Below are positions 1 through 64,000 of a stretch of 64,000 nt of DNA, in pieces; position 1 is the stretch's first letter, and each line of letters opens with the position of its first letter. The translations under genes were made by a program, and so were the position numbers. The stretch is from Bryobacteraceae bacterium (GTDB lineage: Bacteria > Acidobacteriota > Terriglobia > Bryobacterales > Bryobacteraceae): the NCBI GenBank assembly GCA_025055455.1, contig JANWXD010000002.1, positions 9,808 through 73,807 of the forward strand, written 5' to 3'. The notes under the pieces are model-generated. The model searched no databases. It had not been told where the DNA came from and saw only the letters and a list, made by a program, of their open reading frames with translations.

Positions 1-425
1 GGCTGGGAGACGAGCAGGTTGTCCACGTCCACGCCCAGCTTGCGGGCATAGATGGGATCCAGGGCATGCTCGACGTCGATGAAGGCCGCCATGCCTCCGG
101 CTTTTTGTGCTTCGGCAATGACTTGGAGCGCGACGGTGGTCTTGCCGGAGGATTCCGGTCCGAAGATCTCCGAGATGCGACCCCGCGGGAAGCCGCCGAC
201 CCCTAGAGCGGCGTCCAGCGCCAGCGAGCCGGTCGAGATCGCCGCGACGGGAACGATCGCATCCTTCGCCCCGAGGCGGACAATGGAGCCCTTGCCGAAC
301 TGCTTTTCGATCTGGCCGAGCGTCAAGCCGAGCATCCGGGCGCGCTCGGAAGAGTCCAGGCGCGCTGGGACAGCGGCGGACCGCGGCGTTCCGGCCGACA
401 TGCGAAGCGTCTCTTTTTCTTCCAT
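1..425 (-). CDS. recA: RecA recombinase, 5' part only (runs off the window)
   Basis: RecA forms ATP-dependent filaments on single-stranded DNA, drives homologous recombination and triggers LexA self-cleavage. The first 141 residues are visible. They include the Walker A motif GPESSGKT at about residues 89-96 and the stretch [11 protein letters not shown] that follows it, both diagnostic of RecA. The frame opens with ATG at 425, about 10 bases after a GGGAAGGA ribosome-binding site; an internal ATG eight codons on is less likely. A TATAAT-like -10 lies at 466-471 on the same strand, without a clear -35. The C-terminal two thirds, including the L1/L2 DNA-binding loops, lie outside the window. 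lexA is also in this window, about 53 kb away. Confidence 0.97.
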
Positions 426-512
426 GAACGAGGCGTCCTTCCCGGGGGAGGGTGGCTCGACCAAGATTATAGCCGACGCACGGCTTGCGGAGCTTCCGCC
501 CGCGGGCGAGAA

Positions 513-737
513 TTAGCCGTCGTGTCGCCGAGACCGCCGGTCGCGGCGGACCGCCAGCACCAACACGCCTGCTAGGATCGCCACCGGGGGTACAAGCATC
601 ACCATAATGCCGCGGTTGAGCACCCGGGCGCGCTCGGCCTGCTGCGCCTCCGCGGTGCGCTGGCACATGACGCATTGGCTCGGCAGGATCGCCGCTGCCA
701 CGGCCGCGACGGCCACAAGGCGCGCCCAGGCCGTCAT
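513..737 (-). CDS. Small membrane protein with CxxC, last gene of the cox operon
   Basis: This is a 74-residue protein with an N-terminal hydrophobic segment, a Cys-Val-Met-Cys pair (residues 22-25), a short charged stretch and a second hydrophobic helix (about 45-63), ending in an Arg-rich tail. Its ATG overlaps the stop of the subunit IV gene by four bases (ATGA), so it is very probably translationally coupled to the oxidase. The function is not known to me. The CxxC next to a membrane segment, in an oxidase operon, could mean copper handling or a structural accessory role, but that is inference. The first helix could also be a signal peptide, which would leave CxxC just outside the membrane. 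Confidence 0.75.
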   Translation of the reverse strand: MTAWARLVAVAAVAAAILPSQCVMCQRTAEAQQAERARVLNRGIMVMLVPPVAILAGVLVLAVRRDRRSRRHDG

Positions 738-1045
738 CGGGGCCGCAACTCCATCAGCCGGAAAGAGTCCGGCATAAAGATGAACAGCAGCAGAATGCAG
801 AAGATCAGCATCGGGAACAGGGTCAGGAAGAGGCTGAAGCGTTCGAACTTGAGATGCATGAAGTAGGCGATGATCAGCGCGCCTTTGATGACGGAAAGTC
901 CCATCAGGGCGGTCAGCATGAGCAGCAGCGGCACGTGGAAGTAGGCCAGCAACACCTCCACCACGGTCATGGCCAGCAACGCCACCCACACCCAGACGAA
1001 GGTCTTGGCCGTCACCGCGATGGCTTGTTCGGAATGGGCCTGCAT
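734..1045 (-). CDS. Cytochrome c oxidase subunit IV-type protein
   Basis: This 103-residue protein has three predicted membrane helices and matches the CtaF/CyoD-type subunit IV of heme-copper oxidases. Recognisable features are the helix beginning VWVALLAMTVVEVLLAYF and the second helix ending IAYFMHLKFER, whose HLKFE sequence is typical of the family. Subunit IV is thought to help assembly or stability of the catalytic core and has no redox centre. It lies 10 bases downstream of the first subunit III gene and overlaps the next gene by four bases, in the order expected for a type A oxidase operon. Confidence 0.9.
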   Translation of the reverse strand: MQAHSEQAIAVTAKTFVWVWVALLAMTVVEVLLAYFHVPLLLMLTALMGLSVIKGALIIAYFMHLKFERFSLFLTLFPMLIFCILLLFIFMPDSFRLMELRPR

Positions 1046-1055
1046 GCGCGTCCTC

Positions 1056-1691
<636 letters not shown>

Positions 1692-1698
1692 CAGCTCC

Positions 1699-2322
1699 TC
1701 ACCCCCAGAATCGGAATAGTAAGAGCAAATAAATCCACAATCCGTCCATGAAATGCCAATACAGCGCGGCGACGTCTACCGCAGTGCGGCGCCCCGGCCC
1801 CAGCCGCAGCCTCCAGGCGCAGACCGCGATATAGAGGAGCGCCAGCAGTCCGCCGCCCAAGTGCAGGGCGTGCGCCACGGTGAACAGGTAGAAAAACGAG
1901 CTGCTCGGGTTCGTGGCCAGGTAAATTCCCGCGGCGGCCAGTTGGCGCCAGGATGCGTACTGGCCGGCCAGAAACAGCAAGCCGAGCGCGGTGCCGGCCA
2001 GCCACAGATAGTTGAACGACTCCCGCCGGCCGAGCCGCAGCGCCCGCCGCGCCCGCTCGATCATGACGCTGCTGGCCAGCAGCACCGCAGTATTGAGCCA
2101 GAGAATGCCCGGCACACCCAAGCTCTGCCAGTCCCCACCCAAGCCGCGCCGCACGATCATGGCGCTGGTGAGTGCGGCAAAGAGCATGACGATGGAGGCG
2201 CAGGCCACGACGATGCCGGTGATCCCGGCGCGGCGGGCGGCGCCTCCGCCGGATCTTCCGTCGCCGCCGGGCTCCACCGGAGGCGGGACGTTTACGACAT
2301 CGGCCGGCGAGACCCGGGCCAT
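1699..2322 (-). CDS. Cytochrome c oxidase subunit III-like protein (copy 2)
   Basis: This 207-residue membrane protein is a second subunit III homologue. It has an N-terminal extension, then helices beginning GIVVACASIVMLFAALTSAMI and ending ALYWHFMDGLWIYLLLLFRFWG; the YWHFMDGLW motif is the subunit III C-terminal signature. It begins three bases after the subunit I stop and ends seven bases before copy 1, so all are co-transcribed. Two unlike subunit III genes side by side occur in some other bacterial oxidase operons. Which one sits in the mature complex, or whether both do, cannot be told from sequence. Confidence 0.93.
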   Translation of the reverse strand: MARVSPADVVNVPPPVEPGGDGRSGGGAARRAGITGIVVACASIVMLFAALTSAMIVRRGLGGDWQSLGVPGILWLNTAVLLASSVMIERARRALRLGRRESFNYLWLAGTALGLLFLAGQYASWRQLAAAGIYLATNPSSSFFYLFTVAHALHLGGGLLALLYIAVCAWRLRLGPGRRTAVDVAALYWHFMDGLWIYLLLLFRFWG

Positions 2323-2325
2323 CGC

Positions 2326-4098
2326 CTACTCCTTTACGGCCACTGCGGGTTCGTTTTGCATGAGATAGTCCTTTTCGGCGCCCGGCACGCTGTATTCGTA
2401 GGCGCCGCGGTAGACTTCCGGCAGCCGGCCGCCGAAATTGTCATGCGGTGGGGGCGAAGGGACGGTCCACTCGAGCGTGGTGGCCTCCCACGGGTTCACC
2501 GGCGCTTTGGCGCCCTTTTTCATGCTCCAGAAGAAGTTGAACAGGAAGATCAACTGCGCCGCCGCGGTGAAGAACGCGGCGTGCGTCATGAAGGTGTGGA
2601 CCGGCAGCAACTCGCCGAGAAACTCGAACTCTTTGAAGTTTGGATAGCGGCGCGGGTTACCCGCTACGCCCACAAAGTGCATGGGCGTGAAGATGGCGTA
2701 GACGCCGATGAACGTCAGGTAGAAGTGAATCTTGCCCAGGGTTTCGTTCATCATGCGCCCGTACATTTTGGGGAACCAGTAATAGGTGCCGGCGAAGATC
2801 CCGAAGATCGCCGCCACGCCCATGATCATGTGGAAATGCCCCACGACGAAGTACGTGTCGTGCAGGTAGAGGTCCAGCGCGGGCTGGCCGAGAAAGATCC
2901 CGCTGATGCCACCGGTGACGAACAGCGAGACGAAGCCCAGGGCGAACAGCATGGGCGTGGTGAAGCGGATGCGGGCGCCCCACAAGGTCCCGATCCAGTT
3001 GAAGGTCTTGATGGCCGAGGGCACGCCGATGGCCATCGTGAGCACGGAGAAGGCGATCCCGGTGTAAGGGTTCATGCCGCTCACGAACATGTGGTGGCCC
3101 CACACCAGAAAGCCCAGGAATCCGATGGCCAGGATGGCGTACACCATGGCGCGGTAGCCGAAGATCGGCTTCCGAGCAAAAACGGACAAGACCGTGGAAG
3201 TGAGGCCCATGCCCGGCAGAATGGCGATGTAGACCTCGGGATGGCCGAAGAACCAGAACAGGTGCTGCCACAGCAAGGGCGAGCCGCCTTTGTGATTGAG
3301 GATCTGGTCGTTGACCACCAAACCGGCAGGCAGGAAAAAGCTGGTCCCGGCCGTACGGTCCAGGAGCAGGAGGATGCCGGCGGCGAGCAGCACGGCGAAG
3401 CCGAGCAGACTCAGGATGGCCGTGACGAACCAGGCCCAGCAGGTCAGGGGCATGCGCATCAAGGTCATGCCCTTGGCGCGCAGGTCAATGGTGGTGGCGA
3501 TGAAGTTGATGGCGCCCATCAAGGAAGCCGCGCAGAAGAGCGCGATGCTCAGGATCCACAGGGTCTGGCCGGTGCCCTGGCCCGGGCCCGCGATCTCTCC
3601 GACGGCGCTCAGGGGCGGGTAAGCCGTCCAGCCCGACAGCGGCGCGCCGCCAGGTACGAAAAAGGCCGCTAGTAGAACCACCAGCGCCGCGAAGGTCGTC
3701 CAGAACGAGAGCATGTTGATGACCGGGAAGGCCATGTCTTCGGCGCCGATTTGCAAGGGCAGGAAGTAGTTCCCAAAACCCGACTGCGGCGCCGTCGTGA
3801 GCACGAAGAACACCATGATGGTGCCGTGCATGGTCATCAGCGACAAGTACAGCTCCGGCGTCATGATCCCGCCGGCGGCGCCGGTGGGCCACAATTTCTC
3901 GAACCAGGAGACCTTGGCGTCGGGATAGATCATGTGGTAGCGCATGAGCACCGACAGCAGCATCCCGACGAAAACGGAGAACAAGGCGAGCAAGTAATAC
4001 TGCTTGCCGATGACCTTGTGATCCGTGCTGAAAATGTAGCGGCGCAGGAACCCCTTGGGGGCGGCGTGCACCGCGTGGTGAGTGACCGGTGATGACAT
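2326..4098 (-). CDS. ctaD: Cytochrome c oxidase subunit I (catalytic)
   Basis: A 590-residue catalytic subunit of an aa3-type oxidase. It reduces O2 to water with electrons from subunit II and pumps protons across the inner membrane. Metal ligands visible include His91 (MHGTIM, low-spin heme), His286 and Tyr290 in GHPEVY (CuB and the cross-linked tyrosine), His335-His336 (CuB), and the histidines in GHFHM near residue 420. The Glu288 of HPEVY and the region FGNYFLPLQIGAEDMAFP near residue 110 fit an A-family enzyme with a D-type proton channel. The start at 4098 (MSSPVTHHAV) is supported by the usual N-terminal tail before the first helix. It lies 49 bases after subunit II. Confidence 0.98.
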   Translation of the reverse strand: MSSPVTHHAVHAAPKGFLRRYIFSTDHKVIGKQYYLLALFSVFVGMLLSVLMRYHMIYPDAKVSWFEKLWPTGAAGGIMTPELYLSLMTMHGTIMVFFVLTTAPQSGFGNYFLPLQIGAEDMAFPVINMLSFWTTFAALVVLLAAFFVPGGAPLSGWTAYPPLSAVGEIAGPGQGTGQTLWILSIALFCAASLMGAINFIATTIDLRAKGMTLMRMPLTCWAWFVTAILSLLGFAVLLAAGILLLLDRTAGTSFFLPAGLVVNDQILNHKGGSPLLWQHLFWFFGHPEVYIAILPGMGLTSTVLSVFARKPIFGYRAMVYAILAIGFLGFLVWGHHMFVSGMNPYTGIAFSVLTMAIGVPSAIKTFNWIGTLWGARIRFTTPMLFALGFVSLFVTGGISGIFLGQPALDLYLHDTYFVVGHFHMIMGVAAIFGIFAGTYYWFPKMYGRMMNETLGKIHFYLTFIGVYAIFTPMHFVGVAGNPRRYPNFKEFEFLGELLPVHTFMTHAAFFTAAAQLIFLFNFFWSMKKGAKAPVNPWEATTLEWTVPSPPPHDNFGGRLPEVYRGAYEYSVPGAEKDYLMQNEPAVAVKE

Positions 4099-4147
4099 CC
4101 CAACTCCCCTCCGGTGGCTCCGGCCAGCTCAGCGCCGGAAGCTCACC

Positions 4148-4951
4148 TCACGGTTGCTGGAGCTGGCGCAGTTGCTCCACTTGCGCCTGCTCCCATCGAC
4201 GAAACTCTTCCGCCGTCAGCACCTCGAGCGTGCTCCGCATCTGGTGGTGCCCGAGGCCGCACAGCTCCGAGCACGGGATCTCGTAGACGCCGGTCTTGTC
4301 CGCCTGGAACACCAGCGGGATCTCCATGCCCGGCACCAGATCCTGTTTGAGGCGCAACTCCCGGACAAAGAAGTTATGGATGACGTCGCGTGACTTGAGC
4401 GTCAACCGCACGGGCGTGCCGACCGGGACGCGGAGGGCCGAGGTGACGATATCGTCGCGGGCCGCCGGATCGGTGTCGTCCAGGCCGAACGGGTTGCCGC
4501 CGGCGTCATTGATGAGCTTGATGTCGGTTCGCCCGAACTTGCCGTCGGGACCCGGGTAGCGGAAGCTCCAGGCGAACTGTTTGCCGAGCACCTCGACGCG
4601 CAGGGCGTTCTCGGGAGGGCGGCCTAAGTGAACCCCGGCATAGACCCGCGTGCTTGCCAGGACCGCCCCGATGAACAACACCGCTGCGGCGGAGGTCCAC
4701 AACACCTCCAGCTTGTTGTTGCCGTGGGAGTAGACGGCGCGCTGGCCCCGGTCTCGGTAGCGCACGATCACATAGCCCAAAGCGAGCTGGGCAAGAAAAA
4801 AAATCACGCCCGTCACCAGGAGCGTGCTGAGAAAGTGCTGATCGTAAATGATGCCGTGCTGGTTGATGGGCGGGGGGAACCACCACAGCCGCGCCAGGAA
4901 GACGTAGACGATGACAATGGCAAACGCCCAGACGATGAACGCCAGCGGCAT
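4148..4951 (-). CDS. ctaC: Cytochrome c oxidase subunit II (CuA)
   Basis: This 267-residue subunit II accepts electrons from cytochrome c through its binuclear CuA centre. It has two or more N-terminal helices and a periplasmic cupredoxin domain. All CuA ligands are present: His192 and the cluster Cys227-x-Glu229-x-Cys231-x3-His235-x2-Met238. There is no fused cytochrome c domain, so a separate donor is needed. The frame is open for another 120 codons upstream, but the ATG at 4951 is chosen because an AGAGGAGGCGGG ribosome-binding site lies directly before it and the upstream stretch lacks protein-like composition. It is the first gene of the operon. Confidence 0.96.
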   Translation of the reverse strand: MPLAFIVWAFAIVIVYVFLARLWWFPPPINQHGIIYDQHFLSTLLVTGVIFFLAQLALGYVIVRYRDRGQRAVYSHGNNKLEVLWTSAAAVLFIGAVLASTRVYAGVHLGRPPENALRVEVLGKQFAWSFRYPGPDGKFGRTDIKLINDAGGNPFGLDDTDPAARDDIVTSALRVPVGTPVRLTLKSRDVIHNFFVRELRLKQDLVPGMEIPLVFQADKTGVYEIPCSELCGLGHHQMRSTLEVLTAEEFRRWEQAQVEQLRQLQQP

Positions 4952-4956
4952 CCCGC

Positions 4957-4980
4957 CTCCTCTACAGAGGGTACACCCTC
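4957..4980 (-). promoter_or_regulatory. Overlapping inverted repeats over the ctaC ribosome-binding site
   Basis: Two palindromes share bases here. On the minus strand GAGGG-TGTA-CCCTC (4967-4980) and CCTCT-GT-AGAGG (4959-4970) overlap on the CCTC, so only one hairpin can form at a time. The second covers the first part of the AGGAGG ribosome-binding site of ctaC. This could be an operator or a translation switch; neither is proven. The two-base loop of the second palindrome is tight, so as RNA it would open at least one pair. Confidence 0.4.
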
Positions 4981-4995
4981 GGATTCCGACGCTCA

Positions 4996-5024
4996 TACAT
5001 ATCACACTCGTAGGGCAAGTGCAA
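4996..5024 (-). promoter_or_regulatory. Probable sigma-70-type promoter of the cox operon
   Basis: On the minus strand TTGCAC (5019-5024) and TATGTA (4996-5001) are separated by exactly 17 bases, with a TG two bases before the -10 that makes it an extended -10. Transcription would begin near 4989 and leave a leader of about 38 bases containing the overlapping palindromes. No other good promoter is visible upstream of ctaC. Confidence 0.55.
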
Positions 5025-5210
5025 CAGTCGCACTGAAAACTTTTTGGGCTCTTTCCAGGAGAGCCGGGACCGCGCGGGACGAAGGTCCATGGGCGCGGCG
5101 GGCGTGATCCCCGTTGCTCGGTCGGCTGGGCTGTCGCCGAGCGGGGGCTCCTGGTCTCGAAGCGACTCCCGCCAGGTCCTGATTCGGCCGCAGAAGTCCT
5201 AGGAGTCCGG

Positions 5211-5239
5211 TTGCCTAATAGCCGGATCTTGGCTATAAT
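5211..5239 (+). promoter_or_regulatory. Near-consensus sigma-70 promoter
   Basis: TTGCCT at 5211-5216 and a perfect TATAAT at 5234-5239 are 17 bases apart. The expected start of transcription is about 5246, only about five bases before the ATG of the broken glycosyltransferase at 5251, so the message would be nearly leaderless. The promoter diverges from the cox promoter about 190 bases away. Confidence 0.65.
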
Positions 5240-5250
5240 CCTGCCCCAGA

Positions 5251-6611
5251 ATGTTAGTACGTACGGGCACCCTCCCTTACGTAATGGCCGTGGTAGTTGT
5301 AGTCGCCGCAATGGGTGCGACCAAGCTCGATTACCCTCTCATCGGAGACCAGACTCTGTTTGCGATGGGCGCACAAGTGATCTCCGACGGAGGCGTACTG
5401 TACAGAGATTTCTGGGACATCAAACCGCCAGGCATATTCCTGTGGTTTCTCGCGGCCGGAGAGCTATTTGGGTTCTCAGACTTCGGAGTTCGAATCTTCG
5501 ACATCCTTTACCAGTGTACCTTCGCTGCGCTGATGGTCTGGATGCTGAGCCCTTTGGTTGGGGGTCGGACAGCGGCTTTGGCCGCACTGTTGACCGTCGG
5601 GTGGTATTACGCTTTTTGCGAGCACTTACTCTTCGTTGAACCCCTGGTGCAACTCCCGTTGTTCCTCACCCTAGCAGGCGTAACCCGAGCCCACAGCTCT
5701 AGAAATTCATCGGTCTGGTTCCTGGCCGCGGGCGCGGGCACCGGCCTTGCAACTCTTTTCAAACCGGTGCTTGGCCTTGTGGGTCTCGGGGTGTGGTTGG
5801 CAGGGGCTCGCGGCCGAAGGGGCTGGCTGCCCGCAGCGCTGGGGGCGGCGATTCCCGTTTCGGTGACGCTCACGTGGTTCGCTGCGCATGCGCCTTTCCG
5901 CTTGAGTCGGTATTAGATTTGGGTCTGAGAACTTGGCTGAAGCGCGCCGGTGCGCTGATCCTTTTGGCAGTCGCATCACTTATGGTCCGACGTGACCGAC
6001 TGACGGCGAGCTGCGCTGCGTGGATCTTGAGTGCGGTGGCTGTCATCATGCTGCAAGTGCGGTCGTGGTGGGGATATCAGTGGGTCTTACTAATCTGTCC
6101 GCTGTCGATTCTGAGTGCGCTGAGCCTCGAAGCCGCTGTTCAGACGCTAAAAACATGCGCACGCAGATGGGTAGCCATTGTACTGTTCAGCGTTGTACTT
6201 GTGCCCTTCGTGAGAAAAGTGATCGCCATTAACGTGAAAGACCGCGAAACGCACTTCGCTCAGCTTGTTCTTGTTAATCGGGAAGTGCAATTCCTAAAAC
6301 AATCCTTGTCGGGTCGTGTGCTTGTCGTGCAGAATCCTGAGATCTACTATCGTTCCCGACGGCGACCGGCTACGACAGTCCACACCTATCCCTTGATGTG
6401 GTCAAGTTCACAGATGCAGCGATTATGTTCGGAGATCCGGAGGTCTCAACCGGTGCTGACATTATTACCCAACTGGCTGAAACTAGATGAGTACCCCAGC
6501 GATTGCCTGTTACGATTTCTCGAAGACCACCGGGAAGTCCGCCGGTCCGAGCTCGGGGTCTGGTACGTCAAGCCGAGACGCCCCGCGGCGGAGAAGCAAC
6601 CGGGGCCGTAG
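5251..6611 (+). pseudogene. Broken membrane glycosyltransferase (ArnT/PMT-like)
   Basis: Two consecutive reading frames look like halves of one polytopic protein. The first (5251-5916, 221 codons) has the N-terminal features of GT39/GT83-type lipid-linked sugar transferases: YPLIGDQTLFA, the acidic loop YRDFWDIKPPGIFLW, then several helices. It stops at TAG 5914. The second continues in another frame from about 5905 to 6611 with helices (LKRAGALILLAVASL onward) and a soluble C-terminal domain. Around 5890-5920 a periplasmic loop seems missing, so the lesion looks like a deletion rather than one lost base. Base composition is clearly less GC-rich than in neighbouring genes, which suggests acquisition by transfer. 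The ATG at 5251 lacks a ribosome-binding site; ATG 5284 is an alternative. Confidence 0.7.
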
Positions 6612-6651
6612 GGGGCCCCGGAGCGGGCGTCGTGGGCTCGGAGATGGAGGG

Positions 6652-7791
6652 TCACAGCCACGCCACGAGCTTGGCCAAAAGGGCCGCCCGCGGGGCCAGG
6701 CAGCTCAGCAGGACGCTTTCTGCTGCCGAGTGCGCGCCTTCGCCGACGGCACCCAAGCCGTCGAGGGTCGGCACGCCGAGCGCGGCGGTGAAGTTGCCGT
6801 CCGAGCCCCCGCCGCTCGTCGATTCTTCCAATTCGAGGCCGAGCTCGCGCCCGAGGTTCTGGGCCGTGCGGAACAAACGCACCACCGCGGCCGTTCGCTC
6901 CATCGGCGGACGATTCAGGCCGCCGGTGACGCGAAGCGAGCAGCGCGCATCCACGGGCTTCAGGGCAGCGAATCGGCGCTCGAGCGCCGCGGCGTCGCGC
7001 AGCCTGAGGACGCGCACATCCACTTCGGCTCGCGCCTCCTCGGGTATCACGTTCACTCGCGTGCCGCCCGCAATCCGTCCCGGACTCACCGTGACGCCGC
7101 GCCGCGGGTTCGTAAAGCCGGCGACCCGGTCGAGTTGCCGCGCCAGTTCCACGATGGCGTTGGCGCCTTTTTCGAAATCCACTCCCGCATGCGCTGCGCG
7201 TCCCCGCACCACGATCGTGTAGCTGCCCACGCCCTTGCGCGCGGTTTTCAGCTTGCCTTCCAGACCGGTGGCCGGCTCGAGCACGAGAACCGCGTCCGAA
7301 CGCCGCGCCTCCCGCTCGGTCAAGGGACGCGAAGATTCGCTGCCCACCTCCTCGTCGGAGTTCAGTTGCAAGACCACGCGCCGCCGCACCGGCACCTCCA
7401 GCTCCCGCAGGGCGCGCATAGCGAAGACGAACAGCGCGATGCCGGTCTTCATGTCCAGCACGCCTGGCCCCCAGAGCCGCCCGCGCGCCACGCGGAACGG
7501 CATCCGCTCGAGCGTTCCCAGGGGATAGACGGTGTCGGAATGCCCCAGCGCGAGGATGCGGCCGGACTTGTTGTTTCCGGGGAGCTGGAACTCGCACTGC
7601 AAGTGGCGGCCGAAGCGGCCGCCGGGAAACGTTCGCGTGCGAGCGATGTCCGCCACCGAGTCCGCTACCAGCTCGACGAAGCGATTCACGGCCTCCGGCG
7701 CATCGCTTGGCGATTCGCACCGCACCAGCTGCTCCACCCACGCGATGAGGTCGGGTTGGTGCTCTCGCATCCAACGAAGCAAGAAATCCAT
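6652..7791 (-). CDS. M20-family metallopeptidase (carboxypeptidase G2-like)
   Basis: A 379-residue zinc hydrolase of the M20/ArgE/DapE/CPG2 family. Metal-binding and catalytic motifs appear in order: GHSDTVYP (His84 and the following Asp), GVLDMKTG (bridging Asp113), NSDEEVGS (Glu147-Glu148), a dimerisation domain with GRAAHAG, and the late GEGAHSAAE His motif. The spacing matches carboxypeptidase G2-type amidohydrolases that cut C-terminal amino acids, often glutamate, from peptides or conjugates. There is no signal peptide, so it is probably cytoplasmic. It is divergent from fabZ, with 24 bases between start codons. The substrate cannot be read from the sequence. Confidence 0.9.
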   Translation of the reverse strand: MDFLLRWMREHQPDLIAWVEQLVRCESPSDAPEAVNRFVELVADSVADIARTRTFPGGRFGRHLQCEFQLPGNNKSGRILALGHSDTVYPLGTLERMPFRVARGRLWGPGVLDMKTGIALFVFAMRALRELEVPVRRRVVLQLNSDEEVGSESSRPLTEREARRSDAVLVLEPATGLEGKLKTARKGVGSYTIVVRGRAAHAGVDFEKGANAIVELARQLDRVAGFTNPRRGVTVSPGRIAGGTRVNVIPEEARAEVDVRVLRLRDAAALERRFAALKPVDARCSLRVTGGLNRPPMERTAAVVRLFRTAQNLGRELGLELEESTSGGGSDGNFTAALGVPTLDGLGAVGEGAHSAAESVLLSCLAPRAALLAKLVAWL

Positions 7792-7795
7792 CGCC

Positions 7796-7804
7796 TGTTA
7801 TAAT
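7796..7804 (+). promoter_or_regulatory. Extended -10 element upstream of fabZ
   Basis: TGT followed by a perfect TATAAT (7799-7804) forms an extended -10. No matching -35 is present. Transcription would start near 7811, about five bases before the fabZ ATG, which also lacks a Shine-Dalgarno sequence, so the fabZ-lpxA-lpxI message may begin nearly leaderless. Confidence 0.45.
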
Positions 7805-7815
7805 AACGGGGCTGC

Positions 7816-8268
7816 ATGCCCCAGCTCGATGTGGAAGGGATCCGGAGGATTCTGCCGCACCGCTATCCCATGCTCCTGGTGGACCGCATCGTGGAGCTCG
7901 AGCCGGACCGCATCGTAGGCATCAAGAGCGTCACGCTCAACGAACCGTTCTTTGCCGGTCACTTTCCCGATTTTCCGGTCATGCCAGGCGTGCTGATCGT
8001 GGAAGCCATGGCGCAGGTGGCCGGAGTGCTGGTGCTGCAGAGCGTTCCGGATCGCGACAAGAAAGTCGTCTTGCTGGCGGCGATCGACAACGCGCGCTTC
8101 CGCCGTCCGGTGGTGCCGGGCGACCAGCTCCGCATCGAGATGAAGGTGGCGCGCCGCAAAGGCGCAGTCGCCAAGATGTACGGGGAGGCCCGCGTGGACG
8201 GCGTGCTGGTGGCCGAGGCGGAGGTGCTCTGCAAGCTGACCGACAAGGACGCCACGCCGACCCCGTAA
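7816..8268 (+). CDS. fabZ: (3R)-hydroxyacyl-ACP dehydratase
   Basis: FabZ removes water from (3R)-hydroxyacyl-ACP in type II fatty acid synthesis and competes with LpxA for the same hydroxyacyl-ACP. The 150-residue length, the ILPHRYPMLLVDR opening and the hot-dog active-site motif GHFPDFPVMPGV (His49, with Glu63 in the following helix) identify it. It is the first gene of a fabZ-lpxA-lpxI-dehydrogenase-tonB series; lpxA starts eight bases after its stop. This pairing is common in Gram-negative bacteria and balances membrane phospholipid against lipid A. Confidence 0.97.
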   Translation: MPQLDVEGIRRILPHRYPMLLVDRIVELEPDRIVGIKSVTLNEPFFAGHFPDFPVMPGVLIVEAMAQVAGVLVLQSVPDRDKKVVLLAAIDNARFRRPVVPGDQLRIEMKVARRKGAVAKMYGEARVDGVLVAEAEVLCKLTDKDATPTP

Positions 8269-8275
8269 GCCGCTC

Positions 8276-9052
8276 ATGGCGATCCATCCGACGGCGCTCG
8301 TCGATCCGAACGCTTCGGTTGCGCCTTCCGCCGAGATCGGACCGTACTCGATCGTGGGCCCGGAAGTGGAAATCGGCGCCGGCACGCGCCTGCTGGCTCA
8401 CGTCTACGTCGAAGGCCCCACGCGGATCGGCGAGGACAACATTTTCTATCCCTATTCGACCGTGGGCGTGGCCTCGCAGGATCTGAAATACAAGGGCGAG
8501 CGCGCCGAAACACGCATCGGAAACCGGAACAGGATCCGGGAATTCGTCACCATCCATCGGGGCACCCAAGGCGGCGGTTTGCTCACTGCGATCGGCGACG
8601 ACAATCTGCTGATGGCGTACGTGCACGTGGCGCACGACGTCCGCATCGGCAACCACACCGTGCTCGCCAACGGCGTCACCGTGGGCGGCCACGTCGAAGT
8701 CGGGGATTGGGCGGTGATCGGGGCCTTCACGGGCATCCACCAGTTTTGCCGCATCGGCCGCCACGCCATGATCGGTGGCTACACCGTGGTCACCCAGGAC
8801 GTGCTGCCGTTTTCGCTCACCGTGAGCGAGAGGCCCGCCAAAGTCTTCGGCGCCAACCGCACGGGTCTGGAGCGCCGCTGTTTCCCCAAAGAAACCATCG
8901 AGGCGTTGCAGCGGGCCCTCCGCATCCTGACCCGCTCCGGACTGAACACCTCGCAGGCCGTCGAGCGCATCCGCGCCGAAGGGCCGGTGTGCGCCGAAGT
9001 CGAGGAGCTGCTCGAGTTCATCCGCACCTCCGAGCGGGGTGTCATCAAGTAG
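8276..9052 (+). CDS. lpxA: Acyl-ACP--UDP-N-acetylglucosamine O-acyltransferase
   Basis: LpxA adds the first 3-hydroxyacyl chain to the UDP-sugar precursor of lipid A. The 258-residue protein has a left-handed beta-helix of hexapeptide repeats through about residue 190 and a helical C-terminal domain. The catalytic region HVAHDVRIG carries His120, the equivalent of His125 in E. coli, and the GIHQFCRIG segment near residue 155 is the normal acyl-site sequence. Start ATG 8276 gives the usual MAIHPTALVDP. It is followed five bases later by lpxI, so the two are co-transcribed. Whether it uses a 3-OH or a 3-NH2 sugar bears on the nearby Gfo/Idh gene. Confidence 0.97.
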   Translation: MAIHPTALVDPNASVAPSAEIGPYSIVGPEVEIGAGTRLLAHVYVEGPTRIGEDNIFYPYSTVGVASQDLKYKGERAETRIGNRNRIREFVTIHRGTQGGGLLTAIGDDNLLMAYVHVAHDVRIGNHTVLANGVTVGGHVEVGDWAVIGAFTGIHQFCRIGRHAMIGGYTVVTQDVLPFSLTVSERPAKVFGANRTGLERRCFPKETIEALQRALRILTRSGLNTSQAVERIRAEGPVCAEVEELLEFIRTSERGVIK

Positions 9053-9057
9053 GGAGC

Positions 9058-9924
9058 ATGCGCTACGCCTTGATCGCCGGCAACGGCCGCTTCCCCATCC
9101 TGGCCCTGGAGCAGGCGCGCAAGCTGGGCCATGAAGTGGTCGCGATCGGCATCCGCGAAGAGGCGAGCGCGGAGATCGAGCCGCTGGCGGCGCGGTGTTA
9201 CTGGATCTCGCTGGGCCAGCTCGGCCGCCTCATCGAAATCCTCAAGCAGGAAGGACTGGACGAGGTCGTCCTGGCGGGCCAGGTCAAGCACGTTAGCATC
9301 TTCTCTTCGATCCGGCCGGACTGGCGTTTGATGCGGCTGCTGGCTTCGTTGCCGCAGAAAAACACGGAATCTCTCATCGGCGGCGTGGCGCGGGAGCTGG
9401 AGCGCGAGGGGATCCGCCTGGCGGATTCCACGCGGCTGCTCAAGCCGTTGCTCGCACCGGAGGGCGTGCTGACGCGCCGCAAGCCCACCCGGCAAGAGCG
9501 AGCCGACCTCGAATACGGCCGCCGCATCGCCAACGCCTTGGCCGAGCTGGACGTGGGGCAGAGCGTGGCCGTAGCAGAACGCGCCTGCGTGGCCGTGGAA
9601 GCCATGGAGGGCACCGACGCGATGCTGCGCCGGGCGGCGGCGCTGGTCAACGGGCGGCCGCTGCGGCTCGTCAAAGTATCCCGGCGGCGGGGGCACCTGC
9701 TCTATGACGTGCCCGTCGCCGGACCCGGTACGATCGCCGTGATGCGCGAGACGGGCACCACAGCGCTGGCCGTGGATGCCGGCCGCACGCTGCTGCTCGA
9801 TCGCGACGAGATGCTGGAGGCGGCCAACGCCGCCGGCATCGCCATCCTCGCCCTTTCGGCGACAGGCTACAAAACTCCTGAATGCGACTCCCCAGAGGGT
9901 GCCAGGGCGGACCCGTTGGCCTAA
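9058..9924 (+). CDS. lpxI: UDP-2,3-diacylglucosamine pyrophosphatase (LpxI type)
   Basis: LpxI hydrolyses UDP-2,3-diacylglucosamine to lipid X and UMP, in place of the unrelated LpxH. The 288-residue protein has the family opening MRYALIAGNGRFP, the segment LAGQVKH, the QKNTESLIGG motif near residue 100 and the C-terminal catalytic domain with RRGHLLYDVPVAGPGT and the GTTALAVDAGRTLLLDRD region. The ATG at 9058 is preceded by AGGGAG. Its place directly after lpxA agrees with the role. No lpxH, lpxB or lpxD is seen in this window. Confidence 0.93.
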   Translation: MRYALIAGNGRFPILALEQARKLGHEVVAIGIREEASAEIEPLAARCYWISLGQLGRLIEILKQEGLDEVVLAGQVKHVSIFSSIRPDWRLMRLLASLPQKNTESLIGGVARELEREGIRLADSTRLLKPLLAPEGVLTRRKPTRQERADLEYGRRIANALAELDVGQSVAVAERACVAVEAMEGTDAMLRRAAALVNGRPLRLVKVSRRRGHLLYDVPVAGPGTIAVMRETGTTALAVDAGRTLLLDRDEMLEAANAAGIAILALSATGYKTPECDSPEGARADPLA

Positions 9925-9950
9925 CCTTCCCGAGGATGAGAGGATCGGTC

Positions 9951-10913
9951 ATGGACCGCTTGCGCGTGGCGGTGGTCGGGGCGGGGCAGTTCGGCCGCCA
10001 GCATCTGCGCGTGATCCGGAACTCGCCTCAAGCGGCACTGGTGGGAGTGCTGGATGCGGATTCGTCCCGGGCGACCGCTGCGGCCCAGGAATACGGGTGC
10101 CCCGCGCTGCCCGATCTGGAGTCCGTCGCGGAGGCGGCGCAGGCGGCGGTGGTCGCCACGCCCACGGTGACGCACGCCGAAATCGGGTGCGCGTTGCTAG
10201 AGGCGGGTCTCGACGTGCTGGTGGAAAAACCCATCGCCGCCACGCTCGAGGACGCGCGCCGGCTCGTGGACACCGCGGCGCGCCGCAACCGGATCTTGCA
10301 AGTGGGCCACCTGGAGCGCTTCAACCCTGCGGTGACGGCCTTGGAGTCGGCTTTGACGACGCCCCTGTTTTTCGAAATCCACCGGCTCAGTCCCTTCACG
10401 CCCCGCAGTCTCGACGTGGACGTGATCCTGGACCTGATGATCCACGACATCGACATCGTGCTGACGCTCACCGGGGCCATGCCGAAGGAGATCCGCGCCG
10501 CCGGCATCTCGATCCTCACCCCCAAAGTGGACATCGCCAACGTACGCCTGGAGTTTCCCCACGGTGCCGTAGCGAACCTTACGGCCAGCCGCGTCTCCAC
10601 CGAACGCGTCCGCAAGCTCCGGCTGTTCCAGCCTCACGAATATGTCTCCCTCGACTACGCCCGCCAGGAGGCGTTCGTGCTTTCCGTAACACCGGACCGC
10701 CAGATTGCGTCCCGTCATTTGGAAGTCGCACGCGGCGAGCCGTTGCGCCTGGAGCTCGAAAGTTTTTTCCACTGCGTGCGCACGCGCCAGGGGCCTCGCG
10801 TCGACGGCCTTGCGGCATGCCGTGCTTTGGAGGTCGCGCTGAACATCGTTGCTACAATCGAAGAGCACGCGCAGTTGGTGGCCAGAACGCTGGCGTCCGG
10901 CCGGAGGGGGTGA
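9951..10913 (+). CDS. Gfo/Idh/MocA-family dehydrogenase, possibly GnnA-like
   Basis: A 320-residue NAD(P)-dependent sugar oxidoreductase. It has the N-terminal Rossmann motif VVGAGQFGRQH (residues 8-18), the family EKPIA motif with catalytic-type Lys93, and the two-domain fold with IHDIDIV in the substrate domain. Sitting in the fabZ-lpxA-lpxI run, it resembles the placement of GnnA, the UDP-GlcNAc 3-dehydrogenase that with the aminotransferase GnnB makes the 3-amino sugar used for N-acylated lipid A in some bacteria. That role is inference: no gnnB is adjacent. ATG 9951 is preferred over ATG 9936 because AGAGGA lies nine bases upstream and the product begins MDRLRVAVVG. Confidence 0.85.
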   Translation: MDRLRVAVVGAGQFGRQHLRVIRNSPQAALVGVLDADSSRATAAAQEYGCPALPDLESVAEAAQAAVVATPTVTHAEIGCALLEAGLDVLVEKPIAATLEDARRLVDTAARRNRILQVGHLERFNPAVTALESALTTPLFFEIHRLSPFTPRSLDVDVILDLMIHDIDIVLTLTGAMPKEIRAAGISILTPKVDIANVRLEFPHGAVANLTASRVSTERVRKLRLFQPHEYVSLDYARQEAFVLSVTPDRQIASRHLEVARGEPLRLELESFFHCVRTRQGPRVDGLAACRALEVALNIVATIEEHAQLVARTLASGRRG

Positions 10914-11957
10914 ATGGAGGCGGTTGTCCGTCCCCGCGAGGAAACCGTTCTCGAACTCCGTTTTTTCCCGGAGTGGGAGAGTCGGCAGGAAAGCTTCGCG
11001 CGCGCCCGCCTGGCCGGCATTCTCTCGTTGGTGCTGCACGCCGCAGGCATCGCCGCCTTGCTGTCCCTGCCGATCGGTAGTTTCACGCCTCGGCAGGCCA
11101 CTCAGATCCTGGCGCAGCTTCGCGAACCGATCAAGCTGGTCGCGCCGCCGAAGGAACTAACGCAAACGGCGCCCAACCGGGGCCGGGTCGGCAAGGAGTT
11201 CCAACTCGAAGACCTGTTGCCACGCCCGCGGCTGTTCCAGCCGCCGTCCCCTTCCACAACGCGCCCGGCGGCGCCCGTACCCGCGCCGGTGGCGTTGCCC
11301 GAGCCGCCGCGCCTGGAGCTGCCCCAAGTGGGTCTCGGCGATCTACCCCTGGTGGCTCAGGGCGCCAAGCCCCTTCCTCCGCCGCAAATCCAGCCCGAAG
11401 AGAAGCCCAAGCTGGCCTTCGAGACGCCGGGGTCACCCCGGGGAGCTCCGCAAGGCGTGTCGCCGCTCGGCTCGCTGCGTCCGCCCGGCTCCTCCGTCGC
11501 CGAGCTCGGGCGTGAACTCGCCCGGGGCGGTTTAGGAGGCGGCTTGGTCGTAGGGGACTTGGGCGAGGGGGTGGGGGGACTCGGCGAGATGCTGAATTTG
11601 CCGCCCTCGCCGGGTTACGCCGGAAGCGCGCTCGAGCTGCTGAGCGACCCGCAGGGGGTGGACTTTCGCCCATATCTGATCCAGATCCTCTCGGCGGTGC
11701 GGCGCAACTGGTACGCGGTAATGCCGGAGAGCGCCAAGCTGGGTCGGCGGGGCCGGACGGTGATCCAGTTCGCCATCAACCGCGACGGCACGGTGCCCAA
11801 GTTGGTCATCGCGGTGCCGTCGGGCACCGAGGCGCTCGACCGCGCGGCCGTGGCGGGCATCAGCGCTTCCCATCCCTTTCCGCCCCTGCCGCGCGAGTAC
11901 CAAGGGCAGCAGATTCGGCTCCAGTTCGTGTTTCTGTACAACATGCGGAGCCGCTAA
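10914..11957 (+). CDS. Energy transducer TonB-family protein
   Basis: A 347-residue protein with TonB architecture: a short cytoplasmic N-terminus, one membrane helix (about residues 32-55), a long Pro-rich periplasmic linker (about 85-190), a Gly-rich stretch, and a C-terminal TonB domain (about 245-345) with RGRTVIQFAINRDGTVPKLVI and an LQFVFLYN end. TonB proteins pass proton-motive energy from ExbBD to outer-membrane receptors. The gene starts directly after the stop of the dehydrogenase, so it belongs to the same transcript. exbB and exbD are not in this window. The membrane helix being about 30 residues in is slightly unusual but not abnormal. Confidence 0.88.
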   Translation: MEAVVRPREETVLELRFFPEWESRQESFARARLAGILSLVLHAAGIAALLSLPIGSFTPRQATQILAQLREPIKLVAPPKELTQTAPNRGRVGKEFQLEDLLPRPRLFQPPSPSTTRPAAPVPAPVALPEPPRLELPQVGLGDLPLVAQGAKPLPPPQIQPEEKPKLAFETPGSPRGAPQGVSPLGSLRPPGSSVAELGRELARGGLGGGLVVGDLGEGVGGLGEMLNLPPSPGYAGSALELLSDPQGVDFRPYLIQILSAVRRNWYAVMPESAKLGRRGRTVIQFAINRDGTVPKLVIAVPSGTEALDRAAVAGISASHPFPPLPREYQGQQIRLQFVFLYNMRSR

Positions 11958-11968
11958 AGGAGGATCCA

Positions 11969-12649
11969 ATGGCCAAGGCGAGGAGTTGCGGCCGGGCGTG
12001 GGCGGTTTGTGGCGCCGCGCTGTTGTTGCTGCGCGCCGCGGGTGCGCAAGAGGGCAACGCGGCGGCTCTGCTCCAGGCGGTCGCCGAAGTCTACCGCCAG
12101 GATCGGGCGATGCGGATCGAATTCCCCTCGCGGCTCGAGGTCGACGGCCATCCGGCGCCGGACCGGATCCGGATGAGGCTGGAATCGCGGCCGCCACAGC
12201 AGCTTTGCCTCACTTCGGAGCCGACGCCGGAAGGCGACCGGACGACGATGTGCACCGATGGCGTCTCGGTTTGGCAGACCTACGACCGAGGCACGAAGCC
12301 CGACCGGCGTTGGGAACCGGCCGAACTTGCCGGCGAAGCCAACCCCCTTTCGTTCTTGCGGAATCAATGGCGGCGCTACCACGGACGGTTCGCCGCGCTC
12401 GATCAGGCCGAGCTCATGTCGGCGGAGGTGAAGCGCAGGCGGCTCACCCTCGATGGCCGGCGGCGCGAATGCGCCGTCGTGCGGATTCGTGCTCCCGAGG
12501 CGCGCCATCCCGGGACGAGTTGGGAGGAGCTCTGGATTGATCTGGAAACCCGCCGGGTGCTGCGCAGTGACCTTCACCAACGGCGCCCGGGAAGCACCGT
12601 ATTCGGCGTGAGGATCGTCGAGTACACGGCGATCGAAACTTTGCCCTAA
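11969..12649 (+). CDS. Secreted LolA-like protein of unknown function
   Basis: A 226-residue protein with a signal peptide (hydrophobic core AVCGAALLLLRAAG, probable cleavage after GAQ near residue 27). The mature part looks like the half-barrel LolA/LppX fold: amphipathic beta strands, TMCTDGVSVWQTYDRG as the central strand pair, and a late DLETRRVLRSDL strand. Such proteins carry lipids or lipoproteins in the periplasm. It lies 11 bases after tonB with a good AAGGAGGA ribosome-binding site, so it is probably in the same operon as the lipid A genes. A true LolA assignment is not safe, because LolA is usually shorter and lacks these cysteines. Confidence 0.7.
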   Translation: MAKARSCGRAWAVCGAALLLLRAAGAQEGNAAALLQAVAEVYRQDRAMRIEFPSRLEVDGHPAPDRIRMRLESRPPQQLCLTSEPTPEGDRTTMCTDGVSVWQTYDRGTKPDRRWEPAELAGEANPLSFLRNQWRRYHGRFAALDQAELMSAEVKRRRLTLDGRRRECAVVRIRAPEARHPGTSWEELWIDLETRRVLRSDLHQRRPGSTVFGVRIVEYTAIETLP

Positions 12650-12707
12650 GCCCGTCCGTAGCCGGAGCGTCTTGCCGGCGGGATCGGCCGAGAGTTCGCG
12701 TGCGACA

Positions 12708-12875
12708 ATGGCCTCGGCCGCCGTGAAGCCCCGCCTCCTCCATGCCCTGCTCAGCTATGCCGCGCTGGCGGTGCTCGCCGGGCTGACGCTCGAACACCTG
12801 TTTCGCACCGCGGTCTGGCTATTTCTGGCCGCGCTGGCCGTCAAGACGTGGATCGCCTCCAAGCGGGAGGAGTGA
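12708..12875 (+). CDS. Small membrane protein
   Basis: A 55-residue hydrophobic protein (from ATG 12708) with two predicted helices, LLHALLSYAALAVLAGLTL and TAVWLFLAALAVKTWIA, and a basic-acidic tail KREE. An in-frame ATG at 12672 would add 12 polar residues, but neither start has a strong ribosome-binding site. The composition is coherent and the codon use matches its neighbours, so it is probably real. No function is recognised. It could be the last gene of the lpx-tonB transcript. Confidence 0.5.
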   Translation: MASAAVKPRLLHALLSYAALAVLAGLTLEHLFRTAVWLFLAALAVKTWIASKREE

Positions 12876-13266
12876 GGCTCTTGTGCCCCCCCTTGCGCGG
12901 ATGGGAGACGGGGATGGCCTTCCAGCGCGAGGCCGATTCTGAAGCGGTGCACGGCTTCGCACGCTGCCGGCGGATGGAGCGGCAGAGAAGGTCTGTTCCG
13001 AAGCGGTGCACCGTCTCCCGCAATGAAACATCCGCGGCCATGGCTGGTTCCGGACTGAGCCAGATGTCCGAGACGGCCTTGGGTGTTTCCCCGATCCGTT
13101 CCTGCGCAACTCGTTGAATCGCCTCCAGTCTTTTCCCTGATCTCTCGCCGACCGCGGGCTGGCGCGGCGCGTGCAGGAGGCGGTGGCGGGTTCGCTGGAT
13201 TCGATCCCGTCCTCCGCCAGGCGTCCGGCGGAGCAATCCGACGAAGAGAAACAGAGAGGTCCGTTC
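12876..13266 (+). other. 391-base intergenic region, no gene recognised
   Basis: No convincing coding frame on either strand. The 12-mer GAAGCGGTGCAC occurs twice, about 55 bases apart (near 12937 and 12996), with partial similarity around each copy. In-frame codons upstream of the sigma factor start at 13267 are open back to 13171, but they lack protein-like composition. Confidence 0.5.
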
Positions 13267-14025
13267 ATGGCGGTTCGACGTGTGTCTCCGAAGGATGCCG
13301 AAAAAAACCGGCAGGCGCAGCGCGACCAGCTCGTCTTACAGCACCTCCCGCTGGTGAAGGCCATCGCGGTGCGGGTGCATGAGAACCTGCCGGTGCATGT
13401 GGAGCTCGATGACCTGGTGCACGCCGGCATCCTGGGGTTGTTCGACGCTGCCAAAAAATTCAACCCCGCCAAGAAAGTGGCGTTTGCCAGCTACGCCAAG
13501 CACCGCATCAAGGGGGCGATTCTGGACAGCCTGCGCCAGCTGGACTGGGCCTCGCGGGACTTGCGGCGGCGCCACAAGCAGATCGAGGCGGCGACGCGCG
13601 ATCTGGCGGCGGTGCTCCAGCGGAATCCCACGGAAGCGGAAGTGGCGGAAAAACTGGGCGTGGGAGCGGAACGGTGGCGGCAGATGATGAGGGACCTCCG
13701 CAGCGTGGGCCTGGTGTCCGCCTCGACGCGATCCGACCACGACGAGTTGCCGGCGCCGGAATTCCCGGCCGAACCGGAGACGCAGCCCGACCACATATGC
13801 GCGCGCCAGCAAATGCGTGCCTTCCTCGAACAGGCCATGGAAACGCTGCCAGAACGCTACCGCAAGGTGGTGGTGCTCTATTACACCAACAACCTCACCA
13901 TGAAAGAGATTGGCGGCATCCTGGGAGTCAACGAAAGCCGCGTGTCGCAGATTCACAAATCGGCGCTGGAGAAGATGGCCGCGGCTTTGGAAGCCGTGGG
14001 CATCCGCTCGAGCCAGGCATTCTGA
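13267..14025 (+). CDS. FliA/WhiG-type sigma-70 family sigma factor
   Basis: A 252-residue alternative sigma factor with regions 2, 3 and 4 but no region 1.1. Region 2 reads VHVELDDLVHAGILGLFDAAKKF and FASYAKHRIKGAILDSLRQLDW, the characteristic FliA/SigF/WhiG sequence; region 4 ends LTMKEIGGILGVNESRVSQIHKSALEKM, a good helix-turn-helix. ATG 13267 is chosen because GAGAGG lies just upstream; the frame is open further upstream to 13171. This family drives flagellar, sporulation or stress genes. No flagellar genes are visible in the window, so the regulon is unknown. The next gene is 64 bases away and probably separate. Confidence 0.9.
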   Translation: MAVRRVSPKDAEKNRQAQRDQLVLQHLPLVKAIAVRVHENLPVHVELDDLVHAGILGLFDAAKKFNPAKKVAFASYAKHRIKGAILDSLRQLDWASRDLRRRHKQIEAATRDLAAVLQRNPTEAEVAEKLGVGAERWRQMMRDLRSVGLVSASTRSDHDELPAPEFPAEPETQPDHICARQQMRAFLEQAMETLPERYRKVVVLYYTNNLTMKEIGGILGVNESRVSQIHKSALEKMAAALEAVGIRSSQAF

Positions 14026-14089
14026 CGGGCTGCGCCCGAGACCCGCGGGCCTTGCCCGGCGATACACTCGGTGCAGGGAGTGCACGCCC

Positions 14090-15370
14090 ATGTCACATAC
14101 CAAAGACCAGGTTCCTCCGCCCACGGTTCGCCCGCCCACGGCGGTTCTGACGCGCGGCTTCGATCCGCGCCTTTCGGTGGGATCGGCGCGTCCGGCCGTG
14201 TTCCGCTGCTCGACCTACGTTTTCTCCAGCCCGGAAGCGGCGGAACGGGCCTTCGCCGTCGCCACGGGCCGAGTGCAGCCGGAAGAGGGAGAAGCCGTCG
14301 AGCTGATTTACGCGCGGCTCAATCACCCCAACGCGGAAATTCTCGAAGATCAGATGGTGCCTCTGGAGCCCGGAGCGCAAGCGGCGGTGGTGTTCAATTC
14401 CGGCCTGGCCGCCATCATGACCGCCTTCCTCACCTTTGCGCGCCCGGGGGATAGTCTCGTCTATACGGTGCCACTCTACGGCGGCACGCAGCATCTGATC
14501 CACGAGCTGCTGGAGCCGTTCGGGATCCGCTGTCACGCCGTGCCGGCCGGGGACGGAACGGCGCTCGATGCGGCCATCCACTCGGTCCAGAACTTGCGCC
14601 TGGTCTTCATCGAAACGCCCGCCAATCCCACCATGGTGATGACCGATATCCGGCGGGCCAGTGAACGCGCCGCTGCGCGGCAACCGCGGCCGCTGGTCCT
14701 GGTGGACAACACGTTTCTGGGACCCACGTTCCAGCACCCGTTGCAACTGGGCGCGGACCTGGTGCTCTACTCGGCAACCAAGTACCTTTCCGGCTTCAGC
14801 GACCTGCTGGCGGGCGCCGCTCTGGCCCGGGACCCAGAGCTGATCCGCCAGATGCGACTCAGGCGGGCAATTTTCGGCAACATCCTGCCCCCGGATGAGT
14901 GCTGGCTGCTCGACGGCCGCCTGCCCACCGTGACGCTGCGGATGAACCGGCAAAGCAAGAACGCCCAGCGGATCGCCGAGCGGCTGGTCGAACACCCGCA
15001 GGTGCGCAAGGTCTACTATCCCACGTTGTTCGACGATGCCGAGCAGATCAAGATCCGGCTGGCGCAGTGCCATTACCCCGGCGCGATCTTCTCGATGGAT
15101 TTGTACGGCGGGCGCCGGGCGGCCTTCGAGTTTTTGCGCCACTTGCGGATCGCGCGCAACGCCGTTTCTCTCGGCGGCGTCGAAACCCTGGCCTGCCACC
15201 CCATGACGACCACACATTCCAGCCTGACGCCGGAGGAACTGGCCCGTGCCGGCATCACCGAAGGCATGGTGCGCGTGTCGGTGGGCATCGAGGATTGGCG
15301 GGATCTGCTGGCGGACTTCCAGCAAGCTTTGGATGCTGCCGGAGAGGCTTGCGCCGGAGCGGCGAGCTAG
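14090..15370 (+). CDS. Cys/Met-metabolism PLP-dependent enzyme (cystathionine gamma-synthase/lyase family)
   Basis: A 426-residue fold-type I PLP enzyme. The PLP lysine sits in YSATKYLSGFSD near residue 230, the Asp partner in LVLVDNTFLGP, and the C-terminal motif GGVETLACHPMTTTHSSLTPEE is typical of methionine gamma-lyase, cystathionine gamma-lyase and O-acetylhomoserine sulfhydrylase. These activities cannot be separated from the motifs visible. An N-terminal insertion (VATGRVQPEEGEAVELIYARLNHP region) resembles forms that act on larger substrates. Its stop TAG overlaps the stop of the convergent dehydrogenase through the palindrome CTAG at 15367-15370. Confidence 0.9.
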   Translation: MSHTKDQVPPPTVRPPTAVLTRGFDPRLSVGSARPAVFRCSTYVFSSPEAAERAFAVATGRVQPEEGEAVELIYARLNHPNAEILEDQMVPLEPGAQAAVVFNSGLAAIMTAFLTFARPGDSLVYTVPLYGGTQHLIHELLEPFGIRCHAVPAGDGTALDAAIHSVQNLRLVFIETPANPTMVMTDIRRASERAAARQPRPLVLVDNTFLGPTFQHPLQLGADLVLYSATKYLSGFSDLLAGAALARDPELIRQMRLRRAIFGNILPPDECWLLDGRLPTVTLRMNRQSKNAQRIAERLVEHPQVRKVYYPTLFDDAEQIKIRLAQCHYPGAIFSMDLYGGRRAAFEFLRHLRIARNAVSLGGVETLACHPMTTTHSSLTPEELARAGITEGMVRVSVGIEDWRDLLADFQQALDAAGEACAGAAS

Positions 15371-16347
15371 CCGCCGGTCCAGAGTTCCACGTTGACCAAG
15401 TTGGGCGGCCTGCGGCCTTCTAGCGCCGTGATGGCATTCTCGGCCGCCATCAGAGACATCTTGCGCCGCGTCTCGACGGAAGCGCTGGCAATATGGGGCG
15501 CCAGCACGACGTTGGGCAGCTCGAGCAGACGCGGGTGCACCTCCGGCTCCCGTTCGAAGACGTCGAGGCCCGCAGCCGCGATCACGCCGCGGGCGAGAGC
15601 TTCCGCCAAAGCCGCCTCGTCGACCACGGGACCGCGGGAAGTGTTGACTAAAACGGCGGTGCGCTTCATCCGGCGAAGTTCGGCGGCCCCGATCAACCTA
15701 CGAGTGCTCTCCGTCAGCGGCACATGCAAGCTGATGAAATCCGACTCTTCGAGCAGCCGCTCTTTGGTGCAGAACTCCAGCTCCAGTTCCGCCTCGAGTG
15801 GGGCGGGAGCGCGGTGGACGTCGTGGTAGAGCACGCGCATCGAAAAGCCCCGCGCGCGGCGCGCCACCGCCTGGCCGATGCGACCCATGCCGAAGATTCC
15901 CAGCGTGCGGTGATGTACGTCCTGCCCGACCAGGAGGTCGATGGCCCAACGGCGCCACTGGCCGGAGTGGACAAACAGGTGCCCTTCCACTACGCGGCGC
16001 GCCGCCGCCAGCAGCAGCGCAAACGCGAAATCCGCTGTGGTTTCCGTCAGAACTTCGGGCGTGTTGGTCACCAGGATGCCCTTGCGCGTGGCCGCCGCCA
16101 GGTCGATGTTGTCGTAGCCGACGGCGACATTGGCGAGCACGCGCACGCCTTCGAGCCGCTCGATCACCTCGGCGGGGAATTTGTCGGTGAGTTGGCAGAC
16201 GATGGCTTGCTTGCCCCGAGCCCGTTCGAGCAGTTGCTCGGGGGAGAGCACGTCGTCGGTGCCCGCGTAGTCGACCTCGGCATGACGGCGCAAGTACTCC
16301 ACCGCTTCCGGGTAGATCCGACGGGTGACGAGCAGGGCGGGTCGCAT
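15367..16347 (-). CDS. D-2-hydroxyacid dehydrogenase (glyoxylate reductase-like)
   Basis: A 326-residue NAD(P)-dependent dehydrogenase acting on D-2-hydroxyacids. It has the NAD-binding motif GIFGMGRIGQAVA and catalytic residues in order: Arg in VNTSRGPVVDE, Glu in FEREPEVHP and His in LAPHIASAS. It is closest to GyaR/GhrB-type glyoxylate or hydroxypyruvate reductases. ATG 16347 gives MRPALLVTRRIYPEA and the expected length; the frame remains open upstream without protein-like content. The gene diverges from the beta-hydroxyacid dehydrogenase at 16469 and meets the Cys/Met enzyme tail to tail with overlapping stops. Confidence 0.92.
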   Translation of the reverse strand: MRPALLVTRRIYPEAVEYLRRHAEVDYAGTDDVLSPEQLLERARGKQAIVCQLTDKFPAEVIERLEGVRVLANVAVGYDNIDLAAATRKGILVTNTPEVLTETTADFAFALLLAAARRVVEGHLFVHSGQWRRWAIDLLVGQDVHHRTLGIFGMGRIGQAVARRARGFSMRVLYHDVHRAPAPLEAELELEFCTKERLLEESDFISLHVPLTESTRRLIGAAELRRMKRTAVLVNTSRGPVVDEAALAEALARGVIAAAGLDVFEREPEVHPRLLELPNVVLAPHIASASVETRRKMSLMAAENAITALEGRRPPNLVNVELWTGG

Positions 16348-16370
16348 GGCGTGACGTTTGGAAGCGGCAA

Positions 16371-16400
16371 TTGTCGCACACGCGCCGCGCGTCGTACAAT
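16371..16400 (+). promoter_or_regulatory. Possible promoter of the 16469 dehydrogenase
   Basis: TTGTCG (16371-16376) and TACAAT (16395-16400) are 18 bases apart in the gap between two divergent dehydrogenase genes. It would give a leader of about 60 bases. The match is fair rather than strong. Confidence 0.4.
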
Positions 16401-16468
16401 GGCGGGTTCCAACCGCCAGCGGAGGCCGTCCCCCGCGGCACTCCCATCCAGCAGGTTCCGGAGGCAGC

Positions 16469-17365
16469 ATGGCACGGCTGGGTTTTCTCGGGCTCGGGAT
16501 CATGGGCTATCCGATGGCCCGCAACCTGTTGCGCGCGGGCCACGAGGTCGCGCTCTGGTCTCACACGGCGGCCAAGGCCCGCCAGCTCGCCGCAGCGGAA
16601 AAAGGCGTTTTCTGCGAGACCCCCCGGCAGGTGGGCGAGTTCGCGGAGTGTTCGTTTTTGTGCGTCGGCGACACGGAGATGTCCGAGCGCGTCATTCTCG
16701 GCCCCGACGGAGTCGCCGCAGGCGCGCGGCCGGGCGCGGTGATCGTGGATTGCGGAACGATTTCACCGGACCGCAGCCGCCGCATCGGGCAAGAACTGGC
16801 CCAGCGGGGACTGCACTTGCTCGACGCGCCCTGCACGGGGTCGCGTCCCGGCGCCGAGGGCGGCACACTGACGTTCATGATCGGGGGCGACCGCGAGGTG
16901 TTCGAGCGGGTGCGGCCGTTTTTCGAGCCAATGGGCAAGCGCCTGTACTATTGCGGCGGACCGGGGATGGGCCTGCACGCCAAGCTGACCCAGAACCTCA
17001 TTCTTTGCAACATCATGCAGGCTTTTTGCGAAGGCATTGTGCTCAGCACCAAGGCCGGCGTGGATCCGCGGCTCATGCTGGACATTCTGTCCAACAGTGC
17101 GGCCAAGTGCGGCTTGATCGAGTTCAAGGCCCCGTATATTCTTCGCAGGGACTTCGGGGCCAACTTCTCGCTCAAGTGGATGCATAAAGACATCGAGCTC
17201 ATGCTGGAATCCGGCAAGCAGTTGGGGGTGCCTCTGCCGCTGACCAGCCTGACGCAGCAAATGTTTCGGGCCGCCATGGCCATAGGGAACCCGGAGGCCG
17301 ATTTCTGCTCTGCAATCAGGGTGTTAGAGCAATGGGCGGGGGTCGAGGTCCGGGCTGGGGACTGA
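16469..17365 (+). CDS. Beta-hydroxyacid dehydrogenase (3-hydroxyisobutyrate/tartronate semialdehyde type)
   Basis: A 298-residue NAD(P)-dependent enzyme of the 6-phosphogluconate/3-hydroxyisobutyrate family. The start MARLGFLGLGIMGYPMARNL carries the Rossmann GxGxxG; the substrate motif DAPCTGSRPGAEGGTLTFMIGG and the catalytic Lys in GPGMGLHAKLTQNLI follow at the usual spacing. Likely substrates are 3-hydroxyisobutyrate, tartronate semialdehyde, succinic semialdehyde or glyoxylate. Next to a divergent glyoxylate reductase-like gene, a joint role in small hydroxyacid turnover is possible but unproven. ATG 16469 has GGAGG six bases before it; an upstream TTG start is not needed. Confidence 0.9.
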   Translation: MARLGFLGLGIMGYPMARNLLRAGHEVALWSHTAAKARQLAAAEKGVFCETPRQVGEFAECSFLCVGDTEMSERVILGPDGVAAGARPGAVIVDCGTISPDRSRRIGQELAQRGLHLLDAPCTGSRPGAEGGTLTFMIGGDREVFERVRPFFEPMGKRLYYCGGPGMGLHAKLTQNLILCNIMQAFCEGIVLSTKAGVDPRLMLDILSNSAAKCGLIEFKAPYILRRDFGANFSLKWMHKDIELMLESGKQLGVPLPLTSLTQQMFRAAMAIGNPEADFCSAIRVLEQWAGVEVRAGD

Positions 17366-17392
17366 AAAATCCAAAAAATTGCAGTTTTCCTC

Positions 17393-17421
17393 TTGCGTTC
17401 CCAAATTCGGTATTCTATAAT
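17393..17421 (+). promoter_or_regulatory. Strong sigma-70 promoter upstream of dxr
   Basis: TTGCGT (17393-17398) and a perfect TATAAT (17416-17421) are 17 bases apart in an AT-rich stretch that stands out from the surrounding DNA. The predicted start is near 17428, 143 bases before the dxr ATG, leaving a long structured leader. Confidence 0.75.
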
Positions 17422-17427
17422 TGGAAG

Positions 17428-17510
17428 TAAGCCGGGGAGGCAACTCCCACCAAAGCGAGACTAACCTCTAAAGACCCCTGAAGCAATTACCTCCCCGGCG
17501 CCCCCTGAAA
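17428..17510 (+). ncRNA. Candidate structured leader or small RNA upstream of dxr
   Basis: The transcript from the promoter at 17393-17421 would begin with a 10-base arm GCCGGGGAGG (17431-17440) that is perfectly complementary to CCTCCCCGGC (17490-17499), closing a 49-base interior. Part of the same 5' arm can instead fold locally as GGGAG-GCAA-CUCCC (17435-17448) with a GNRA-type tetraloop. The two pairings exclude each other. The interior is purine-rich and poor in G/C pairing, unlike flanking DNA. No riboswitch class is recognised. There is no U-run after the closing stem, so it is not a simple terminator. It could be a dxr leader element or a small RNA. Confidence 0.5.
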
Positions 17511-17570
17511 AGTTCCCCCCAATAGCCGCCGTGCTGATATGATTTCGTTGGGAACCGAGCGAGTCTTCCG

Positions 17571-18776
17571 ATGAAAACCATCACGCTGCTGGGGTCCACC
17601 GGTTCGATCGGGACGAGCACACTGGATGTGATCCGCCGCCGGCCGGAGCAGTACCGCGTCTTTGCGCTGGTGGCGGGGCGTAACGTCGAGGTGCTGGCGG
17701 CGCAAGTCGTCGAGTTCCGGCCGGAGGTGGCCGTCGTTGGGTCGGAGGAGGCACTGGACGAACTGGCGGCATGCTTGGACCGAGCCGGGCTGCCCCGAAC
17801 CGACTGGCCGGAGCTGGCTGCCGGGGATCGGGCGCGCGTCGAAGCGGCGACCGCGCCCGAGACGGACTTCGTCATGTCCGCCATCGTGGGCGTGGCCGGG
17901 TTGGAGGCAACCTATGAAGCCGTGCGCCGGGGCAAGACGGTGGGGCTGGCCAACAAAGAAGTGCTGGTGGCTGCCGGGGCGGTGGTGATGGAGGCGGCTC
18001 GTGCTTCTGGCGCGGAGCTGATCCCGGTGGACAGCGAGCACAACGGCGCCCACCAATGCCTTCGGGCCGGCCGCCGTTCGGAGGTCTCGCGCCTGATCTT
18101 GACCGCCTCCGGCGGCCCGTTCCGGAATACGCCGGTGGAGAAGCTGGCCACGGTCCGGCCGGAGGAGGCTTTGAATCACCCCACCTGGAGGATGGGCAAG
18201 CGCATCACGCTGGACTCTGCTACATTGATGAATAAGGGATTCGAAGTCATCGAGGCCTGCTGGCTGTTCGGCTTCTCTCCCTCCGAGGTGGAGGTGGTGA
18301 TCCATCCCCAGTCTACGGTCCACGCCCTGGTAGAGTTTCGGGACGGGAGCATCATCGCGCAGGCATCGGCCACGGACATGCGCATGCCGATTCAGTACGC
18401 TCTGACCTATCCGGAGCGGCAGGCCGCCCCTGTACCCAAGCTCGACTGGAGCCAGGCGCGTTGCTGGGAGTTCCACCCTCCGGACTTGAACAAGTTTCCG
18501 CTGTTGCGGCTGGCCTATCAAGCGTTCGAAGAGGGTGGCTCCGCGCCTTGCACGTTGAACGCCGCCGACGAGGTGGCCGCCGAAGCGTTTCTGAAAGGCC
18601 AGGCAGGCTTTCTGGAGATCGCCGAAATTGTCGAAGAGACGCTGGAGCGGGTGCCGCGGCGCCAGCCCACCTCCATTGGCGAGGTGCTCGAAGTGGACCG
18701 CGAGTCGCGCCGGGCGGCCCAGCGGATCGTAGAGCGACGAAGCGCCGGGCGGCGGGGACCGCTGGTCCGCAACTGA
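17571..18776 (+). CDS. dxr: 1-deoxy-D-xylulose 5-phosphate reductoisomerase
   Basis: Dxr (IspC) makes 2-C-methyl-D-erythritol 4-phosphate from DXP with NADPH, the first committed step of the MEP isoprenoid pathway. The 401-residue length is normal. Visible motifs are NADPH-binding LLGSTGSIGTSTLD (from residue 6), ANKEVLVAAG, the metal/substrate region PVDSEHNGAHQCL, ILTASGGPFR, and WRMGKRITLDSATLMNKGFEVIEA. The ribosome-binding site before ATG 17571 is weak. rseP follows eight bases after the stop, a common pairing in bacteria where isoprenoid and envelope genes cluster. Confidence 0.97.
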   Translation: MKTITLLGSTGSIGTSTLDVIRRRPEQYRVFALVAGRNVEVLAAQVVEFRPEVAVVGSEEALDELAACLDRAGLPRTDWPELAAGDRARVEAATAPETDFVMSAIVGVAGLEATYEAVRRGKTVGLANKEVLVAAGAVVMEAARASGAELIPVDSEHNGAHQCLRAGRRSEVSRLILTASGGPFRNTPVEKLATVRPEEALNHPTWRMGKRITLDSATLMNKGFEVIEACWLFGFSPSEVEVVIHPQSTVHALVEFRDGSIIAQASATDMRMPIQYALTYPERQAAPVPKLDWSQARCWEFHPPDLNKFPLLRLAYQAFEEGGSAPCTLNAADEVAAEAFLKGQAGFLEIAEIVEETLERVPRRQPTSIGEVLEVDRESRRAAQRIVERRSAGRRGPLVRN

Positions 18777-18784
18777 GCGTCATC

Positions 18785-20104
18785 ATGCCGATTGTGGAAA
18801 ATATTTTCTGGCTGTTCGTGCTGATCGGGGTCATGATCCTGGTGCACGAACTGGGACACTACTGGGCGGCCCGTTACTTCGACGTGCGCGTGGAAACCTT
18901 CAGCTTCGGCTTCGGGCCCCGCCTGTTCGGGTTTCGCCGCGGGGAGACGGACTTTCGCTTCTCGGCCATCTTGTTCGGCGGATACGTGAAGATGGCGGGT
19001 GAGCAACCGGGCGAGCAGGCGGCGGAGGATCCGCGCGCGTTCCTGGCCAAGCCGCGCTGGCAGCGGTTGATTATCGCCTTTGCCGGGCCCGCCATGAACA
19101 TCCTGCTGGCGCTGGTTTTGCTCACGGGACTGTTCATGGTCAAGTATCCTAAGCCCGTGGAGGGGCGCCTGTCGGGAGTCATTGGCTACGTCGTCCCCGA
19201 CTCGCCGGCGGCCAAAGCCGGGCTTCGGGAGGGGGATCGCATCGTCCGGATTGCCGACAAGAACGACCCCAGCTGGGAAGAGATTTCGATCCAGGAAGTC
19301 AGTCACGCCAACCGGCCGCTGGCCGTAACGGTGGAACGAGGCGGCAAGCGTTTCTACACGACGGTCACGCCGATCTTGCTCGAGCGGTCCGGTTTGGGCT
19401 ATGCCGGCTGGGCGGAAGTGGCGGAGATCCAGATCGGCCGCCTGTCGCCGGGCATGCCGGCCGAAAAGGCCGGACTGCGTCCCGGGGACGTGATCGTGGC
19501 CGTGAACGGCCACCCGATCCTATCGGTGGAAAAGCTGCACGAGGTCATCCGCGCCAGCGGCGGCAAACCCGTCGAGATCGAGTACAAGCGCGAGGGGCGG
19601 GTTGCTACGGTCACCGTTCAGCCCGTGCTTGCGGCGCTCGATGGTCCGAAGCGGTGGATGATCGGAGTGGCGCCGGAGCCGAAAGTCAGTTTCACACGGC
19701 TGCCCTTTGCGGAAGCGCTGGCCGAGTCGGTGCGCCACAACGTGAGAAACGCCGGCCTGATTTATCAGTTCTTGCACGGGATTCTGGAGCGCCGGCTGTC
19801 GCCCAAGTCCATCGAGGGGCCCATCGGGATTGCGCGGCTGTCCCGCCACGCGGCCGAGCAGGGTGTGTTCCCCTTCATCATGCTCATGGCGGCGGTGAGC
19901 CTGAACCTGGCGGTGCTCAACCTGCTGCCGATTCCCATTCTGGACGGCGGCGTGATTCTCATGCTGCTGATCGAAATGATCCTGCGCCGCGACCTGAGCC
20001 TGCAGCTCAAGGAAGCCATTTTCAAGCTGGGCTTTGTGTTCCTGCTCGGGCTGATGGTTTTCGTGCTGTACAACGACATCGCCAAGATGCTGCCGCCGGG
20101 CTAG
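18785..20104 (+). CDS. rseP: RIP metalloprotease RseP (site-2 protease)
   Basis: This 439-residue inner-membrane zinc protease cuts transmembrane anti-sigma factors and remnant signal peptides. The zinc motif HELGH (His21, Glu22, His25) lies in the first helix and the third ligand motif NLLPIPILDGG in the C-terminal membrane domain, with two periplasmic PDZ domains between (about 120-300). ATG 18785 gives MPIVENIFWLF. Two anti-sigma factors with membrane helices are encoded in the same window (31139 and 57785), and either could be a client, but no evidence links them. The gene follows dxr with an eight-base gap. Confidence 0.95.
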   Translation: MPIVENIFWLFVLIGVMILVHELGHYWAARYFDVRVETFSFGFGPRLFGFRRGETDFRFSAILFGGYVKMAGEQPGEQAAEDPRAFLAKPRWQRLIIAFAGPAMNILLALVLLTGLFMVKYPKPVEGRLSGVIGYVVPDSPAAKAGLREGDRIVRIADKNDPSWEEISIQEVSHANRPLAVTVERGGKRFYTTVTPILLERSGLGYAGWAEVAEIQIGRLSPGMPAEKAGLRPGDVIVAVNGHPILSVEKLHEVIRASGGKPVEIEYKREGRVATVTVQPVLAALDGPKRWMIGVAPEPKVSFTRLPFAEALAESVRHNVRNAGLIYQFLHGILERRLSPKSIEGPIGIARLSRHAAEQGVFPFIMLMAAVSLNLAVLNLLPIPILDGGVILMLLIEMILRRDLSLQLKEAIFKLGFVFLLGLMVFVLYNDIAKMLPPG

Positions 20105-20113
20105 GGCGCCGGG

Positions 20114-22295
20114 ATGCAGATCTCGCGGCGACAATTTCTGCGGAGCGGCTGTGCGATCCTGCCCGCGACGGTCCTAGCGAGGGCCGGCGTCACCTACCGT
20201 CATTATTCCCGGTGCCTGCCCGACTATTTGCGCGGGCTCGCCGGGGAAGCCCGGCGCCGGCGGGAAGCGGAACTGGCCCGGCTGACCTCCGCTGCGGCCG
20301 TGCGGCAACGGCAGCGCTGGGCTAGGGAGACGCTGTGGCGCCTGATCGGGGGGCAACCGGAGCGGACCCCTCTGAACGGGCGAGTCGTGGGGCATTTCGA
20401 ACGCCGCGGCTACCGCGTGGAGAAGGTGGTCTACGAAAGTCAGCCGGGCTTCTTCGTCTCTGCCAACGTGTACATCCCCGCGGCAGGAGCGCCGCCTTTT
20501 CCGGCCGTTCTGTTCCAGATGGGGCACGCGCTGAACGGCAAGGCGGCGCACCGTACCAGAAATGCTGTCAGGGTCTGGCGCAGCTTGGTTTTCTTGTGCT
20601 GGCCTTCGATCCCATGGGTCAAGGCGAGCGCATTTTCTACCCGGACGCGGAGGGGAGGCTCACGCGCCTGCGCTCGGCCGATGACGAGCATTCAGTGCCC
20701 GGCAAGCAGATGTTGCTTGCCGGGGATATGGCGACGCGGTTGCAACTTTGGGACGCGGTGCGCAGCCTCGATTATTTGGCTTCGCATCCCCTGGCGGATC
20801 CCAAGCGGCTCGGCTCCACTGGGCAATCCGGCGGCGGCACGCTCACCATGCTGCTGGCCTGCGTGGACGACCGCTTGGCGGCGGCCGCGGTTTGCTGCGG
20901 CAACACGGAGAATTTCGCCTGCCGCGACTTCCATCCCCCGGGCGCAACGGACGATGCCGAGCAGAACCTGATCGAAAGCGGGCCGGCCGGCTTTGACCGC
21001 TGGGACCTGTTGTATCCTATGGCGCCGAAACCGCTGCTGGTGGCCGTGAGCGCCCGGGATTTTTTCGGCACCTACTCGCCGGCGTATTTGGAGGATGGCC
21101 GGGAGGAGTTCGGCAAGCTCCGGCGGGCGTATGCGTTGCTGGGGGCGGAGGACTGCGTTCGCTGGTATGAGACGCCCCTGCCGCACGCGCTGAGCTACGA
21201 GCTGCGTCTCGAGGTCTACAACTGGTTCCTGCGATGGCTCGGCGACGGGCGCCAAATCGCTGTCGAGCCGCCGGTCGAGGCCGAAGCCGACGCGACGCTC
21301 TGGGTTGGTCCGACGGGAAATGTGGTGCGCGATTTTCACAGCGCCACGCCGTTTGTGCTGAACCGCCATCGTGTGGCGCAGATGCGGCCCGCCGGGCCTC
21401 CCGCGCCTTTGCCATCGTGGCCTCGATTGGACTTGCCCGCTTCACCCGAGCTGACCGAGCTGGGGCGCTCCGCACTCGGCAACGTGACGGTCGAAGCCTG
21501 CGAAGTGCGCTCGAGCGAGTCGGTGTGGTCCCCGGTTTGGCTGTTCCTCCCCGCTGCCCGAGAGCGCACCCGCTCGTTGGCCGTGATTGTGGAGCCGCAG
21601 GGCCGCAATGCCCGCTGGCGCGAAGGAAAGTTGTACCGACGAGTGCGCTGCGGAAGAGCAACTCCCTCCTCCGCCGCAATGCCCGCTGGCGCGAAGGAAA
21701 GTTGTACCCTCGCCTGGCCGAGCGAGGTGTCGCGGTGTGCGCCGCCGATGTGCGCGCTATCGGCGACCTGGCGCCGGAGTTCAGCCGCGGCAATCCGGCT
21801 TATGCGAGGACGCATCAGAGCGAAGAGCACTACGCCTGGGCATCGCTTATCTTGGGCAAGCCTCTGCTCGGCCAGCGGGTGACGGATCTGGTGGCGGTAG
21901 TCCGAGCGCTCCGGACCCACCCGGCTTGTCGCGACCTGCGAATTACCCTGGCGGCGTCGGGACACCTGAGCCTCCCTACTCTGTTTGCGGCGGCGGTGGA
22001 GCCTTCGATTGCGGCCCTGTACCTGGCAGGAGGGCTCATCTCATTTCGCAGCGTGGCGGAGACGGAAGTGTACGAGCATCCGCGGGCCAACTTTCTGTCG
22101 CGGATCCTCCGCCACACGGATCTTCCACAGGTTGCGTCTTCGCTGACGCCCCGCCGGATGATTCTCGCCGGGCCGGTCGACGGCCAGGGACGAGCCGCCC
22201 GCGCCGAAGAGGTGCGGGCGTTGTACTCCGACGCGCCCAACGTGGAGGTGCGGCCGACCCCCGACTGGACCGAGGAGGTCCTTGCGAGCCTGTGA
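20114..22295 (+). pseudogene. Broken acetylxylan esterase-like alpha/beta hydrolase with Tat-type signal
   Basis: Three successive frames read as one large hydrolase. Frame one (20114 to about 20550) starts with a twin-arginine-type signal (SRRQFLRSG) and reaches the GHALNGKAA segment. One base of a C-run seems lost at about 20551; restoring it gives PYQKCCQGLAQLGFLVLAFDPMGQGER in continuity. Frame two carries the nucleophile motif GQSGGG, an Asp in VSARDFFG and a likely His in PLPHALS. A 71-base insertion flanked by a 36-base direct repeat (21602-21708) then shifts the frame; removing one repeat unit restores the C-terminal half to 22295. Intact length would be about 700 residues. It may be a true pseudogene or partly an assembly error. 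Confidence 0.8.
21602..21708 (+). repeat. 36-base direct repeat flanking a 35-base insert (71-base period)
   Basis: The 36 bases from 21602 to 21637 recur exactly at 21673-21708. Both copies start GCCGCAATGCCCGC and end AAGTTGTACC. Between them lie 35 bases with no other copy noticed in the window. The 71-base period is not a multiple of three, so it shifts the esterase frame. Deleting one period restores NARWREGKLYPRLAERG. Confidence 0.9.
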
Positions 22296-22323
22296 GCGCA
22301 GTTGCCGCGCTAGAATGCCCCCC

Positions 22324-23073
22324 ATGAGCGCACCGTTTCGGCTGGACGGCCGCACGGCCTTCATTACGGGCGCCGGCAGCGGCATCGGCGCCGCCACGGC
22401 ACGCGTCTTCGCCGCGGCAGGCGCCGAAGTGATCGTGGCTGACCTCGACGGCGCCCGCGCCCGAGCCGTGGCGGCGGAATTGCCCCGCGCTCACCCGGTG
22501 GTGTGCGACGTCAGCGACGAGGACAGCGTGCGAGGCACGTTCGCCGCGCTCGATCGCCTCCACATCCTGGTCAACAACGCGGGCATCGGCCTGGTCGGCA
22601 CGGTGGAGGAGACCGCCCGGGAGGATTTCGAGCGGCTCCTGCGCGTGAATGTAGAGGGGGTGTACCTGGTGACCAAGTACGCCCTGCCCTTGCTGCTGGC
22701 CTCGCGCGGCGTCATCATCAACATGGGTTCGGTGGCCGGTCTGGTGGGCGTCAAGCGGCGGTTCGCCTACTGCGCCACCAAGGGCGCCGTCGTGGCCATG
22801 ACGCGGCAGCTTGCCATCGACTACCCCGGCAGACTGCGCGTCAACTGCATCTGTCCGGGCACAGTGGACACGCCGTTCGTGGAGGCTTACCTGGAGAAGT
22901 ATCACCAGCACGAGAAAGAGCAGGTGCGCGCGGAGTTGCATCATCGGCAGCCGGTGGGCCGCATGGGGCGTCCGGAGGAAATCGCTCACCTGGCGTTGTA
23001 TCTGGCCTCCGACGAAGCCGAATTCGTCACGGGTTCGGTCGTGACCATTGACGGAGGCTGGACCGCTGCCTGA
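22324..23073 (+). CDS. SDR-family NAD(P)-dependent oxidoreductase
   Basis: A 249-residue classical short-chain dehydrogenase. It has the nucleotide motif TGAGSGIG near residue 15, the NNAG motif in LVNNAGIG, catalytic Ser in NMGSVAGL, and Tyr/Lys in YCATKGA, with the C-terminal FVTGSVVTIDGGW typical of the family. Asp in VADLDG after the second strand suggests NAD(H) preference. The substrate is unknown; closest classes are sugar or 3-oxoacyl reductases. A TAGAAT at 22311-22316 lies seven bases before the ATG and could serve a leaderless message. It follows the broken esterase by 28 bases. Confidence 0.9.
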   Translation: MSAPFRLDGRTAFITGAGSGIGAATARVFAAAGAEVIVADLDGARARAVAAELPRAHPVVCDVSDEDSVRGTFAALDRLHILVNNAGIGLVGTVEETAREDFERLLRVNVEGVYLVTKYALPLLLASRGVIINMGSVAGLVGVKRRFAYCATKGAVVAMTRQLAIDYPGRLRVNCICPGTVDTPFVEAYLEKYHQHEKEQVRAELHHRQPVGRMGRPEEIAHLALYLASDEAEFVTGSVVTIDGGWTAA

Positions 23074-23212
23074 GCGGCGCGGGCCAAGGCGAAGCCGTGC
23101 CGTTCCCCGTAAACCTTGACATCGTTTCCGACGATTGAGCACAATACCAGTGGGCGTGTTGTCGAAGCGCTCCCTGACGCCCTCAGAAGACACAACGCAA
23201 AAAACGCTGGCG

Positions 23213-24373
23213 ATGAGAACCTGTCGGTGGGTGGTTGTTTTGTTCGGTCTGCTCGCGATGGCAGCCAACGCGATGTCGGCCGTAAACCGCAAGAAGGTTG
23301 TGACGGCGCCGGCGCGGAGCGCCGGCACGGTGAAGCTGGAAAAGGCCACCGGCAAGAAGCCAGCGCGACCCCGGGTGCGCCGCGCGCGCCGGGCGAGCCC
23401 GTGGACCGAACCCACCTTTGCGGACTCGACCATCGGAGACAGCGTGGACGGAGAAGATTTGGTGGTGCGGCTGGCGGCCGTGGAGGCGCTGGGGCCTTAC
23501 AACGGCTCGGTGGTGGTGGTGGATCCCTCCAACGGCCGCATCCTCACCATGGTCAACCAAAAGCTCGCCCTCAAAAGTGGGTTTCAGCCGTGCTCGACGA
23601 TCAAGATTCCTGTGGCGCTGGCGGCGCTCATGGAGGGACTCATCGAACGGAACACGGTGCTACGCGTGGGCGGGAGGCGGCGGATGAACCTGACGGAGGC
23701 GATGGCGCGCTCGGACAATCCCTTCTTTGCCACGTTGGGGGTCAAGCTGGGCTTCGAACGGCTTCTGCACTACGCGCGGCTGTTCGGCTTAGGGGAGCTC
23801 GCAGGTTTAAACATTGAAGGCGAACAGCCCGGCACGCTGCCTGAGGTCCCGCCCCCGGGGGGAGTGGGCATGATGGCCAGTTTCGGCGAGGGCATCGCCA
23901 TGACGCCTTTGCAACTGGCGGCCCTGCTGTCGGCGATCGCCAATGACGGCACGCTGTACTACCTCCAATATCCGCGCTCGCAGGAGGAAGTCGACAATTT
24001 CGTCCCGCGCGTCAAACGGCATCTCGACATCGCGCCCTGGCTGGACGACATCAAAGCGGGACTGCTGGCCGCCGTAGACTATGGCACGGGGCGCAAAGCG
24101 GCCTACCATCCATCCGAACCCGTGCTGGGCAAGACGGGCACCTGCACGGAGAACCGGGTCCACCTGGGGTGGTTCGGTTCCTTCAACGACGTGGGGCGCA
24201 ACAAGCTCACGGTGGTGGTGCTGCTGACCGGCGGATGGGGCGTCAGCGGCCCCACGGCGGCCGAAATTGCCGGCAACGTCTACAAGCGGCTTTCCGAGAA
24301 AAATTTCTTTGCTGTGGCGCGGCCGATTTCGCCGGCGGCTTTGGTTTCGTCTCAGGCCTGCTGCATCCGGTGA
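23213..24373 (+). CDS. Penicillin-binding transpeptidase-like protein
   Basis: A 386-residue serine acyltransferase of the PBP/beta-lactamase fold with an N-terminal membrane anchor or signal ([16 protein letters not shown]). The active-site motifs are in order: Ser-x-x-Lys in PCSTIKIP, the SDN triad in ARSDNPFF, and KTG in [33 protein letters not shown] is the typical PBP transpeptidase stretch. It lacks the large N-terminal pedestal domain of PBP2/PBP3, so it is a minimal transpeptidase, perhaps specialised or BlaR-like. ATG 23213 is chosen; the frame is open 26 codons further up. A Lys/Arg-rich linker follows the anchor. It converges with obgE, overlapping its end by 22 bases. Confidence 0.85.
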
Positions 24374-25389
24374 GGCGCCGCTTGCCCTGAGGCGGATCCG
24401 AGGACGGCGTCCGCCATGGCGCGTTTGAGGGTCTCGATCCCCTGACCCGTGAGGCTCGAGACGGCATAGAGGGGCAAACCGCGCTGCTCAGCCAAGTGGC
24501 GCAGCGCCTCCAGCCGTCCCGGATCCTGAACGATATCGAGCTTCGTCGCCACCACCAGCATCGGTTTGGCAGCCAAGTCCGGACTGAAACTGGCCAGTTC
24601 ATGGAGCACAACCTCGAAATCCCGCACCGGATCGCGTCCGCTCGCCTCGGAGACGTCCACCAGGTGCGCCAGCAGCCGCGTGCGCTCGATGTGGCGGAGA
24701 AACCGTGTGCCCAGGCCGTGGCCCTGATGCGCGCCCTCGATCAGGCCAGGGATGTCGGCGACCACAAACGTGCGGTTCTCATCCACGGCCACGACGCCCA
24801 GGTGGGGCTCGAGTGTGGTGAACGGGTAGTCAGCGATTTTGGGCCGGGCGGCTGAGATGCGCGAGATCAGCGTGGACTTGCCGGCGTTCGGAAACCCTAC
24901 CAAGCCCACGTCGGCGAGCAGCTTCAACTCCAGGCGCAGGAGGCGTTCCTCGCCGGGCTGTCCGGGCTCGGCGTAGCGCGGCGCCTGACGGCGGGAGGTG
25001 GCAAAGCGGGCATTGCCGCGGCCGCCTCGTCCTCCTCGCGCCACGATGAAGCGTTCGCCCGGTTGTGTGAAGTCGTAAAGCAGCGCGCCGGTGGCCGCAT
25101 CGTAAACCATGGTGCCGACCGGGACCGGGAGTTCGATCGAGGCACCGTCACGTCCGGCGCGGTTGTTGCCTTCGCCATGCCGGCCTCGTTCCGCGCGATG
25201 TTCCGGATTGAAACGGAAATGGAGCAGGGTGTTGTAGTGTTCGGAAGAGACGAGAATGACGTCGCCGCCCCGTCCGCCGTCGCCCCCGCTCGGCCCGCCG
25301 CGCGGGACGTACTTTTCCCGCCGAAAGGCGACGCACCCGTTGCCGCCGTCTCCCGCCCGGACACGAATGGTGGCTTCGTCGACGAACAT
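24352..25389 (-). CDS. obgE: GTPase ObgE/CgtA
   Basis: Obg is a GTPase that binds the 50S ribosomal subunit and couples ribosome assembly to growth. The 345-residue protein has the Gly-rich Obg fold at the N-terminus (about 1-157, with [11 protein letters not shown] and [10 protein letters not shown]) and a GTPase domain with [11 protein letters not shown] (G1), [13 protein letters not shown] (G2 and switch), [16 protein letters not shown] (G3) and VATKLD (G4). The C-terminal OCT domain is absent or very short. It is the third gene of rplU-rpmA-obgE. Its 3' end overlaps the convergent transpeptidase by 22 bases. Confidence 0.97.
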
Positions 25390-25459
25390 GACAGCGGAAC
25401 TTGCAGGCGGCGGCCGTGAGAACCGGCGGGCGGACGCAGCCGGGCAGAAGCGGGACCGC

Positions 25460-25735
25460 TCAGTCGGCGGCTGCGGCGGGAGCTGCGGGGATCACGCTGA
25501 CGTATTTGCCGAGGCGGCCCCGGTCACGGAAGACCACGATGCCCGGAATCCGGGCAAAGAGTGTGTCGTCCTTGCCGCGTCCCACATTCTCACCCGGCTT
25601 GTAGCGGGTGCCGCGCTGGCGGACCAGGATGGCGCCGCCGGGTACGAACTGCCCACCGAAGGCTTTTATCCCCAGCCGTTGCGAGTGAGAGTCGCGGCCG
25701 TTTCGGGAGCTTCCGAGCCCTTTCTTGTGCGCCAT
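25460..25735 (-). CDS. rpmA: 50S ribosomal protein L27
   Basis: L27 has an N-terminal tail that reaches the peptidyl transferase centre. The 91-residue protein starts [16 protein letters not shown], with the conserved [35 protein letters not shown] core and no N-terminal cleavable extension of the Firmicutes type. The C-terminus carries an unusual Ala-rich tail (PAAPAAAAD). It lies 13 bases after rplU and 70 before obgE, in the conserved order. Confidence 0.98.
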
Positions 25736-25748
25736 GCGGTGTGCCTCC

Positions 25749-26060
25749 TCAGACCAAAATCTCGCTGACTCGCACCTCGGTGAAGGCCTGCCGGTGCCCG
25801 ATGGTGCGCTTGTATTGCTTTTTGCGCTTGAACTTGAAGACGATCACTTTTTCGCCCCGGCCTTGCTTGAGAATCACGCCCCGTACCTTCGCCGCGTTCG
25901 CTTCCGACCCGGCGAGCACGGTGCCAGGCTCCTTGACCACAGCCAGAACTCGGTCGAATTCCACTTCAGCGCCCACCTCGCCGGGAAGTTTCTCCACCCG
26001 AATTCGGTCCCCGGGTGCCACACGGTACTGTTTGCCGCCCGTCTGGATGACTGCGTACAT
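25749..26060 (-). CDS. rplU: 50S ribosomal protein L21
   Basis: This 103-residue L21 binds 23S rRNA in the large subunit. The opening [14 protein letters not shown] and the C-terminal [16 protein letters not shown] segment identify it. It is the first gene of rplU-rpmA-obgE on the minus strand. A TACAAT on the minus strand at 26139-26144 could be a -10, without a convincing -35. Confidence 0.98.
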
Positions 26061-26194
26061 AAAGCCCTCTGCGAATCCTCTGCGTGATTACTGAGTCGCT
26101 TGGTTGTCCTGGGACGGCCCGCCGGCCGCTTCTTTCTCATTGTAGCTCACAGCCGACCAGCAGATGGGACGCTGGTAGAATCGTGGCATCTCCG

Positions 26195-27049
26195 ATGCGC
26201 GCCGTCCTGGCCAACCTGCTGTGCCTTGCTAGCTTTGCCTCGCGCGCCTGGGCCTCGCTGGAGCAAGCTCGCGCTCTGTACGAGCAGACCCGTTACGAGG
26301 ACGCCGTCCGGGTGCTGGAGGCGTCCGGGGATCGCTCGGCGGCGGCCTACCACCTGCTCGGCCGCTGCCACTACCTGCTCGGCGATTACAAGAAAGCCGT
26401 CAGCGCCCTGGAGCGTGCGGTGCAACTGGAACCGAACAATTCGACCTACCATGACTGGCTGGGAAAGGCCTACGGTCGCCGGGCGGAAACCTCCAGCTTC
26501 GTCACCGCGCCCGGTTTTGCCACCAAAGCCCGGCGCAGCTTCGAAAGAGCCGTGGAATTGGACCCAGGCAACCTGGAGGCGCTCGGCGATCTGTTCGAGT
26601 ACTACCTACAAGCCCCGGGCATTCTCGGTGGCGGCCTGGAGAAAGCCGAAGCCGTGGCGGCCCGCTTCGCCCGGCTCGATGCGGCCGAGCACCATTGGGC
26701 GCTGGCGCGCTTGGCGGAGAAACGAAAGGACTACCGGACCGCGGAAAAGGAGTACCGGCGCGCCGCCGAACTGCAGCCCAGCAAGCCTGGGCGCTGGATC
26801 GACCTGGCGAAGTTCCTGGCCCGCCGCGGGCGCTACCCGGAAAGCGAGGAGGCGTTCGAGCGGGCCGAGCAGGCCGCCCCCGGGAGTCCGCGCGTGTGGT
26901 TTGCCCGGGCCGCCACTTGGATCGAATCCGGGCGGAATCTTACGGAGGCTCGGCAATTGCTACAACGCTATCTCCGGGCGGAGCTGTCGCCCGAGGATCC
27001 CCCGCGACGGGAAGCGCAACGCCTGCTCGAACGGGCGGCGCGGGAGTGA
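26195..27049 (+). CDS. Secreted or anchored TPR-repeat protein
   Basis: A 284-residue protein with a hydrophobic N-terminus (AVLANLLCLASFASRAWA, probable signal peptide) followed by TPR repeats, e.g. AAYHLLGRCHYLLGDYKKAVSALERAVQLEPNN at about 55-90 and KDYRTAEKEYRRAAELQP near 190. TPRs mediate protein-protein contacts; no enzymatic domain is present. ATG 26195 is preferred to the upstream open frame because it places the hydrophobic core at the N-terminus. It is followed 39 bases later by the TolC-family gene and then by a TPR lipoprotein in the same direction, so a common envelope role is plausible. Confidence 0.75.
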   Translation: MRAVLANLLCLASFASRAWASLEQARALYEQTRYEDAVRVLEASGDRSAAAYHLLGRCHYLLGDYKKAVSALERAVQLEPNNSTYHDWLGKAYGRRAETSSFVTAPGFATKARRSFERAVELDPGNLEALGDLFEYYLQAPGILGGGLEKAEAVAARFARLDAAEHHWALARLAEKRKDYRTAEKEYRRAAELQPSKPGRWIDLAKFLARRGRYPESEEAFERAEQAAPGSPRVWFARAATWIESGRNLTEARQLLQRYLRAELSPEDPPRREAQRLLERAARE

Positions 27050-27088
27050 AGTGTTGCGGGTTGCACGGCGGGCGGCTCACAATCGGGT

Positions 27089-28375
27089 ATGCGGACACGC
27101 TGCTTTCTGGTTTTCCTTCTTGCGCCGATCCCGTCTCTGTTCGCCCAGGAACTTGCGCTCACGCTCGAGGAAGCGGTTGCGATGGCGCTCCGGCAGAGCC
27201 CCGAGGTGCGGTTGGCGGGGTTCGAAGAGCGCAAGGCCCAAGAGGCGGTGCGGCTGGCGCGCGATCCCTTCCTGCCGAAGATCGCCGGCGGCAGCGGCTT
27301 GGCGTATAGCAACGGGTTTCCGCTGAGCATCGAGGGGTCGGCGCCTTCGATTTTCCAGGCCCAGGCCGTACAGTTCCTGTTCAACCGGCCGCAAAGCTAT
27401 CGCGTCGAGCAGGCGCGGGAAGAGGCACGGGGCGCGGCTGTGTCGGCGGCTGCCAGCCGGGTCGACGCGGCGCACCGCGCGGCGGTGTTGTTTCTGCAAG
27501 CCGAGCGGGCCTCGCGGTTGCTCGCGGTGGTGCGGCAGCAAGTCGAAAGTTTGGAACAGGCCGCCGAGGTCACACGGCTGCGGGTGGCGGAGGGCCGGGA
27601 GTTGCCCATCGAAGTCAAACGGGCGGAACTCGGCCTCGCCAGGGCGCGCCAGCGGCTTGCTTCGCTGGAGGCCGAGCGCGACTATTACACCGGGTCGCTG
27701 GCGACCCTGCTCGGCTTGGACCCGGATCGACCGATTCGCTTGGTTTAGGCAGAGCGCAAGCAGTGGTCCCTTCCCGCCTCCGAAGAAGCTGCCGTGCAGG
27801 CGGCGCTGGACTACAGTCCTGAAGTGCGCCGCCTGGAATCGGCCTTGCGCGCCAAGGACTACGAGATCCGGTCCCACCAAGCCGAGCGGCTCCCGCGCCT
27901 GGATCTGGTGGCCCAATATTCGGTCCTCGGCCGATATAACAACTATGAGGACTTCTTTCGCAAGTTCCAGCGGCACAACGGCCAGATCGGCTTTGCGTTT
28001 CAGATTCCGGCCTTCCGCAGCGCGGCCAGTTTGGCACGGGAGGCGCAGTCGGCCGCAGACGCCGCGCGGTTGCGGATCGAGCTGGAGCGTGCCCGCCGGC
28101 AAACGGTGGTCGAAACGCGCCGCCTCTGGCGTCAGGTCGGGGAAGCGGAAGGCGCGCGGGAGGTGGCGCGCCTGGATCTGGAGGTGGCCCGCCAGCAACT
28201 GTCCCTGCTGCTGGCGCAGTTCGAGGAGGGCCGCGCTTCGCTGCGGCAGGTCGAAGAGGCGCGGGTTGCCGAGTCCGAGAAGTGGGTGGCCTTCTGGGAC
28301 CGCCAGTATGCCCTCGAGCGGGCGCAGTTGGACTTGCTCCGCGCGACCGGCCAACTGGGGGCCGTCCTGCGCTGA
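27089..28375 (+). pseudogene. TolC-family outer-membrane efflux protein with in-frame stop
   Basis: The frame reads as one TolC/OEP protein of about 428 codons: a signal peptide (CFLVFLLAPIPSLFA), ELALTLEEAVAMALRQSPEVR at the start of the mature protein, long coiled-coil helices rich in Ala, Arg, Glu, and the second internal repeat beginning AALDYSPEVRRLESALRAKDYEI. A single TAG at 27746-27748 splits it after the first repeat. Codons on both sides are in the same frame, and the protein sense continues directly (AERKQWSLPASEE). One base change from CAG or GAG explains it. The second half alone has no plausible start. It is a recent nonsense mutation, a suppressed stop, or a sequence error. Confidence 0.8.
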
Positions 28376-28432
28376 GGGAGGCCGCGGCGCTAGTTTATCC
28401 TAGGTAGGAGAAGTTCAAGCGGAGATCGGGCG

Positions 28433-30739
28433 ATGAGAACAGCCGGTGCGGTATTGGCGGCGCTTGTGGTGCTGTTTACGGGATGCTCGCGTGATCCTGA
28501 GCTCGTCAAGCGGCGATACGTGGAAACGGGCAACAAGTACTTCGAACGCGGCAAGTACCGGGAAGCCTCCATCATGTATCGCAGCGCGCTGCGCAAAGAC
28601 GCCCGCTATGGGGAGGCCTATTACCGTCTGGGTTTGACCTACCTGAAGACGGGCGAGTTGCAGCAAGCCGTGGGCGCGCTGCGCCGCGCTGTGGAGTTGC
28701 AACCGGACAACGACGACGCTCGGGCGCGACTGGCGGATCTGTACGTGATGGCCTATTTGAGCGACGGGCGCCGGCCCCGACAGCTCTATGAGGACATCCG
28801 GGAGTTGGCCCTCGGCATGCTGCGGCGAAACCCGAATTCTTACGAAGGCCTCCGGTTGATGGGGTACTTGGCGTGGACGGATCGCGACCTCAAGCTGGCC
28901 ATTGATTATTTCTCGCGCGCCAACAAGGTCAAGCCTCACCAGCCGGACCTGATCCTTGCATTGTGCCAGGCGCTGGCTGAGGCGGACCGTCTGGCAGAGG
29001 CCGAGCAGCTGGCCAAGGAATTGATCGCCCGCCAGAAGGACTACGCCCCCATCTACGAGGCGTTGTACTTGCAGTACGTGCGGCGCAACCGGGCCGAGGA
29101 CGCCGAAGCGATCCGGCGGTTGAAGTTGGAGAACATGCCCGACCGCGCCCAGCCTTACGTCGAGCTGGCGCAACATTACTTCGCTGTGGGGCGCAAAGAG
29201 GAAGCCACCCGTACTCTGGACCGTCTCATCGCCCGCTCGGCGAGCATTCCCCAAGCGTGGCGAGAGGCGGGGGATGCCTGCACTCGGTTCAACGAGTTCG
29301 ACAAGGCCCTGGCTTACTACCGGGAGGGACTTGCGAAGGGACCGGCGGCCGACAAGCTCTCCTACCAGCGGCGGATCGCGGAGGTCATGGTCGCGCAGAA
29401 TCGCAAGGAGGAAGCGGCCCGCTATCTGGATCAACTCCTGAAGGAACATCCCAACAATGCTGAGCTCGAAGCGTTGCATGCGGCCGTGCTGCTGGATCTT
29501 GGAGGCGCCCAGCGGGTGGAAACCGCGGTGAAGAAGCTTCAGGCCGCTGTGGGGCGCAACCCGAACGACGCCGCGTTGCGTTTCTATTTAGGGCGGGCGC
29601 ACCAGATCCAGGGCAATGTGGACGTGGCGCAGACGCAGTTCCGGGAGGCCCTCCGGGTGCGGGCCGACTACCTGCCGGCCCGCCTGGCGCTCGCGCAAAT
29701 TCACCTGGACCGCAAGGAGTGGGCGGCGGCGCTGCAGCAAGCCAACGAGATTTTGGCGCGCGCGCCGAACCACTTGGCCGGCGGATTGATTCGCGCCAGT
29801 GCCCTGGCCGGTTCGGGGGACCGGGACCAAGCCCGGCAGCAGCTTCAGGAACTCTTACGCCTTTACCCCGGTTCCCGAGATGTGCTGCTTCAGTTGGGCC
29901 GCGTCGAATACCAGTCCCAGCGCTTGGCTGAGGCCGAGAAAGCTTTCGAGCAGTGTTATCGCGCCCGGCCCGAAGATTTGGAATGCTTCCTTGGCTTGGT
30001 GGAGACCTATGCGGCCCAGCGGCAATTCGCCCGCGCGTTGCAAGCGTTGCGCCAGCAGCAGGCGCGGCAACCGGATCAGCCGCGACTGTGGCTGGCGGAA
30101 GCCAACGTGCTCGTGCTCAGCGGCGACTACCAAGCGGCTGCGCCGATTTACGAGCGTCTCGTCAAGCGGGAGCCGAACGTGGCCGAACACTACCTTCGTT
30201 TGGGCGAGGTCTGGCGGCAGCTGCAAAAGCTCGACTTGGCGCTCGAGCACTTCCGCAAAGCCCGAGACTTGCGTCCGAGGGAAGCGAGCTTCCACTATCC
30301 GTTCGCGTTACTGCTCCACACCATGGGCCGCGCTGCGGAAGCCCGGGGAATCTACGAGCAGATTCTCAAGCTGGAGCCCGACAGCCCCGTGGCGCTGAAC
30401 AACCTGGCTTACGTGATCGCGGAATCCGGCGGCGACTTGGATCTGGCACTGACCTACGCTCAGCGCGCCCGGCAACGGCTGCCCAACTCCGACGACGTCG
30501 CGGATACGATCGGATGGATCTACGTCAAGAAAAACCTCAGCGCCAATGCCATCGCCATTTACGAGCAGTTGATTGCCAGACAGCCCAACAATCCCACCTT
30601 CCGGTATCACTATGCGGTGGCTTTGTTGCAAAAGGGTGACAAAGCCCGGGCGCGGCAGGAGCTGCTGGCGGCGCTGCGGAACCGGCCCAGCAAGGAGGAG
30701 GAAGGACGCATTCGGGAGCTGATGGGACGAATCGGCTGA
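28433..30739 (+). CDS. Large TPR lipoprotein
   Basis: A 768-residue lipoprotein with lipobox LFTGCS (Cys18 lipidated) and about 18-20 TPR units along the whole length, e.g. AEAYYRLGLTYLKTGELQQAVGALRRAVELQPDN-like repeats near 60 and ALNNLAYVIAESGGDLDLALTYAQRARQRLPNSDDVADTIGWIYVKK near 640-690; the last segment is a common end of PrsT/PilF-like scaffold proteins. It resembles the TPR lipoproteins of PEP-CTERM/exopolysaccharide systems, and a PEP-CTERM substrate is encoded at 33055, but no exosortase gene is in the window. It starts 57 bases after the TolC-family gene. Confidence 0.85.
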   Translation: MRTAGAVLAALVVLFTGCSRDPELVKRRYVETGNKYFERGKYREASIMYRSALRKDARYGEAYYRLGLTYLKTGELQQAVGALRRAVELQPDNDDARARLADLYVMAYLSDGRRPRQLYEDIRELALGMLRRNPNSYEGLRLMGYLAWTDRDLKLAIDYFSRANKVKPHQPDLILALCQALAEADRLAEAEQLAKELIARQKDYAPIYEALYLQYVRRNRAEDAEAIRRLKLENMPDRAQPYVELAQHYFAVGRKEEATRTLDRLIARSASIPQAWREAGDACTRFNEFDKALAYYREGLAKGPAADKLSYQRRIAEVMVAQNRKEEAARYLDQLLKEHPNNAELEALHAAVLLDLGGAQRVETAVKKLQAAVGRNPNDAALRFYLGRAHQIQGNVDVAQTQFREALRVRADYLPARLALAQIHLDRKEWAAALQQANEILARAPNHLAGGLIRASALAGSGDRDQARQQLQELLRLYPGSRDVLLQLGRVEYQSQRLAEAEKAFEQCYRARPEDLECFLGLVETYAAQRQFARALQALRQQQARQPDQPRLWLAEANVLVLSGDYQAAAPIYERLVKREPNVAEHYLRLGEVWRQLQKLDLALEHFRKARDLRPREASFHYPFALLLHTMGRAAEARGIYEQILKLEPDSPVALNNLAYVIAESGGDLDLALTYAQRARQRLPNSDDVADTIGWIYVKKNLSANAIAIYEQLIARQPNNPTFRYHYAVALLQKGDKARARQELLAALRNRPSKEEEGRIRELMGRIG

Positions 30740-30760
30740 GGCTCCGCCCCTGCTCCCTGG

Positions 30761-31135
30761 TCAGCGTTGGGCTTGGGCCTGGATTTGGGCCATTAGCTGA
30801 TCGAACTTGCGCTGTTGCTCCGGGTCGAGAATCCGGCGGATTCGTTCTTTGCCCGCCCCGCGCACCTCATCCATTTGGGACTGCAAGCTCTGCACGTACA
30901 TCACGAAGTCGTCCAGAATGATCTTTAACTGCTCGGCCTGCTGCGGGGTGAGGTCGAGCTCCCGGCGGAGATTCTCAACGGTGAGCCGCGGGTCCAGGGC
31001 GGCTTCGCGGCCATGCAGCATCCCGTGTACGCCGTAGCGCATCAGCAGGGCGCCGGCCATCATTCCACATAAGAACACCAGCACGAGCGACAACAGAACC
31101 CGGGGGCTGTGCCAGGACGGACATCGGGCGCCCAT
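30761..31135 (-). CDS. Membrane-anchored CpxP/Spy-like periplasmic protein
   Basis: A 124-residue protein with an N-terminal membrane helix (VLLSLVLVFLCGMMAGALLM) and a helical periplasmic domain containing DLTPQQAEQLKIILDD, the LTxxQ-like motif of CpxP/Spy/CnrX-type sensors and chaperones, plus RRILDPEQQRKFDQLM, a second copy of the same pattern. It lies three bases after the anti-sigma factor gene and reads the same way, so sigma factor, anti-sigma and this protein form one unit. In metal- or stress-sensing systems such proteins detect the signal and act on the anti-sigma factor. That role here is inference. Confidence 0.75.
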   Translation of the reverse strand: MGARCPSWHSPRVLLSLVLVFLCGMMAGALLMRYGVHGMLHGREAALDPRLTVENLRRELDLTPQQAEQLKIILDDFVMYVQSLQSQMDEVRGAGKERIRRILDPEQQRKFDQLMAQIQAQAQR

Positions 31136-31138
31136 CGC

Positions 31139-31606
31139 TCATTCCTCGTAACTCGCCAAAGTTACGAGCACCGCGTGGCGGTCCCGCTCCGGACTGGATC
31201 CCTCGAGTTCATAGGCCGGCGGCTGACTGGCCATCAGCATCATGGATGCGTCGCGGCGGGCGTAGCTGCGTTCGCTCGACACCAGATACGCGCCCAACAG
31301 CAGAAGGGTGGCCGCAGAGGCCAGCACTAGCGCCCGGCCGAAGACGGGATCGAGGAAGGCGCTCCAGAGGGAGGCGGCGCGCTGGGCTTCGATCCGCGCC
31401 GCCACGCGCGCGTAGAACCCCGGGGCTGGATCCAGTTCCGCATGACAGCGCAGTTGCCGGAACAGTTCCGCTTGCGCCTGCATCCGCTTCACCAAGGCGC
31501 GGCAATCCGCGCACGCCTCGAGGTGGGCATAAAACTCCGGAGGCACCTTCGGCTGGAAGTCCCCCCCAAGGTGTTCCTCCAGGTGTTCCCGGATCAAGTC
31601 GTGCAT
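31139..31606 (-). CDS. Anti-sigma factor with zinc-finger domain
   Basis: A 155-residue protein (from ATG 31606; an upstream ATG at 31624 would add six residues) with an N-terminal HxxxCxxC zinc-binding anti-sigma motif in HLEACADCRALV, an amphipathic linker, one membrane helix (ALVLASAATLLLLGAYLV), and a periplasmic tail of about 45 residues. It should hold the ECF sigma factor encoded just upstream at the inner membrane face. Release could involve regulated proteolysis. The gene ends three bases before the CpxP-like gene. Confidence 0.85.
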   Translation of the reverse strand: MHDLIREHLEEHLGGDFQPKVPPEFYAHLEACADCRALVKRMQAQAELFRQLRCHAELDPAPGFYARVAARIEAQRAASLWSAFLDPVFGRALVLASAATLLLLGAYLVSSERSYARRDASMMLMASQPPAYELEGSSPERDRHAVLVTLASYEE

Positions 31607-31679
31607 CGCGTCCTCTTGCCTCAAGCTGCCTCGACTCCTACCCCGCGGATCTGGTGTCCGCTGGGGATTCGTGTTGCTG

Positions 31680-32345
31680 TCAAGCCGGCGCTGCGCCCGC
31701 GGCGCGATCGAGCCGCTCGGCGGCTTTGAGCAGCTTCTGCCGCGCCCGGAAAAGCCGGACCTTGATCGTATTTTGATTCAACCCGGTCATCTCCGCCAAC
31801 TCCTCGACCGAATGGCCCTCCACTTCTTTGAGCAACATCAGCAGTCGGTCCTCATCCGGCAGCTTCGCCAACAACTTCATCACGTAGTCGCGGCGCGCCA
31901 GATCGCCTTCCACCGAAGGCGCCTGGTCCACGGCGGCCTCCGAGTTGCGGAGCCGCTGGGCGTCCTCCTCGGAAAATTCGCTCTCGTAGACCAGCTTGCG
32001 CACGCGGCGTTTCCGCAGGTAATCGTAGCACTCGTTGACGGTGATTTTGTAAATCCAGGTGAGCAACGAGCTGCGGAAGTCAAAGCTGCCGATCGAAAAA
32101 TAGACCTTCGCGAACACCTGTTGGGCGATATCCTCGGCGTCGTTGCGGTTGCGCAGGATTCCGTAGATGATCGAAAAGACCTTGCTTTGGTAGCGCTCGA
32201 CCACCTCCCGGAACGCCAGTTCATCGCCCCGCTGGATCCGGCGCACCAGGAGGGCCTCGTCAGAGTTGCGGTGATCCACGCTGGCCTTCACCGGAATTCT
32301 CTCTCCCGAAGCCGGCAAAGGCAGCGCGCCGCTGAAGCCACTCAT
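31680..32345 (-). CDS. ECF-type RNA polymerase sigma factor
   Basis: A 221-residue extracytoplasmic function sigma factor. Region 2 reads ELAFREVVERYQSKVFSIIYGILRNRNDAEDIAQQVFAKVY and TWIYKITVNECYDYLRKRR; region 4 reads LPDEDRLLMLLKEVEGHSVEELAEMTGLNQNTIKVRLFRARQKL, a standard helix-turn-helix. ATG 32345 is chosen; the open frame further upstream looks non-coding. A short Ala-rich tail follows region 4. It is the first gene of a sigma, anti-sigma, CpxP-like unit and probably drives its own operon. Confidence 0.92.
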   Translation of the reverse strand: MSGFSGALPLPASGERIPVKASVDHRNSDEALLVRRIQRGDELAFREVVERYQSKVFSIIYGILRNRNDAEDIAQQVFAKVYFSIGSFDFRSSLLTWIYKITVNECYDYLRKRRVRKLVYESEFSEEDAQRLRNSEAAVDQAPSVEGDLARRDYVMKLLAKLPDEDRLLMLLKEVEGHSVEELAEMTGLNQNTIKVRLFRARQKLLKAAERLDRAAGAAPA

Positions 32346-32556
32346 ACACCCCTTGCGACGCGCTCCCACGCCTTCCGGTTTCAACCACCGGTGCCCGTCC
32401 GGGGGTCCGCCCCTCAACATAGCAGATTCCCACCCGAGCGACGCCCTCAGGTCAAGCCGTCTGGACCGCGGCACCCTCCGTGCCCGGCCCCGTGGAAAAC
32501 CGACTCCAAAACCGGTACAATGGGAAGTGGTTCAGACCAAACCAGAGGGACCAAAA

Positions 32557-32880
32557 ATGATCCAGATGACCGAACGAGCTGTGGGAAAGGTCAAGGAGAT
32601 CATGGAGACCCAGGATCCCAAGCCTGCCGGGCTGCGCATCGCAGTGGTGGGCGGCGGCTGCTCGGGTTTCACCTACTCTATGGCGTTCGAGAACAACCCC
32701 GGTCTGCTCGACAAGGTCTACAATTTCGACGGCCTCAAAGTGTTCATTGACCAGGCCAGCCTACTCTACCTAGACGGCGCAGAAGTAGACTACGTAGAGA
32801 CGATCGAGGGCTCCGGGTTCAAGTTCACCAACCCGAACGTGCGCTCCACCTGCGGCTGCGGGAGTTCCTTCTCCGCCTGA
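32557..32880 (+). CDS. erpA: A-type Fe-S cluster carrier (ErpA/IscA family)
   Basis: A 107-residue HesB/IscA-family protein that carries or inserts Fe-S clusters. The three conserved cysteines are present: Cys35 in GGGCSGF and Cys99/Cys101 in STCGCGSSF. ATG 32557 gives MIQMTERAV with a purine-rich AGAGGGA before it. ErpA, IscA and SufA cannot be told apart with certainty; the symbol is the most common annotation for a stand-alone gene. There are no isc or suf genes nearby. A TACAAT lies about 40 bases upstream. Confidence 0.92.
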   Translation: MIQMTERAVGKVKEIMETQDPKPAGLRIAVVGGGCSGFTYSMAFENNPGLLDKVYNFDGLKVFIDQASLLYLDGAEVDYVETIEGSGFKFTNPNVRSTCGCGSSFSA

Positions 32881-32992
32881 CACGCACGTTGTGAGGGTGA
32901 CTGCCCGGTAGGGTACCCTTGGTTTGCACAGGTGACCCCCGCGCCACCAGAATCCACGAAGACGACCACCCGCTTGGGCCAGTAAAAACGAA

Positions 32993-33021
32993 GGAGCCGG
33001 GCTGCTCAGCGGCCCGGCTCC
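32993..33021 (-). terminator. Rho-independent terminator of the PEP-CTERM gene
   Basis: GGAGCCGGGC (32993-33002) pairs perfectly with GCCCGGCTCC (33012-33021) across a nine-base loop. On the minus strand it is followed by TTCGTTTTTAC, a T-rich tract. It lies 33 bases beyond the stop of the PEP-CTERM gene. On the plus strand the tract after it is weaker, so it mainly ends the minus-strand message. Confidence 0.8.
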
Positions 33022-33054
33022 TTGACTTTCACACTTTGACCAGAGTCTGATTTG

Positions 33055-33681
33055 CTAGTTACGAACCTTGCGGCGTCCCAGCCACCCTGCTGCCAGCAGA
33101 CCGAGCCCTGTCAACGACAAGGTGAGCGGCTCTGGCACATGATGGCTGTTGGTGAAATCGCTGATGGCCGCCCCGGGCCCCAGCTGGATGTCTTTCTTGA
33201 TGTAAATCGTATGATGGGGCGCAAAGAAAGCCGCATTGATCGGGTTGGCCGAATTCACCGCGTAGGCTGCCAACAAGTTCCCGACCGGACAAGCTCCGTG
33301 CACGAAAGGCACGGCGCACACGTTCTCGATGATGGTCACCGGCCCCACGGTAGTGCCGAGGAACAAATCCACGCCAATCAACAAGCCCGAGACAGCATAG
33401 CTCAGGAGGATGTCTGCACCAGCCGAAACGGGGCTGGGCGTGTGCGTCACCTGGAAGTTGACGTTCACCGTGGATGGGCCGACAGTGCTTCCTGTGCCGA
33501 AGAACACCTTTACGCTGCTCAGTCCGGCGCCCAACACACTCCAACCGGAGAAAATCAGCCCCCCGAACTCGCACGTGCCCAGCGTCGTCACGTCCGCGCC
33601 ACCTGTACAAACCGGCGTGGCGCTTGCCGTTGCCCCGCACAGAGCCATAACCGCTATTGCTATTGTGATAAGCCTCTTCAT
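33055..33681 (-). CDS. PEP-CTERM sorting-domain protein
   Basis: A 208-residue exported protein with a signal peptide (RLITIAIAVMALCGATASA), a middle region rich in Gly, Ser, Thr and Val with four cysteines, and the C-terminal sorting signal: VPEP near residue 182, a hydrophobic helix (LTLSLTGLGLLAAGWLG) and a basic end RRKVRN. An exosortase is expected to cut at the PEP motif and hand the protein to the envelope or an exopolymer. The exosortase gene is not here. It has its own near-consensus promoter, a GGAGG ribosome-binding site and a terminator, so it is a single-gene transcript, as usual for such substrates. Confidence 0.9.
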   Translation of the reverse strand: MKRLITIAIAVMALCGATASATPVCTGGADVTTLGTCEFGGLIFSGWSVLGAGLSSVKVFFGTGSTVGPSTVNVNFQVTHTPSPVSAGADILLSYAVSGLLIGVDLFLGTTVGPVTIIENVCAVPFVHGACPVGNLLAAYAVNSANPINAAFFAPHHTIYIKKDIQLGPGAAISDFTNSHHVPEPLTLSLTGLGLLAAGWLGRRKVRN

Positions 33682-34078
33682 GTGTGTGCCTCCGACATCA
33701 CCCTTATGCTACCCGAAGCCATGCGCGCTGTCAAGAACAAAACCAGCGCGCAACAACGTGCCAAATTGAAGAACGGCCGCGGGCCTTACGCGCCAGCAGA
33801 AGTCACAAGTTATTGAATGCCAGCGGGATAATCGAAAACGCAACGAACACTGCGGAACCGCAGTACTACAGAAGCGAAATTGTACTAGTACCACCCTCTG
33901 TCGGAGGAGTCTTCTGCGCATCGTTCGCGCTTGTCGTGGAGGTACGGTTCGCGGTGGCGTTATGTCCGCTAGATGTTGCGCGGCCGCTATGATGGTGGGT
34001 GCGGCGCGGAACAGCGGCGTCCCGCCGAGTTTGACTCGTGCGGACTCCCCGCAGGCGCACCGGCTGCGAACGCGAGGC
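33682..34078. other. 397-base intergenic region between the PEP-CTERM gene and murQ
   Basis: It holds the PEP-CTERM promoter on the minus strand and a perfect 14-base palindrome CTGCGGAACCGCAG (33850-33863), followed by an inverted pair GTACTA/TAGTAC (33863-33868 and 33886-33891). These may mark an operator or hairpin. The murQ frame is open upstream to 33962 but looks non-coding there. GC content is lower than in flanking genes. Confidence 0.45.
33706..33734 (-). promoter_or_regulatory. Promoter of the PEP-CTERM gene
   Basis: On the minus strand a perfect TTGACA (33729-33734) and TAGCAT (33706-33711) are exactly 17 bases apart, giving a transcript start near 33699 and a leader of about 18 bases with GGAGG before the ATG at 33681. 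Confidence 0.75.
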
Positions 34079-34969
34079 ATGCTCGAACACCTGCTCACCG
34101 AACAGCCCAACCCTGCCTCGGAAGGCATTGATGCGCTACCGGTCGAGGAGGTCTTGAAGGTCATCAACGCCGAAGACCACAAGGTCCCGGGCGCGGTGGA
34201 AGCCGAGATCCCTAACATCGCGCGAGCGGTGGAAGTCATTGCCGCCGCGATCCGTTCCGGCGGCCGGCTGTTTTACATCGGCGCCGGCACCAGCGGAAGG
34301 CTGGCGGCGCTCGATGCAGCCGAATGTCCGCCGACCTTCAACGTCCCCGACGACCTGGTGCAAGCCGTGATCGCGGGAGGGCCGGATGCTTTGGCTCGCG
34401 CCGTCGAGGCCAGCGAAGATGACGCCGCGGCCGGCTGGCGCGATCTGGAGGAGCGGGGATTCACCGCCCGCGATGTGCTGATGGGCATCTCCGCCAGCGG
34501 CCGCACGCCGTACGTTTTGGGCGCGGTGGCCGCCGCACGCCAGCTAGGAGCGGTCACGGTGGGCTTGAGTTGCAACCCGGATTCCGAGCTGGCCCGGGTT
34601 GTGGATATCGCCATCACGCCCGTCACCGGCCCCGAAATTATCGCCGGCTCGACCCGCCTGAAAGCTGGCACCGCCGCCAAGCTGGTGCTCAACATGATAT
34701 CCACCGCCGTCATGATCCGGCTGGGCCACGTCTACGGAAACCTAATGGTGAACGTACAGCCGAAGAACCAGAAATTGCGCGACCGGGCGCGGAGAATCAT
34801 CCAACGAGCGACCGGGGTGGGAGCTGAGGAAGCGGCGCGACTGCTCGATGCGGCGGGCGGAGACACCAAGGTTGCCATCGTCATGGCTCGGCTCGGTCTG
34901 TCCCGTGAGGAAGCGGCCGGGCGGCTCGCCGCCGCCGAAGGTCGGCTCTCGGAAGCCTTGCGAGGCTGA
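34079..34969 (+). CDS. murQ: N-acetylmuramic acid 6-phosphate etherase
   Basis: MurQ cleaves the lactyl ether of MurNAc-6-phosphate to give GlcNAc-6-phosphate and D-lactate in peptidoglycan recycling. The 296-residue protein begins [18 protein letters not shown] and shows the SIS sugar-phosphate isomerase domain with [37 protein letters not shown] and the late [18 protein letters not shown] motif, all characteristic of MurQ. A C-terminal UBA-like helical tail follows. ATG 34079 matches the family start. murA follows five bases later, so recycling and synthesis of muropeptide precursors are co-transcribed. Confidence 0.96.
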
Positions 34970-34973
34970 GACC

Positions 34974-36232
<1,259 letters not shown>

Positions 36233-36236
<4 letters not shown>

Positions 36237-36613
36237 GCAGCGGCCACTACCACAACCCCGGATTCCTGGCTCTCGTCCATGACGCCAAAACCCGCGTCAA
36301 ACACTTCGGCATCGAAGAATTCCAGCGCCTGGCCGCCTCGGGCGAGCCGTTCGTCCTGATCGACGTTCGCGAGGAAAGCGAGTGGGCGGCCGGTCACGCC
36401 CAAGGGGCGATTCACATCGGTCGCGGAGTTCTGGAGCGCGACATCGAGACCTACGTTCCAGACAAGAACGCCAAGATCGTGCTCTATTGCGGCGGGGGCT
36501 ACCGTTCCGTGCTCGCGGCCGAATCGCTGGGCAAGATGGGCTACACGGATGTCATCTCGCTCGACGGCGGCTGGCGCGCCTGGAAGGAAGCGGGCTTACC
36601 GACGGAAGAGTAA
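36233..36613 (+). CDS. Rhodanese-like sulfurtransferase
   Basis: A 126-residue single-domain rhodanese. The active-site Cys86 sits in [11 protein letters not shown], and [22 protein letters not shown] is the conserved first motif. Such proteins move sulfane sulfur between thiols, for example in cyanide detoxification, tRNA thiolation or sulfide handling; the substrate is not evident. Its ATG overlaps the murA stop by four bases, so it is translationally coupled to murA, although no functional link is known. The 3' end overlaps the convergent small membrane protein gene by 18 bases. Confidence 0.9.
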
Positions 36614-36937
36614 ATAAGACAACTCGCCGCCGAGGATCAGATCCGCTCCCCGCAAAAGGATGTATCCGAACGCCGCCAGCGTGATCCATCGGACGGGCTC
36701 CTGCAGCCGGCCGCGGAGCCAGCCGAGGCGCAGCAAAAGCCCGCCGCCCACGGCCGCGCTGACGCCCACACCGTGCAAGGCGCCCTCGAAAGCCCGCCAG
36801 TAGGCCAGGATCAGCAAGTAGGAAAGAAACGGCCAGTTCGGCGTGCGCCTGCGGCGGGCGAGCGCCATGCCGGTAACCAGCGTCACTGCCATGATCAGCA
36901 GCGTCACGGCATTGAACAACGTGAACCGGAGCGGCAT
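36596..36937 (-). CDS. Small polytopic membrane protein, third gene of the cytochrome-barrel cluster
   Basis: A 113-residue protein with four predicted helices (FTLFNAVTLLIMAVTLVTGM, FLSYLLILAYWRAFEGAL, GVSAAVGGGLLLRLGWL, PVRWITLAAFGYILLRGADL). It starts three bases after the stop of the barrel gene and reads in the same direction, so it belongs to the decaheme cytochrome/barrel operon. It has one His near the middle and no heme motif. It could be an inner-membrane partner, but it is too short for a NapC-type quinol dehydrogenase and its role is unknown. Its last 18 bases overlap the rhodanese gene. Confidence 0.7.
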   Translation of the reverse strand: MPLRFTLFNAVTLLIMAVTLVTGMALARRRRTPNWPFLSYLLILAYWRAFEGALHGVGVSAAVGGGLLLRLGWLRGRLQEPVRWITLAAFGYILLRGADLILGGELSYLLFRR

Positions 36938-36940
36938 GTC

Positions 36941-38929
36941 TCAAAATGACCATAGCACGCTCGTATAGCCCGTGTGCGCCCGGTAACCCTGGCGCGGAGA
37001 GAATTCCTCCCGGTAGCCGTAATACTGATAACCGGCATTCCAACGCAGCTTGGTGTGAAGCCGCACCGAAAGGCGGGCCAAGGGGCTGCGGAAGGCCGCC
37101 GGATAGGTCTGGGCAGCCAGAAATGCCGGCAGCGCGGATCCGCCGGCCTGGCCCGCAACCGTGCGGCGCCCGTCCCCCGTATCCTGCACGTGGCTGTAGC
37201 CCGCGTAGAGACTGACCCGCCCGATTTCGACCCGGCCGCCCACCGTTGCGCTGTGCAGGTTGCTGACATACAGCGAGCGGTCCTGGGAGATCAGCCGGCC
37301 GGCGGCGAAATAGGCCAGAGCCGAGACGGTATCGAGGTGCAGTTTGGCGTAGGCCGCGTCCAAGGAAAACCCGGCGCGCGGGGTCCAGGAAACGTCCGCT
37401 GCGTAGTTGCGGCTAAGCGAACTGTGAGCGGCGAGCGAGACGGAGTTGGTATTGTAGTGGGTCCGCACTGCCGCCGACCAAGCCAGGGTGCGGCTGCGGT
37501 ACCGCAGGCGCGCGCCCAAGCCGTGTACGCGGCGTTCCGCGATGGGGAAAAAGGGCCGGTCCGCCCGGCCCACCTCCGCGTCGAGGTTCACGCTCAAAGA
37601 CTTCCGCGGCTCGAACCGGACACCGGCCTGCCCGGCGTGAAACCGGTTCTCCTGTTGCGCGGGCCAGCGCTCGAGCAACGGCCCGGTCCGGAACTGCTCG
37701 AGCGAGCGGATCCGGCGCGCCGAGAAGTGATGCCCACCGTAAAGCGCCGCGCTCTTGGCGAGGCGGAGGGTTACGTCCGTCGATTGTGTAATGGCGCGGA
37801 TGCCCAGAAACTGGAAGAACACCACAGTGCTGCCGAGCGTGGCGTTGTTCACTTCGCGCCAGGACGCGTCGCCCTCCAGGCGCGTGTGGTGGAACGCCGT
37901 GTGGCTGGTCAGGCTAAGCCGGGCTCGCGGTGCGACGCTGAGGGTGAGACTGCCCGCCGCCACGGGCCGCCGGCCCGCGCCTGACACAAGTATCTGGCGG
38001 TTGCGCCCGGCGCCGAGCCGGTCCGTGCCGATGGCATTCTCATCGAAGACGAAAGCGCGGCGTCCGGCCGTGTATGCAAAACGGGCGTTCGCGGCAAAGC
38101 CACGTCGCTCGGCGAGAAGGTTGAGCCGCCAGTAGGGATTCGTGCCGTGGTACGGCTCGTGGCGCCGCAGGGAGCTGAGCGCCGTCCGATCCGCCGGATT
38201 GTTGCCGGGGGACGGCACATCGAGAAACGCCCGGGTGTCCTCTCGGAAACGATCCCATCCCCGGAGCCAGTTCAGGCGCACGGCGGACAGCCGGAGTTCG
38301 CCGCCGATGCGGTACTCGTTGCGTTCCCGGCGGATGTCGGCAAACAGGGGGAACTCGTCGCCCCGCGCGTCGAACTGCTGCACCGTGGTCAGGCCCGGCC
38401 CATCCTGCCGGTTGCGCGTATAGCCCAGCGACAGCCGCCAGCTCGACTGTGGCAGCAAAGTGAACTCGTGGTCTTGCAAGCGCCGCTCGGTGTTCAGGAA
38501 ATGCTGGCCCGCGGCGACGGTCAGCGCCGGATTGTAGTAGTCGTCGAGGCGCCAGGTAAAGTCGTAGCGGTAGACGCGGTTCTTTTGGACCCGGAGCGAA
38601 GAGAACTGGTACGGGTCGTTGCCCAAGCCCTGCGTCGCTAGCAGGATCTCGTCGAAGAACCGGCCTCGGCCGTCGCGGGAGTTCACGCTAAGCCGGCTTC
38701 CGAGCAACCGCACCCCGTTGCCGAAGTTGACGTCGCTGCGGTATTTTCCAAGGTCGCCGCCCACCGAGCGCCACCGGTAACCCGTCTCGAACCACTGCAC
38801 CACGTTGTAGTTGCCAATCTCCTGGCCGCGCGGCGGCCCGGCGGCCTCGGGCGTCGGCGCCACGGTTTCCTGGGCGGCGACGAGCCCGGGCCACACCACA
38901 GCGAAAAGCCAGCGGGCGACGATCCTCAT
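36941..38929 (-). CDS. Outer-membrane beta-barrel, MtrB/PioB/DmsF-like
   Basis: A 662-residue exported protein with a signal peptide (MRIVARWLFAVVWPGLVAA) and a mature part that is almost wholly alternating-polarity strands, with many Tyr, Arg and aromatic girdle positions, ending YTSVLWSF with a terminal Phe as in outer-membrane barrels. Its ATG at 38929 overlaps the stop of the decaheme cytochrome gene by four bases. A barrel directly coupled to a periplasmic decaheme cytochrome is the arrangement of MtrAB, PioAB and DmsEF conduits, where the barrel sheaths the cytochrome through the outer membrane. Its size fits MtrB-type barrels (about 650-700 residues). The N-terminal CXXC of some MtrB proteins is not seen. 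Confidence 0.75.
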   Translation of the reverse strand: MRIVARWLFAVVWPGLVAAQETVAPTPEAAGPPRGQEIGNYNVVQWFETGYRWRSVGGDLGKYRSDVNFGNGVRLLGSRLSVNSRDGRGRFFDEILLATQGLGNDPYQFSSLRVQKNRVYRYDFTWRLDDYYNPALTVAAGQHFLNTERRLQDHEFTLLPQSSWRLSLGYTRNRQDGPGLTTVQQFDARGDEFPLFADIRRERNEYRIGGELRLSAVRLNWLRGWDRFREDTRAFLDVPSPGNNPADRTALSSLRRHEPYHGTNPYWRLNLLAERRGFAANARFAYTAGRRAFVFDENAIGTDRLGAGRNRQILVSGAGRRPVAAGSLTLSVAPRARLSLTSHTAFHHTRLEGDASWREVNNATLGSTVVFFQFLGIRAITQSTDVTLRLAKSAALYGGHHFSARRIRSLEQFRTGPLLERWPAQQENRFHAGQAGVRFEPRKSLSVNLDAEVGRADRPFFPIAERRVHGLGARLRYRSRTLAWSAAVRTHYNTNSVSLAAHSSLSRNYAADVSWTPRAGFSLDAAYAKLHLDTVSALAYFAAGRLISQDRSLYVSNLHSATVGGRVEIGRVSLYAGYSHVQDTGDGRRTVAGQAGGSALPAFLAAQTYPAAFRSPLARLSVRLHTKLRWNAGYQYYGYREEFSPRQGYRAHTGYTSVLWSF

Positions 38930-39852
38930 CGCAGGAACCGGGGGTCGGCGTTGGAGCCGTGGATGCGCACGTGGCACGTTGTGCAGTTCTGGTAACGGGG
39001 ATTCGTCATGTCGTGAGTGGCCGATTGCACAGCAATACCGTCCCCTTGGCGGCCGAAGGCGCCCAGTCCGGTGTGACACTCCAAGCACAGCGTAAAGACG
39101 GCCGGCCTTCGGAGCAGCCGTGCGTTCATCGAGCCGTGCGGCTGGTGACACGCCTCGCAGCCGTCTACGCGCACGGCGGGATGCTCGAAGGCGAACGGCC
39201 CCCGTTTGTCGGAGTGGCACTTCAGGCAAGGCTGTTCCGTGGTCAACGCTGCCTCGACCAAGCGCGGCCTCAGTCCCATGCGCCACAGCGGCGCCGGCGC
39301 GCCATGCGGGTTGTGACAGTCGCTGCATTCCATGAAGCCCTCGTTGACGCGATGTTTGAACGGCATGGCGAACTGTGCCCGCACGTTGCCGTGGCAGCCG
39401 TAGCAAACCTCCCGCTGCACTTTGGCCAGGAGGAACTTCGGGGTCGGGGAGCGGTGGATGGAGTGGCAGTCCGAGCAGGCGATGCCCGCCAGGGTGTGCG
39501 CGGAACGTTCGATGTGGACCTTGCCCAGGTCGGCGCGGTGGCAGGCCAGGCAGGCCTCCAGCGCCTGCTGCGGCGTCATCTCCGAGAAGGCGCCGATGTT
39601 GTGCTTTCCGCCGAGCGCCTCGACGTGAGCCTGGCCCGGTCCGTGGCAGCCCTCGCAGCCGGTGCGCTCGGGCGGCTCTTTGCCGGAGGCGATGGTCTTA
39701 TAGTGGGGGTTCTTGTAGAAATTCAGCCAGACGTCGGGATGGCATTTGCGGCAGACCTCGCTTCCGACGTACTGGTTGGCTGCGGCGGCGTGTGCGGACT
39801 TTGCCGCGGCCCATGCGATCAGCAGGAACAGCGGGGCGGCCCGTCGCAACAC
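38926..39852 (-). CDS. Decaheme c-type cytochrome (MtrA/DmsE-like)
   Basis: A 308-residue exported cytochrome with a signal peptide (LFLLIAWAAAKSAHA) and ten CXXCH heme motifs, in order CRKCH, CEGCH, CLACH, CSDCH, CYGCH, CSDCH, CLKCH, CEACH, CLECH, CTTCH. Length, heme count and the opening YVGSEVCRKCHPDVWLNFYKNPH agree with the MtrA/DmsE/PioA family. The apparent start is GTG 39852 (TTG 39849 also possible), with an AAAAGGA directly against it, so the true start is uncertain. The coupled barrel gene downstream indicates an outer-membrane electron conduit for an extracellular acceptor or donor. No outer-surface OmcA/MtrC-type cytochrome or DMSO reductase is in the window. Confidence 0.92.
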   Translation of the reverse strand: MLRRAAPLFLLIAWAAAKSAHAAAANQYVGSEVCRKCHPDVWLNFYKNPHYKTIASGKEPPERTGCEGCHGPGQAHVEALGGKHNIGAFSEMTPQQALEACLACHRADLGKVHIERSAHTLAGIACSDCHSIHRSPTPKFLLAKVQREVCYGCHGNVRAQFAMPFKHRVNEGFMECSDCHNPHGAPAPLWRMGLRPRLVEAALTTEQPCLKCHSDKRGPFAFEHPAVRVDGCEACHQPHGSMNARLLRRPAVFTLCLECHTGLGAFGRQGDGIAVQSATHDMTNPRYQNCTTCHVRIHGSNADPRFLR

Positions 39853-39908
39853 TCCTTTTCATCTTACGGGCAAACGCGGGGAAACAAGTGCAAAAACGCA
39901 AAGAGACC

Positions 39909-39939
39909 GCTGGGGACGAACCGCGGTTGCGTCCCCAGC
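39909..39939 (-). terminator. Terminator-like hairpin after the Tad operon
   Basis: GCTGGGGACG (39909-39918) and CGTCCCCAGC (39930-39939) pair perfectly over ten bases with an 11-base loop. On the minus strand the hairpin is followed by TCTCTTTGCGTTTTTGC. It lies about 30 bases past the stop of the 30-residue gene and upstream of the cytochrome gene, so it would separate the Tad operon from the cytochrome cluster. Confidence 0.65.
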
Positions 39940-39970
39940 TCTCCGGCGGCCCTGCGGCCAAATCCCAAGG

Positions 39971-40063
39971 TCACTCGGCGCTGCGGCGGCGGCGCAGGAT
40001 GATCAACCCCAGCAGCACCGCGGCCAGCACCGCGCAGATGATCCGGATGGTTGCCGTATCCAT
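39971..40063 (-). CDS. 30-residue membrane peptide, last gene of the Tad operon
   Basis: A very short gene encoding MDTATIRIICAVLAAVLLGL followed by IILRRRRSAE: one hydrophobic helix with an acidic N-terminus and an Arg-rich cytoplasmic end. It has a strong ribosome-binding site (AAAGGAGG, eight bases before ATG 40063), better than most genes here, and lies 34 bases after tadC in the same direction. That argues it is truly translated. The function is unknown; it may be a small accessory of the Tad machine. It is too short for a Flp pilin and has no prepilin cleavage motif. Confidence 0.65.
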   Translation of the reverse strand: MDTATIRIICAVLAAVLLGLIILRRRRSAE

Positions 40064-40097
40064 TGCACGTCCTCCTTTCCCAGAACGATTCCGTCGC

Positions 40098-41015
40098 TCA
40101 CATGTTGGCGATCATGGGGAGCACCTCCCGCAAGATGCGCACGGCCATGGGACCCACGGTCACCACGAACAGCGTCGGCAGGATGCAGAAGAAAATCGGG
40201 AACACCAGCTTGACGCCGAGCTTGGCCGCTTGCTCCTCGGCCTTCTGGCGCATCTGCACGCGCAGGAAGTCGGCGTGGGTCCGCAGGCTCTGCGCCACGC
40301 TGGTGCCGAAGCGGTCGGCCTGAATCAGCACCGCCACCAGTTTTTTGAGCTCGTCCACGCCGCTGCGCTCGCCCAGGTGGCGCAGGGCGTCGGCGCGCCG
40401 CACTCCTGCTTTCATTTCGACGCCCACCAGGGCGAACTCCTCGCTGATATCCCTGTGGGCGATCTCCATCTCTTTGGCTGCCTGCATGATCGCTTGATCC
40501 AGCCCCAGTCCCGACTCGACGCAGATCACCAAAAGATCGAGCGCATCGGGCAGCCCGCGGCGGATCCGGTGCTGGCGGCGCTTAGCCCGCCAGTCCACCC
40601 ACGCCCCGGGGGCGGCATAACCCATGACCGCTGCGGCTAGCACGAAGACAGGCAGGTTTTCGGAACCGGGCGCCAGCGTTTGCATGGCCAGGTAGACGGC
40701 TCCGGGCAGCAGCACGGCCAGCAGGACGCGCGCCCCGTTCACCACCCGGGCCGCGCCGGGCGTGCGGTAGCCGGCCCGCAGCAGGCGCCGCTCCAGCCGC
40801 CCCGCCTCCTTGGCGGGCGTCGGCACCACCGCGCCCAGCCGTTTCAGCAGGTCGCGGAACACCAGGCTCGGATGCGGCGGCGTCGGGGCTGTGTCCCCCA
40901 CGGGCCCGGTGAGCCGTTCGATCACCGCCTTGGGCCGCGCCCAGAGGCGCAGGCCGGCCACCGCGGTCAGCCCTGCCACCAAGACGAACACTGCCGCTGC
41001 CAGCGCCAGCTCCAT
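40098..41015 (-). CDS. tadC: Tad inner-membrane platform protein TadC
   Basis: A 305-residue type II secretion F-domain protein. It has an N-terminal helix, a cytoplasmic stretch, then two helices and the T2SF domain with GLPDALDLLVICVESGLGLDQAIMQAAKEM, a clear TadC sequence, and a last helix LGVKLVFPIFFCILPTLFVVTVGP. TadB and TadC form the inner-membrane platform on which the CpaF ATPase acts during Flp pilus assembly. It starts three bases after tadB. Confidence 0.92.
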   Translation of the reverse strand: MELALAAAVFVLVAGLTAVAGLRLWARPKAVIERLTGPVGDTAPTPPHPSLVFRDLLKRLGAVVPTPAKEAGRLERRLLRAGYRTPGAARVVNGARVLLAVLLPGAVYLAMQTLAPGSENLPVFVLAAAVMGYAAPGAWVDWRAKRRQHRIRRGLPDALDLLVICVESGLGLDQAIMQAAKEMEIAHRDISEEFALVGVEMKAGVRRADALRHLGERSGVDELKKLVAVLIQADRFGTSVAQSLRTHADFLRVQMRQKAEEQAAKLGVKLVFPIFFCILPTLFVVTVGPMAVRILREVLPMIANM

Positions 41016-41018
41016 GGT

Positions 41019-41993
41019 TCAGACTTCGATCGAGACGATCTTTTTGATCACGGCGTAGCCCAGCACTTGTAGTCCCAGGGCGAGGCCAAGCATCATCCGC
41101 CCCGTCTCGTCGGTGAAGAAAAATGTCACCCACTCGCGGTTGACCAGGAACATCATTAAGCCCACCATGACGGGGATCGCCGACAGCGCGTAGCCAGTCA
41201 TGCGCCCGTGAGCGCTCACCGCCCGGATGCGACCCCGCAGCTTGAACCGCTCGCGGATGACGTAGGCCAGTTTGTCCAGCAACTCCGCCAGATTTCCGCC
41301 CGTGCGCTTTTGCAAGAGCACCGCCGAGACCAGAAACTGCACGTCCATGAGGGGCACCCGCTTGGCCAGCTTCTCCAGGGCCGTCTCCAGCGGCAGCCCG
41401 AGGTTGTGCTCCTCGAACGTGCGCCGGAACTCGGTGGCCAGCGGATCCTGGAACTCCTTGTAGAGCATCTCCAGCGACACCGAGAAGGCATGCCCGGCGC
41501 GCAGGGAACGCGCCAGGAAATCCAAACTTTCCGGGAACTGCTCTTCGAAGCGCCGCAGCCGCCGGCGCCGCCGGCGCATCACGTACACGAGCGGCAGGGA
41601 TCCGCCGGCCACCGCCACGGGCAGCGCCAACATGCGCCAGGCCGGCGCCAGATACCAGACGGCGCCGAACCCGCACAGGGCCAACGCCAGAGAAGCGTGA
41701 ATCAGCCGCGCCACATGCCACCGGAGGTCGGCTTGTTCGAGCAGCAGCGCCAGCCGGCTGTCCAGGCGGAAGCGCTCCAGCGCTCGCCGCACCAGTCGGC
41801 CGGTTTCGTGGTCCTCGGCGGTCAGCAGCGCAGGCGCCTCCTCCGACTTCTTGCTCCGTCTCCTGCTCGGGCGGCCGCCCAAACGGCTCTGGAACCGCTT
41901 GAGTTCGGACTTGCGCCACAGCCGCGTCAGAACCCACCAGCACAGCAGCGCGCACGCCCACGAGGCGACGGCGGCCGCCAGCACCGTCCCCAT
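41019..41993 (-). CDS. tadB: Tad inner-membrane platform protein TadB
   Basis: A 324-residue F-domain protein with helices near the N-terminus, an Arg-rich turn (VMRRRRRRLRRFEEQFPESLDFLARSLRAGHAFSVSLEML) and the T2SF domain with LRGRIRAVSAHGRMTGYALSAIPVMVGLMMFLV. It partners TadC in the Tad/Flp secretion platform. It lies six bases after cpaF. Confidence 0.92.
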   Translation of the reverse strand: MGTVLAAAVASWACALLCWWVLTRLWRKSELKRFQSRLGGRPSRRRSKKSEEAPALLTAEDHETGRLVRRALERFRLDSRLALLLEQADLRWHVARLIHASLALALCGFGAVWYLAPAWRMLALPVAVAGGSLPLVYVMRRRRRRLRRFEEQFPESLDFLARSLRAGHAFSVSLEMLYKEFQDPLATEFRRTFEEHNLGLPLETALEKLAKRVPLMDVQFLVSAVLLQKRTGGNLAELLDKLAYVIRERFKLRGRIRAVSAHGRMTGYALSAIPVMVGLMMFLVNREWVTFFFTDETGRMMLGLALGLQVLGYAVIKKIVSIEV

Positions 41994-41999
41994 GGCCCC

Positions 42000-43358
42000 T
42001 CAGACCTCCAACACCTCGTCGAAAATTTCCGGCCGCAGCCGGATGCCGGCCGCCAGCAGGCGCTCGTAGAACTTGGGCCGGATCCCGGTGGCCGCAAACC
42101 GTCCCCGCACGCGCCCCTCCGGCGTGAGGCCCAGCTTTTCGAACACGAACAGATCTTGCAGCGTCACCACGTCGCCTTCCATCCCCGTGACCTCGGTGAT
42201 GCTGGTCACCCGCCGCGCCCCGTCGCTCAACCGCGACACCTGCACGAACAGCTGCACGGCGCTGGCGATCTGCTGCCGGATGGCGCTCAGGCGCATGTTG
42301 GCGCTCGCCAGCGACACCATCACCTCCAGACGCGAGATGGCGTCCCGGGGCGAGTTGGCGTGGATCGTCGTCAGCGAGCCGTCGTGGCCCGTGTTCATGG
42401 CTTGGAGCATGTCCAGGGCCTCCTCGCCGCGCACCTCGCCCACCACGATCCGGTCGGGGCGCATGCGCAGGCTGTTGATCAGCAGCTCGCGCTGCCGCAC
42501 GGCTCCCTGGCCCTCCAGGTTCGGGGGCCGCGTCTCCAGCCGCGCCACGTGGGGCTGCTTGAGCTGCAGCTCGGCGGCATCCTCGATGGTGACGATGCGC
42601 TCTTTGGGCGAAATGAAGGCCGACAGGGCATTGAGCAGCGTCGTTTTGCCGGCGCCGGTGCCGCCGGAGATGATGATGTTCAGCCGTGCCCGCACCGCCG
42701 CCTCGAGCACCTCCATCATCCCGGGCGACAGCGACTTGCGCTCCACCAAGTCAGCCGGCATCAGCTTGTCGGCGGAAAATTTCCGGATCGACAGCAGCGG
42801 ACCGTCCACTGCCAGGGGCGGAATGATGGCATTGACGCGCGAGCCGTCCTTGAGCCGCGCGTCCACCATGGGCGTGGACTCGTCAATGCGCCGCCCCACC
42901 TGCGAGACGATCTTGTCGATGATCCGCAGCAGGTGGTTGTCGTCGCGGAAGACCACGTTGGTCAGCTCGAGCACGCCGCCCCGCTCCACGTAGACGGCCT
43001 TGTGGGTGTTCACCAGGATGTCGGAGACGGTCGGATCGTTCAGCAGCGGCTCGAGCGGCCCCAGGCCGAAGACCTCGTGGAGGACTTCTTCGCAGACCTG
43101 CTGCTTTTCGGCTGCGCTGAGCAGCGTCGGCTCTTCATCGAGCAGTGACCCGAGCGCCTGCCGCACCTCGGCGCGCACCCGCTGGTCGTCAATCATGGCC
43201 AGCGCGTCGAGATTGATCTTTTCCAGCAGCTTGCGGTGCAGCCGGAATTTCAGCTCCTGCGCTTCCGCTTTCAACGGCATGCGCAGCCGGCCCGGCTCAC
43301 CGGCCAGACGCTGCTCCCAACCGCTCGTAGGGCGCCACCCGCGTTCTTCCACGGCCAT
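42000..43358 (-). CDS. cpaF: Tad secretion ATPase CpaF/TadA
   Basis: A 452-residue GspE/VirB11-type ATPase that powers Flp pilus assembly. Walker A is [15 protein letters not shown] at about residues 231-245; the Asp box [14 protein letters not shown], the Walker B region [39 protein letters not shown] and the [14 protein letters not shown]-terminal motif all match CpaF. It is the fourth gene of cpaB-secretin-cpaE-cpaF-tadB-tadC. The 12-base gap from cpaE supports one transcript. Confidence 0.96.
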
Positions 43359-43370
43359 GTCCTGCTCCTG

Positions 43371-44552
43371 TTACACCCGGATCCCGGAAAATGCCAGGCC
43401 CACTCCCCGGGGAAGGCCCCGTCGTCTAGCTTGTCCGGACACGCCCGCCAGCTCAGCGGCAAACTCCCCCAGGGCTTGCGCCAAGTCGCTCGTTGGCTCC
43501 GGAACGCTCCCTGCCGCCAGCAGCTGCCCGAACGAGCCGCCCCCTTCCGGGAAAGAGGCATGGACCGGAAAATTCAGGATGGTTTTCAGCTCGGAGGGCC
43601 CGATCTCCCCTCCCCCCGGCTGGCGGTTCACCAGCAGCCGCATTCGCTCTTCGGTCAGCCCCAGTCCTGCCAGCAAACGCACCGCTTTGCGCGCCAAGTA
43701 CAGGGATGCCAGATCCGGCGTCGTCACCAGAAAGAAGGTGTCGGCGGCCCACAGCACATGCAAGCTGTGGCGGTGGAAGGCCACCGGAAGGTCCACGATC
43801 ACCCAGTCATAGGCCCGCCGGGCGGACGCCAGCAGCCCCTCCAGCCGCCCTGGCTGCACCGGCGTCTCCGGCGGCGCCGGCGGCCCGGGCAGGACGGCGA
43901 TGCCCCGGCACGGGGTCGTCAGGGCGGTCCACCGGGCGGTGTCCAAGGTGTCGGCTTCCCGCAGCGCATCCCCGGCATGGGGCGCGCTGCGCAAACCGAG
44001 ATAATAAGCCACGCTCCCGGCCGCCAGATCCAAGTCTGCGAGCAGCACGTCCTCGCCGGTGAGCCCTTTCAACGCCAGCGCCGTATGACAGGCCAGCGTC
44101 GTCGCCCCGGCTCCCGGCTTGACGCTGGAAAAAGCGAGCACCCGCCCCCGCCGCTCGATGGACTGCGGCGCCCCCAGTCGCACGAGCGCCTGCACGGCCT
44201 CTTGCAAAGCAGCCGTCTCGAACGGCGGGTGTAGGAATTCGCTGGCGCCCTGCCTTAGCGCCCACAAGATGGCCTCCGGATCGTGGGACTTATCGAGCGC
44301 CACCAGGGGTGCGCCGACGCTCTGTCCCAGACCCAGGCGCAACAGCCGCCCAGCCGCTTCGCGGTCTGCGGAAATGTCCACGATCACCGCCGCCGCCCCG
44401 AGCCGCCGCACCCCGCGGCTGAGCGCATGGGCGTCCGGATACTGCTCGAGTTCGCTGACGATGTCAAAGGCGCGGGTCTCCTTCAGGCACTGGCGGAACT
44501 CCGCCGCCAGAGAACGGTTCGGCGCAATCAGAATTGCCCGCAGTCCCGCCAT
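43371..44552 (-). CDS. cpaE: CpaE/TadZ-like localisation ATPase
   Basis: A 393-residue protein with an N-terminal receiver-like domain (LRAILIAPNRSLAAEFRQCLKE; about 1-115) and a MinD/ParA-type ATPase domain with a deviant Walker A SSVKPGAGATTLACHTALAL near residue 150. CpaE/TadZ places the pilus machine at the pole and recruits other Tad proteins. The receiver part has lost the usual phosphoacceptor pattern, as normal in this family. It lies 27 bases after the secretin gene. Confidence 0.88.
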   Translation of the reverse strand: MAGLRAILIAPNRSLAAEFRQCLKETRAFDIVSELEQYPDAHALSRGVRRLGAAAVIVDISADREAAGRLLRLGLGQSVGAPLVALDKSHDPEAILWALRQGASEFLHPPFETAALQEAVQALVRLGAPQSIERRGRVLAFSSVKPGAGATTLACHTALALKGLTGEDVLLADLDLAAGSVAYYLGLRSAPHAGDALREADTLDTARWTALTTPCRGIAVLPGPPAPPETPVQPGRLEGLLASARRAYDWVIVDLPVAFHRHSLHVLWAADTFFLVTTPDLASLYLARKAVRLLAGLGLTEERMRLLVNRQPGGGEIGPSELKTILNFPVHASFPEGGGSFGQLLAAGSVPEPTSDLAQALGEFAAELAGVSGQARRRGLPRGVGLAFSGIRV

Positions 44553-44579
44553 GATCCGTCGTCCGACACGGCTCGGCGT

Positions 44580-45878
44580 TCAGCGCCTCTGCTCTCCTCC
44601 TCCGCCCGGCTCGCCCAGAAACGGCTGGGGCATCTTGAGCGCCGGCGCCGCTTGCGCCGCCACCGGCTGCGCAATCTCGGGAGTGACCAGCACGAGCAGC
44701 TCGGTCTTGGATTTGTTCTGCTGCCGGCTCTTGAACAACGCCCCGAGCAGGGGAATGCTGGCCAAGCCGGGCACGCGCGACAGATTCTCGGTCAGGCGGT
44801 CATCCAGAAGTCCAGCGATGGCGAAGCTCTGCCCCTCGCGCAGCTCGACGTGGGTTTCCAGCCGCCGCGTGGAGAGCGCCGGCACCAGAAACCCGGAAAT
44901 CTGTACGCCGTTGGCGAAATCTAGCGAAGAGACCTCTGGCTTGACGTGGAGTTTGATCGTGCCGCGCTCGGTGACCTGCGGCGTAAACGACAGCCGGATG
45001 CCGAATTCGCGGAACTGAATGGTCACCGCGCCCACGTTGGCCCCTCCCTGCACCACCGGCACGGGAAACTCTCCGCCCGCCAGGAAGCTGGCCTCTTTGC
45101 CCTCGGTCGCCACCAGATTCGGCTCGGCCAAGATCTGCAACAGCCCCTGGGTTTGAAGCGCACGGACGAAGGCGCCCAGATTCAGGTCCGGTCGAAAAGC
45201 GAACACGTTCAAGGCGTCGCTCAAGGTGAAGGTGGGTGGCGCCCCGGCGCCCACCTGTGTCAGGTTCGGCGCCGGGAACTGTCCCGTGGTCGTGCGCGCC
45301 ACCGTGTTGAGGGCGCCGGTGAGGATCAGGTTCGCTCCCAGGGCGCTGGTGGCGCTGCGATCCACCTCCGCAAACCGCACCCGGAGCAGGATCTGTTTTT
45401 CCGCATCGCTCCGGGCCACTTGAAGCTGATTGACCACGTTCTTGGCCAACGGCGCCGCCAGCGCGGCCGCCCGCTCGGCCACGGCCGCGCTGGAAACCTG
45501 ACCGGTCAGGGCGATCGCGTCCCGGCCCGCCTGCACTTCGATCCGCTCGCCGGGAAAGGTCTCGCGCAGCAGCCGCCGCAGCGGCTCCAGGTCCTGACGC
45601 ACGCTGACCGAATAGAACCTTCGCTCCCCGGAAGAACCCCACACCACGACGGTGGCCGACCCGGCCGATTTGCCCTGAAGCAGCACCTCGCGCTTGCTCA
45701 CTGGGACCGGATCCACCACCTCGGGATTGCTCGTCGAGATGCGGGTGATTCCGGAAGCGTACTCGATCACCGCGCTGTCGCCTACGGTCAGCTCGATGCG
45801 TTCGCCGCCCGACGCTGCCCCGACCCACAAAAAAACCAGCGCCGCCAGCCCGCAGGCTGATTTACTTGGACCTGGCAT
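44580..45878 (-). CDS. cpaC: Tad outer-membrane secretin CpaC/RcpA
   Basis: A secretin of 432 residues from ATG 45878 (the frame is open six codons further, to 45896). It has a signal peptide (ACGLAALVFLWVGAASG), the pilus-type N domain with ISTSNPEVVDPVPVSKREVLLQGKSAG, a BON-like domain (AGRDAIALTGQVSSAAVAERA), and the secretin core with VEVGAVTIQFREFGIRLSFTPQVT-like strands and the GQSFAIAGLLDDRLTENLSRVPGLASIPLLGALFKS signature. It forms the outer-membrane channel for the Flp pilus. It overlaps the 3' end of cpaB by 17 bases. Confidence 0.93.
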   Translation of the reverse strand: MPGPSKSACGLAALVFLWVGAASGGERIELTVGDSAVIEYASGITRISTSNPEVVDPVPVSKREVLLQGKSAGSATVVVWGSSGERRFYSVSVRQDLEPLRRLLRETFPGERIEVQAGRDAIALTGQVSSAAVAERAAALAAPLAKNVVNQLQVARSDAEKQILLRVRFAEVDRSATSALGANLILTGALNTVARTTTGQFPAPNLTQVGAGAPPTFTLSDALNVFAFRPDLNLGAFVRALQTQGLLQILAEPNLVATEGKEASFLAGGEFPVPVVQGGANVGAVTIQFREFGIRLSFTPQVTERGTIKLHVKPEVSSLDFANGVQISGFLVPALSTRRLETHVELREGQSFAIAGLLDDRLTENLSRVPGLASIPLLGALFKSRQQNKSKTELLVLVTPEIAQPVAAQAAPALKMPQPFLGEPGGGGEQRR

Positions 45879-46746
45879 CGCCCACCACCTCAACAACCGT
45901 TTTCTGCGTCCCTCGAATCACGACGATTTGGTCCGGTTCGGGCGCTGGCCGGTCCGGCGCCGGCGGAACCGGCCTCGGGCGCGGCGCCGGCGGATCGGGC
46001 GCGGCGGCGCGGACCGGCCGACTCACCGGCTTGGGCGCGCCGTAGAGCTCCGCCAGCATCTTGCCGGGCGTCTTGTGAACCTCCTTGTCGCCGGCGTTGC
46101 GCAACACGAGCTGGATGCGGCCCTCGTTGCTAGCCAGCGTGAGCGTTTCCGCCTGTTCCGGCGTCACCAGCAGCGTCACCACCGGGACGTTGATCGGCTT
46201 GCCGCTCGAGTCCGGCTGCAACTGTTGCCCCGCGGAGAGCACCAGAATGTTCTGCAACACGGTCGTGGTCCGCGGTCCTTCCTCACCTTGCGGCCGCAGC
46301 GTGGCCAGCACGTCCACCCGCATCCCCGGCAGCGCGAACCCCGCGACGTTGGCCACATCGTTGACGCGGACCGAAACGGCCCGCATGCCCACCGGAATGA
46401 TCGGCGCCAGACCGAAGCCGCTGCCGCGTTCGGCCAAGCGGCCGCCTAGCACTGGCTCGCCCGCCAGAATCTTGCTGATCACCGGCCGGCCCACCACTTC
46501 CTCGACCCGTGCAAAGGATCCCGGGGGCACGTTGGGGGCGGGCAGCTTGGCGGCTTTGACATCCTCCGGGCGAATGGTCACGCCCACTTCGAGCTCCCGC
46601 ACCGCCACCACAACATCCTGCATCGGCACGGCGGCAGCCGCCCGTGGAGCCGCCCGTTGCCGCCGCGTCATTTGGTAGAACACGCTCGAGACCAGCAGCG
46701 CAAACAGCAGGCTCACGCCCATGACAGTCAAGAATCTGCGGTCCAC
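45862..46746 (-). CDS. cpaB: Flp pilus assembly protein CpaB/RcpC
   Basis: A 294-residue protein from GTG 46746 with an N-terminal membrane helix (FLTVMGVSLLFALLVSSVFY), an SAF domain (VVVAVRELEVGVTIRPEDV ... VGRPVISKILAGEPV) and a second domain with VGMRAVSVRVNDVANVAGFALPGMRVDVLAT, the RcpC/CpaB signature. A Pro-rich linker lies near the C-terminus. The reading frame is open upstream for 36 codons, but a GTG at the start of the hydrophobic segment fits the family best. It is the first recognisable gene of the Tad operon. Confidence 0.92.
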   Translation of the reverse strand: MDRRFLTVMGVSLLFALLVSSVFYQMTRRQRAAPRAAAAVPMQDVVVAVRELEVGVTIRPEDVKAAKLPAPNVPPGSFARVEEVVGRPVISKILAGEPVLGGRLAERGSGFGLAPIIPVGMRAVSVRVNDVANVAGFALPGMRVDVLATLRPQGEEGPRTTTVLQNILVLSAGQQLQPDSSGKPINVPVVTLLVTPEQAETLTLASNEGRIQLVLRNAGDKEVHKTPGKMLAELYGAPKPVSRPVRAAAPDPPAPRPRPVPPAPDRPAPEPDQIVVIRGTQKTVVEVVGDARSK

Positions 46747-46894
46747 CGACGCCCTGTTCCTTTCGTGCTCTCGGTCACTGCGGCCCGGGGCGCACGCCTC
46801 CGCCGCGGCGGCAATCTCGCCTCCGCCGGCTTCCGCCCTGCATCCGACTGCCACGACTGGCGCCGCGCCTCATCCGGGGGCTCCTCCCGGGTGT

Positions 46895-48478
46895 TTATCG
46901 GTAGGATTGCTGCCGCGGATTAGTGCCGGCCACGTCGGGAGCCTGCCGCCGCCGGTACAGGACCGCTCGCCGGTCGGAGGCCACCCGTTCCCAGTCCCGG
47001 CTCTGGGCCAGCAGCGCATGGAGCGTCCAGCGCGGCGACACCAGCACGGCGTCACAGTGATATCGCTTGAGGATCTCTTCCCAGCCGGGACGGCCTTCCA
47101 TGACCGCTAAGTACTGATCGCCTACGCCCGGTCCATAAAAATCGCTGCGACCGTCCATAAAGACGCGCTGCTTGGGCCAGTTGCGGTAAATGAGGTAGTC
47201 GGCCCATTCGTCGGAAGTGAACAGGCGGGCGGCAGCCAGCCAGCGCTGCTGGGAGGCCGCCAGCGCCGTGGGGAAGAGTTCGTCGGGGAAGTCGCGCGGC
47301 CATTTGGTAGCCGGCGTCAGCCACAGCACGGCGGCCGCCCCCACGGCCGCCCACGGCGTCAGGCGGCCGGCTGCGGCAAAATCCCGCGCCACCGCTCCGA
47401 GCGCCGCCGCTACGGATCGCGGGCCTCTCCAAGCCTCCCACTTGCGCCAGAGCTCGGTCAGCGCCGAGCCGACGAGCGGCGCGGCCACCATGGCAAACAG
47501 CGGGGCGTGGCGCACCGAACCGAGGGCCAAGTGGGCCCAGAGCAGCACCGGGAGTCCCTCTCGGAAGCGCCCGGTGGAAAACCGCCAGCCTGCGGCGAGC
47601 AACCCGGCCAGCAGCAAGACCTGGAACTGCAACTGGTTCTCGGAGCGGAAGCTGGGCGCCCGGAACTCCATGACCACGTTGCGGATCCAGTCCGAGCTCA
47701 AGTAGCCGGCCACATGGGCGTGCCACCTGAGGCCGTAGGGGTTGGCGATCGAGGCCGCTCCGCAGGCCGCCGCCAGCAGCGCGTAGCGCAGCGGCCCACG
47801 CCAGCTGCGCTCGGCCGGCGGCTGCCCCAGTGCTTCGAGCGCCAGCCCGGCCGCCATCGCCGCAACCGTGACCGGCAGGGCTAAGAAACCACCGTGGAGA
47901 TTTGTCCACACCACACTGAGGGCGACCAGCAGCCAAAGGCTGCGACGCGCTCGCTCGAGATCGCGCTCGACCATCCACAACGACAGCGGCAGCAGCAACA
48001 GCGTGGCCAAGTGGGGCCGCGCCAGAAAGTGCACCGAGCAGGCGCCGGTGGCCAGCAAGCCGACGGCTACGGCGACGAACAGATTCGCGCCGCGCCACAG
48101 CATCCAGCGGAACAACGCCAGCATGGCGGCCGCGATCAGCAGGCCGGAGAAGGCCGCCACCCCGGAAAGACCCCACAGACGGTGGACGAGGGCCAGCCCC
48201 ACGTCCGCCAGCCACTCCCAGGCAAACCACGGCTCGCCGGGCCGCGTGTAAGAGAACAGATCGTGCCGCGGCACCGAGCCGGTCTGGAGGATGTAATCCC
48301 CGGTGCGGATGTGCCAGCCCGTGTCGCCGTCCGCCAGCAGTCCTTGCCAGCCTGCTCCCGCCGCAAACAGCCACACCAGGAGGGCCGTGAAGTAGAAGTC
48401 CCCCAGGGCCGGCGCTGGCCCCGGGAGCCGCCAGCGCCGCGCCGTAGCCGAGTTCGATGCGGCCGCCGGAAGCGACAT
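46895..48478 (-). CDS. Large polytopic membrane protein, function unknown
   Basis: A 527-residue protein with about ten to twelve hydrophobic helices and a C-terminal soluble region of about 110 residues. The N-terminal periplasmic loop LLADGDTGWHIRTGDYILQTGSVPRHDLFSYTRPGEPWFAWEW resembles acceptor loops of GT-C-fold membrane glycosyltransferases, with an Asp-Gly-Asp pair and WHIRTGDYI. The C-terminal part (LFTSDEWADYLIYRNWPKQRVFMDGRSDFYG) is a common tail in this uncharacterised group. It lies upstream of cpaB with a 148-base gap and the same direction, so co-transcription with the Tad genes is possible. Confidence 0.7.
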   Translation of the reverse strand: MSLPAAASNSATARRWRLPGPAPALGDFYFTALLVWLFAAGAGWQGLLADGDTGWHIRTGDYILQTGSVPRHDLFSYTRPGEPWFAWEWLADVGLALVHRLWGLSGVAAFSGLLIAAAMLALFRWMLWRGANLFVAVAVGLLATGACSVHFLARPHLATLLLLPLSLWMVERDLERARRSLWLLVALSVVWTNLHGGFLALPVTVAAMAAGLALEALGQPPAERSWRGPLRYALLAAACGAASIANPYGLRWHAHVAGYLSSDWIRNVVMEFRAPSFRSENQLQFQVLLLAGLLAAGWRFSTGRFREGLPVLLWAHLALGSVRHAPLFAMVAAPLVGSALTELWRKWEAWRGPRSVAAALGAVARDFAAAGRLTPWAAVGAAAVLWLTPATKWPRDFPDELFPTALAASQQRWLAAARLFTSDEWADYLIYRNWPKQRVFMDGRSDFYGPGVGDQYLAVMEGRPGWEEILKRYHCDAVLVSPRWTLHALLAQSRDWERVASDRRAVLYRRRQAPDVAGTNPRQQSYR

Positions 48479-48671
48479 GTCCCGGTAGCCATCGGTACCC
48501 TTGGCGATGCTCTTTAGGGGTGACGGCGGCGTGGCGCCTCCGGCCGAGGTGCGTTTGTGCGGGCTTGCGCGGCTGTGCTATCGTACGTTGTCGCTGTATG
48601 CCCGTGGGGCTTCCATGCTGGCCCACTGCGATGACTGCGGCCGGCGCGTCCCCACCGGAGCGTCCGTCGCC

Positions 48672-49220
48672 ATGCGCTGGCTGCTGACGCCGCGGGTGCC
48701 GCGGGCCCGCCGCCTGGTCGTCGTCGAAAGCGGATCGCGCCACCTGATCGAAGCCATCCTGCCGTACCTCTACCGGACCTTCGGCGGCACCGTCGCAGTG
48801 GACGTGGTCACCTGCTACGGCGGTCTGCCTTCGGGCCTCCATCCGGAAACCGCCACGGCGTGGCGGATTCACGAATATCGCGGCGGCCAAGGCCTCCGCC
48901 GTTTGGTCGCCGCCCTGCGCTCGCGCCATCCGGAAGCGCTCGTCATGCTCTGCTCGGGCGAGCCCATCATGACCAAGTGGAAGTGGGCGCTCGCCCTGCT
49001 GTTGCCCGTCAAGGTCCTGATCGTCAACGAGAACGCCGACTATTTCTGGCTGGACCGAACCAACTGGCGCACGGTGTGCGAATTCCTCGCCGTGCGCTCC
49101 GGCCTTACGGGCGCCGCGGCTGTCACCGGCATGCTGCGACTGCTCGTCTTTCCGTTTACACTGGTCTATCTGCTGCTGTACGCGGCGGCGCTCCATTTGC
49201 GGCGAAAGGTGATTTCATGA
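48672..49220 (+). CDS. Conserved-looking protein with C-terminal membrane helix, function unknown
   Basis: A 182-residue protein from ATG 48672 (an in-frame ATG at 48618 would add a CxxC-containing extension, HCDDCGRR). It has a Rossmann-like alternation (RRLVVVESGSRHLIEAILPYLYRTFG, VAVDVVTCYGGLP, ALVMLCSGEPI, VKVLIVNENADYFWLDR) and a C-terminal helix FPFTLVYLLLYAAALHL. ESGSR and DVVTCYGG suggest a nucleotide-sugar or signalling fold, but I do not recognise the family. Its stop overlaps the quinone oxidoreductase start by four bases (ATGA), so the two are translationally coupled. Confidence 0.6.
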   Translation: MRWLLTPRVPRARRLVVVESGSRHLIEAILPYLYRTFGGTVAVDVVTCYGGLPSGLHPETATAWRIHEYRGGQGLRRLVAALRSRHPEALVMLCSGEPIMTKWKWALALLLPVKVLIVNENADYFWLDRTNWRTVCEFLAVRSGLTGAAAVTGMLRLLVFPFTLVYLLLYAAALHLRRKVIS

Positions 49221-50188
49221 AGGCGATCGTTGTCGACACGCCGGGCGGACCCGAGCAGTTGAAGCTCGTCGAGGCGCCCAAACCCGAACCGAAAGCGGGA
49301 GAGGCGCTGGTGAAGATCGCCGCCGCGGGGGTGAATTTCATCGACATTTATTACCGCACAGGGCTTTACAAAGCTGATCCGCCGATCGCTCTCGGCATGG
49401 AGGGCGCCGGCGTGGTGGAAGCCGTGGGCCCGGCGGTCACCGAGGTCGCTGTGGGCGATCGCGTGGCCTATGCCATGTGCCGCGGCTCGTATGCGGACTA
49501 TCAGGTTGTGCCCGCCTGGCAGCTGGTCAAATTGCCGGACGGCATTGACTTCGCCACGGCCGCTGCCGCCATGCTCCAGGGCATGACGGCGCACTATCTA
49601 ACCCATTCGACATTCCCGCTCAAGGAGGGCGACACCGCGCTGATTCACGCGGCGGCCGGGGGCGTGGGCTTGCTGCTGGTTCAGATGGCCAAAATGCGCG
49701 GGGCGCGCGTGTTCGGCACGACGTCGACGGAAGCGAAAGCCGCGCTGGCCCGCCAGGCGGGGGCCGACGAAGTGATCCTGTACACCGAGCAGGATTTTCA
49801 AGCCGAAGTGCGGCGGCTGACCGAGGGCCGGGGCGTGGACGTGGTCTACGACTCGGTGGGGGCGGCGACCTGGGAGAAGAGCCTCGACAGCCTGAGGCCT
49901 CGGGGCATGATGGTCTCCTTCGGCAACTCGAGCGGGGCGGTGCCGCCGTTTGCCCCGCTCGTTCTCAGCCAAAAGGGCTCGCTGTTTTTGACGCGGCCGA
50001 GCCTGGCGCACTACTGCCAGACGCGCCAGGAGCTGTTGTGGCGCGCCGGCGACGTACTGAATTGGATTGCTGCCGGAAGGCTCAAGATCCGGATCGACCG
50101 CACCTATCCGCTCGTCGAGGCGGCGCAGGCGCATCGGGATCTGGCTTCGCGGGCCACTGCGGGCAAGCTGCTGCTATTGCCGGAGTGA
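49217..50188 (+). CDS. NADPH:quinone oxidoreductase-type MDR protein
   Basis: A 323-residue zinc-free medium-chain reductase. The opening MKAIVVDTPGGPEQLKLVE, the substrate region GVNFIDIYYRTGLYK and the NADPH site AAAGGVGLLLVQMAK identify the quinone oxidoreductase (QOR/Qor-like) subgroup. No zinc-ligand cysteines are present. Such enzymes reduce quinones or enones with NADPH in the cytoplasm. It overlaps the preceding gene by four bases and precedes the Xaa-Pro peptidase gene by four bases. Confidence 0.92.
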   Translation: MKAIVVDTPGGPEQLKLVEAPKPEPKAGEALVKIAAAGVNFIDIYYRTGLYKADPPIALGMEGAGVVEAVGPAVTEVAVGDRVAYAMCRGSYADYQVVPAWQLVKLPDGIDFATAAAAMLQGMTAHYLTHSTFPLKEGDTALIHAAAGGVGLLLVQMAKMRGARVFGTTSTEAKAALARQAGADEVILYTEQDFQAEVRRLTEGRGVDVVYDSVGAATWEKSLDSLRPRGMMVSFGNSSGAVPPFAPLVLSQKGSLFLTRPSLAHYCQTRQELLWRAGDVLNWIAAGRLKIRIDRTYPLVEAAQAHRDLASRATAGKLLLLPE

Positions 50189-50192
50189 GCCG

Positions 50193-51272
50193 GTGCCGAC
50201 CGAGTTCGCGCAGCGGCGCCGGCGGCTCGCCTCTCAGCTTGCCGAGCGGCGCCTGGAGGCGCTGCTGGTTTGCTCAGCCCCCAACATTCGCTACCTGAGC
50301 GGCTTCACGGGAAGCAACGCCTTGCTCGTCGTTACGGGCGACACCGCCCAGCTGTTCACCGATCCCCGCTACCGGCTCCAGGCCCGCTCCGAGAGCGACT
50401 GTGGCGTCACCGTCGCCAGGGGTCCGTTGCTGGTCGCCGCGGCGCGCTGGATCCGACGCCACAGGCTGCGGCGCGTCGGCTTCGACCCGGCGCATCTTCC
50501 GTACTCGCTGTTCGAGCAGCTCGACAAGGAACTGCCGGAGCGCACACGGCTGACGCCGGCGCCGGGGCTTGTCGAAGGTCTCCGCCTGGTCAAGTCTGCC
50601 GAGGAGCTGGCGCGCATCCGCCGCTCGGTCGAGACCAATTCCAGAGCATTCGCAGCTACCCTGTCTCTGATCCGTCCCGGCCTGCGGGAATGCGAGCTGG
50701 CGGCGGAACTGGAGTATCAGGCGCGGAAGCTCGGGGCCGAGCGCCCCGCCTTCGATACCATCGTGGCTTCAGGGCCGCGTTCGGCCCACCCGCATGCCCG
50801 GCCCACGGCCAATTGCCTGGAACGCAACCACTTGTTATTGATTGATATGGGGGCCGTGCAGGACGGCTACACGAGCGACATGACCCGCACGCTGTATCTG
50901 GGCCGCCCGGGCCAACGCGTTCGGGATGTGTATCGCGCCGTCTTGGAAGCCCAAGAGGCGGCCATCGGTGCGGTGCGTCCGGGAGCGACGGCCGAGGGCG
51001 TCGATCGCGCCGCCCGCCTCTGCCTGCGCAAGGCCGGTTTGGCTAGGGCGTTCGTGCACTCGACGGGCCACGGCCTCGGTCTGGAGGTTCACGAAAAGCC
51101 GCGGCTAGGCAAGGGGGATTCGACCCGCTTGGAGGCGGGCATGGCGCTGACGATCGAGCCTGGCGTATACTTCGAAGAGTTCGGAGGCATACGCATCGAG
51201 GACACGGTGGTGGTCACCCCTCACGGGTGCGAGGTTCTGACGCCCACGCCCAAGGAACTCATCGTGATCTGA
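50193..51272 (+). CDS. Xaa-Pro peptidase (M24 family)
   Basis: A 359-residue aminopeptidase P/prolidase-type metallopeptidase. The N-terminal creatinase-like domain (about 1-125) is followed by the pita-bread catalytic domain with the five metal ligands in order: Asp in LLIDMGAVQDGY, Asp in TSDMTRT, His in HSTGHGLGLEVHE, Glu in IEPGVYFE and Glu in RIEDT. It removes N-terminal residues before proline or splits Xaa-Pro dipeptides. The start is GTG 50193, giving the usual length; an upstream start in the same frame would overlap the oxidoreductase. It lies 26 bases upstream of accB, an order seen in many bacteria. Confidence 0.93.
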   Translation: MPTEFAQRRRRLASQLAERRLEALLVCSAPNIRYLSGFTGSNALLVVTGDTAQLFTDPRYRLQARSESDCGVTVARGPLLVAAARWIRRHRLRRVGFDPAHLPYSLFEQLDKELPERTRLTPAPGLVEGLRLVKSAEELARIRRSVETNSRAFAATLSLIRPGLRECELAAELEYQARKLGAERPAFDTIVASGPRSAHPHARPTANCLERNHLLLIDMGAVQDGYTSDMTRTLYLGRPGQRVRDVYRAVLEAQEAAIGAVRPGATAEGVDRAARLCLRKAGLARAFVHSTGHGLGLEVHEKPRLGKGDSTRLEAGMALTIEPGVYFEEFGGIRIEDTVVVTPHGCEVLTPTPKELIVI

Positions 51273-51298
51273 ACCTCACCGGTCGGCGAGCGAAGAAC

Positions 51299-51775
51299 AT
51301 GACCATCGAGGAAATCAAGGAATTCATCCGGCTAGTCACCGAGTCCGGCGTGGACGAGTTGGAAGTCCAACGCGGCGACAGCCGGGTCCGCATCCGCCGG
51401 AGTCCTCCGCCGGCGCCGCAGACGGTGGTGGCGGAGTTTCCGGCCCAGCGCGGGGCCAACAATACGCCGCCTGCGGCGGCCGTGAATCCCGCGGCGCCTG
51501 CGGCCGAAGAAGCCGAAGCGGAGGCCGCCGGTTCACTGGTGATCGTCAAATCCCCGATCGTGGGAACGTTTTACGAATCGCCGTCGCCGGGGGCGTCGCC
51601 GTTCGTGCAGATCGGCGACACGGTCCAGCCCGGCCAGGTGCTCTGCATCATCGAATCCATGAAGCTGATGAACGAAATCGAAGCGGAAGTCGCCGGCGTG
51701 GTGATGAAGCGCTTCGTCGAGAACGCGCAGCCGGTCGAATACGGCGAGGCGCTGTTCGGGATCCGACCGCTGTAG
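51299..51775 (+). CDS. accB: Biotin carboxyl carrier protein of acetyl-CoA carboxylase
   Basis: This 158-residue protein carries biotin between the biotin carboxylase and the carboxyltransferase. The biotinyl Lys122 is in [12 protein letters not shown]. An N-terminal helical segment, an Ala/Pro-rich linker (about 34-82) and the C-terminal biotinyl domain follow the standard order; the thumb loop [11 protein letters not shown] is present. It sits 19 bases before accC. ATG 51299 fits the family length. The carboxyltransferase genes accA and accD are not in this window. Confidence 0.97.
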
Positions 51776-51794
51776 CCTTCGGGCGGCGCCTTCC

Positions 51795-53165
51795 ATGTTT
51801 CGCAAGGTCCTAATTGCCAACCGCGGCGAGATCGCCCTGCGGGTGATCTGCGCCTGCAAGGAGCTCGGCATCCGCACCGTGGCCGTGTATTCGGAAGCCG
51901 ACCGTTACAGCCTTCACGTGCGCTTCGCCGACGAAGCGGTGTGCATCGGGCCGGCCAAGAGCAGCAAAAGCTACCTGGACATTGCCTCGATCATCAGCGC
52001 GGCGGAAATCACCAACGCTGAGGCGATCCATCCCGGCTACGGTTTCCTGAGCGAGAACGCCGAATTCGCCGAGGTGTGCGAGATGTCGGGCATCAAGTTC
52101 ATCGGGCCGCGGCCGGAGGTCACCCGGTTGATGGGGGTCAAAGACAAGGCCCGGGCGGCCATGGCGGCCGCCGGGGTTCCCGTGCTGCCGGGATCGGAAG
52201 GCGTGGTGCGCACGCCCGAGGAGGCCCTGGAGGCGGCCCGCGCCATCGGTTTCCCGGTGATGCTGAAGGCTTCGGCCGGCGGGGGCGGCCGTGGCATGCG
52301 CGTCGTGCGCGAGCCGGCCGAACTTCCGGCGCTGTTTTCGCAGGCGCAGCAAGAGGCCGCGGCGGCTTTCTCCTGTCCCGACGTCTACCTGGAGAAATTC
52401 ATCCCCGCTCCGCGTCACATCGAATTCCAGGTCCTGGCCGACGAACACGGCAACGTGGAGGTCTTCGGGGAACGGGAGTGCTCGATCCAGAGGCGGCACC
52501 AGAAGCTGGTCGAGGAATCGCCTTCTCCCGCCATGACCCCGGAGCTGCGCGAGACCGTCTCCCAGCGGTTGCGCAAGGCGCTTCGGGACGTCGGCTACAC
52601 CAACGCGGGCACGGTGGAATTTCTCATGGACGACTCCGGTCAGCTCTATTTCATCGAGGTCAACGCCCGCATCCAAGTCGAGCATCCCGTGACGGAGTTC
52701 GTCACGGGCATGGATCTGGTAAAAGGCCAGATCCTGGCGGCGGCCGGGGTGCCCTTGCGCGAGTTTTCCCCTTCGCCGGTCATGCTGCGCGGGCACGCCA
52801 TCGAGTGCCGGATCAACGCCGAGCATCCGGAGACCTTCGCGCCTTCGCCGGGCCGCATCACGGCCTTCAACGTACCCGGCGGCATCGGGGTGCGGGTGGA
52901 CACGGCCGCCTACGCCGACTGCGTGATCCCGCCCTACTACGACTCGCTCGTAGCCAAGCTGATCACTCACGGACGGGATCGGGCCGAGGCGGTGGCCCGC
53001 ATGCGCCGAGCGCTCGAAATGTTCGTCATCGAGGGGATCCACACCTCGATTCCTCTCCACCAGCGCATCCTCGAGGATCCGGACTTTTTAGCGGGCCGTC
53101 TGGACACGCACTTCATCGAGCGCTTCTCCGCCCGCCGCCAAGCGGTCCCTACCGCCGCTTCCTAA
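51795..53165 (+). CDS. accC: Biotin carboxylase subunit of acetyl-CoA carboxylase
   Basis: AccC carboxylates biotin on AccB using ATP and bicarbonate, the first half-reaction of fatty acid synthesis. The 456-residue ATP-grasp protein opens [18 protein letters not shown] and contains the glycine-rich ATP loop [12 protein letters not shown], the [35 protein letters not shown] region and the catalytic [16 protein letters not shown]. It is the last gene of the accB-accC pair. Confidence 0.98.
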
Positions 53166-53298
53166 TTCCGGGCACAGGCTACGCAATCCCCTAACGCTGC
53201 CGGGACCGTCGGCCCACTTCGGCGCGGCTCCGGCGGTGCGCTGGGTTGCGCCGCCGCCCCGATGCGACTCGCTGCGGAGTCTGGTTAGGATAGCGAGC

Positions 53299-53327
53299 TT
53301 GACTTTCTCTTTTTATTCGCCCATAAT
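53299..53327 (+). promoter_or_regulatory. Promoter of lexA
   Basis: TTGACT (53299-53304) and CATAAT (53322-53327) are exactly 17 bases apart. Transcription should start near 53334, eight bases before ATG 53342, so the leader is very short and lacks a good ribosome-binding site. No clear palindromic LexA box of the E. coli or Bacillus type is seen here; the clade-specific operator may differ. Confidence 0.65.
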
Positions 53328-53341
53328 GGTGCCGAGACGAC

Positions 53342-53974
53342 ATGGCGCTGACGCGGCGGCAGAAGGAAGTCCTCGACTTCATCGTGCGGTTCATCGAGGA
53401 AAATGGCTACAGTCCGAGCTACGAGGAGGTGGCTCGTGGCTTGAACCTCGCCTCCTTAGCCACTGTCCACAAACACATCCGCGCGCTGGAAGCAAAGCAC
53501 TACTTGCGCTGCGGGCGCAACCGAAGCCGCTCGTTGGAACTGGCGCCGAAGTTTTTTCAGGAGCAGCGCAAGCTCAAAGAACAGACCCTGGCCGCCCTGG
53601 AGGTTCCCCTGGCCGGGCGCATTGCTGCGGGCAGGCCGGTCGAGGCGGTGGAAGCGCGCGAGACCATCGACCTGGCCGGGTTGGTGTACGACAAAGACGT
53701 CTTCGCCCTCGAGGTGCGCGGCGACTCCATGATCGAGGACCACATCTGTGACGGCGACGTGGTGCTGGTGGAGCGCACGGCGCAGATCCAGGACGGCGAC
53801 ATCGTCGTGGCGCTGGTGGGAGGGGACGAGACGACCCTGAAACGTTTCTATCGGGAGCCGGGGGGCATGGCCCGTTTGCAACCTGCCAACCCCGAGATGG
53901 CGCCCATCCGGGTGCCCCTGGGCGAGGTGCAGATCCAGGGCCGGGTGCTGGCGGTGTTGCGGAAATATCGGTAA
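53342..53974 (+). CDS. lexA: LexA repressor
   Basis: LexA represses SOS genes and inactivates itself when stimulated by the RecA filament. The 210-residue protein has the winged helix LTRRQKEVLDFIVRFIEENGYSPSYEEVARGLNLASLATVHKHIRALE at the N-terminus and the S24 protease domain at the C-terminus. The self-cleavage site is Ala96-Gly97 in GRIAAGRP; the catalytic dyad is Ser129 (RGDSMIEDH) and Lys167 (ETTLKRFY). Length and order are normal. recA lies at the other end of the window. The DNA-recognition helix LASLATVHKHI differs from E. coli, so the operator is likely different. Confidence 0.97.
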   Translation: MALTRRQKEVLDFIVRFIEENGYSPSYEEVARGLNLASLATVHKHIRALEAKHYLRCGRNRSRSLELAPKFFQEQRKLKEQTLAALEVPLAGRIAAGRPVEAVEARETIDLAGLVYDKDVFALEVRGDSMIEDHICDGDVVLVERTAQIQDGDIVVALVGGDETTLKRFYREPGGMARLQPANPEMAPIRVPLGEVQIQGRVLAVLRKYR

Positions 53975-54299
53975 AAGCGGTGTACGTGCGCCCTGCGGGG
54001 CAGGGATCGAAATTCGCGCGGTTTGCGTGGATCCGGACCACAGATGAGGACCGCTCCGCACACGGCTGATGAGAGGGATCTGTCGATCGAGCGGGCCGGG
54101 TTTCGGCTCCGGCGGCGCGGTACCGCCGGCGAGTACGCGGTGAAATTCATCGCTCCGATCTGTTCTGGCTCCCGCGCAGCCTCCGGCGTTACATCCCGTG
54201 GCGTGCACTGCGGGTGCGAGCCCCCTTCTGAGATGGTTTCTTTGCCGTAGGCGGACGTCTTTCGAAACACTGTAAGAAGAACCGCTCTCCAAAGCGAGT
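53975..54299 (+). other. Intergenic region between lexA and the SDR gene
   Basis: 325 bases without a convincing gene. It contains copy A of the 50-base repeat shared with the tRNA-Pro flank (53983-54034). The rest shows no promoter or RNA I can support. An open frame at 54023-54250 exists but its protein has no family resemblance and no ribosome-binding site. Confidence 0.5.
53983..54034 (+). repeat. Intergenic repeat, copy A
   Basis: About 50 bases similar to copy B (56200-56253) in the same orientation, roughly 85 percent by eye, with the 16 bases GGATCGAAATTCGCGC identical. Each copy has a short hairpin at its left (GCCC-TGCG-GGGC here). It begins nine bases after the lexA stop. Confidence 0.65.
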
Positions 54300-55823
54300 A
54301 TGCCTGCGCTCTCTTCGCATATCGCCGACGAGGCGCCCCGTATCGCGCTAACCGGAGCGACAGGGTACATTGGTGGCCGCCTTGGGCCGCGGCTCCTCGA
54401 TGCGGGCTACCGGGTGCGATGCCTGGTTCGATCCCCGAAGAAGTTGGAGGCTCGCGCCTGGGCGGCAGATCCCCGCGTAGAAATCGTCGAAGCGGACTGG
54501 AGCAGTGCCGCAAGCCTCGCCAGGCACCTTGCCGGCTGCTCTGCCGCCTTTTACCTTGTGCACTCGATGCTGTCGGCGGGCAAGGATTATGCCAGCCGGG
54601 ACCGCGAGCTGGCCCTCGCTTTCGGCGCGGCGGCTCGGACGGCGGGTGTCGGCCGGATCATCTACCTGGGCGGCCTCGGTGAGATGGGACCGGATTTGAG
54701 CGAGCATTTGACATCGCGCCGGACGGTGGAGGAGGCCCTGCGCGCGAGCGGCGTCCCGGTAACCGTGCTCCGCGCGGCCATGATCATCGGCTCGGGATCC
54801 GCCTCCTTCGAAATCCTGCGCTATCTCGTCGAGCGGCTGCCCATTATGATCACCCCGAAATGGGTGAGGACGCCGTGCCAGCCGATTGCCGTCCGCAATG
54901 TCCTCCATTACTTGGTGGGATGTCTTTCCACGCCCGAAACCGCAGGCGCGACCTTCGATATCGGCGGCCCCGAGGTGCTTTGCTACCGGGACATCATCCA
55001 GATCATGGCTGAGGAGCTAGGTCTGAAGAGGCGCCTGATCATCCCGGTTCCGGTTCTGACGCCGCGGCTCAGTTCCTATTGGATCCACTTGGTGACGCCG
55101 GTCAGCCACCACATCGCCCGGCCGCTGGCGGAAGGTTTGCGAAACCCGGTTGTTTGCCGGGACCACCGGATTCGGGAGCTGATTCCCCAGGAGTTGTTAA
55201 CGGTCCGGGAGGCCATCCGCGCCGCCCTTACCAGCATCGCCTTGCGGCATGTCGAAACCAACTGGTCCATGGCCGGACCGATTCCGGGCGATCCGGACTG
55301 GGCCGGAGGGACCGTATTCCGCGACAGCCGCCAGATCGAGATCGAGGCGCCCGACTGGGCCACCTTCCGCGCCGTGTGTCGCGTGGGCGGCGGGCATGGT
55401 TGGTGCGCTGCCGACTGGCTGTGGCGCGTCCGCGGCCTCATCGACCGGGTCGCTGGCGGGCCGGGGTTGCGCCGGGGGCGGCGCGATCCCGAAGAGGTGA
55501 GCTACGGGGAGGCGCTCGACTTCTGGCGTGTGGTCGGCCTGGAGCGGAACCGGCGACTCGCCCTGCGCGCGGAGATGAAACTGCCGGGCGAGGCGATGCT
55601 GGAGTTCCGCGTCGAGGCCCGGGGTACGCACCGCTCCGTGCTTTGCCAAACCGCGCTCTTTCGGCCGCGCGGCCTTCTCGGCCTGCTGTATTGGTACGCC
55701 GTGCTGCCGTTTCATCGCGTCGTCTTCAGCGGCATGCTCGCCAGCATTCGGAGCGAGGCGTTGGCGCTGGCCTCCCGCGAGAGGGGAACCGGGACAGGAG
55801 CAGCGTCGGCGACGGCACGATGA
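54300..55823 (+). CDS. SDR-type NAD(P)-binding protein with DUF2867-like C-terminal domain
   Basis: A 507-residue two-domain protein. The N-terminal part (about 1-300) is an atypical SDR of the NmrA/NAD-epimerase kind with TGATGYIGGRL and FDIGGPEVLCYRDIIQIMA. The C-terminal part (about 320-495), with VGLERNRRLALRAEMKLPGEAMLEFRVE, matches the DUF2867 pattern of related oxidoreductases. The role of this fusion is not established. ATG 54300 or the second in-frame ATG are both weakly supported by ribosome-binding sites. It is flanked by two copies of a 50-base repeat, about 2.2 kb apart, next to a tRNA gene, so it may be an inserted cassette. Confidence 0.8.
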   Translation: MPALSSHIADEAPRIALTGATGYIGGRLGPRLLDAGYRVRCLVRSPKKLEARAWAADPRVEIVEADWSSAASLARHLAGCSAAFYLVHSMLSAGKDYASRDRELALAFGAAARTAGVGRIIYLGGLGEMGPDLSEHLTSRRTVEEALRASGVPVTVLRAAMIIGSGSASFEILRYLVERLPIMITPKWVRTPCQPIAVRNVLHYLVGCLSTPETAGATFDIGGPEVLCYRDIIQIMAEELGLKRRLIIPVPVLTPRLSSYWIHLVTPVSHHIARPLAEGLRNPVVCRDHRIRELIPQELLTVREAIRAALTSIALRHVETNWSMAGPIPGDPDWAGGTVFRDSRQIEIEAPDWATFRAVCRVGGGHGWCAADWLWRVRGLIDRVAGGPGLRRGRRDPEEVSYGEALDFWRVVGLERNRRLALRAEMKLPGEAMLEFRVEARGTHRSVLCQTALFRPRGLLGLLYWYAVLPFHRVVFSGMLASIRSEALALASRERGTGTGAASATAR

Positions 55824-56284
55824 ACCCCGACTCAGGAGGGGGTGATGTCACAATCGCCGCCCCCTGTCGAGCGCCTGGTTTTGATCGTGGTCGTGGGAGA
55901 AAGATCCCCGCCAATTCCACGACGCCTGCGTATTTATCGCTCGAGCCAATTGCTTCGGGCCGATCCATCGAGACCGGCGAGCGGCCGGGCAACGGCGCCG
56001 ACGCTTGAGTGATGCCCCGGAAGGGCCGCCCGGCGCGATACGGCGTCGGAGCGAATCAGTGGCCTCGCTCGCCCACGAGAGACGCGCGGAGGGCTTACTC
56101 GGTGTCAAGGGCTCGCAAATATTACCTCAAGGCCAGGCGGCGAGCCGTAGGCAGGCCGGCGTCCCGTGTCGGGCAGGTGATTCGGGTCAAATGTGCCGCT
56201 ACGTGCCTGCGCCCTGTGGGCACGGATCGAAATTCGCGCTGCTTGCGGGGATCGTTGCGATGACGCCTTCGCGGGGCACACGGC
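55824..56284 (+). other. 461-base intergenic region before tRNA-Pro
   Basis: No coding frame is supported on either strand. It contains copy B of the intergenic repeat (56200-56253). Short open frames here have neither ribosome-binding sites nor recognisable products; those running into the tRNA are artefacts. Confidence 0.5.
56200..56253 (+). repeat. Intergenic repeat, copy B
   Basis: The second copy of the repeat at 53983-54034, same orientation, with the shared core GGATCGAAATTCGCGC at 56224-56239 and a left hairpin GCCC-TGT-GGGC. It lies 32 bases past the 3' end of tRNA-Pro. Confidence 0.65.
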
Positions 56285-56362
56285 TGGTCGGGGCGAGTGG
56301 ATTTGAACCACCGACCTCCTGGTCCCGAACCAGGCGCTCTAGCCAGGCTGAGCCACGCCCCG
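56285..56362 (-). tRNA. tRNA-Pro(CGG)
   Basis: The minus strand folds as a normal cloverleaf: acceptor CGGGGCG/CGCCCCG, D-arm GCTC...GAGC, anticodon stem CCTGG/CCAGG with loop TTCGGGA (anticodon CGG), variable AGGTC, T-arm GGTGG-TTCAAAT-CCACT, discriminator A73 and an encoded CCA at 56285-56287. It reads codon CCG, a frequent proline codon at this GC content. Confidence 0.95.
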
Positions 56363-56395
56363 ACTCGTTCTTAGTCTAGCACGCAGCTGCGGCGC

Positions 56396-56641
56396 TCAGT
56401 AGGGCGGTCCCAGGCGAACGAATTCGAACCGCAGCGGATCCAAGCCGCGCTCCTGCAACTGCTCGATACATTCGGCGGCCGATTCCCCGATCGCCTCGAT
56501 CCGGCGCAGGGGCAGAGTCTGCGGCGTGTAGATCTCCAGCGCGATGAACTTGCCCACGAGCGCATGCCGCTCTTCGAGCGTCAGAAGCTCGGGCGCACGT
56601 CCGATCGCCTGCCGCGGGTCCACGCGCGAACTCACCGCCAT
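56396..56641 (-). CDS. Small conserved-looking protein, function unknown
   Basis: An 81-residue soluble protein from ATG 56641: MAVSSRVDPRQAIGRAPELL, then LEERHALVGKFIALEIYTPQTLPLRRIEAIGESAAECIEQLQERGLDPLRFEFVRLGPPY. The two short strands and two helices suggest a compact alpha/beta fold. It carries no membrane segment and no recognised motif. It lies 33 bases upstream of tRNA-Pro and is preceded by another minus-strand gene. The ribosome-binding site is weak. The name cannot be improved from sequence. Confidence 0.6.
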   Translation of the reverse strand: MAVSSRVDPRQAIGRAPELLTLEERHALVGKFIALEIYTPQTLPLRRIEAIGESAAECIEQLQERGLDPLRFEFVRLGPPY

Positions 56642-56682
56642 AGACCCAGGATTGTAACGCACTTGCGCGCCTCGGAGGCGAC

Positions 56683-57795
56683 TCAGAACTTTTTCAGCTC
56701 GGCCACCAGCGCCGCCAACCCTTTGCTGCGGTAGAGTTCCGTCAGCCGCTGCTCTTCGGCCGAAGGCGCCACGACGCGCGCCAGGCGCGGATCGGCCAGG
56801 CCGGCGCGTGGCGCCACCCACACCGAGCCGTCGGCAAACTCTACCTGGTGCACGAACGCCGTCATCGCTGCGATGGCCAGTGGCCGTCCGGGACCGCCCG
56901 CAAACTTCAGCGATACGGGCTCGTAAGTCTTCGCCACGCCGCCCGGCGGCAGCTTCAAGCCGGAAGCGGGAAGCGAGCCGGCGAAGAACTCCCGCCCATC
57001 ACGGTCGCGCACGATCCAGCCCAGTTCCAGATAGCGCACCTCGCGATTGGAGACGTTGCGCACCTCCAACCGCGGGGCGCGTGCCTCGCTGCCGGCCACG
57101 TCCGCCGCTCCCGACACCGGATCCACCGGCGCGCCCGGCATCCGCACGAACGCGAACTGAAGCTCCCGGCCGCCGAAGGCTGTGGCCGGCATGCCGCGGA
57201 CGACCTGCACGTCCAGCCGCGGGCGCTCCGCCTGCCGGGCCAGGCTCTCGAGCATGGCCCGCCGCAGACCCTCTTCGCCTTCCGTTTCGAGAATCTTCTT
57301 GAAGTGAGCCCGGTCCCGCTGCGCCTCCAGCTCCCAGGCCAGCATGGCGCGCCGCGATCCGAGCCGGTCCGGGCCGTAAAAGCTGAGATCTTCGAACAGC
57401 ACCCCGTCGAGGCTGACCTCGACCAAGGGCCCCAAGGGCATCCGCGGGCGCAGCAGACGTAGATCAATTCTTATCGGAAATGTTTCTCCCGGGGCGACAT
57501 TGAGGCTGGGCGCTGCCACCGACGCTTTGCCGCCCGGGGAAACCTCCTGCGCCACCACGCGCAGCACCACCCCGCGAATGTGCCGGGACGCGGTGTTGCG
57601 CAGCAGCAGGGACGTCTTCAAGTCGAGAACCAGGGCGTTGCCGCGCGCGCTGGCCCGGGACTCGCCCCAGTCGGCCGCCACCACCGCCACGGGCGAATCC
57701 TTGGGCAGGTCGATCTTCAACCGGGTCTGCGGCCACTCGCTTTGCGCCAGAGCCGCTGCCCAGCAAACCATCGCCGCTGCGAGCTTACTGCGCAT
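56683..57795 (-). CDS. Secreted protein of unknown function
   Basis: A 370-residue exported protein with a signal peptide (SKLAAAMVCWAAALAQS). The mature part has two regions of beta-sandwich-like strands (VVLRVVAQEVSPGGKASVAAPSLNVAPGETFPIRIDL near 80-110; APRLEVRNVSNREVRYLELGWIVRDRDGREFFAG near 240-275) joined by a helical, charged middle (about 150-190). The pattern of ligand-like residues is absent, so it is probably structural or binding rather than enzymatic. It overlaps the end of the anti-sigma factor gene by 11 bases and could be part of the sigma-regulated unit. Confidence 0.7.
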   Translation of the reverse strand: MRSKLAAAMVCWAAALAQSEWPQTRLKIDLPKDSPVAVVAADWGESRASARGNALVLDLKTSLLLRNTASRHIRGVVLRVVAQEVSPGGKASVAAPSLNVAPGETFPIRIDLRLLRPRMPLGPLVEVSLDGVLFEDLSFYGPDRLGSRRAMLAWELEAQRDRAHFKKILETEGEEGLRRAMLESLARQAERPRLDVQVVRGMPATAFGGRELQFAFVRMPGAPVDPVSGAADVAGSEARAPRLEVRNVSNREVRYLELGWIVRDRDGREFFAGSLPASGLKLPPGGVAKTYEPVSLKFAGGPGRPLAIAAMTAFVHQVEFADGSVWVAPRAGLADPRLARVVAPSAEEQRLTELYRSKGLAALVAELKKF

Positions 57796-58345
57796 AGACG
57801 AAATTCACCGTGACGTAGCCCGTGTCCGCGTCCACGTAGCGCGCCCGCAGCGCGCCTTGCGCGTTCACGGCGTAGCTGACGTCTTCTCCGGCCGGGTGCT
57901 GCAACTTCAGCATGGAGTGCCCTTGCCGCAAGGCGATGCCGTCGGGGGCCGCTTCCAACACGACGACATCGGCCCGCAGCCTGGGCTCCAGGCGGGGACG
58001 CTGCAACAGCCAACCGGCCAGCAGGACGGCCGCCACAGGAATCGCCGTGGCCGCCGTGCGCCAGGGCCACGGCCGCGCTGCGGCCGGTTCCGGGCCAACG
58101 CAGGCGCCCGCCGCCAGTCCCACGTGGATGTTGGCCCGCATCTCCGCCGCCAGCCGGTCCCAATCCAAACCCGCGGGCAGCTGCCGGCCCATTTCGCGAA
58201 GCGCGCGGCGCGCGCGTTGAAACTCCTCCACCTCCCGGCGGCATGAAGGACAACGCCGTAGGTGGCGTCCGAGACGCATCCGCGCCAGCCGGCCCAGTTC
58301 GCCTCCCGCGTACAGCGCCAAGGTTGCCGCCTCGGGATGCCTCAT
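57785..58345 (-). CDS. Anti-sigma factor with zinc-finger domain (second pair)
   Basis: A 186-residue membrane protein. The N-terminal HLRRCPSCRREV carries the HxxxCxxC-type zinc-binding motif; a Pro/Ala-rich linker leads to one helix (TAATAIPVAAVLLAGWLLQ), then a periplasmic domain of about 70 residues with VVVLEAAPDGIALRQGHSMLKLQHP. Its ATG overlaps the sigma factor stop by four bases (ATGA), typical of sigma/anti-sigma pairs. It should bind the ECF factor encoded directly upstream. Confidence 0.85.
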   Translation of the reverse strand: MRHPEAATLALYAGGELGRLARMRLGRHLRRCPSCRREVEEFQRARRALREMGRQLPAGLDWDRLAAEMRANIHVGLAAGACVGPEPAAARPWPWRTAATAIPVAAVLLAGWLLQRPRLEPRLRADVVVLEAAPDGIALRQGHSMLKLQHPAGEDVSYAVNAQGALRARYVDADTGYVTVNFVYAQ

Positions 58346-58914
58346 GGCTGGCGCCCCTCCATGTACCGCCGTAATTTGACGCGTGCGTTCGCAATGTGCG
58401 AACGCACGGTGGCTTTCGAGCAGCCCAGCCGCCGGGCGACCTCCCCAGGCGGCAGATCCTCGACATCGCGGAGCACGAGCGCCAGCCGTTCGCGTTCGGT
58501 CAGGACTTGCAGTCCTTCCTCGAGCCAGGCGCGCCGTTCCCGCCGCAGCAGGATCTGTTCCGGAGTTTCCGAGGTCGAGCCGGCCGGCCGCTCCGCCACC
58601 GCCTCCAGCTCCGCGAATTGGATGCGGCCGTGCCGGCGCAGAAAGTCGATGGCCGTGTTGGTGGCGATCCGCGACAGCCAGTGAGCCGATTTTTCGGGAT
58701 CCCGGAGTTGCTCTTCGCGCTGGAGCGCCTTGATGAACACCTCCTGCGTCAGATCTTGAGCGTCGTCGACGTGGCCCACGATGCGGTAAACGAGCAGGAA
58801 GATCCGCCGCAGGTGCGTGGCGATGAAGCGGTTCTTGCGTTCGACGGCTTCCTGGACGTCCGGCTCGACAGCCCCGTTCATGGCCCACCACACGTCTGCC
58901 GCCGCCATCGCCAT
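58342..58914 (-). CDS. ECF-type RNA polymerase sigma factor (second pair)
   Basis: A 190-residue ECF sigma factor. Region 2: FIATHLRRIFLLVYRIVGHVDDAQDLTQEVFIKAL and WLSRIATNTAIDFLRRHGR; region 4: LTERERLALVLRDVEDLPPGEVARRLGCSKATVRSHIANARVKLRRYM. Candidate starts are ATG 58914, 58908 and 58881; the last gives MNGAVEPDVQEAVERK. It is coupled to the anti-sigma gene by a four-base overlap. It diverges from the thiolase gene, whose start is 109 bases away. Confidence 0.9.
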   Translation of the reverse strand: MAMAAADVWWAMNGAVEPDVQEAVERKNRFIATHLRRIFLLVYRIVGHVDDAQDLTQEVFIKALQREEQLRDPEKSAHWLSRIATNTAIDFLRRHGRIQFAELEAVAERPAGSTSETPEQILLRRERRAWLEEGLQVLTERERLALVLRDVEDLPPGEVARRLGCSKATVRSHIANARVKLRRYMEGRQP

Positions 58915-59022
58915 ACGCTTATGAGGATTGACGGAAACACCCCGCGAAACGTGCAAGCGCCGGCGGCTGGTTCGGCTCCCTTCGACATGCGCCGCGTCGG
59001 ACGAGGCGCTATTTTTGAGTAT

Positions 59023-60183
59023 ATGAGACCGGTGGCGGTGGTGGGCGTCGGGAAGACGTCCTTCGGGGCCTTTCCGGACCGGGACCTCCGCAGCCTGGCG
59101 GTGGAGGCCTCCCAGAAATGCTTGGACGATGCGCATGTCCGCCCCGACCAAGTCCAGGCCTTCTACCTGGGGAATTTCGCCGGCCCCGCCTTTGTCGGCC
59201 AGAATCACCTAGCCCCTTACGTCGCCGCGTCCATGGGCGTTGTGGACGTGCCGGCCACGCGCTTTGAGGCGGCCTGCGCTTCGAGCGGGTCCGCCTTCTT
59301 TCACGCTTGGTCCGCAGTAGCTGCCGGTCTTTACGACCTTGTGCTGGTGGTTGGCGTTGAAAAAATGACGAATCAACCCACGCCCAAGGTGGCCGAGATC
59401 CTCGCCTCCGCGGGCGATCTTGAGGGCGAAATCAAGGCGGGCGCCACCTTTCCGGCCCTCTTCGCCATGATCGCGCGGCGGCACATGCACCAATACGGCA
59501 CGACGCGGGAGCAGCTGGCGGCGGTGGCCGTGAAAAACCACGCCAACGGCGCGAAAAACCCGTACGCCCACATGCGCAAGGTCATCACCGTGGAGCAAGC
59601 CTTGGCGGGCAAGCCGGTAGCCGATCCGCTGACGGTGTACGACTGCTCGCTGATCAGCGACGGTGCGGCGGCCGTGCTGTTGGCGCCGCTCGAGCGGGCG
59701 TCGGAATTCACGGACCGGCCCGTGCGCGTGCTGGCCTGCGCCCAGAGCGGCGACCATCTGGCGCTCCAAGAGAAGGAGGACATCACCACGTTTCCCGCCG
59801 TGCGCCGGGCGGCGGAGAAAGCCTACCGTATGGCGGGTGTCACGGCCGCCGACATCGAGTTCGCCGAGGTGCACGACTGCTTCACGATCGCCGAAATCAT
59901 CGCCATCGAGGATCTGGGCTTTGTGCACAAAGGCGAGGGCGGCCCGTATACGGCGGAGGGACGCACCTGTCCGGCGGGAGAAAAGCCCGTGAACACGAGC
60001 GGCGGTCTGAAGTCCAAAGGGCATCCGGTGGGGGCGACCGGCGTGGCCCAGATCTGCGATGTAGCGCTCCAGATCCGCGGCCAGGCGGGCGAACTTCAGC
60101 TCCGCCGGCATTCCCTCGGGTTGGCGCAGAACCTGGGCGGGTCGGGCGCCACCGGCGTCGTCACGATCCTGGGGGCGCCATGA
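59023..60183 (+). CDS. Thiolase-family acetyl-CoA acyltransferase
   Basis: A 386-residue thiolase fold protein. It has the N-terminal Cys nucleophile region FEAACASSGSAFFHA, the His motif EVHDCFTIAE and the GGLKSKGHPVGATGVAQICDV signature. These match the SCP2/archaeal-type thiolase branch that usually pairs with a small DUF35 OB-fold protein, which here follows directly (60180). Such pairs act in acyl-CoA chain elongation or cleavage. ATG 59023 has no clear ribosome-binding site; a TATTTT lies just upstream and may give a leaderless message. The stop overlaps the OB-fold gene by four bases. Confidence 0.9.
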   Translation: MRPVAVVGVGKTSFGAFPDRDLRSLAVEASQKCLDDAHVRPDQVQAFYLGNFAGPAFVGQNHLAPYVAASMGVVDVPATRFEAACASSGSAFFHAWSAVAAGLYDLVLVVGVEKMTNQPTPKVAEILASAGDLEGEIKAGATFPALFAMIARRHMHQYGTTREQLAAVAVKNHANGAKNPYAHMRKVITVEQALAGKPVADPLTVYDCSLISDGAAAVLLAPLERASEFTDRPVRVLACAQSGDHLALQEKEDITTFPAVRRAAEKAYRMAGVTAADIEFAEVHDCFTIAEIIAIEDLGFVHKGEGGPYTAEGRTCPAGEKPVNTSGGLKSKGHPVGATGVAQICDVALQIRGQAGELQLRRHSLGLAQNLGGSGATGVVTILGAP

Positions 60184-60410
60184 TGGCGCAGGAAGAAGGT
60201 CCCGGGCCCGGCGTCGTTTACACCGAGACGGTCGTGCACGCGGCGCCGGAGGCCTATGTGAACGAGGCGCCCTATCAAATCGCGATCCTCACTCTGGATC
60301 GCGGAGGCCGCATCACGGCCCGCATCGAAGGCGAGCGGGTCTCGATCGGCGACCGCGTGGCCTTCAAGGAATTTCGCAACGGCATTCCCGTCTACACGAA
60401 AAGCCCATGA
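60180..60410 (+). CDS. OB-fold protein resembling the DUF35 C-terminal domain
   Basis: A 76-residue protein with an OB-like strand pattern: AYVNEAPYQIAILTLDRGGRITARIEG near the centre and VSIGDRVAFKEFRNGIPVYTKSP at the end. It matches the OB domain of DUF35 proteins, but the N-terminal zinc ribbon with paired CxxC is missing. DUF35 proteins form complexes with thiolases and HMG-CoA synthases. The gene overlaps the thiolase stop by four bases (ATGA) and the aminotransferase start by four. The start could be the second Met. Confidence 0.75.
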   Translation: MMAQEEGPGPGVVYTETVVHAAPEAYVNEAPYQIAILTLDRGGRITARIEGERVSIGDRVAFKEFRNGIPVYTKSP

Positions 60411-61567
60411 AACTTGCAGAGCGCATGAGCCGGATCGGCGTCGAGACCGCCTTTGAAGTGTTGGTTCGCGCCCGGGAGCTGGAGCGTCAGGGACGCCGCA
60501 TCATCCACCTGGAAATCGGCGAGCCGGATTTTCCCACGCCGCGCCACATCATCGAGGCCGCCAAGCGCGCTCTGGACGAGGGGTGGACGCACTACGGCCC
60601 CACTCAGGGTTATCCCGAACTCCGCGAAGCGGTCGCCGCCTACATCTGCCGGACTCGCGGGGTCCGCGTCGGGCCCGAACACGTCTCCATCGTTCCCGGC
60701 GGCAAGCCGATCATCTTCTTCGCGATGCTGGCTTTGCTGGAGCCCGGCGACGAGGTCATCTACCCCAATCCCGGCTTCCCCATCTACGAGTCCATGATCC
60801 GGTTTCTCGGCGCACGGCCTGTGCCGATTCCTCTCGAGGAATGCCGCGGCTTTTCCTTCGATCTGAACCGCTTTCACGACAGCCTGAGCGACCGGACACG
60901 CCTGGTCATCCTGAATTCGCCGCACAACCCCACCGGAGGCGTGATGCCGCCGGAGGATCTCCGCGAGATCGCGGACATGGTCCGCGACCGCGACCTCATG
61001 ATTCTGTCCGACGAAATCTACTCGCGGATCTGCTACGACGGGATCCCGGCCTCGATCGCGTCCTTCCCCGGGATGCTGGAGAAGACCATCATCCTGGACG
61101 GTTTCTCGAAGACCTACGCCATGACCGGCTGGCGCATCGGCTTCGGCGTCATGCCGACGTGGCTGGTCGAAGCGGTCAACAAGCTGATGGTCAACTCCAA
61201 CTCTTGCACCGCCAGCTTCACCCAGCGGGCGGGCATCGCCGCGCTCACCGGGCCGCAGGACGACGTGGAGCGCATGGTGGCGGAGTTCCGACGCCGTCGT
61301 GACGCCTTTTGCGATGGCTTGGACCGCTTGCCCGGCTTCCGTTGCCGACGGCCGGGCGGCGCTTTCTACGCCTTCGCCAACGTGCAGGGCACAGGGCTGA
61401 CTTCCAAGGAACTGGCCGACGCGCTGCTGGTGGAGGCGGGAGTGGCGTGCCTGAACGGCGCCTCGTTCGGCGTTTACGGGGAAGGCTACATCCGTTTCAG
61501 TTACGCCGCCGCTTACGCGGACCTCATGGAGGCGATCGAGCGCATCCGCCGGTTCCTCGCCCGCTAG
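60407..61567 (+). CDS. Class I/II PLP-dependent aminotransferase
   Basis: A 386-residue aspartate-aminotransferase-fold enzyme. PLP and substrate motifs: NSPHNPTGG (Asn), SDEIYSRICYDG (Asp-x2-Tyr), the PLP lysine in DGFSKTYAMTGWRIG and the C-terminal Arg in IRFSYA. The opening MKLAERMSRIGVETAFEVLVRARELE is common in aspartate/aromatic aminotransferase relatives. The substrate is uncertain. It is coupled by a four-base overlap to the OB-fold gene, so thiolase, OB protein and aminotransferase form one operon. Confidence 0.93.
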   Translation: MKLAERMSRIGVETAFEVLVRARELERQGRRIIHLEIGEPDFPTPRHIIEAAKRALDEGWTHYGPTQGYPELREAVAAYICRTRGVRVGPEHVSIVPGGKPIIFFAMLALLEPGDEVIYPNPGFPIYESMIRFLGARPVPIPLEECRGFSFDLNRFHDSLSDRTRLVILNSPHNPTGGVMPPEDLREIADMVRDRDLMILSDEIYSRICYDGIPASIASFPGMLEKTIILDGFSKTYAMTGWRIGFGVMPTWLVEAVNKLMVNSNSCTASFTQRAGIAALTGPQDDVERMVAEFRRRRDAFCDGLDRLPGFRCRRPGGAFYAFANVQGTGLTSKELADALLVEAGVACLNGASFGVYGEGYIRFSYAAAYADLMEAIERIRRFLAR

Positions 61568-61676
61568 AGCGCCCAGGATTTGCCTCTTGCTTGATTTTGC
61601 CGACCGCTGGGCGGCTCCACAGGAGGGGTCCTGCGGCCCCAGCGCGGGTTATGCTAAAGGGGATCGGGAGGCCCCT

Positions 61677-63000
61677 ATGGTAAAACGCAGAACCTTTCTG
61701 GCGGCGGCCGCGGCCTCGGCCGGCGCAGCCGCGTCTTCATCCCGGCTGGCGATCGACGGCGGCGCTCCGGTTCGGGAGACGCCGCTTCGGGCGGGTTACT
61801 TCGGCCCGCAGTACTACGACGACAAGGAGGAAGAGCAGCTCCGCGAGGTGCTCAAGACGGGCCGCGCATTTCGCTGGTACGGTCCAGGCAACGAACCCCC
61901 GAAAAAGGTGCTGACGTTCGAAAAAGAGTTCGCCGCGCGGATGCAGACCCGCTACGCGCTGGCGGTGACCTCCGGGACGGCGGCGCTCCAGTGCGCTGCT
62001 GGCGCTTGGGATCGGCCCCGGCGACGAAGTGATTCTGCCGGCCTGGACTTGGCATTCGTGCTTCAACACGGTGGTTCTTGCGGGCGCTTTGCCGGTGTGC
62101 GCGGAGATCGACGAGTCGTTCAACCTGGATCCGAACGACATCGAACGGCACATCACGCCGCGCACCAAGGTGATCATGGCGGTGCACCTTCAGGGGAATC
62201 CCTGCGACATGGACCGGATCCTGGCCATCGCGCGGAAGCACAACCTAAGAGTGCTCGAAGACTGCGCCCAAGCCGTGGGCGCCAGCTACAAGGGTCGTCC
62301 GGTGGGCTCGATGGGCGACATCGGCATCTACAGCTTGCAATTGAACAAGACCATCACGGCGGGGGAAGGGGGCGCGGTCGTGACCAACGATCCCGTGCTG
62401 TTCGAGCGCGCCTCGCGCTTCCACGACCTCGGCGGCCTGCGGCCGCCGCATCGGGAGTTCGTCGGCGAAGAGCGCTTGAGCTGGTTCATCGGCACCAACT
62501 TCCGCATGAGCGAATTCACGGGCGGGGTGCTGCTGGCGCAAGTGCGCAAGTTGGATGCAATCGTCAACGCCGTGCGGGCCAACGCCCAGCGCGTCTACGA
62601 CGGCATCCGCGACTTGCCCGGCCTGCGCTTGCGCCACCGGCCCGACCCCGACGGCGACATGGGCGCCTTCGTCTTCCTCGGATTTGCGAGCAAGGCGCAG
62701 CGGGATCGGTTCGTGGCCGCCATGAAAGCCGAGAACGTGCCGGCCTCGCCGCCGAGCGGCTCCGTGATCCTGCCGGTTCAGCCCCACATCGAGAAAAAGA
62801 TCACGGTGCATCCGGCCTGGCCTTCGTTCACCTCCGAGCGGGGCCGGGCGATCCAGTACGGCGCCGCTTCTTGCCCGCGAACCATTGACATCCTGAACCG
62901 GTTCGCTGGCGTGGCGCTCGATCCCAAGTTCACCAAGAAGGACACGGACGACATCGTCGCCGCGATTCGGAAGGTCTATCCGGAAGTGATCAAGGCGTAA
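61677..63000 (+). pseudogene. DegT/DnrJ-type aminotransferase with Tat-like signal, frameshifted
   Basis: Two frames join into one DegT/EryC1/StrS PLP protein of about 441 codons. The first (from ATG 61677) has a twin-arginine-type start (VKRRTFLAAAAAS) and reaches the TSGTAALQCA motif; at about 61992-61998 the frame shifts, and the second frame gives LLALGIGPGDEVILPAWTWHSCFN and continues to 63000. Two bases of a GCGCGC-like run seem lost. The PLP lysine is in LQLNKTITAGEGG, and the C-terminal domain is complete. Whether it is real or a sequencing slip is not decidable here. An exported PLP enzyme is itself unusual. Confidence 0.75.
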
Positions 63001-63025
63001 GGCAGAGGCACGGAGGGGCCGGCGG

Positions 63026-64000
63026 CTACTCGTAGCGAAGGGCCACCACCGGATCGAGCCGTGCGGCTTTCGTGGCGGGCCAGACGCCGAAAAACAGGCC
63101 CACCGCCACCGACACCGCGCTGCCGAGGATCACGGTCCATAAGGGGACCGCGGTGGGGAGGGTGGGGAAGACCGTGCGCGCCGCCACGGAGATCATCCAG
63201 CCGAAGGCCATCCCCAACAGGCCGCCCAGCGCCGTGAGCACGACCGCTTCGGTGAGGAACTGCGCCACGATGTCGCTGCGGCGGGCGCCCACGGCCTTGC
63301 GGATGCCGATTTCGCGCGTGCGCTCCGTCACCGAGACCAGCATGATGTTCATGACGCCGATGCCGCCCACCAACAGGCCGATGGAACTGAGCACCACCAT
63401 GACGATCGCCACCATGGCGGTGATGCGGTGGAAGTCTTCGAGCATCTGCTCGCCGGTCGAGATCCAGAAATCGTCCGGTTTGTTGTAGGGGATGCGGCGT
63501 TCCTGCCGCAGCACCATGCGCACCTCGTCGAGGGCCTGCGCCAGCTTGCCGTCGTGGGCCACGACCACCAGCATGTGTTCCCGCGCGTGGGGGAACAGTT
63601 TGCGCATGGTGAAGTACGGCACCAGGAAGCGCTTGTCCTCCTGTCCGGGGAAGGAGAACGACGGCCGGGCCATCACCCCGACGATTTCGAACATCCGGCC
63701 GTTAACCTCGATCCACTTCCCCACCGGATCCACGTGGGGAAACCAGGCTTTTTGCACATCCTCGCCGATGACGATCACGGGGGCGCGGCGGCGGTTTTCC
63801 GACTCGGTGAAGAAGCGCCCGAACTTCATGCGCTCGGTACCGCCGGCGGCGTAGCTTTCCTCCGTGCCGGCAAATTCGATCAGGTACATGTCGTCGGCCT
63901 TGTAGCGGGCGCGGTCGATGCCGCCGCGGCGCTGGAAAGCGTTGGGGCTGAACAGCCACGGGGCCACGTGAGCCACCGAAGGACAGCGCTCGCGAATGGC
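63026..64000 (-). CDS. MacB-type ABC transporter permease, 3' part only
   Basis: The last 324 codons of a permease of the MacB/FtsX family. The periplasmic MacB_PCD-type domain has GEDVQKAWFPHVDPVGKWIEVNGRMFEIVGVM, followed by the conserved LSSIGLLVGGIGVMNIMLVSVTERTREIGIRKAVGARRSDIVAQFLTEA region, two more helices and the end GVWPATKAARLDPVVALRYE, all signatures of MacB permeases. The open frame continues off the window, so the start and any fused ATPase domain are not visible. It is convergent with the DegT gene. Confidence 0.93.
   Translation of the reverse strand, partial: AIRERCPSVAHVAPWLFSPNAFQRRGGIDRARYKADDMYLIEFAGTEESYAAGGTERMKFGRFFTESENRRRAPVIVIGEDVQKAWFPHVDPVGKWIEVNGRMFEIVGVMARPSFSFPGQEDKRFLVPYFTMRKLFPHAREHMLVVVAHDGKLAQALDEVRMVLRQERRIPYNKPDDFWISTGEQMLEDFHRITAMVAIVMVVLSSIGLLVGGIGVMNIMLVSVTERTREIGIRKAVGARRSDIVAQFLTEAVVLTALGGLLGMAFGWMISVAARTVFPTLPTAVPLWTVILGSAVSVAVGLFFGVWPATKAARLDPVVALRYE

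Follow-up and report, generated by a model that had tools for sequence, protein, structure and literature searches.

NfeR1, an alpha-r14 RNA of rhizobia, is described in PMC10746234 as an anti-Shine-Dalgarno small RNA with three hairpins, each carrying CCUCCUCCC. The 6C RNA of Actinobacteria binds multiple mRNAs via C-rich loops in a chaperone-free manner, according to the title of a reference cited in PMC9569102 (ref. 64). Acidobacteria or soil have also yielded candidate noncoding RNAs, among them Acido-1 (RF01686) and, in PMC2864571, Solibacter-1 and Soil-1; the latter two carry no Rfam accession. The annotation of Acidobacteria includes few small RNA families, four by the Rfam-based count in PMC9029176.

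The element described here lies upstream of dxr in a window of 64,000 nucleotides (the whole stretch of DNA that was analysed), which is part of contig C68 of the 3.95 Mb genome G000. Like the alpha-r14 RNAs of PMC10746234, it would be a small trans-acting RNA in which conserved, unpaired motifs of the CCUCC type could mask ribosome-binding sites and the stems vary more than the motif. Unlike NfeR1 it has one stem, one large loop and dissimilar motifs, two of which are not enriched before starts. With 6C (PMC9569102) it shares the phylum- or order-wide distribution, the C-rich unpaired stretches and the extra copies in some genomes, whereas the loops of 6C are short C runs in hairpins; Rfam scans found no sequence relation between the two. 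By analogy the element perhaps works like alpha-r14 or 6C RNAs, and we claim membership of neither family. 6S RNA (RF00013) is likewise single-copy, conserved and equipped with its own promoter, but it forms a long rod with a central bubble, whereas the present RNA, of about 80-110 nt, has an open loop above a single 10-bp stem.

The original prediction recognised no known riboswitch class, and an Rfam 15 scan agreed: no family reached its gathering cut-off for the element. The best sub-threshold scores (17.4, 15 and 10.4 bits) are far below the cut-offs, and identity with a known riboswitch or RNA family was rejected on these grounds. Acido-1 gave a score of only 10.3 bits against a cut-off of 50, and this in a single relative on the antisense strand. 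RF00013 matches occur at separate sites in 27 of 61 relatives, five of them above the cut-off, and the element itself has no RF00013 match; identity with 6S RNA was thus rejected. The weak matches in many relatives suggest that the 6S model fits this order poorly. In G000 a 6S-like RNA (G000:C123:92962-93146) scores 32.5 bits, below the Rfam cut-off. The sole Rfam match in the window is a tRNA (56288-56362, minus strand). Identity of the element with Solibacter-1 or Soil-1 is conceivable; a literature search on acidobacterial or Bryobacter small RNAs and on the motif names found no description of it.

The features of the locus are as follows (window coordinates, all on the plus strand).
16469..17365, plus strand: upstream neighbour, a 3-hydroxyisobutyrate / 6-phosphogluconate dehydrogenase-like protein (Pfam PF03446, PF14833).
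17393..17398, plus strand: -35 hexamer TTGCGT of the small RNA promoter (from the sequence; TTGC.. conserved in relatives).
17416..17426, plus strand: -10 hexamer TATAAT (17416-17421) and discriminator TGGAA (from the sequence and its conservation in relatives).
17429..17505, plus strand: predicted small RNA (covariance model R1/R2 match G000:C68:27236-27326).
17431..17440, plus strand: 5′ arm of stem P1 (covariation).
17435..17448, plus strand: competing hairpin P2, formed by GGGAG (17435-17439), GCAA (17440-17443) and CUCCC (17444-17448) (from the sequence).
17441..17468, plus strand: first near-invariant loop segment CAACUCCCACCAAAGCGAGACUAACCUC (CACCAAAGCGAGACTAACCTC exact in 96/97 distinct f1/f2 RNAs).
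17469..17471, plus strand: variable A-rich linker (in relatives 3-11 nt before GACCCC, 73% A).
17472..17485, plus strand: second invariant loop segment AGACCCCUGAAGCA (exact in 97/97 distinct f1/f2 RNAs).
17490..17499, plus strand: 3′ arm of stem P1 (covariation).
17535..17543, plus strand: probable separate dxr promoter, extended -10 TGATATGAT (recurs before dxr in relatives).
17571..18776, plus strand: downstream neighbour dxr (open reading frame; homologue in 59/61 relatives).

The promoter postulated originally, TTGCGT and TATAAT separated by 17 nt, is present at the predicted coordinates and is conserved in relatives. The 17-nt spacer recurs in 86 of 97 distinct f1/f2 promoters, in which TANNAT is followed by TGGAA. 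A simple promoter scan called no site here; TTGCGT agrees with TTGACA at only three of six positions. The 5′ start of the RNA was placed from the promoter and a conserved AAGCC, and is a prediction. The promoter spacer of f3 members (e.g. L075, L068) contains a conserved CTATGRA-type element, possibly a regulator site. An operator-like inverted repeat (TTCC..GGAA) spans the promoter in some relatives; it is not constant and was dropped as a candidate.

Stem P1 is, as predicted, a perfect 10-bp stem around a 49-nt interior. The 78-nt stem-loop is more stable than expected by chance (z -2.93), a fold matched by 1 of 200 shuffles, whereas the fold of the whole supposed dxr leader (17428-17570, 143 nt) is no better than chance (z -0.55). 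Lack of covariation in relatives had been named beforehand as an outcome that would speak against the stem, and P1 passed this check. In an alignment of 58 rows (57 distinct) fitted to P1, 99.6% of the cells pair and six of the ten base pairs show two-sided change. The cells with two-sided change number 27, against 5.1 in shuffles, the covariation score was reached by none of 500 shuffles, and slid versions of P1 were all far worse. In a MAFFT alignment built without structure (A1) P1 is 100% paired, with three two-sided pairs. After reduction of 138 copies to 113 distinct RNAs (identical 90-nt RNAs counted once), P1 is part of the minimum-energy fold of all 113.

Hairpin P2, proposed as the alternative to P1 in a two-state switch, is compatible with most sequences, pairing in 95.4% of the cells, mostly because the sequence there does not vary. 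Two-sided change is seen at only one of its pairs, and 7 of 57 rows cannot form the closing pair. In the RNA of the window it is 6.5 kcal/mol worse, with a pair probability of about 1e-5 to 3e-5. On these three counts an equilibrium switch between P1 and P2 was rejected; P2 may still be a folding intermediate, at most.

A search of 61 genomes with the dxr protein yielded 30 loci, one being that of the window. Of the 29 others, from relatives, 24 have the RNA next to dxr, with a core identical letter for letter; in L020 (genome G008) it is inverted. In the other five (L008, L009, L010, L012 and L014, from G036, G021, G019, G028 and G016, respectively) it is located away from dxr, on another contig. 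Covariance model R1, built from 25 sequences, finds the RNA in 55 of the 61 genomes, as a single copy in each: in 55 of the 57 members of the same order and in none of four genomes outside it. By family the counts are 36/37 (f1), 2/2 (f2) and 17/18 (f3), against 0/4 in other orders of the class. In a phylum sample R1 matched 3 of 396 genomes, all f1, although with ten candidates scored per genome weak matches could be lost. Model R2 (58 sequences) matched 73 of 299 genomes in a class sample, all of the same order; none matched outside it, and the same-family misses listed are G664 and G670. Viral contigs gave no match, and a phage origin was rejected on that account.

The exact core was found in at least 119 named contig stretches. 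The names among the matches listed are Bryobacterales, Bryobacteraceae, Solibacteraceae, Candidatus Sulfopaludibacter, Solibacter and general acidobacterial names. One record among them is labelled Acidimicrobiia (L145, VFZE01000003.1); the RNA adjoins dxr there and the label is doubtful. The name of the order rests on these record titles. The usual copy number is one per genome. L100 and L163 hold two copies each, and G596 has three tandem copies within about 1 kb (L246, G596:C3:39000-43500); all these repeated copies have a promoter, P1 and the small hairpin P3. The linked copies L127, L128 and L169 come from the same genomes as L069, L068 and L067.

Conservation is concentrated in the loop. 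In pairwise comparisons of 97 distinct f1/f2 RNAs the 25-nt core is on average 99.7% identical, whereas positions 110-150 reach 25%, and AGACCCCTGAAGCA is exact in all 97. In f3 the core has diverged, yet GACCCCTGA is kept in 14 of 16 RNAs and CTAA(N)CCTC also in 14 of 16. P3 follows P1 in 73 of the 113 distinct RNAs (9.5 expected), with the loops GAAA, GCAA, GUAA, UUCG, UCU or UUU; T-enriched positions come after it in most f1 members. In g39 a strong hairpin and a T-run occur on the 3′ side of the RNA, and the window's copy is devoid of P3.

Beyond P3, 111 tails reduced to 100 clusters were compared with the core. Six-mers complementary to the core number 104, against 40 ± 7 expected (0 of 200 shuffles), an excess that is inflated by relatedness. 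The controls, as seen versus expected, were 87 versus 91 for the core itself, 31 versus 37 for its complement and 116 versus 90 for the reversed core, the last being mildly high. The contributors GGTCTT, GTCTCG, TGCTTC and GAGGTT answer to different core pieces in different lineages. These complementarities suggest that in many relatives the tail could pair with the core as a pseudoknotted self-lock, presumably of the H-type if P1 is formed at the same time. This does not extend to the window's copy, whose tail has no core complement beyond chance (best run 4 nt).

We consider an order-wide trans-acting regulatory RNA, separate from dxr control, the best explanation of the data as a whole, at a probability of roughly 0.45. 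Its own strong sigma-70-type promoter would drive the small RNA, independently of dxr control where the two are adjacent. P1 would hold open a loop in which near-invariant single-stranded CUCCCACCAAAGCGAGACUAACCUC and AGACCCCUGAAGCA are joined by a variable A-rich linker. The C-rich loop segments might then pair briefly with several mRNAs in trans, perhaps assisted by Hfq, and in many relatives a 3′ tail with a short core complement would close the loop as a pseudoknot and so regulate or tune the RNA. Transcription, trans action and base pairing to mRNA are steps that we infer, and for pairing to mRNA as the mechanism the balance of probability is already slightly unfavourable.

Signs of such pairing were sought before putative start codons, in rRNA and genome-wide. 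Upstream of 414 putative genes with roughly assigned starts, complements of UAACCUC were found 4-20 nt before the first ATG at 0.070 versus 0.014 further upstream, and complements of the 3′ arm of P1 at 0.150 versus 0.060; those of CTCCCACC, AGACCCCTGA, CAAAGCGAGA and CTGAAGCA were not enriched before the same ATGs. The piece most like an anti-Shine-Dalgarno sequence is locked inside P1. In 37 genomes, 12-mer complements of three core segments hit the RNA gene and scattered sites, with no excess over a backwards control, and a long antisense match to one conserved target was rejected for this reason. Five rRNA sequences (three LSU and two SSU, from G008, G596 and G040) had no complementary run of 10 or more; 8- and 9-mers only were present, at about chance frequency.

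A strong Hfq match was obtained in 30 of 41 tested relatives. It is present in f1, f2, g41 and g43, and missing in nine genomes of g39, one of g42 (G047) and the incomplete G016. The f3 genomes without a strong match number ten (L038-L052: G038, G040-G043, G045-G047, G051 and G052). The RNA is retained in all ten of these order members; its core is intact in G047 and has diverged in the nine of g39. Because G047 keeps the core without a strong Hfq match, Hfq dependence is one clade-level coincidence at best.

Before the function is weighed further, the position of the RNA relative to its neighbours has to be considered, since it was originally read as the leader of dxr, with P1 and GGGAG-GCAA-CUCCC as mutually exclusive folds. 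Among the 138 copies (a context count in which genomes overlap between two collections), dxr is downstream on the same strand in 89, which agrees with a leader, and the window's copy has no terminator-like hairpin after P1, so that read-through into dxr is possible there. However, six copies point away from a divergent dxr on their other side, and the other 43 either show neither arrangement of dxr over 700 nt or run into the edge of the locus. The distance to dxr ranges from 39 to 688 nt, one genome has the three tandem copies, and P2 is energetically out of reach. Moreover, in the window's family dxr seems to be served by a separate extended -10 promoter, TGNTATNAT, a short distance ahead of its start codon: 23 of 30 regions have TGNTANNAT within 90 nt upstream of dxr (0.39 expected from shuffles), including four of the five relatives whose RNA is located elsewhere. 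We rejected the leader, or riboswitch, because of the orientation and location of the copies, their tandem occurrence and the promoter of dxr, and now regard it as very improbable. The upstream side offers an equally improbable candidate, a 3′ UTR-type RNA of the dehydrogenase gene that would regulate genes of that pathway. In 98 of the 138 copies (80 + 15 + 3) the dehydrogenase gene immediately precedes the RNA on the same strand, but the f3 genus g39 has a putative cyclase (PF04199) there, with a cytochrome c-like protein and a TPP enzyme among its neighbours, and others have unrelated genes; the six reversed copies and the RNA's own promoter also speak against it. A small RNA, raised originally as a side remark, is supported by the promoter, the covariation and the location independent of dxr. 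With its own predicted promoter, a conserved structure and no tie to one gene, the element is almost certainly a free-standing gene for a small noncoding RNA, found in one order of acidobacteria; sequence comparison established its independence from dxr as well as P1, the conserved loop and the complementary tails.

That it is an RNA at all was set against chance or a feature of the DNA, such as a protein-binding palindrome or the end of a mobile element. P1 is a near-palindrome, and L002 reaches 20 bits on its antisense strand, but the compensatory changes, the strand-specific promoter, the single copy, the strict loop conservation and the lack of matches in viral contigs leave this reading barely credible. 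The nature of the partner is more contested. About 40 nt of invariance exceeds the needs of a pairing seed, and the loop could instead be a surface bound by, for instance, an RNA-binding protein, RNA polymerase or the ribosome, with P1, P3 and the tail only presenting or hiding it. The length of near-invariant unpaired sequence, the single copy, the strong conserved promoter and the failure of any long antisense match to recur all fit a protein- or ribonucleoprotein-binding RNA. On the other side, the separate 6S-like RNA in 27 of 61 relatives, including G000, means that the element is not simply a 6S replacement there, and tail segments complementary to different core pieces fit base pairing as well; we rate this account as possible, on the doubtful side. 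As a class, therefore, a trans-acting RNA has good support, pairing to mRNA is the leading mechanism without being a strong one, and a protein partner is its main rival. A more speculative idea, which we hold to be unlikely, is an order-wide RNA of housekeeping type: its near-invariant open loop would bind one essential, conserved partner, and a 'wandering' pseudoknot would be formed by its 3′ tail. Tails would acquire complements of different loop pieces in each clade (GGGUCUU-AAGACCC, GUCUCGC-GCGAGAC, UGCUUC-GAAGCA and GAGGUU-AACCUC), so that the self-lock is kept while its address moves.

The trans-acting RNA that we favour carries a caution for annotation: what looks like a conserved 'leader' of an adjoining metabolic gene can turn out to be an RNA gene in its own right. 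It is present in nearly every examined genome of the order, and its loop is conserved like that of a core RNA. Its near-universal presence there and its conserved loop make it a direct way into the study of RNA regulation in soil bacteria that are common but hard to culture.
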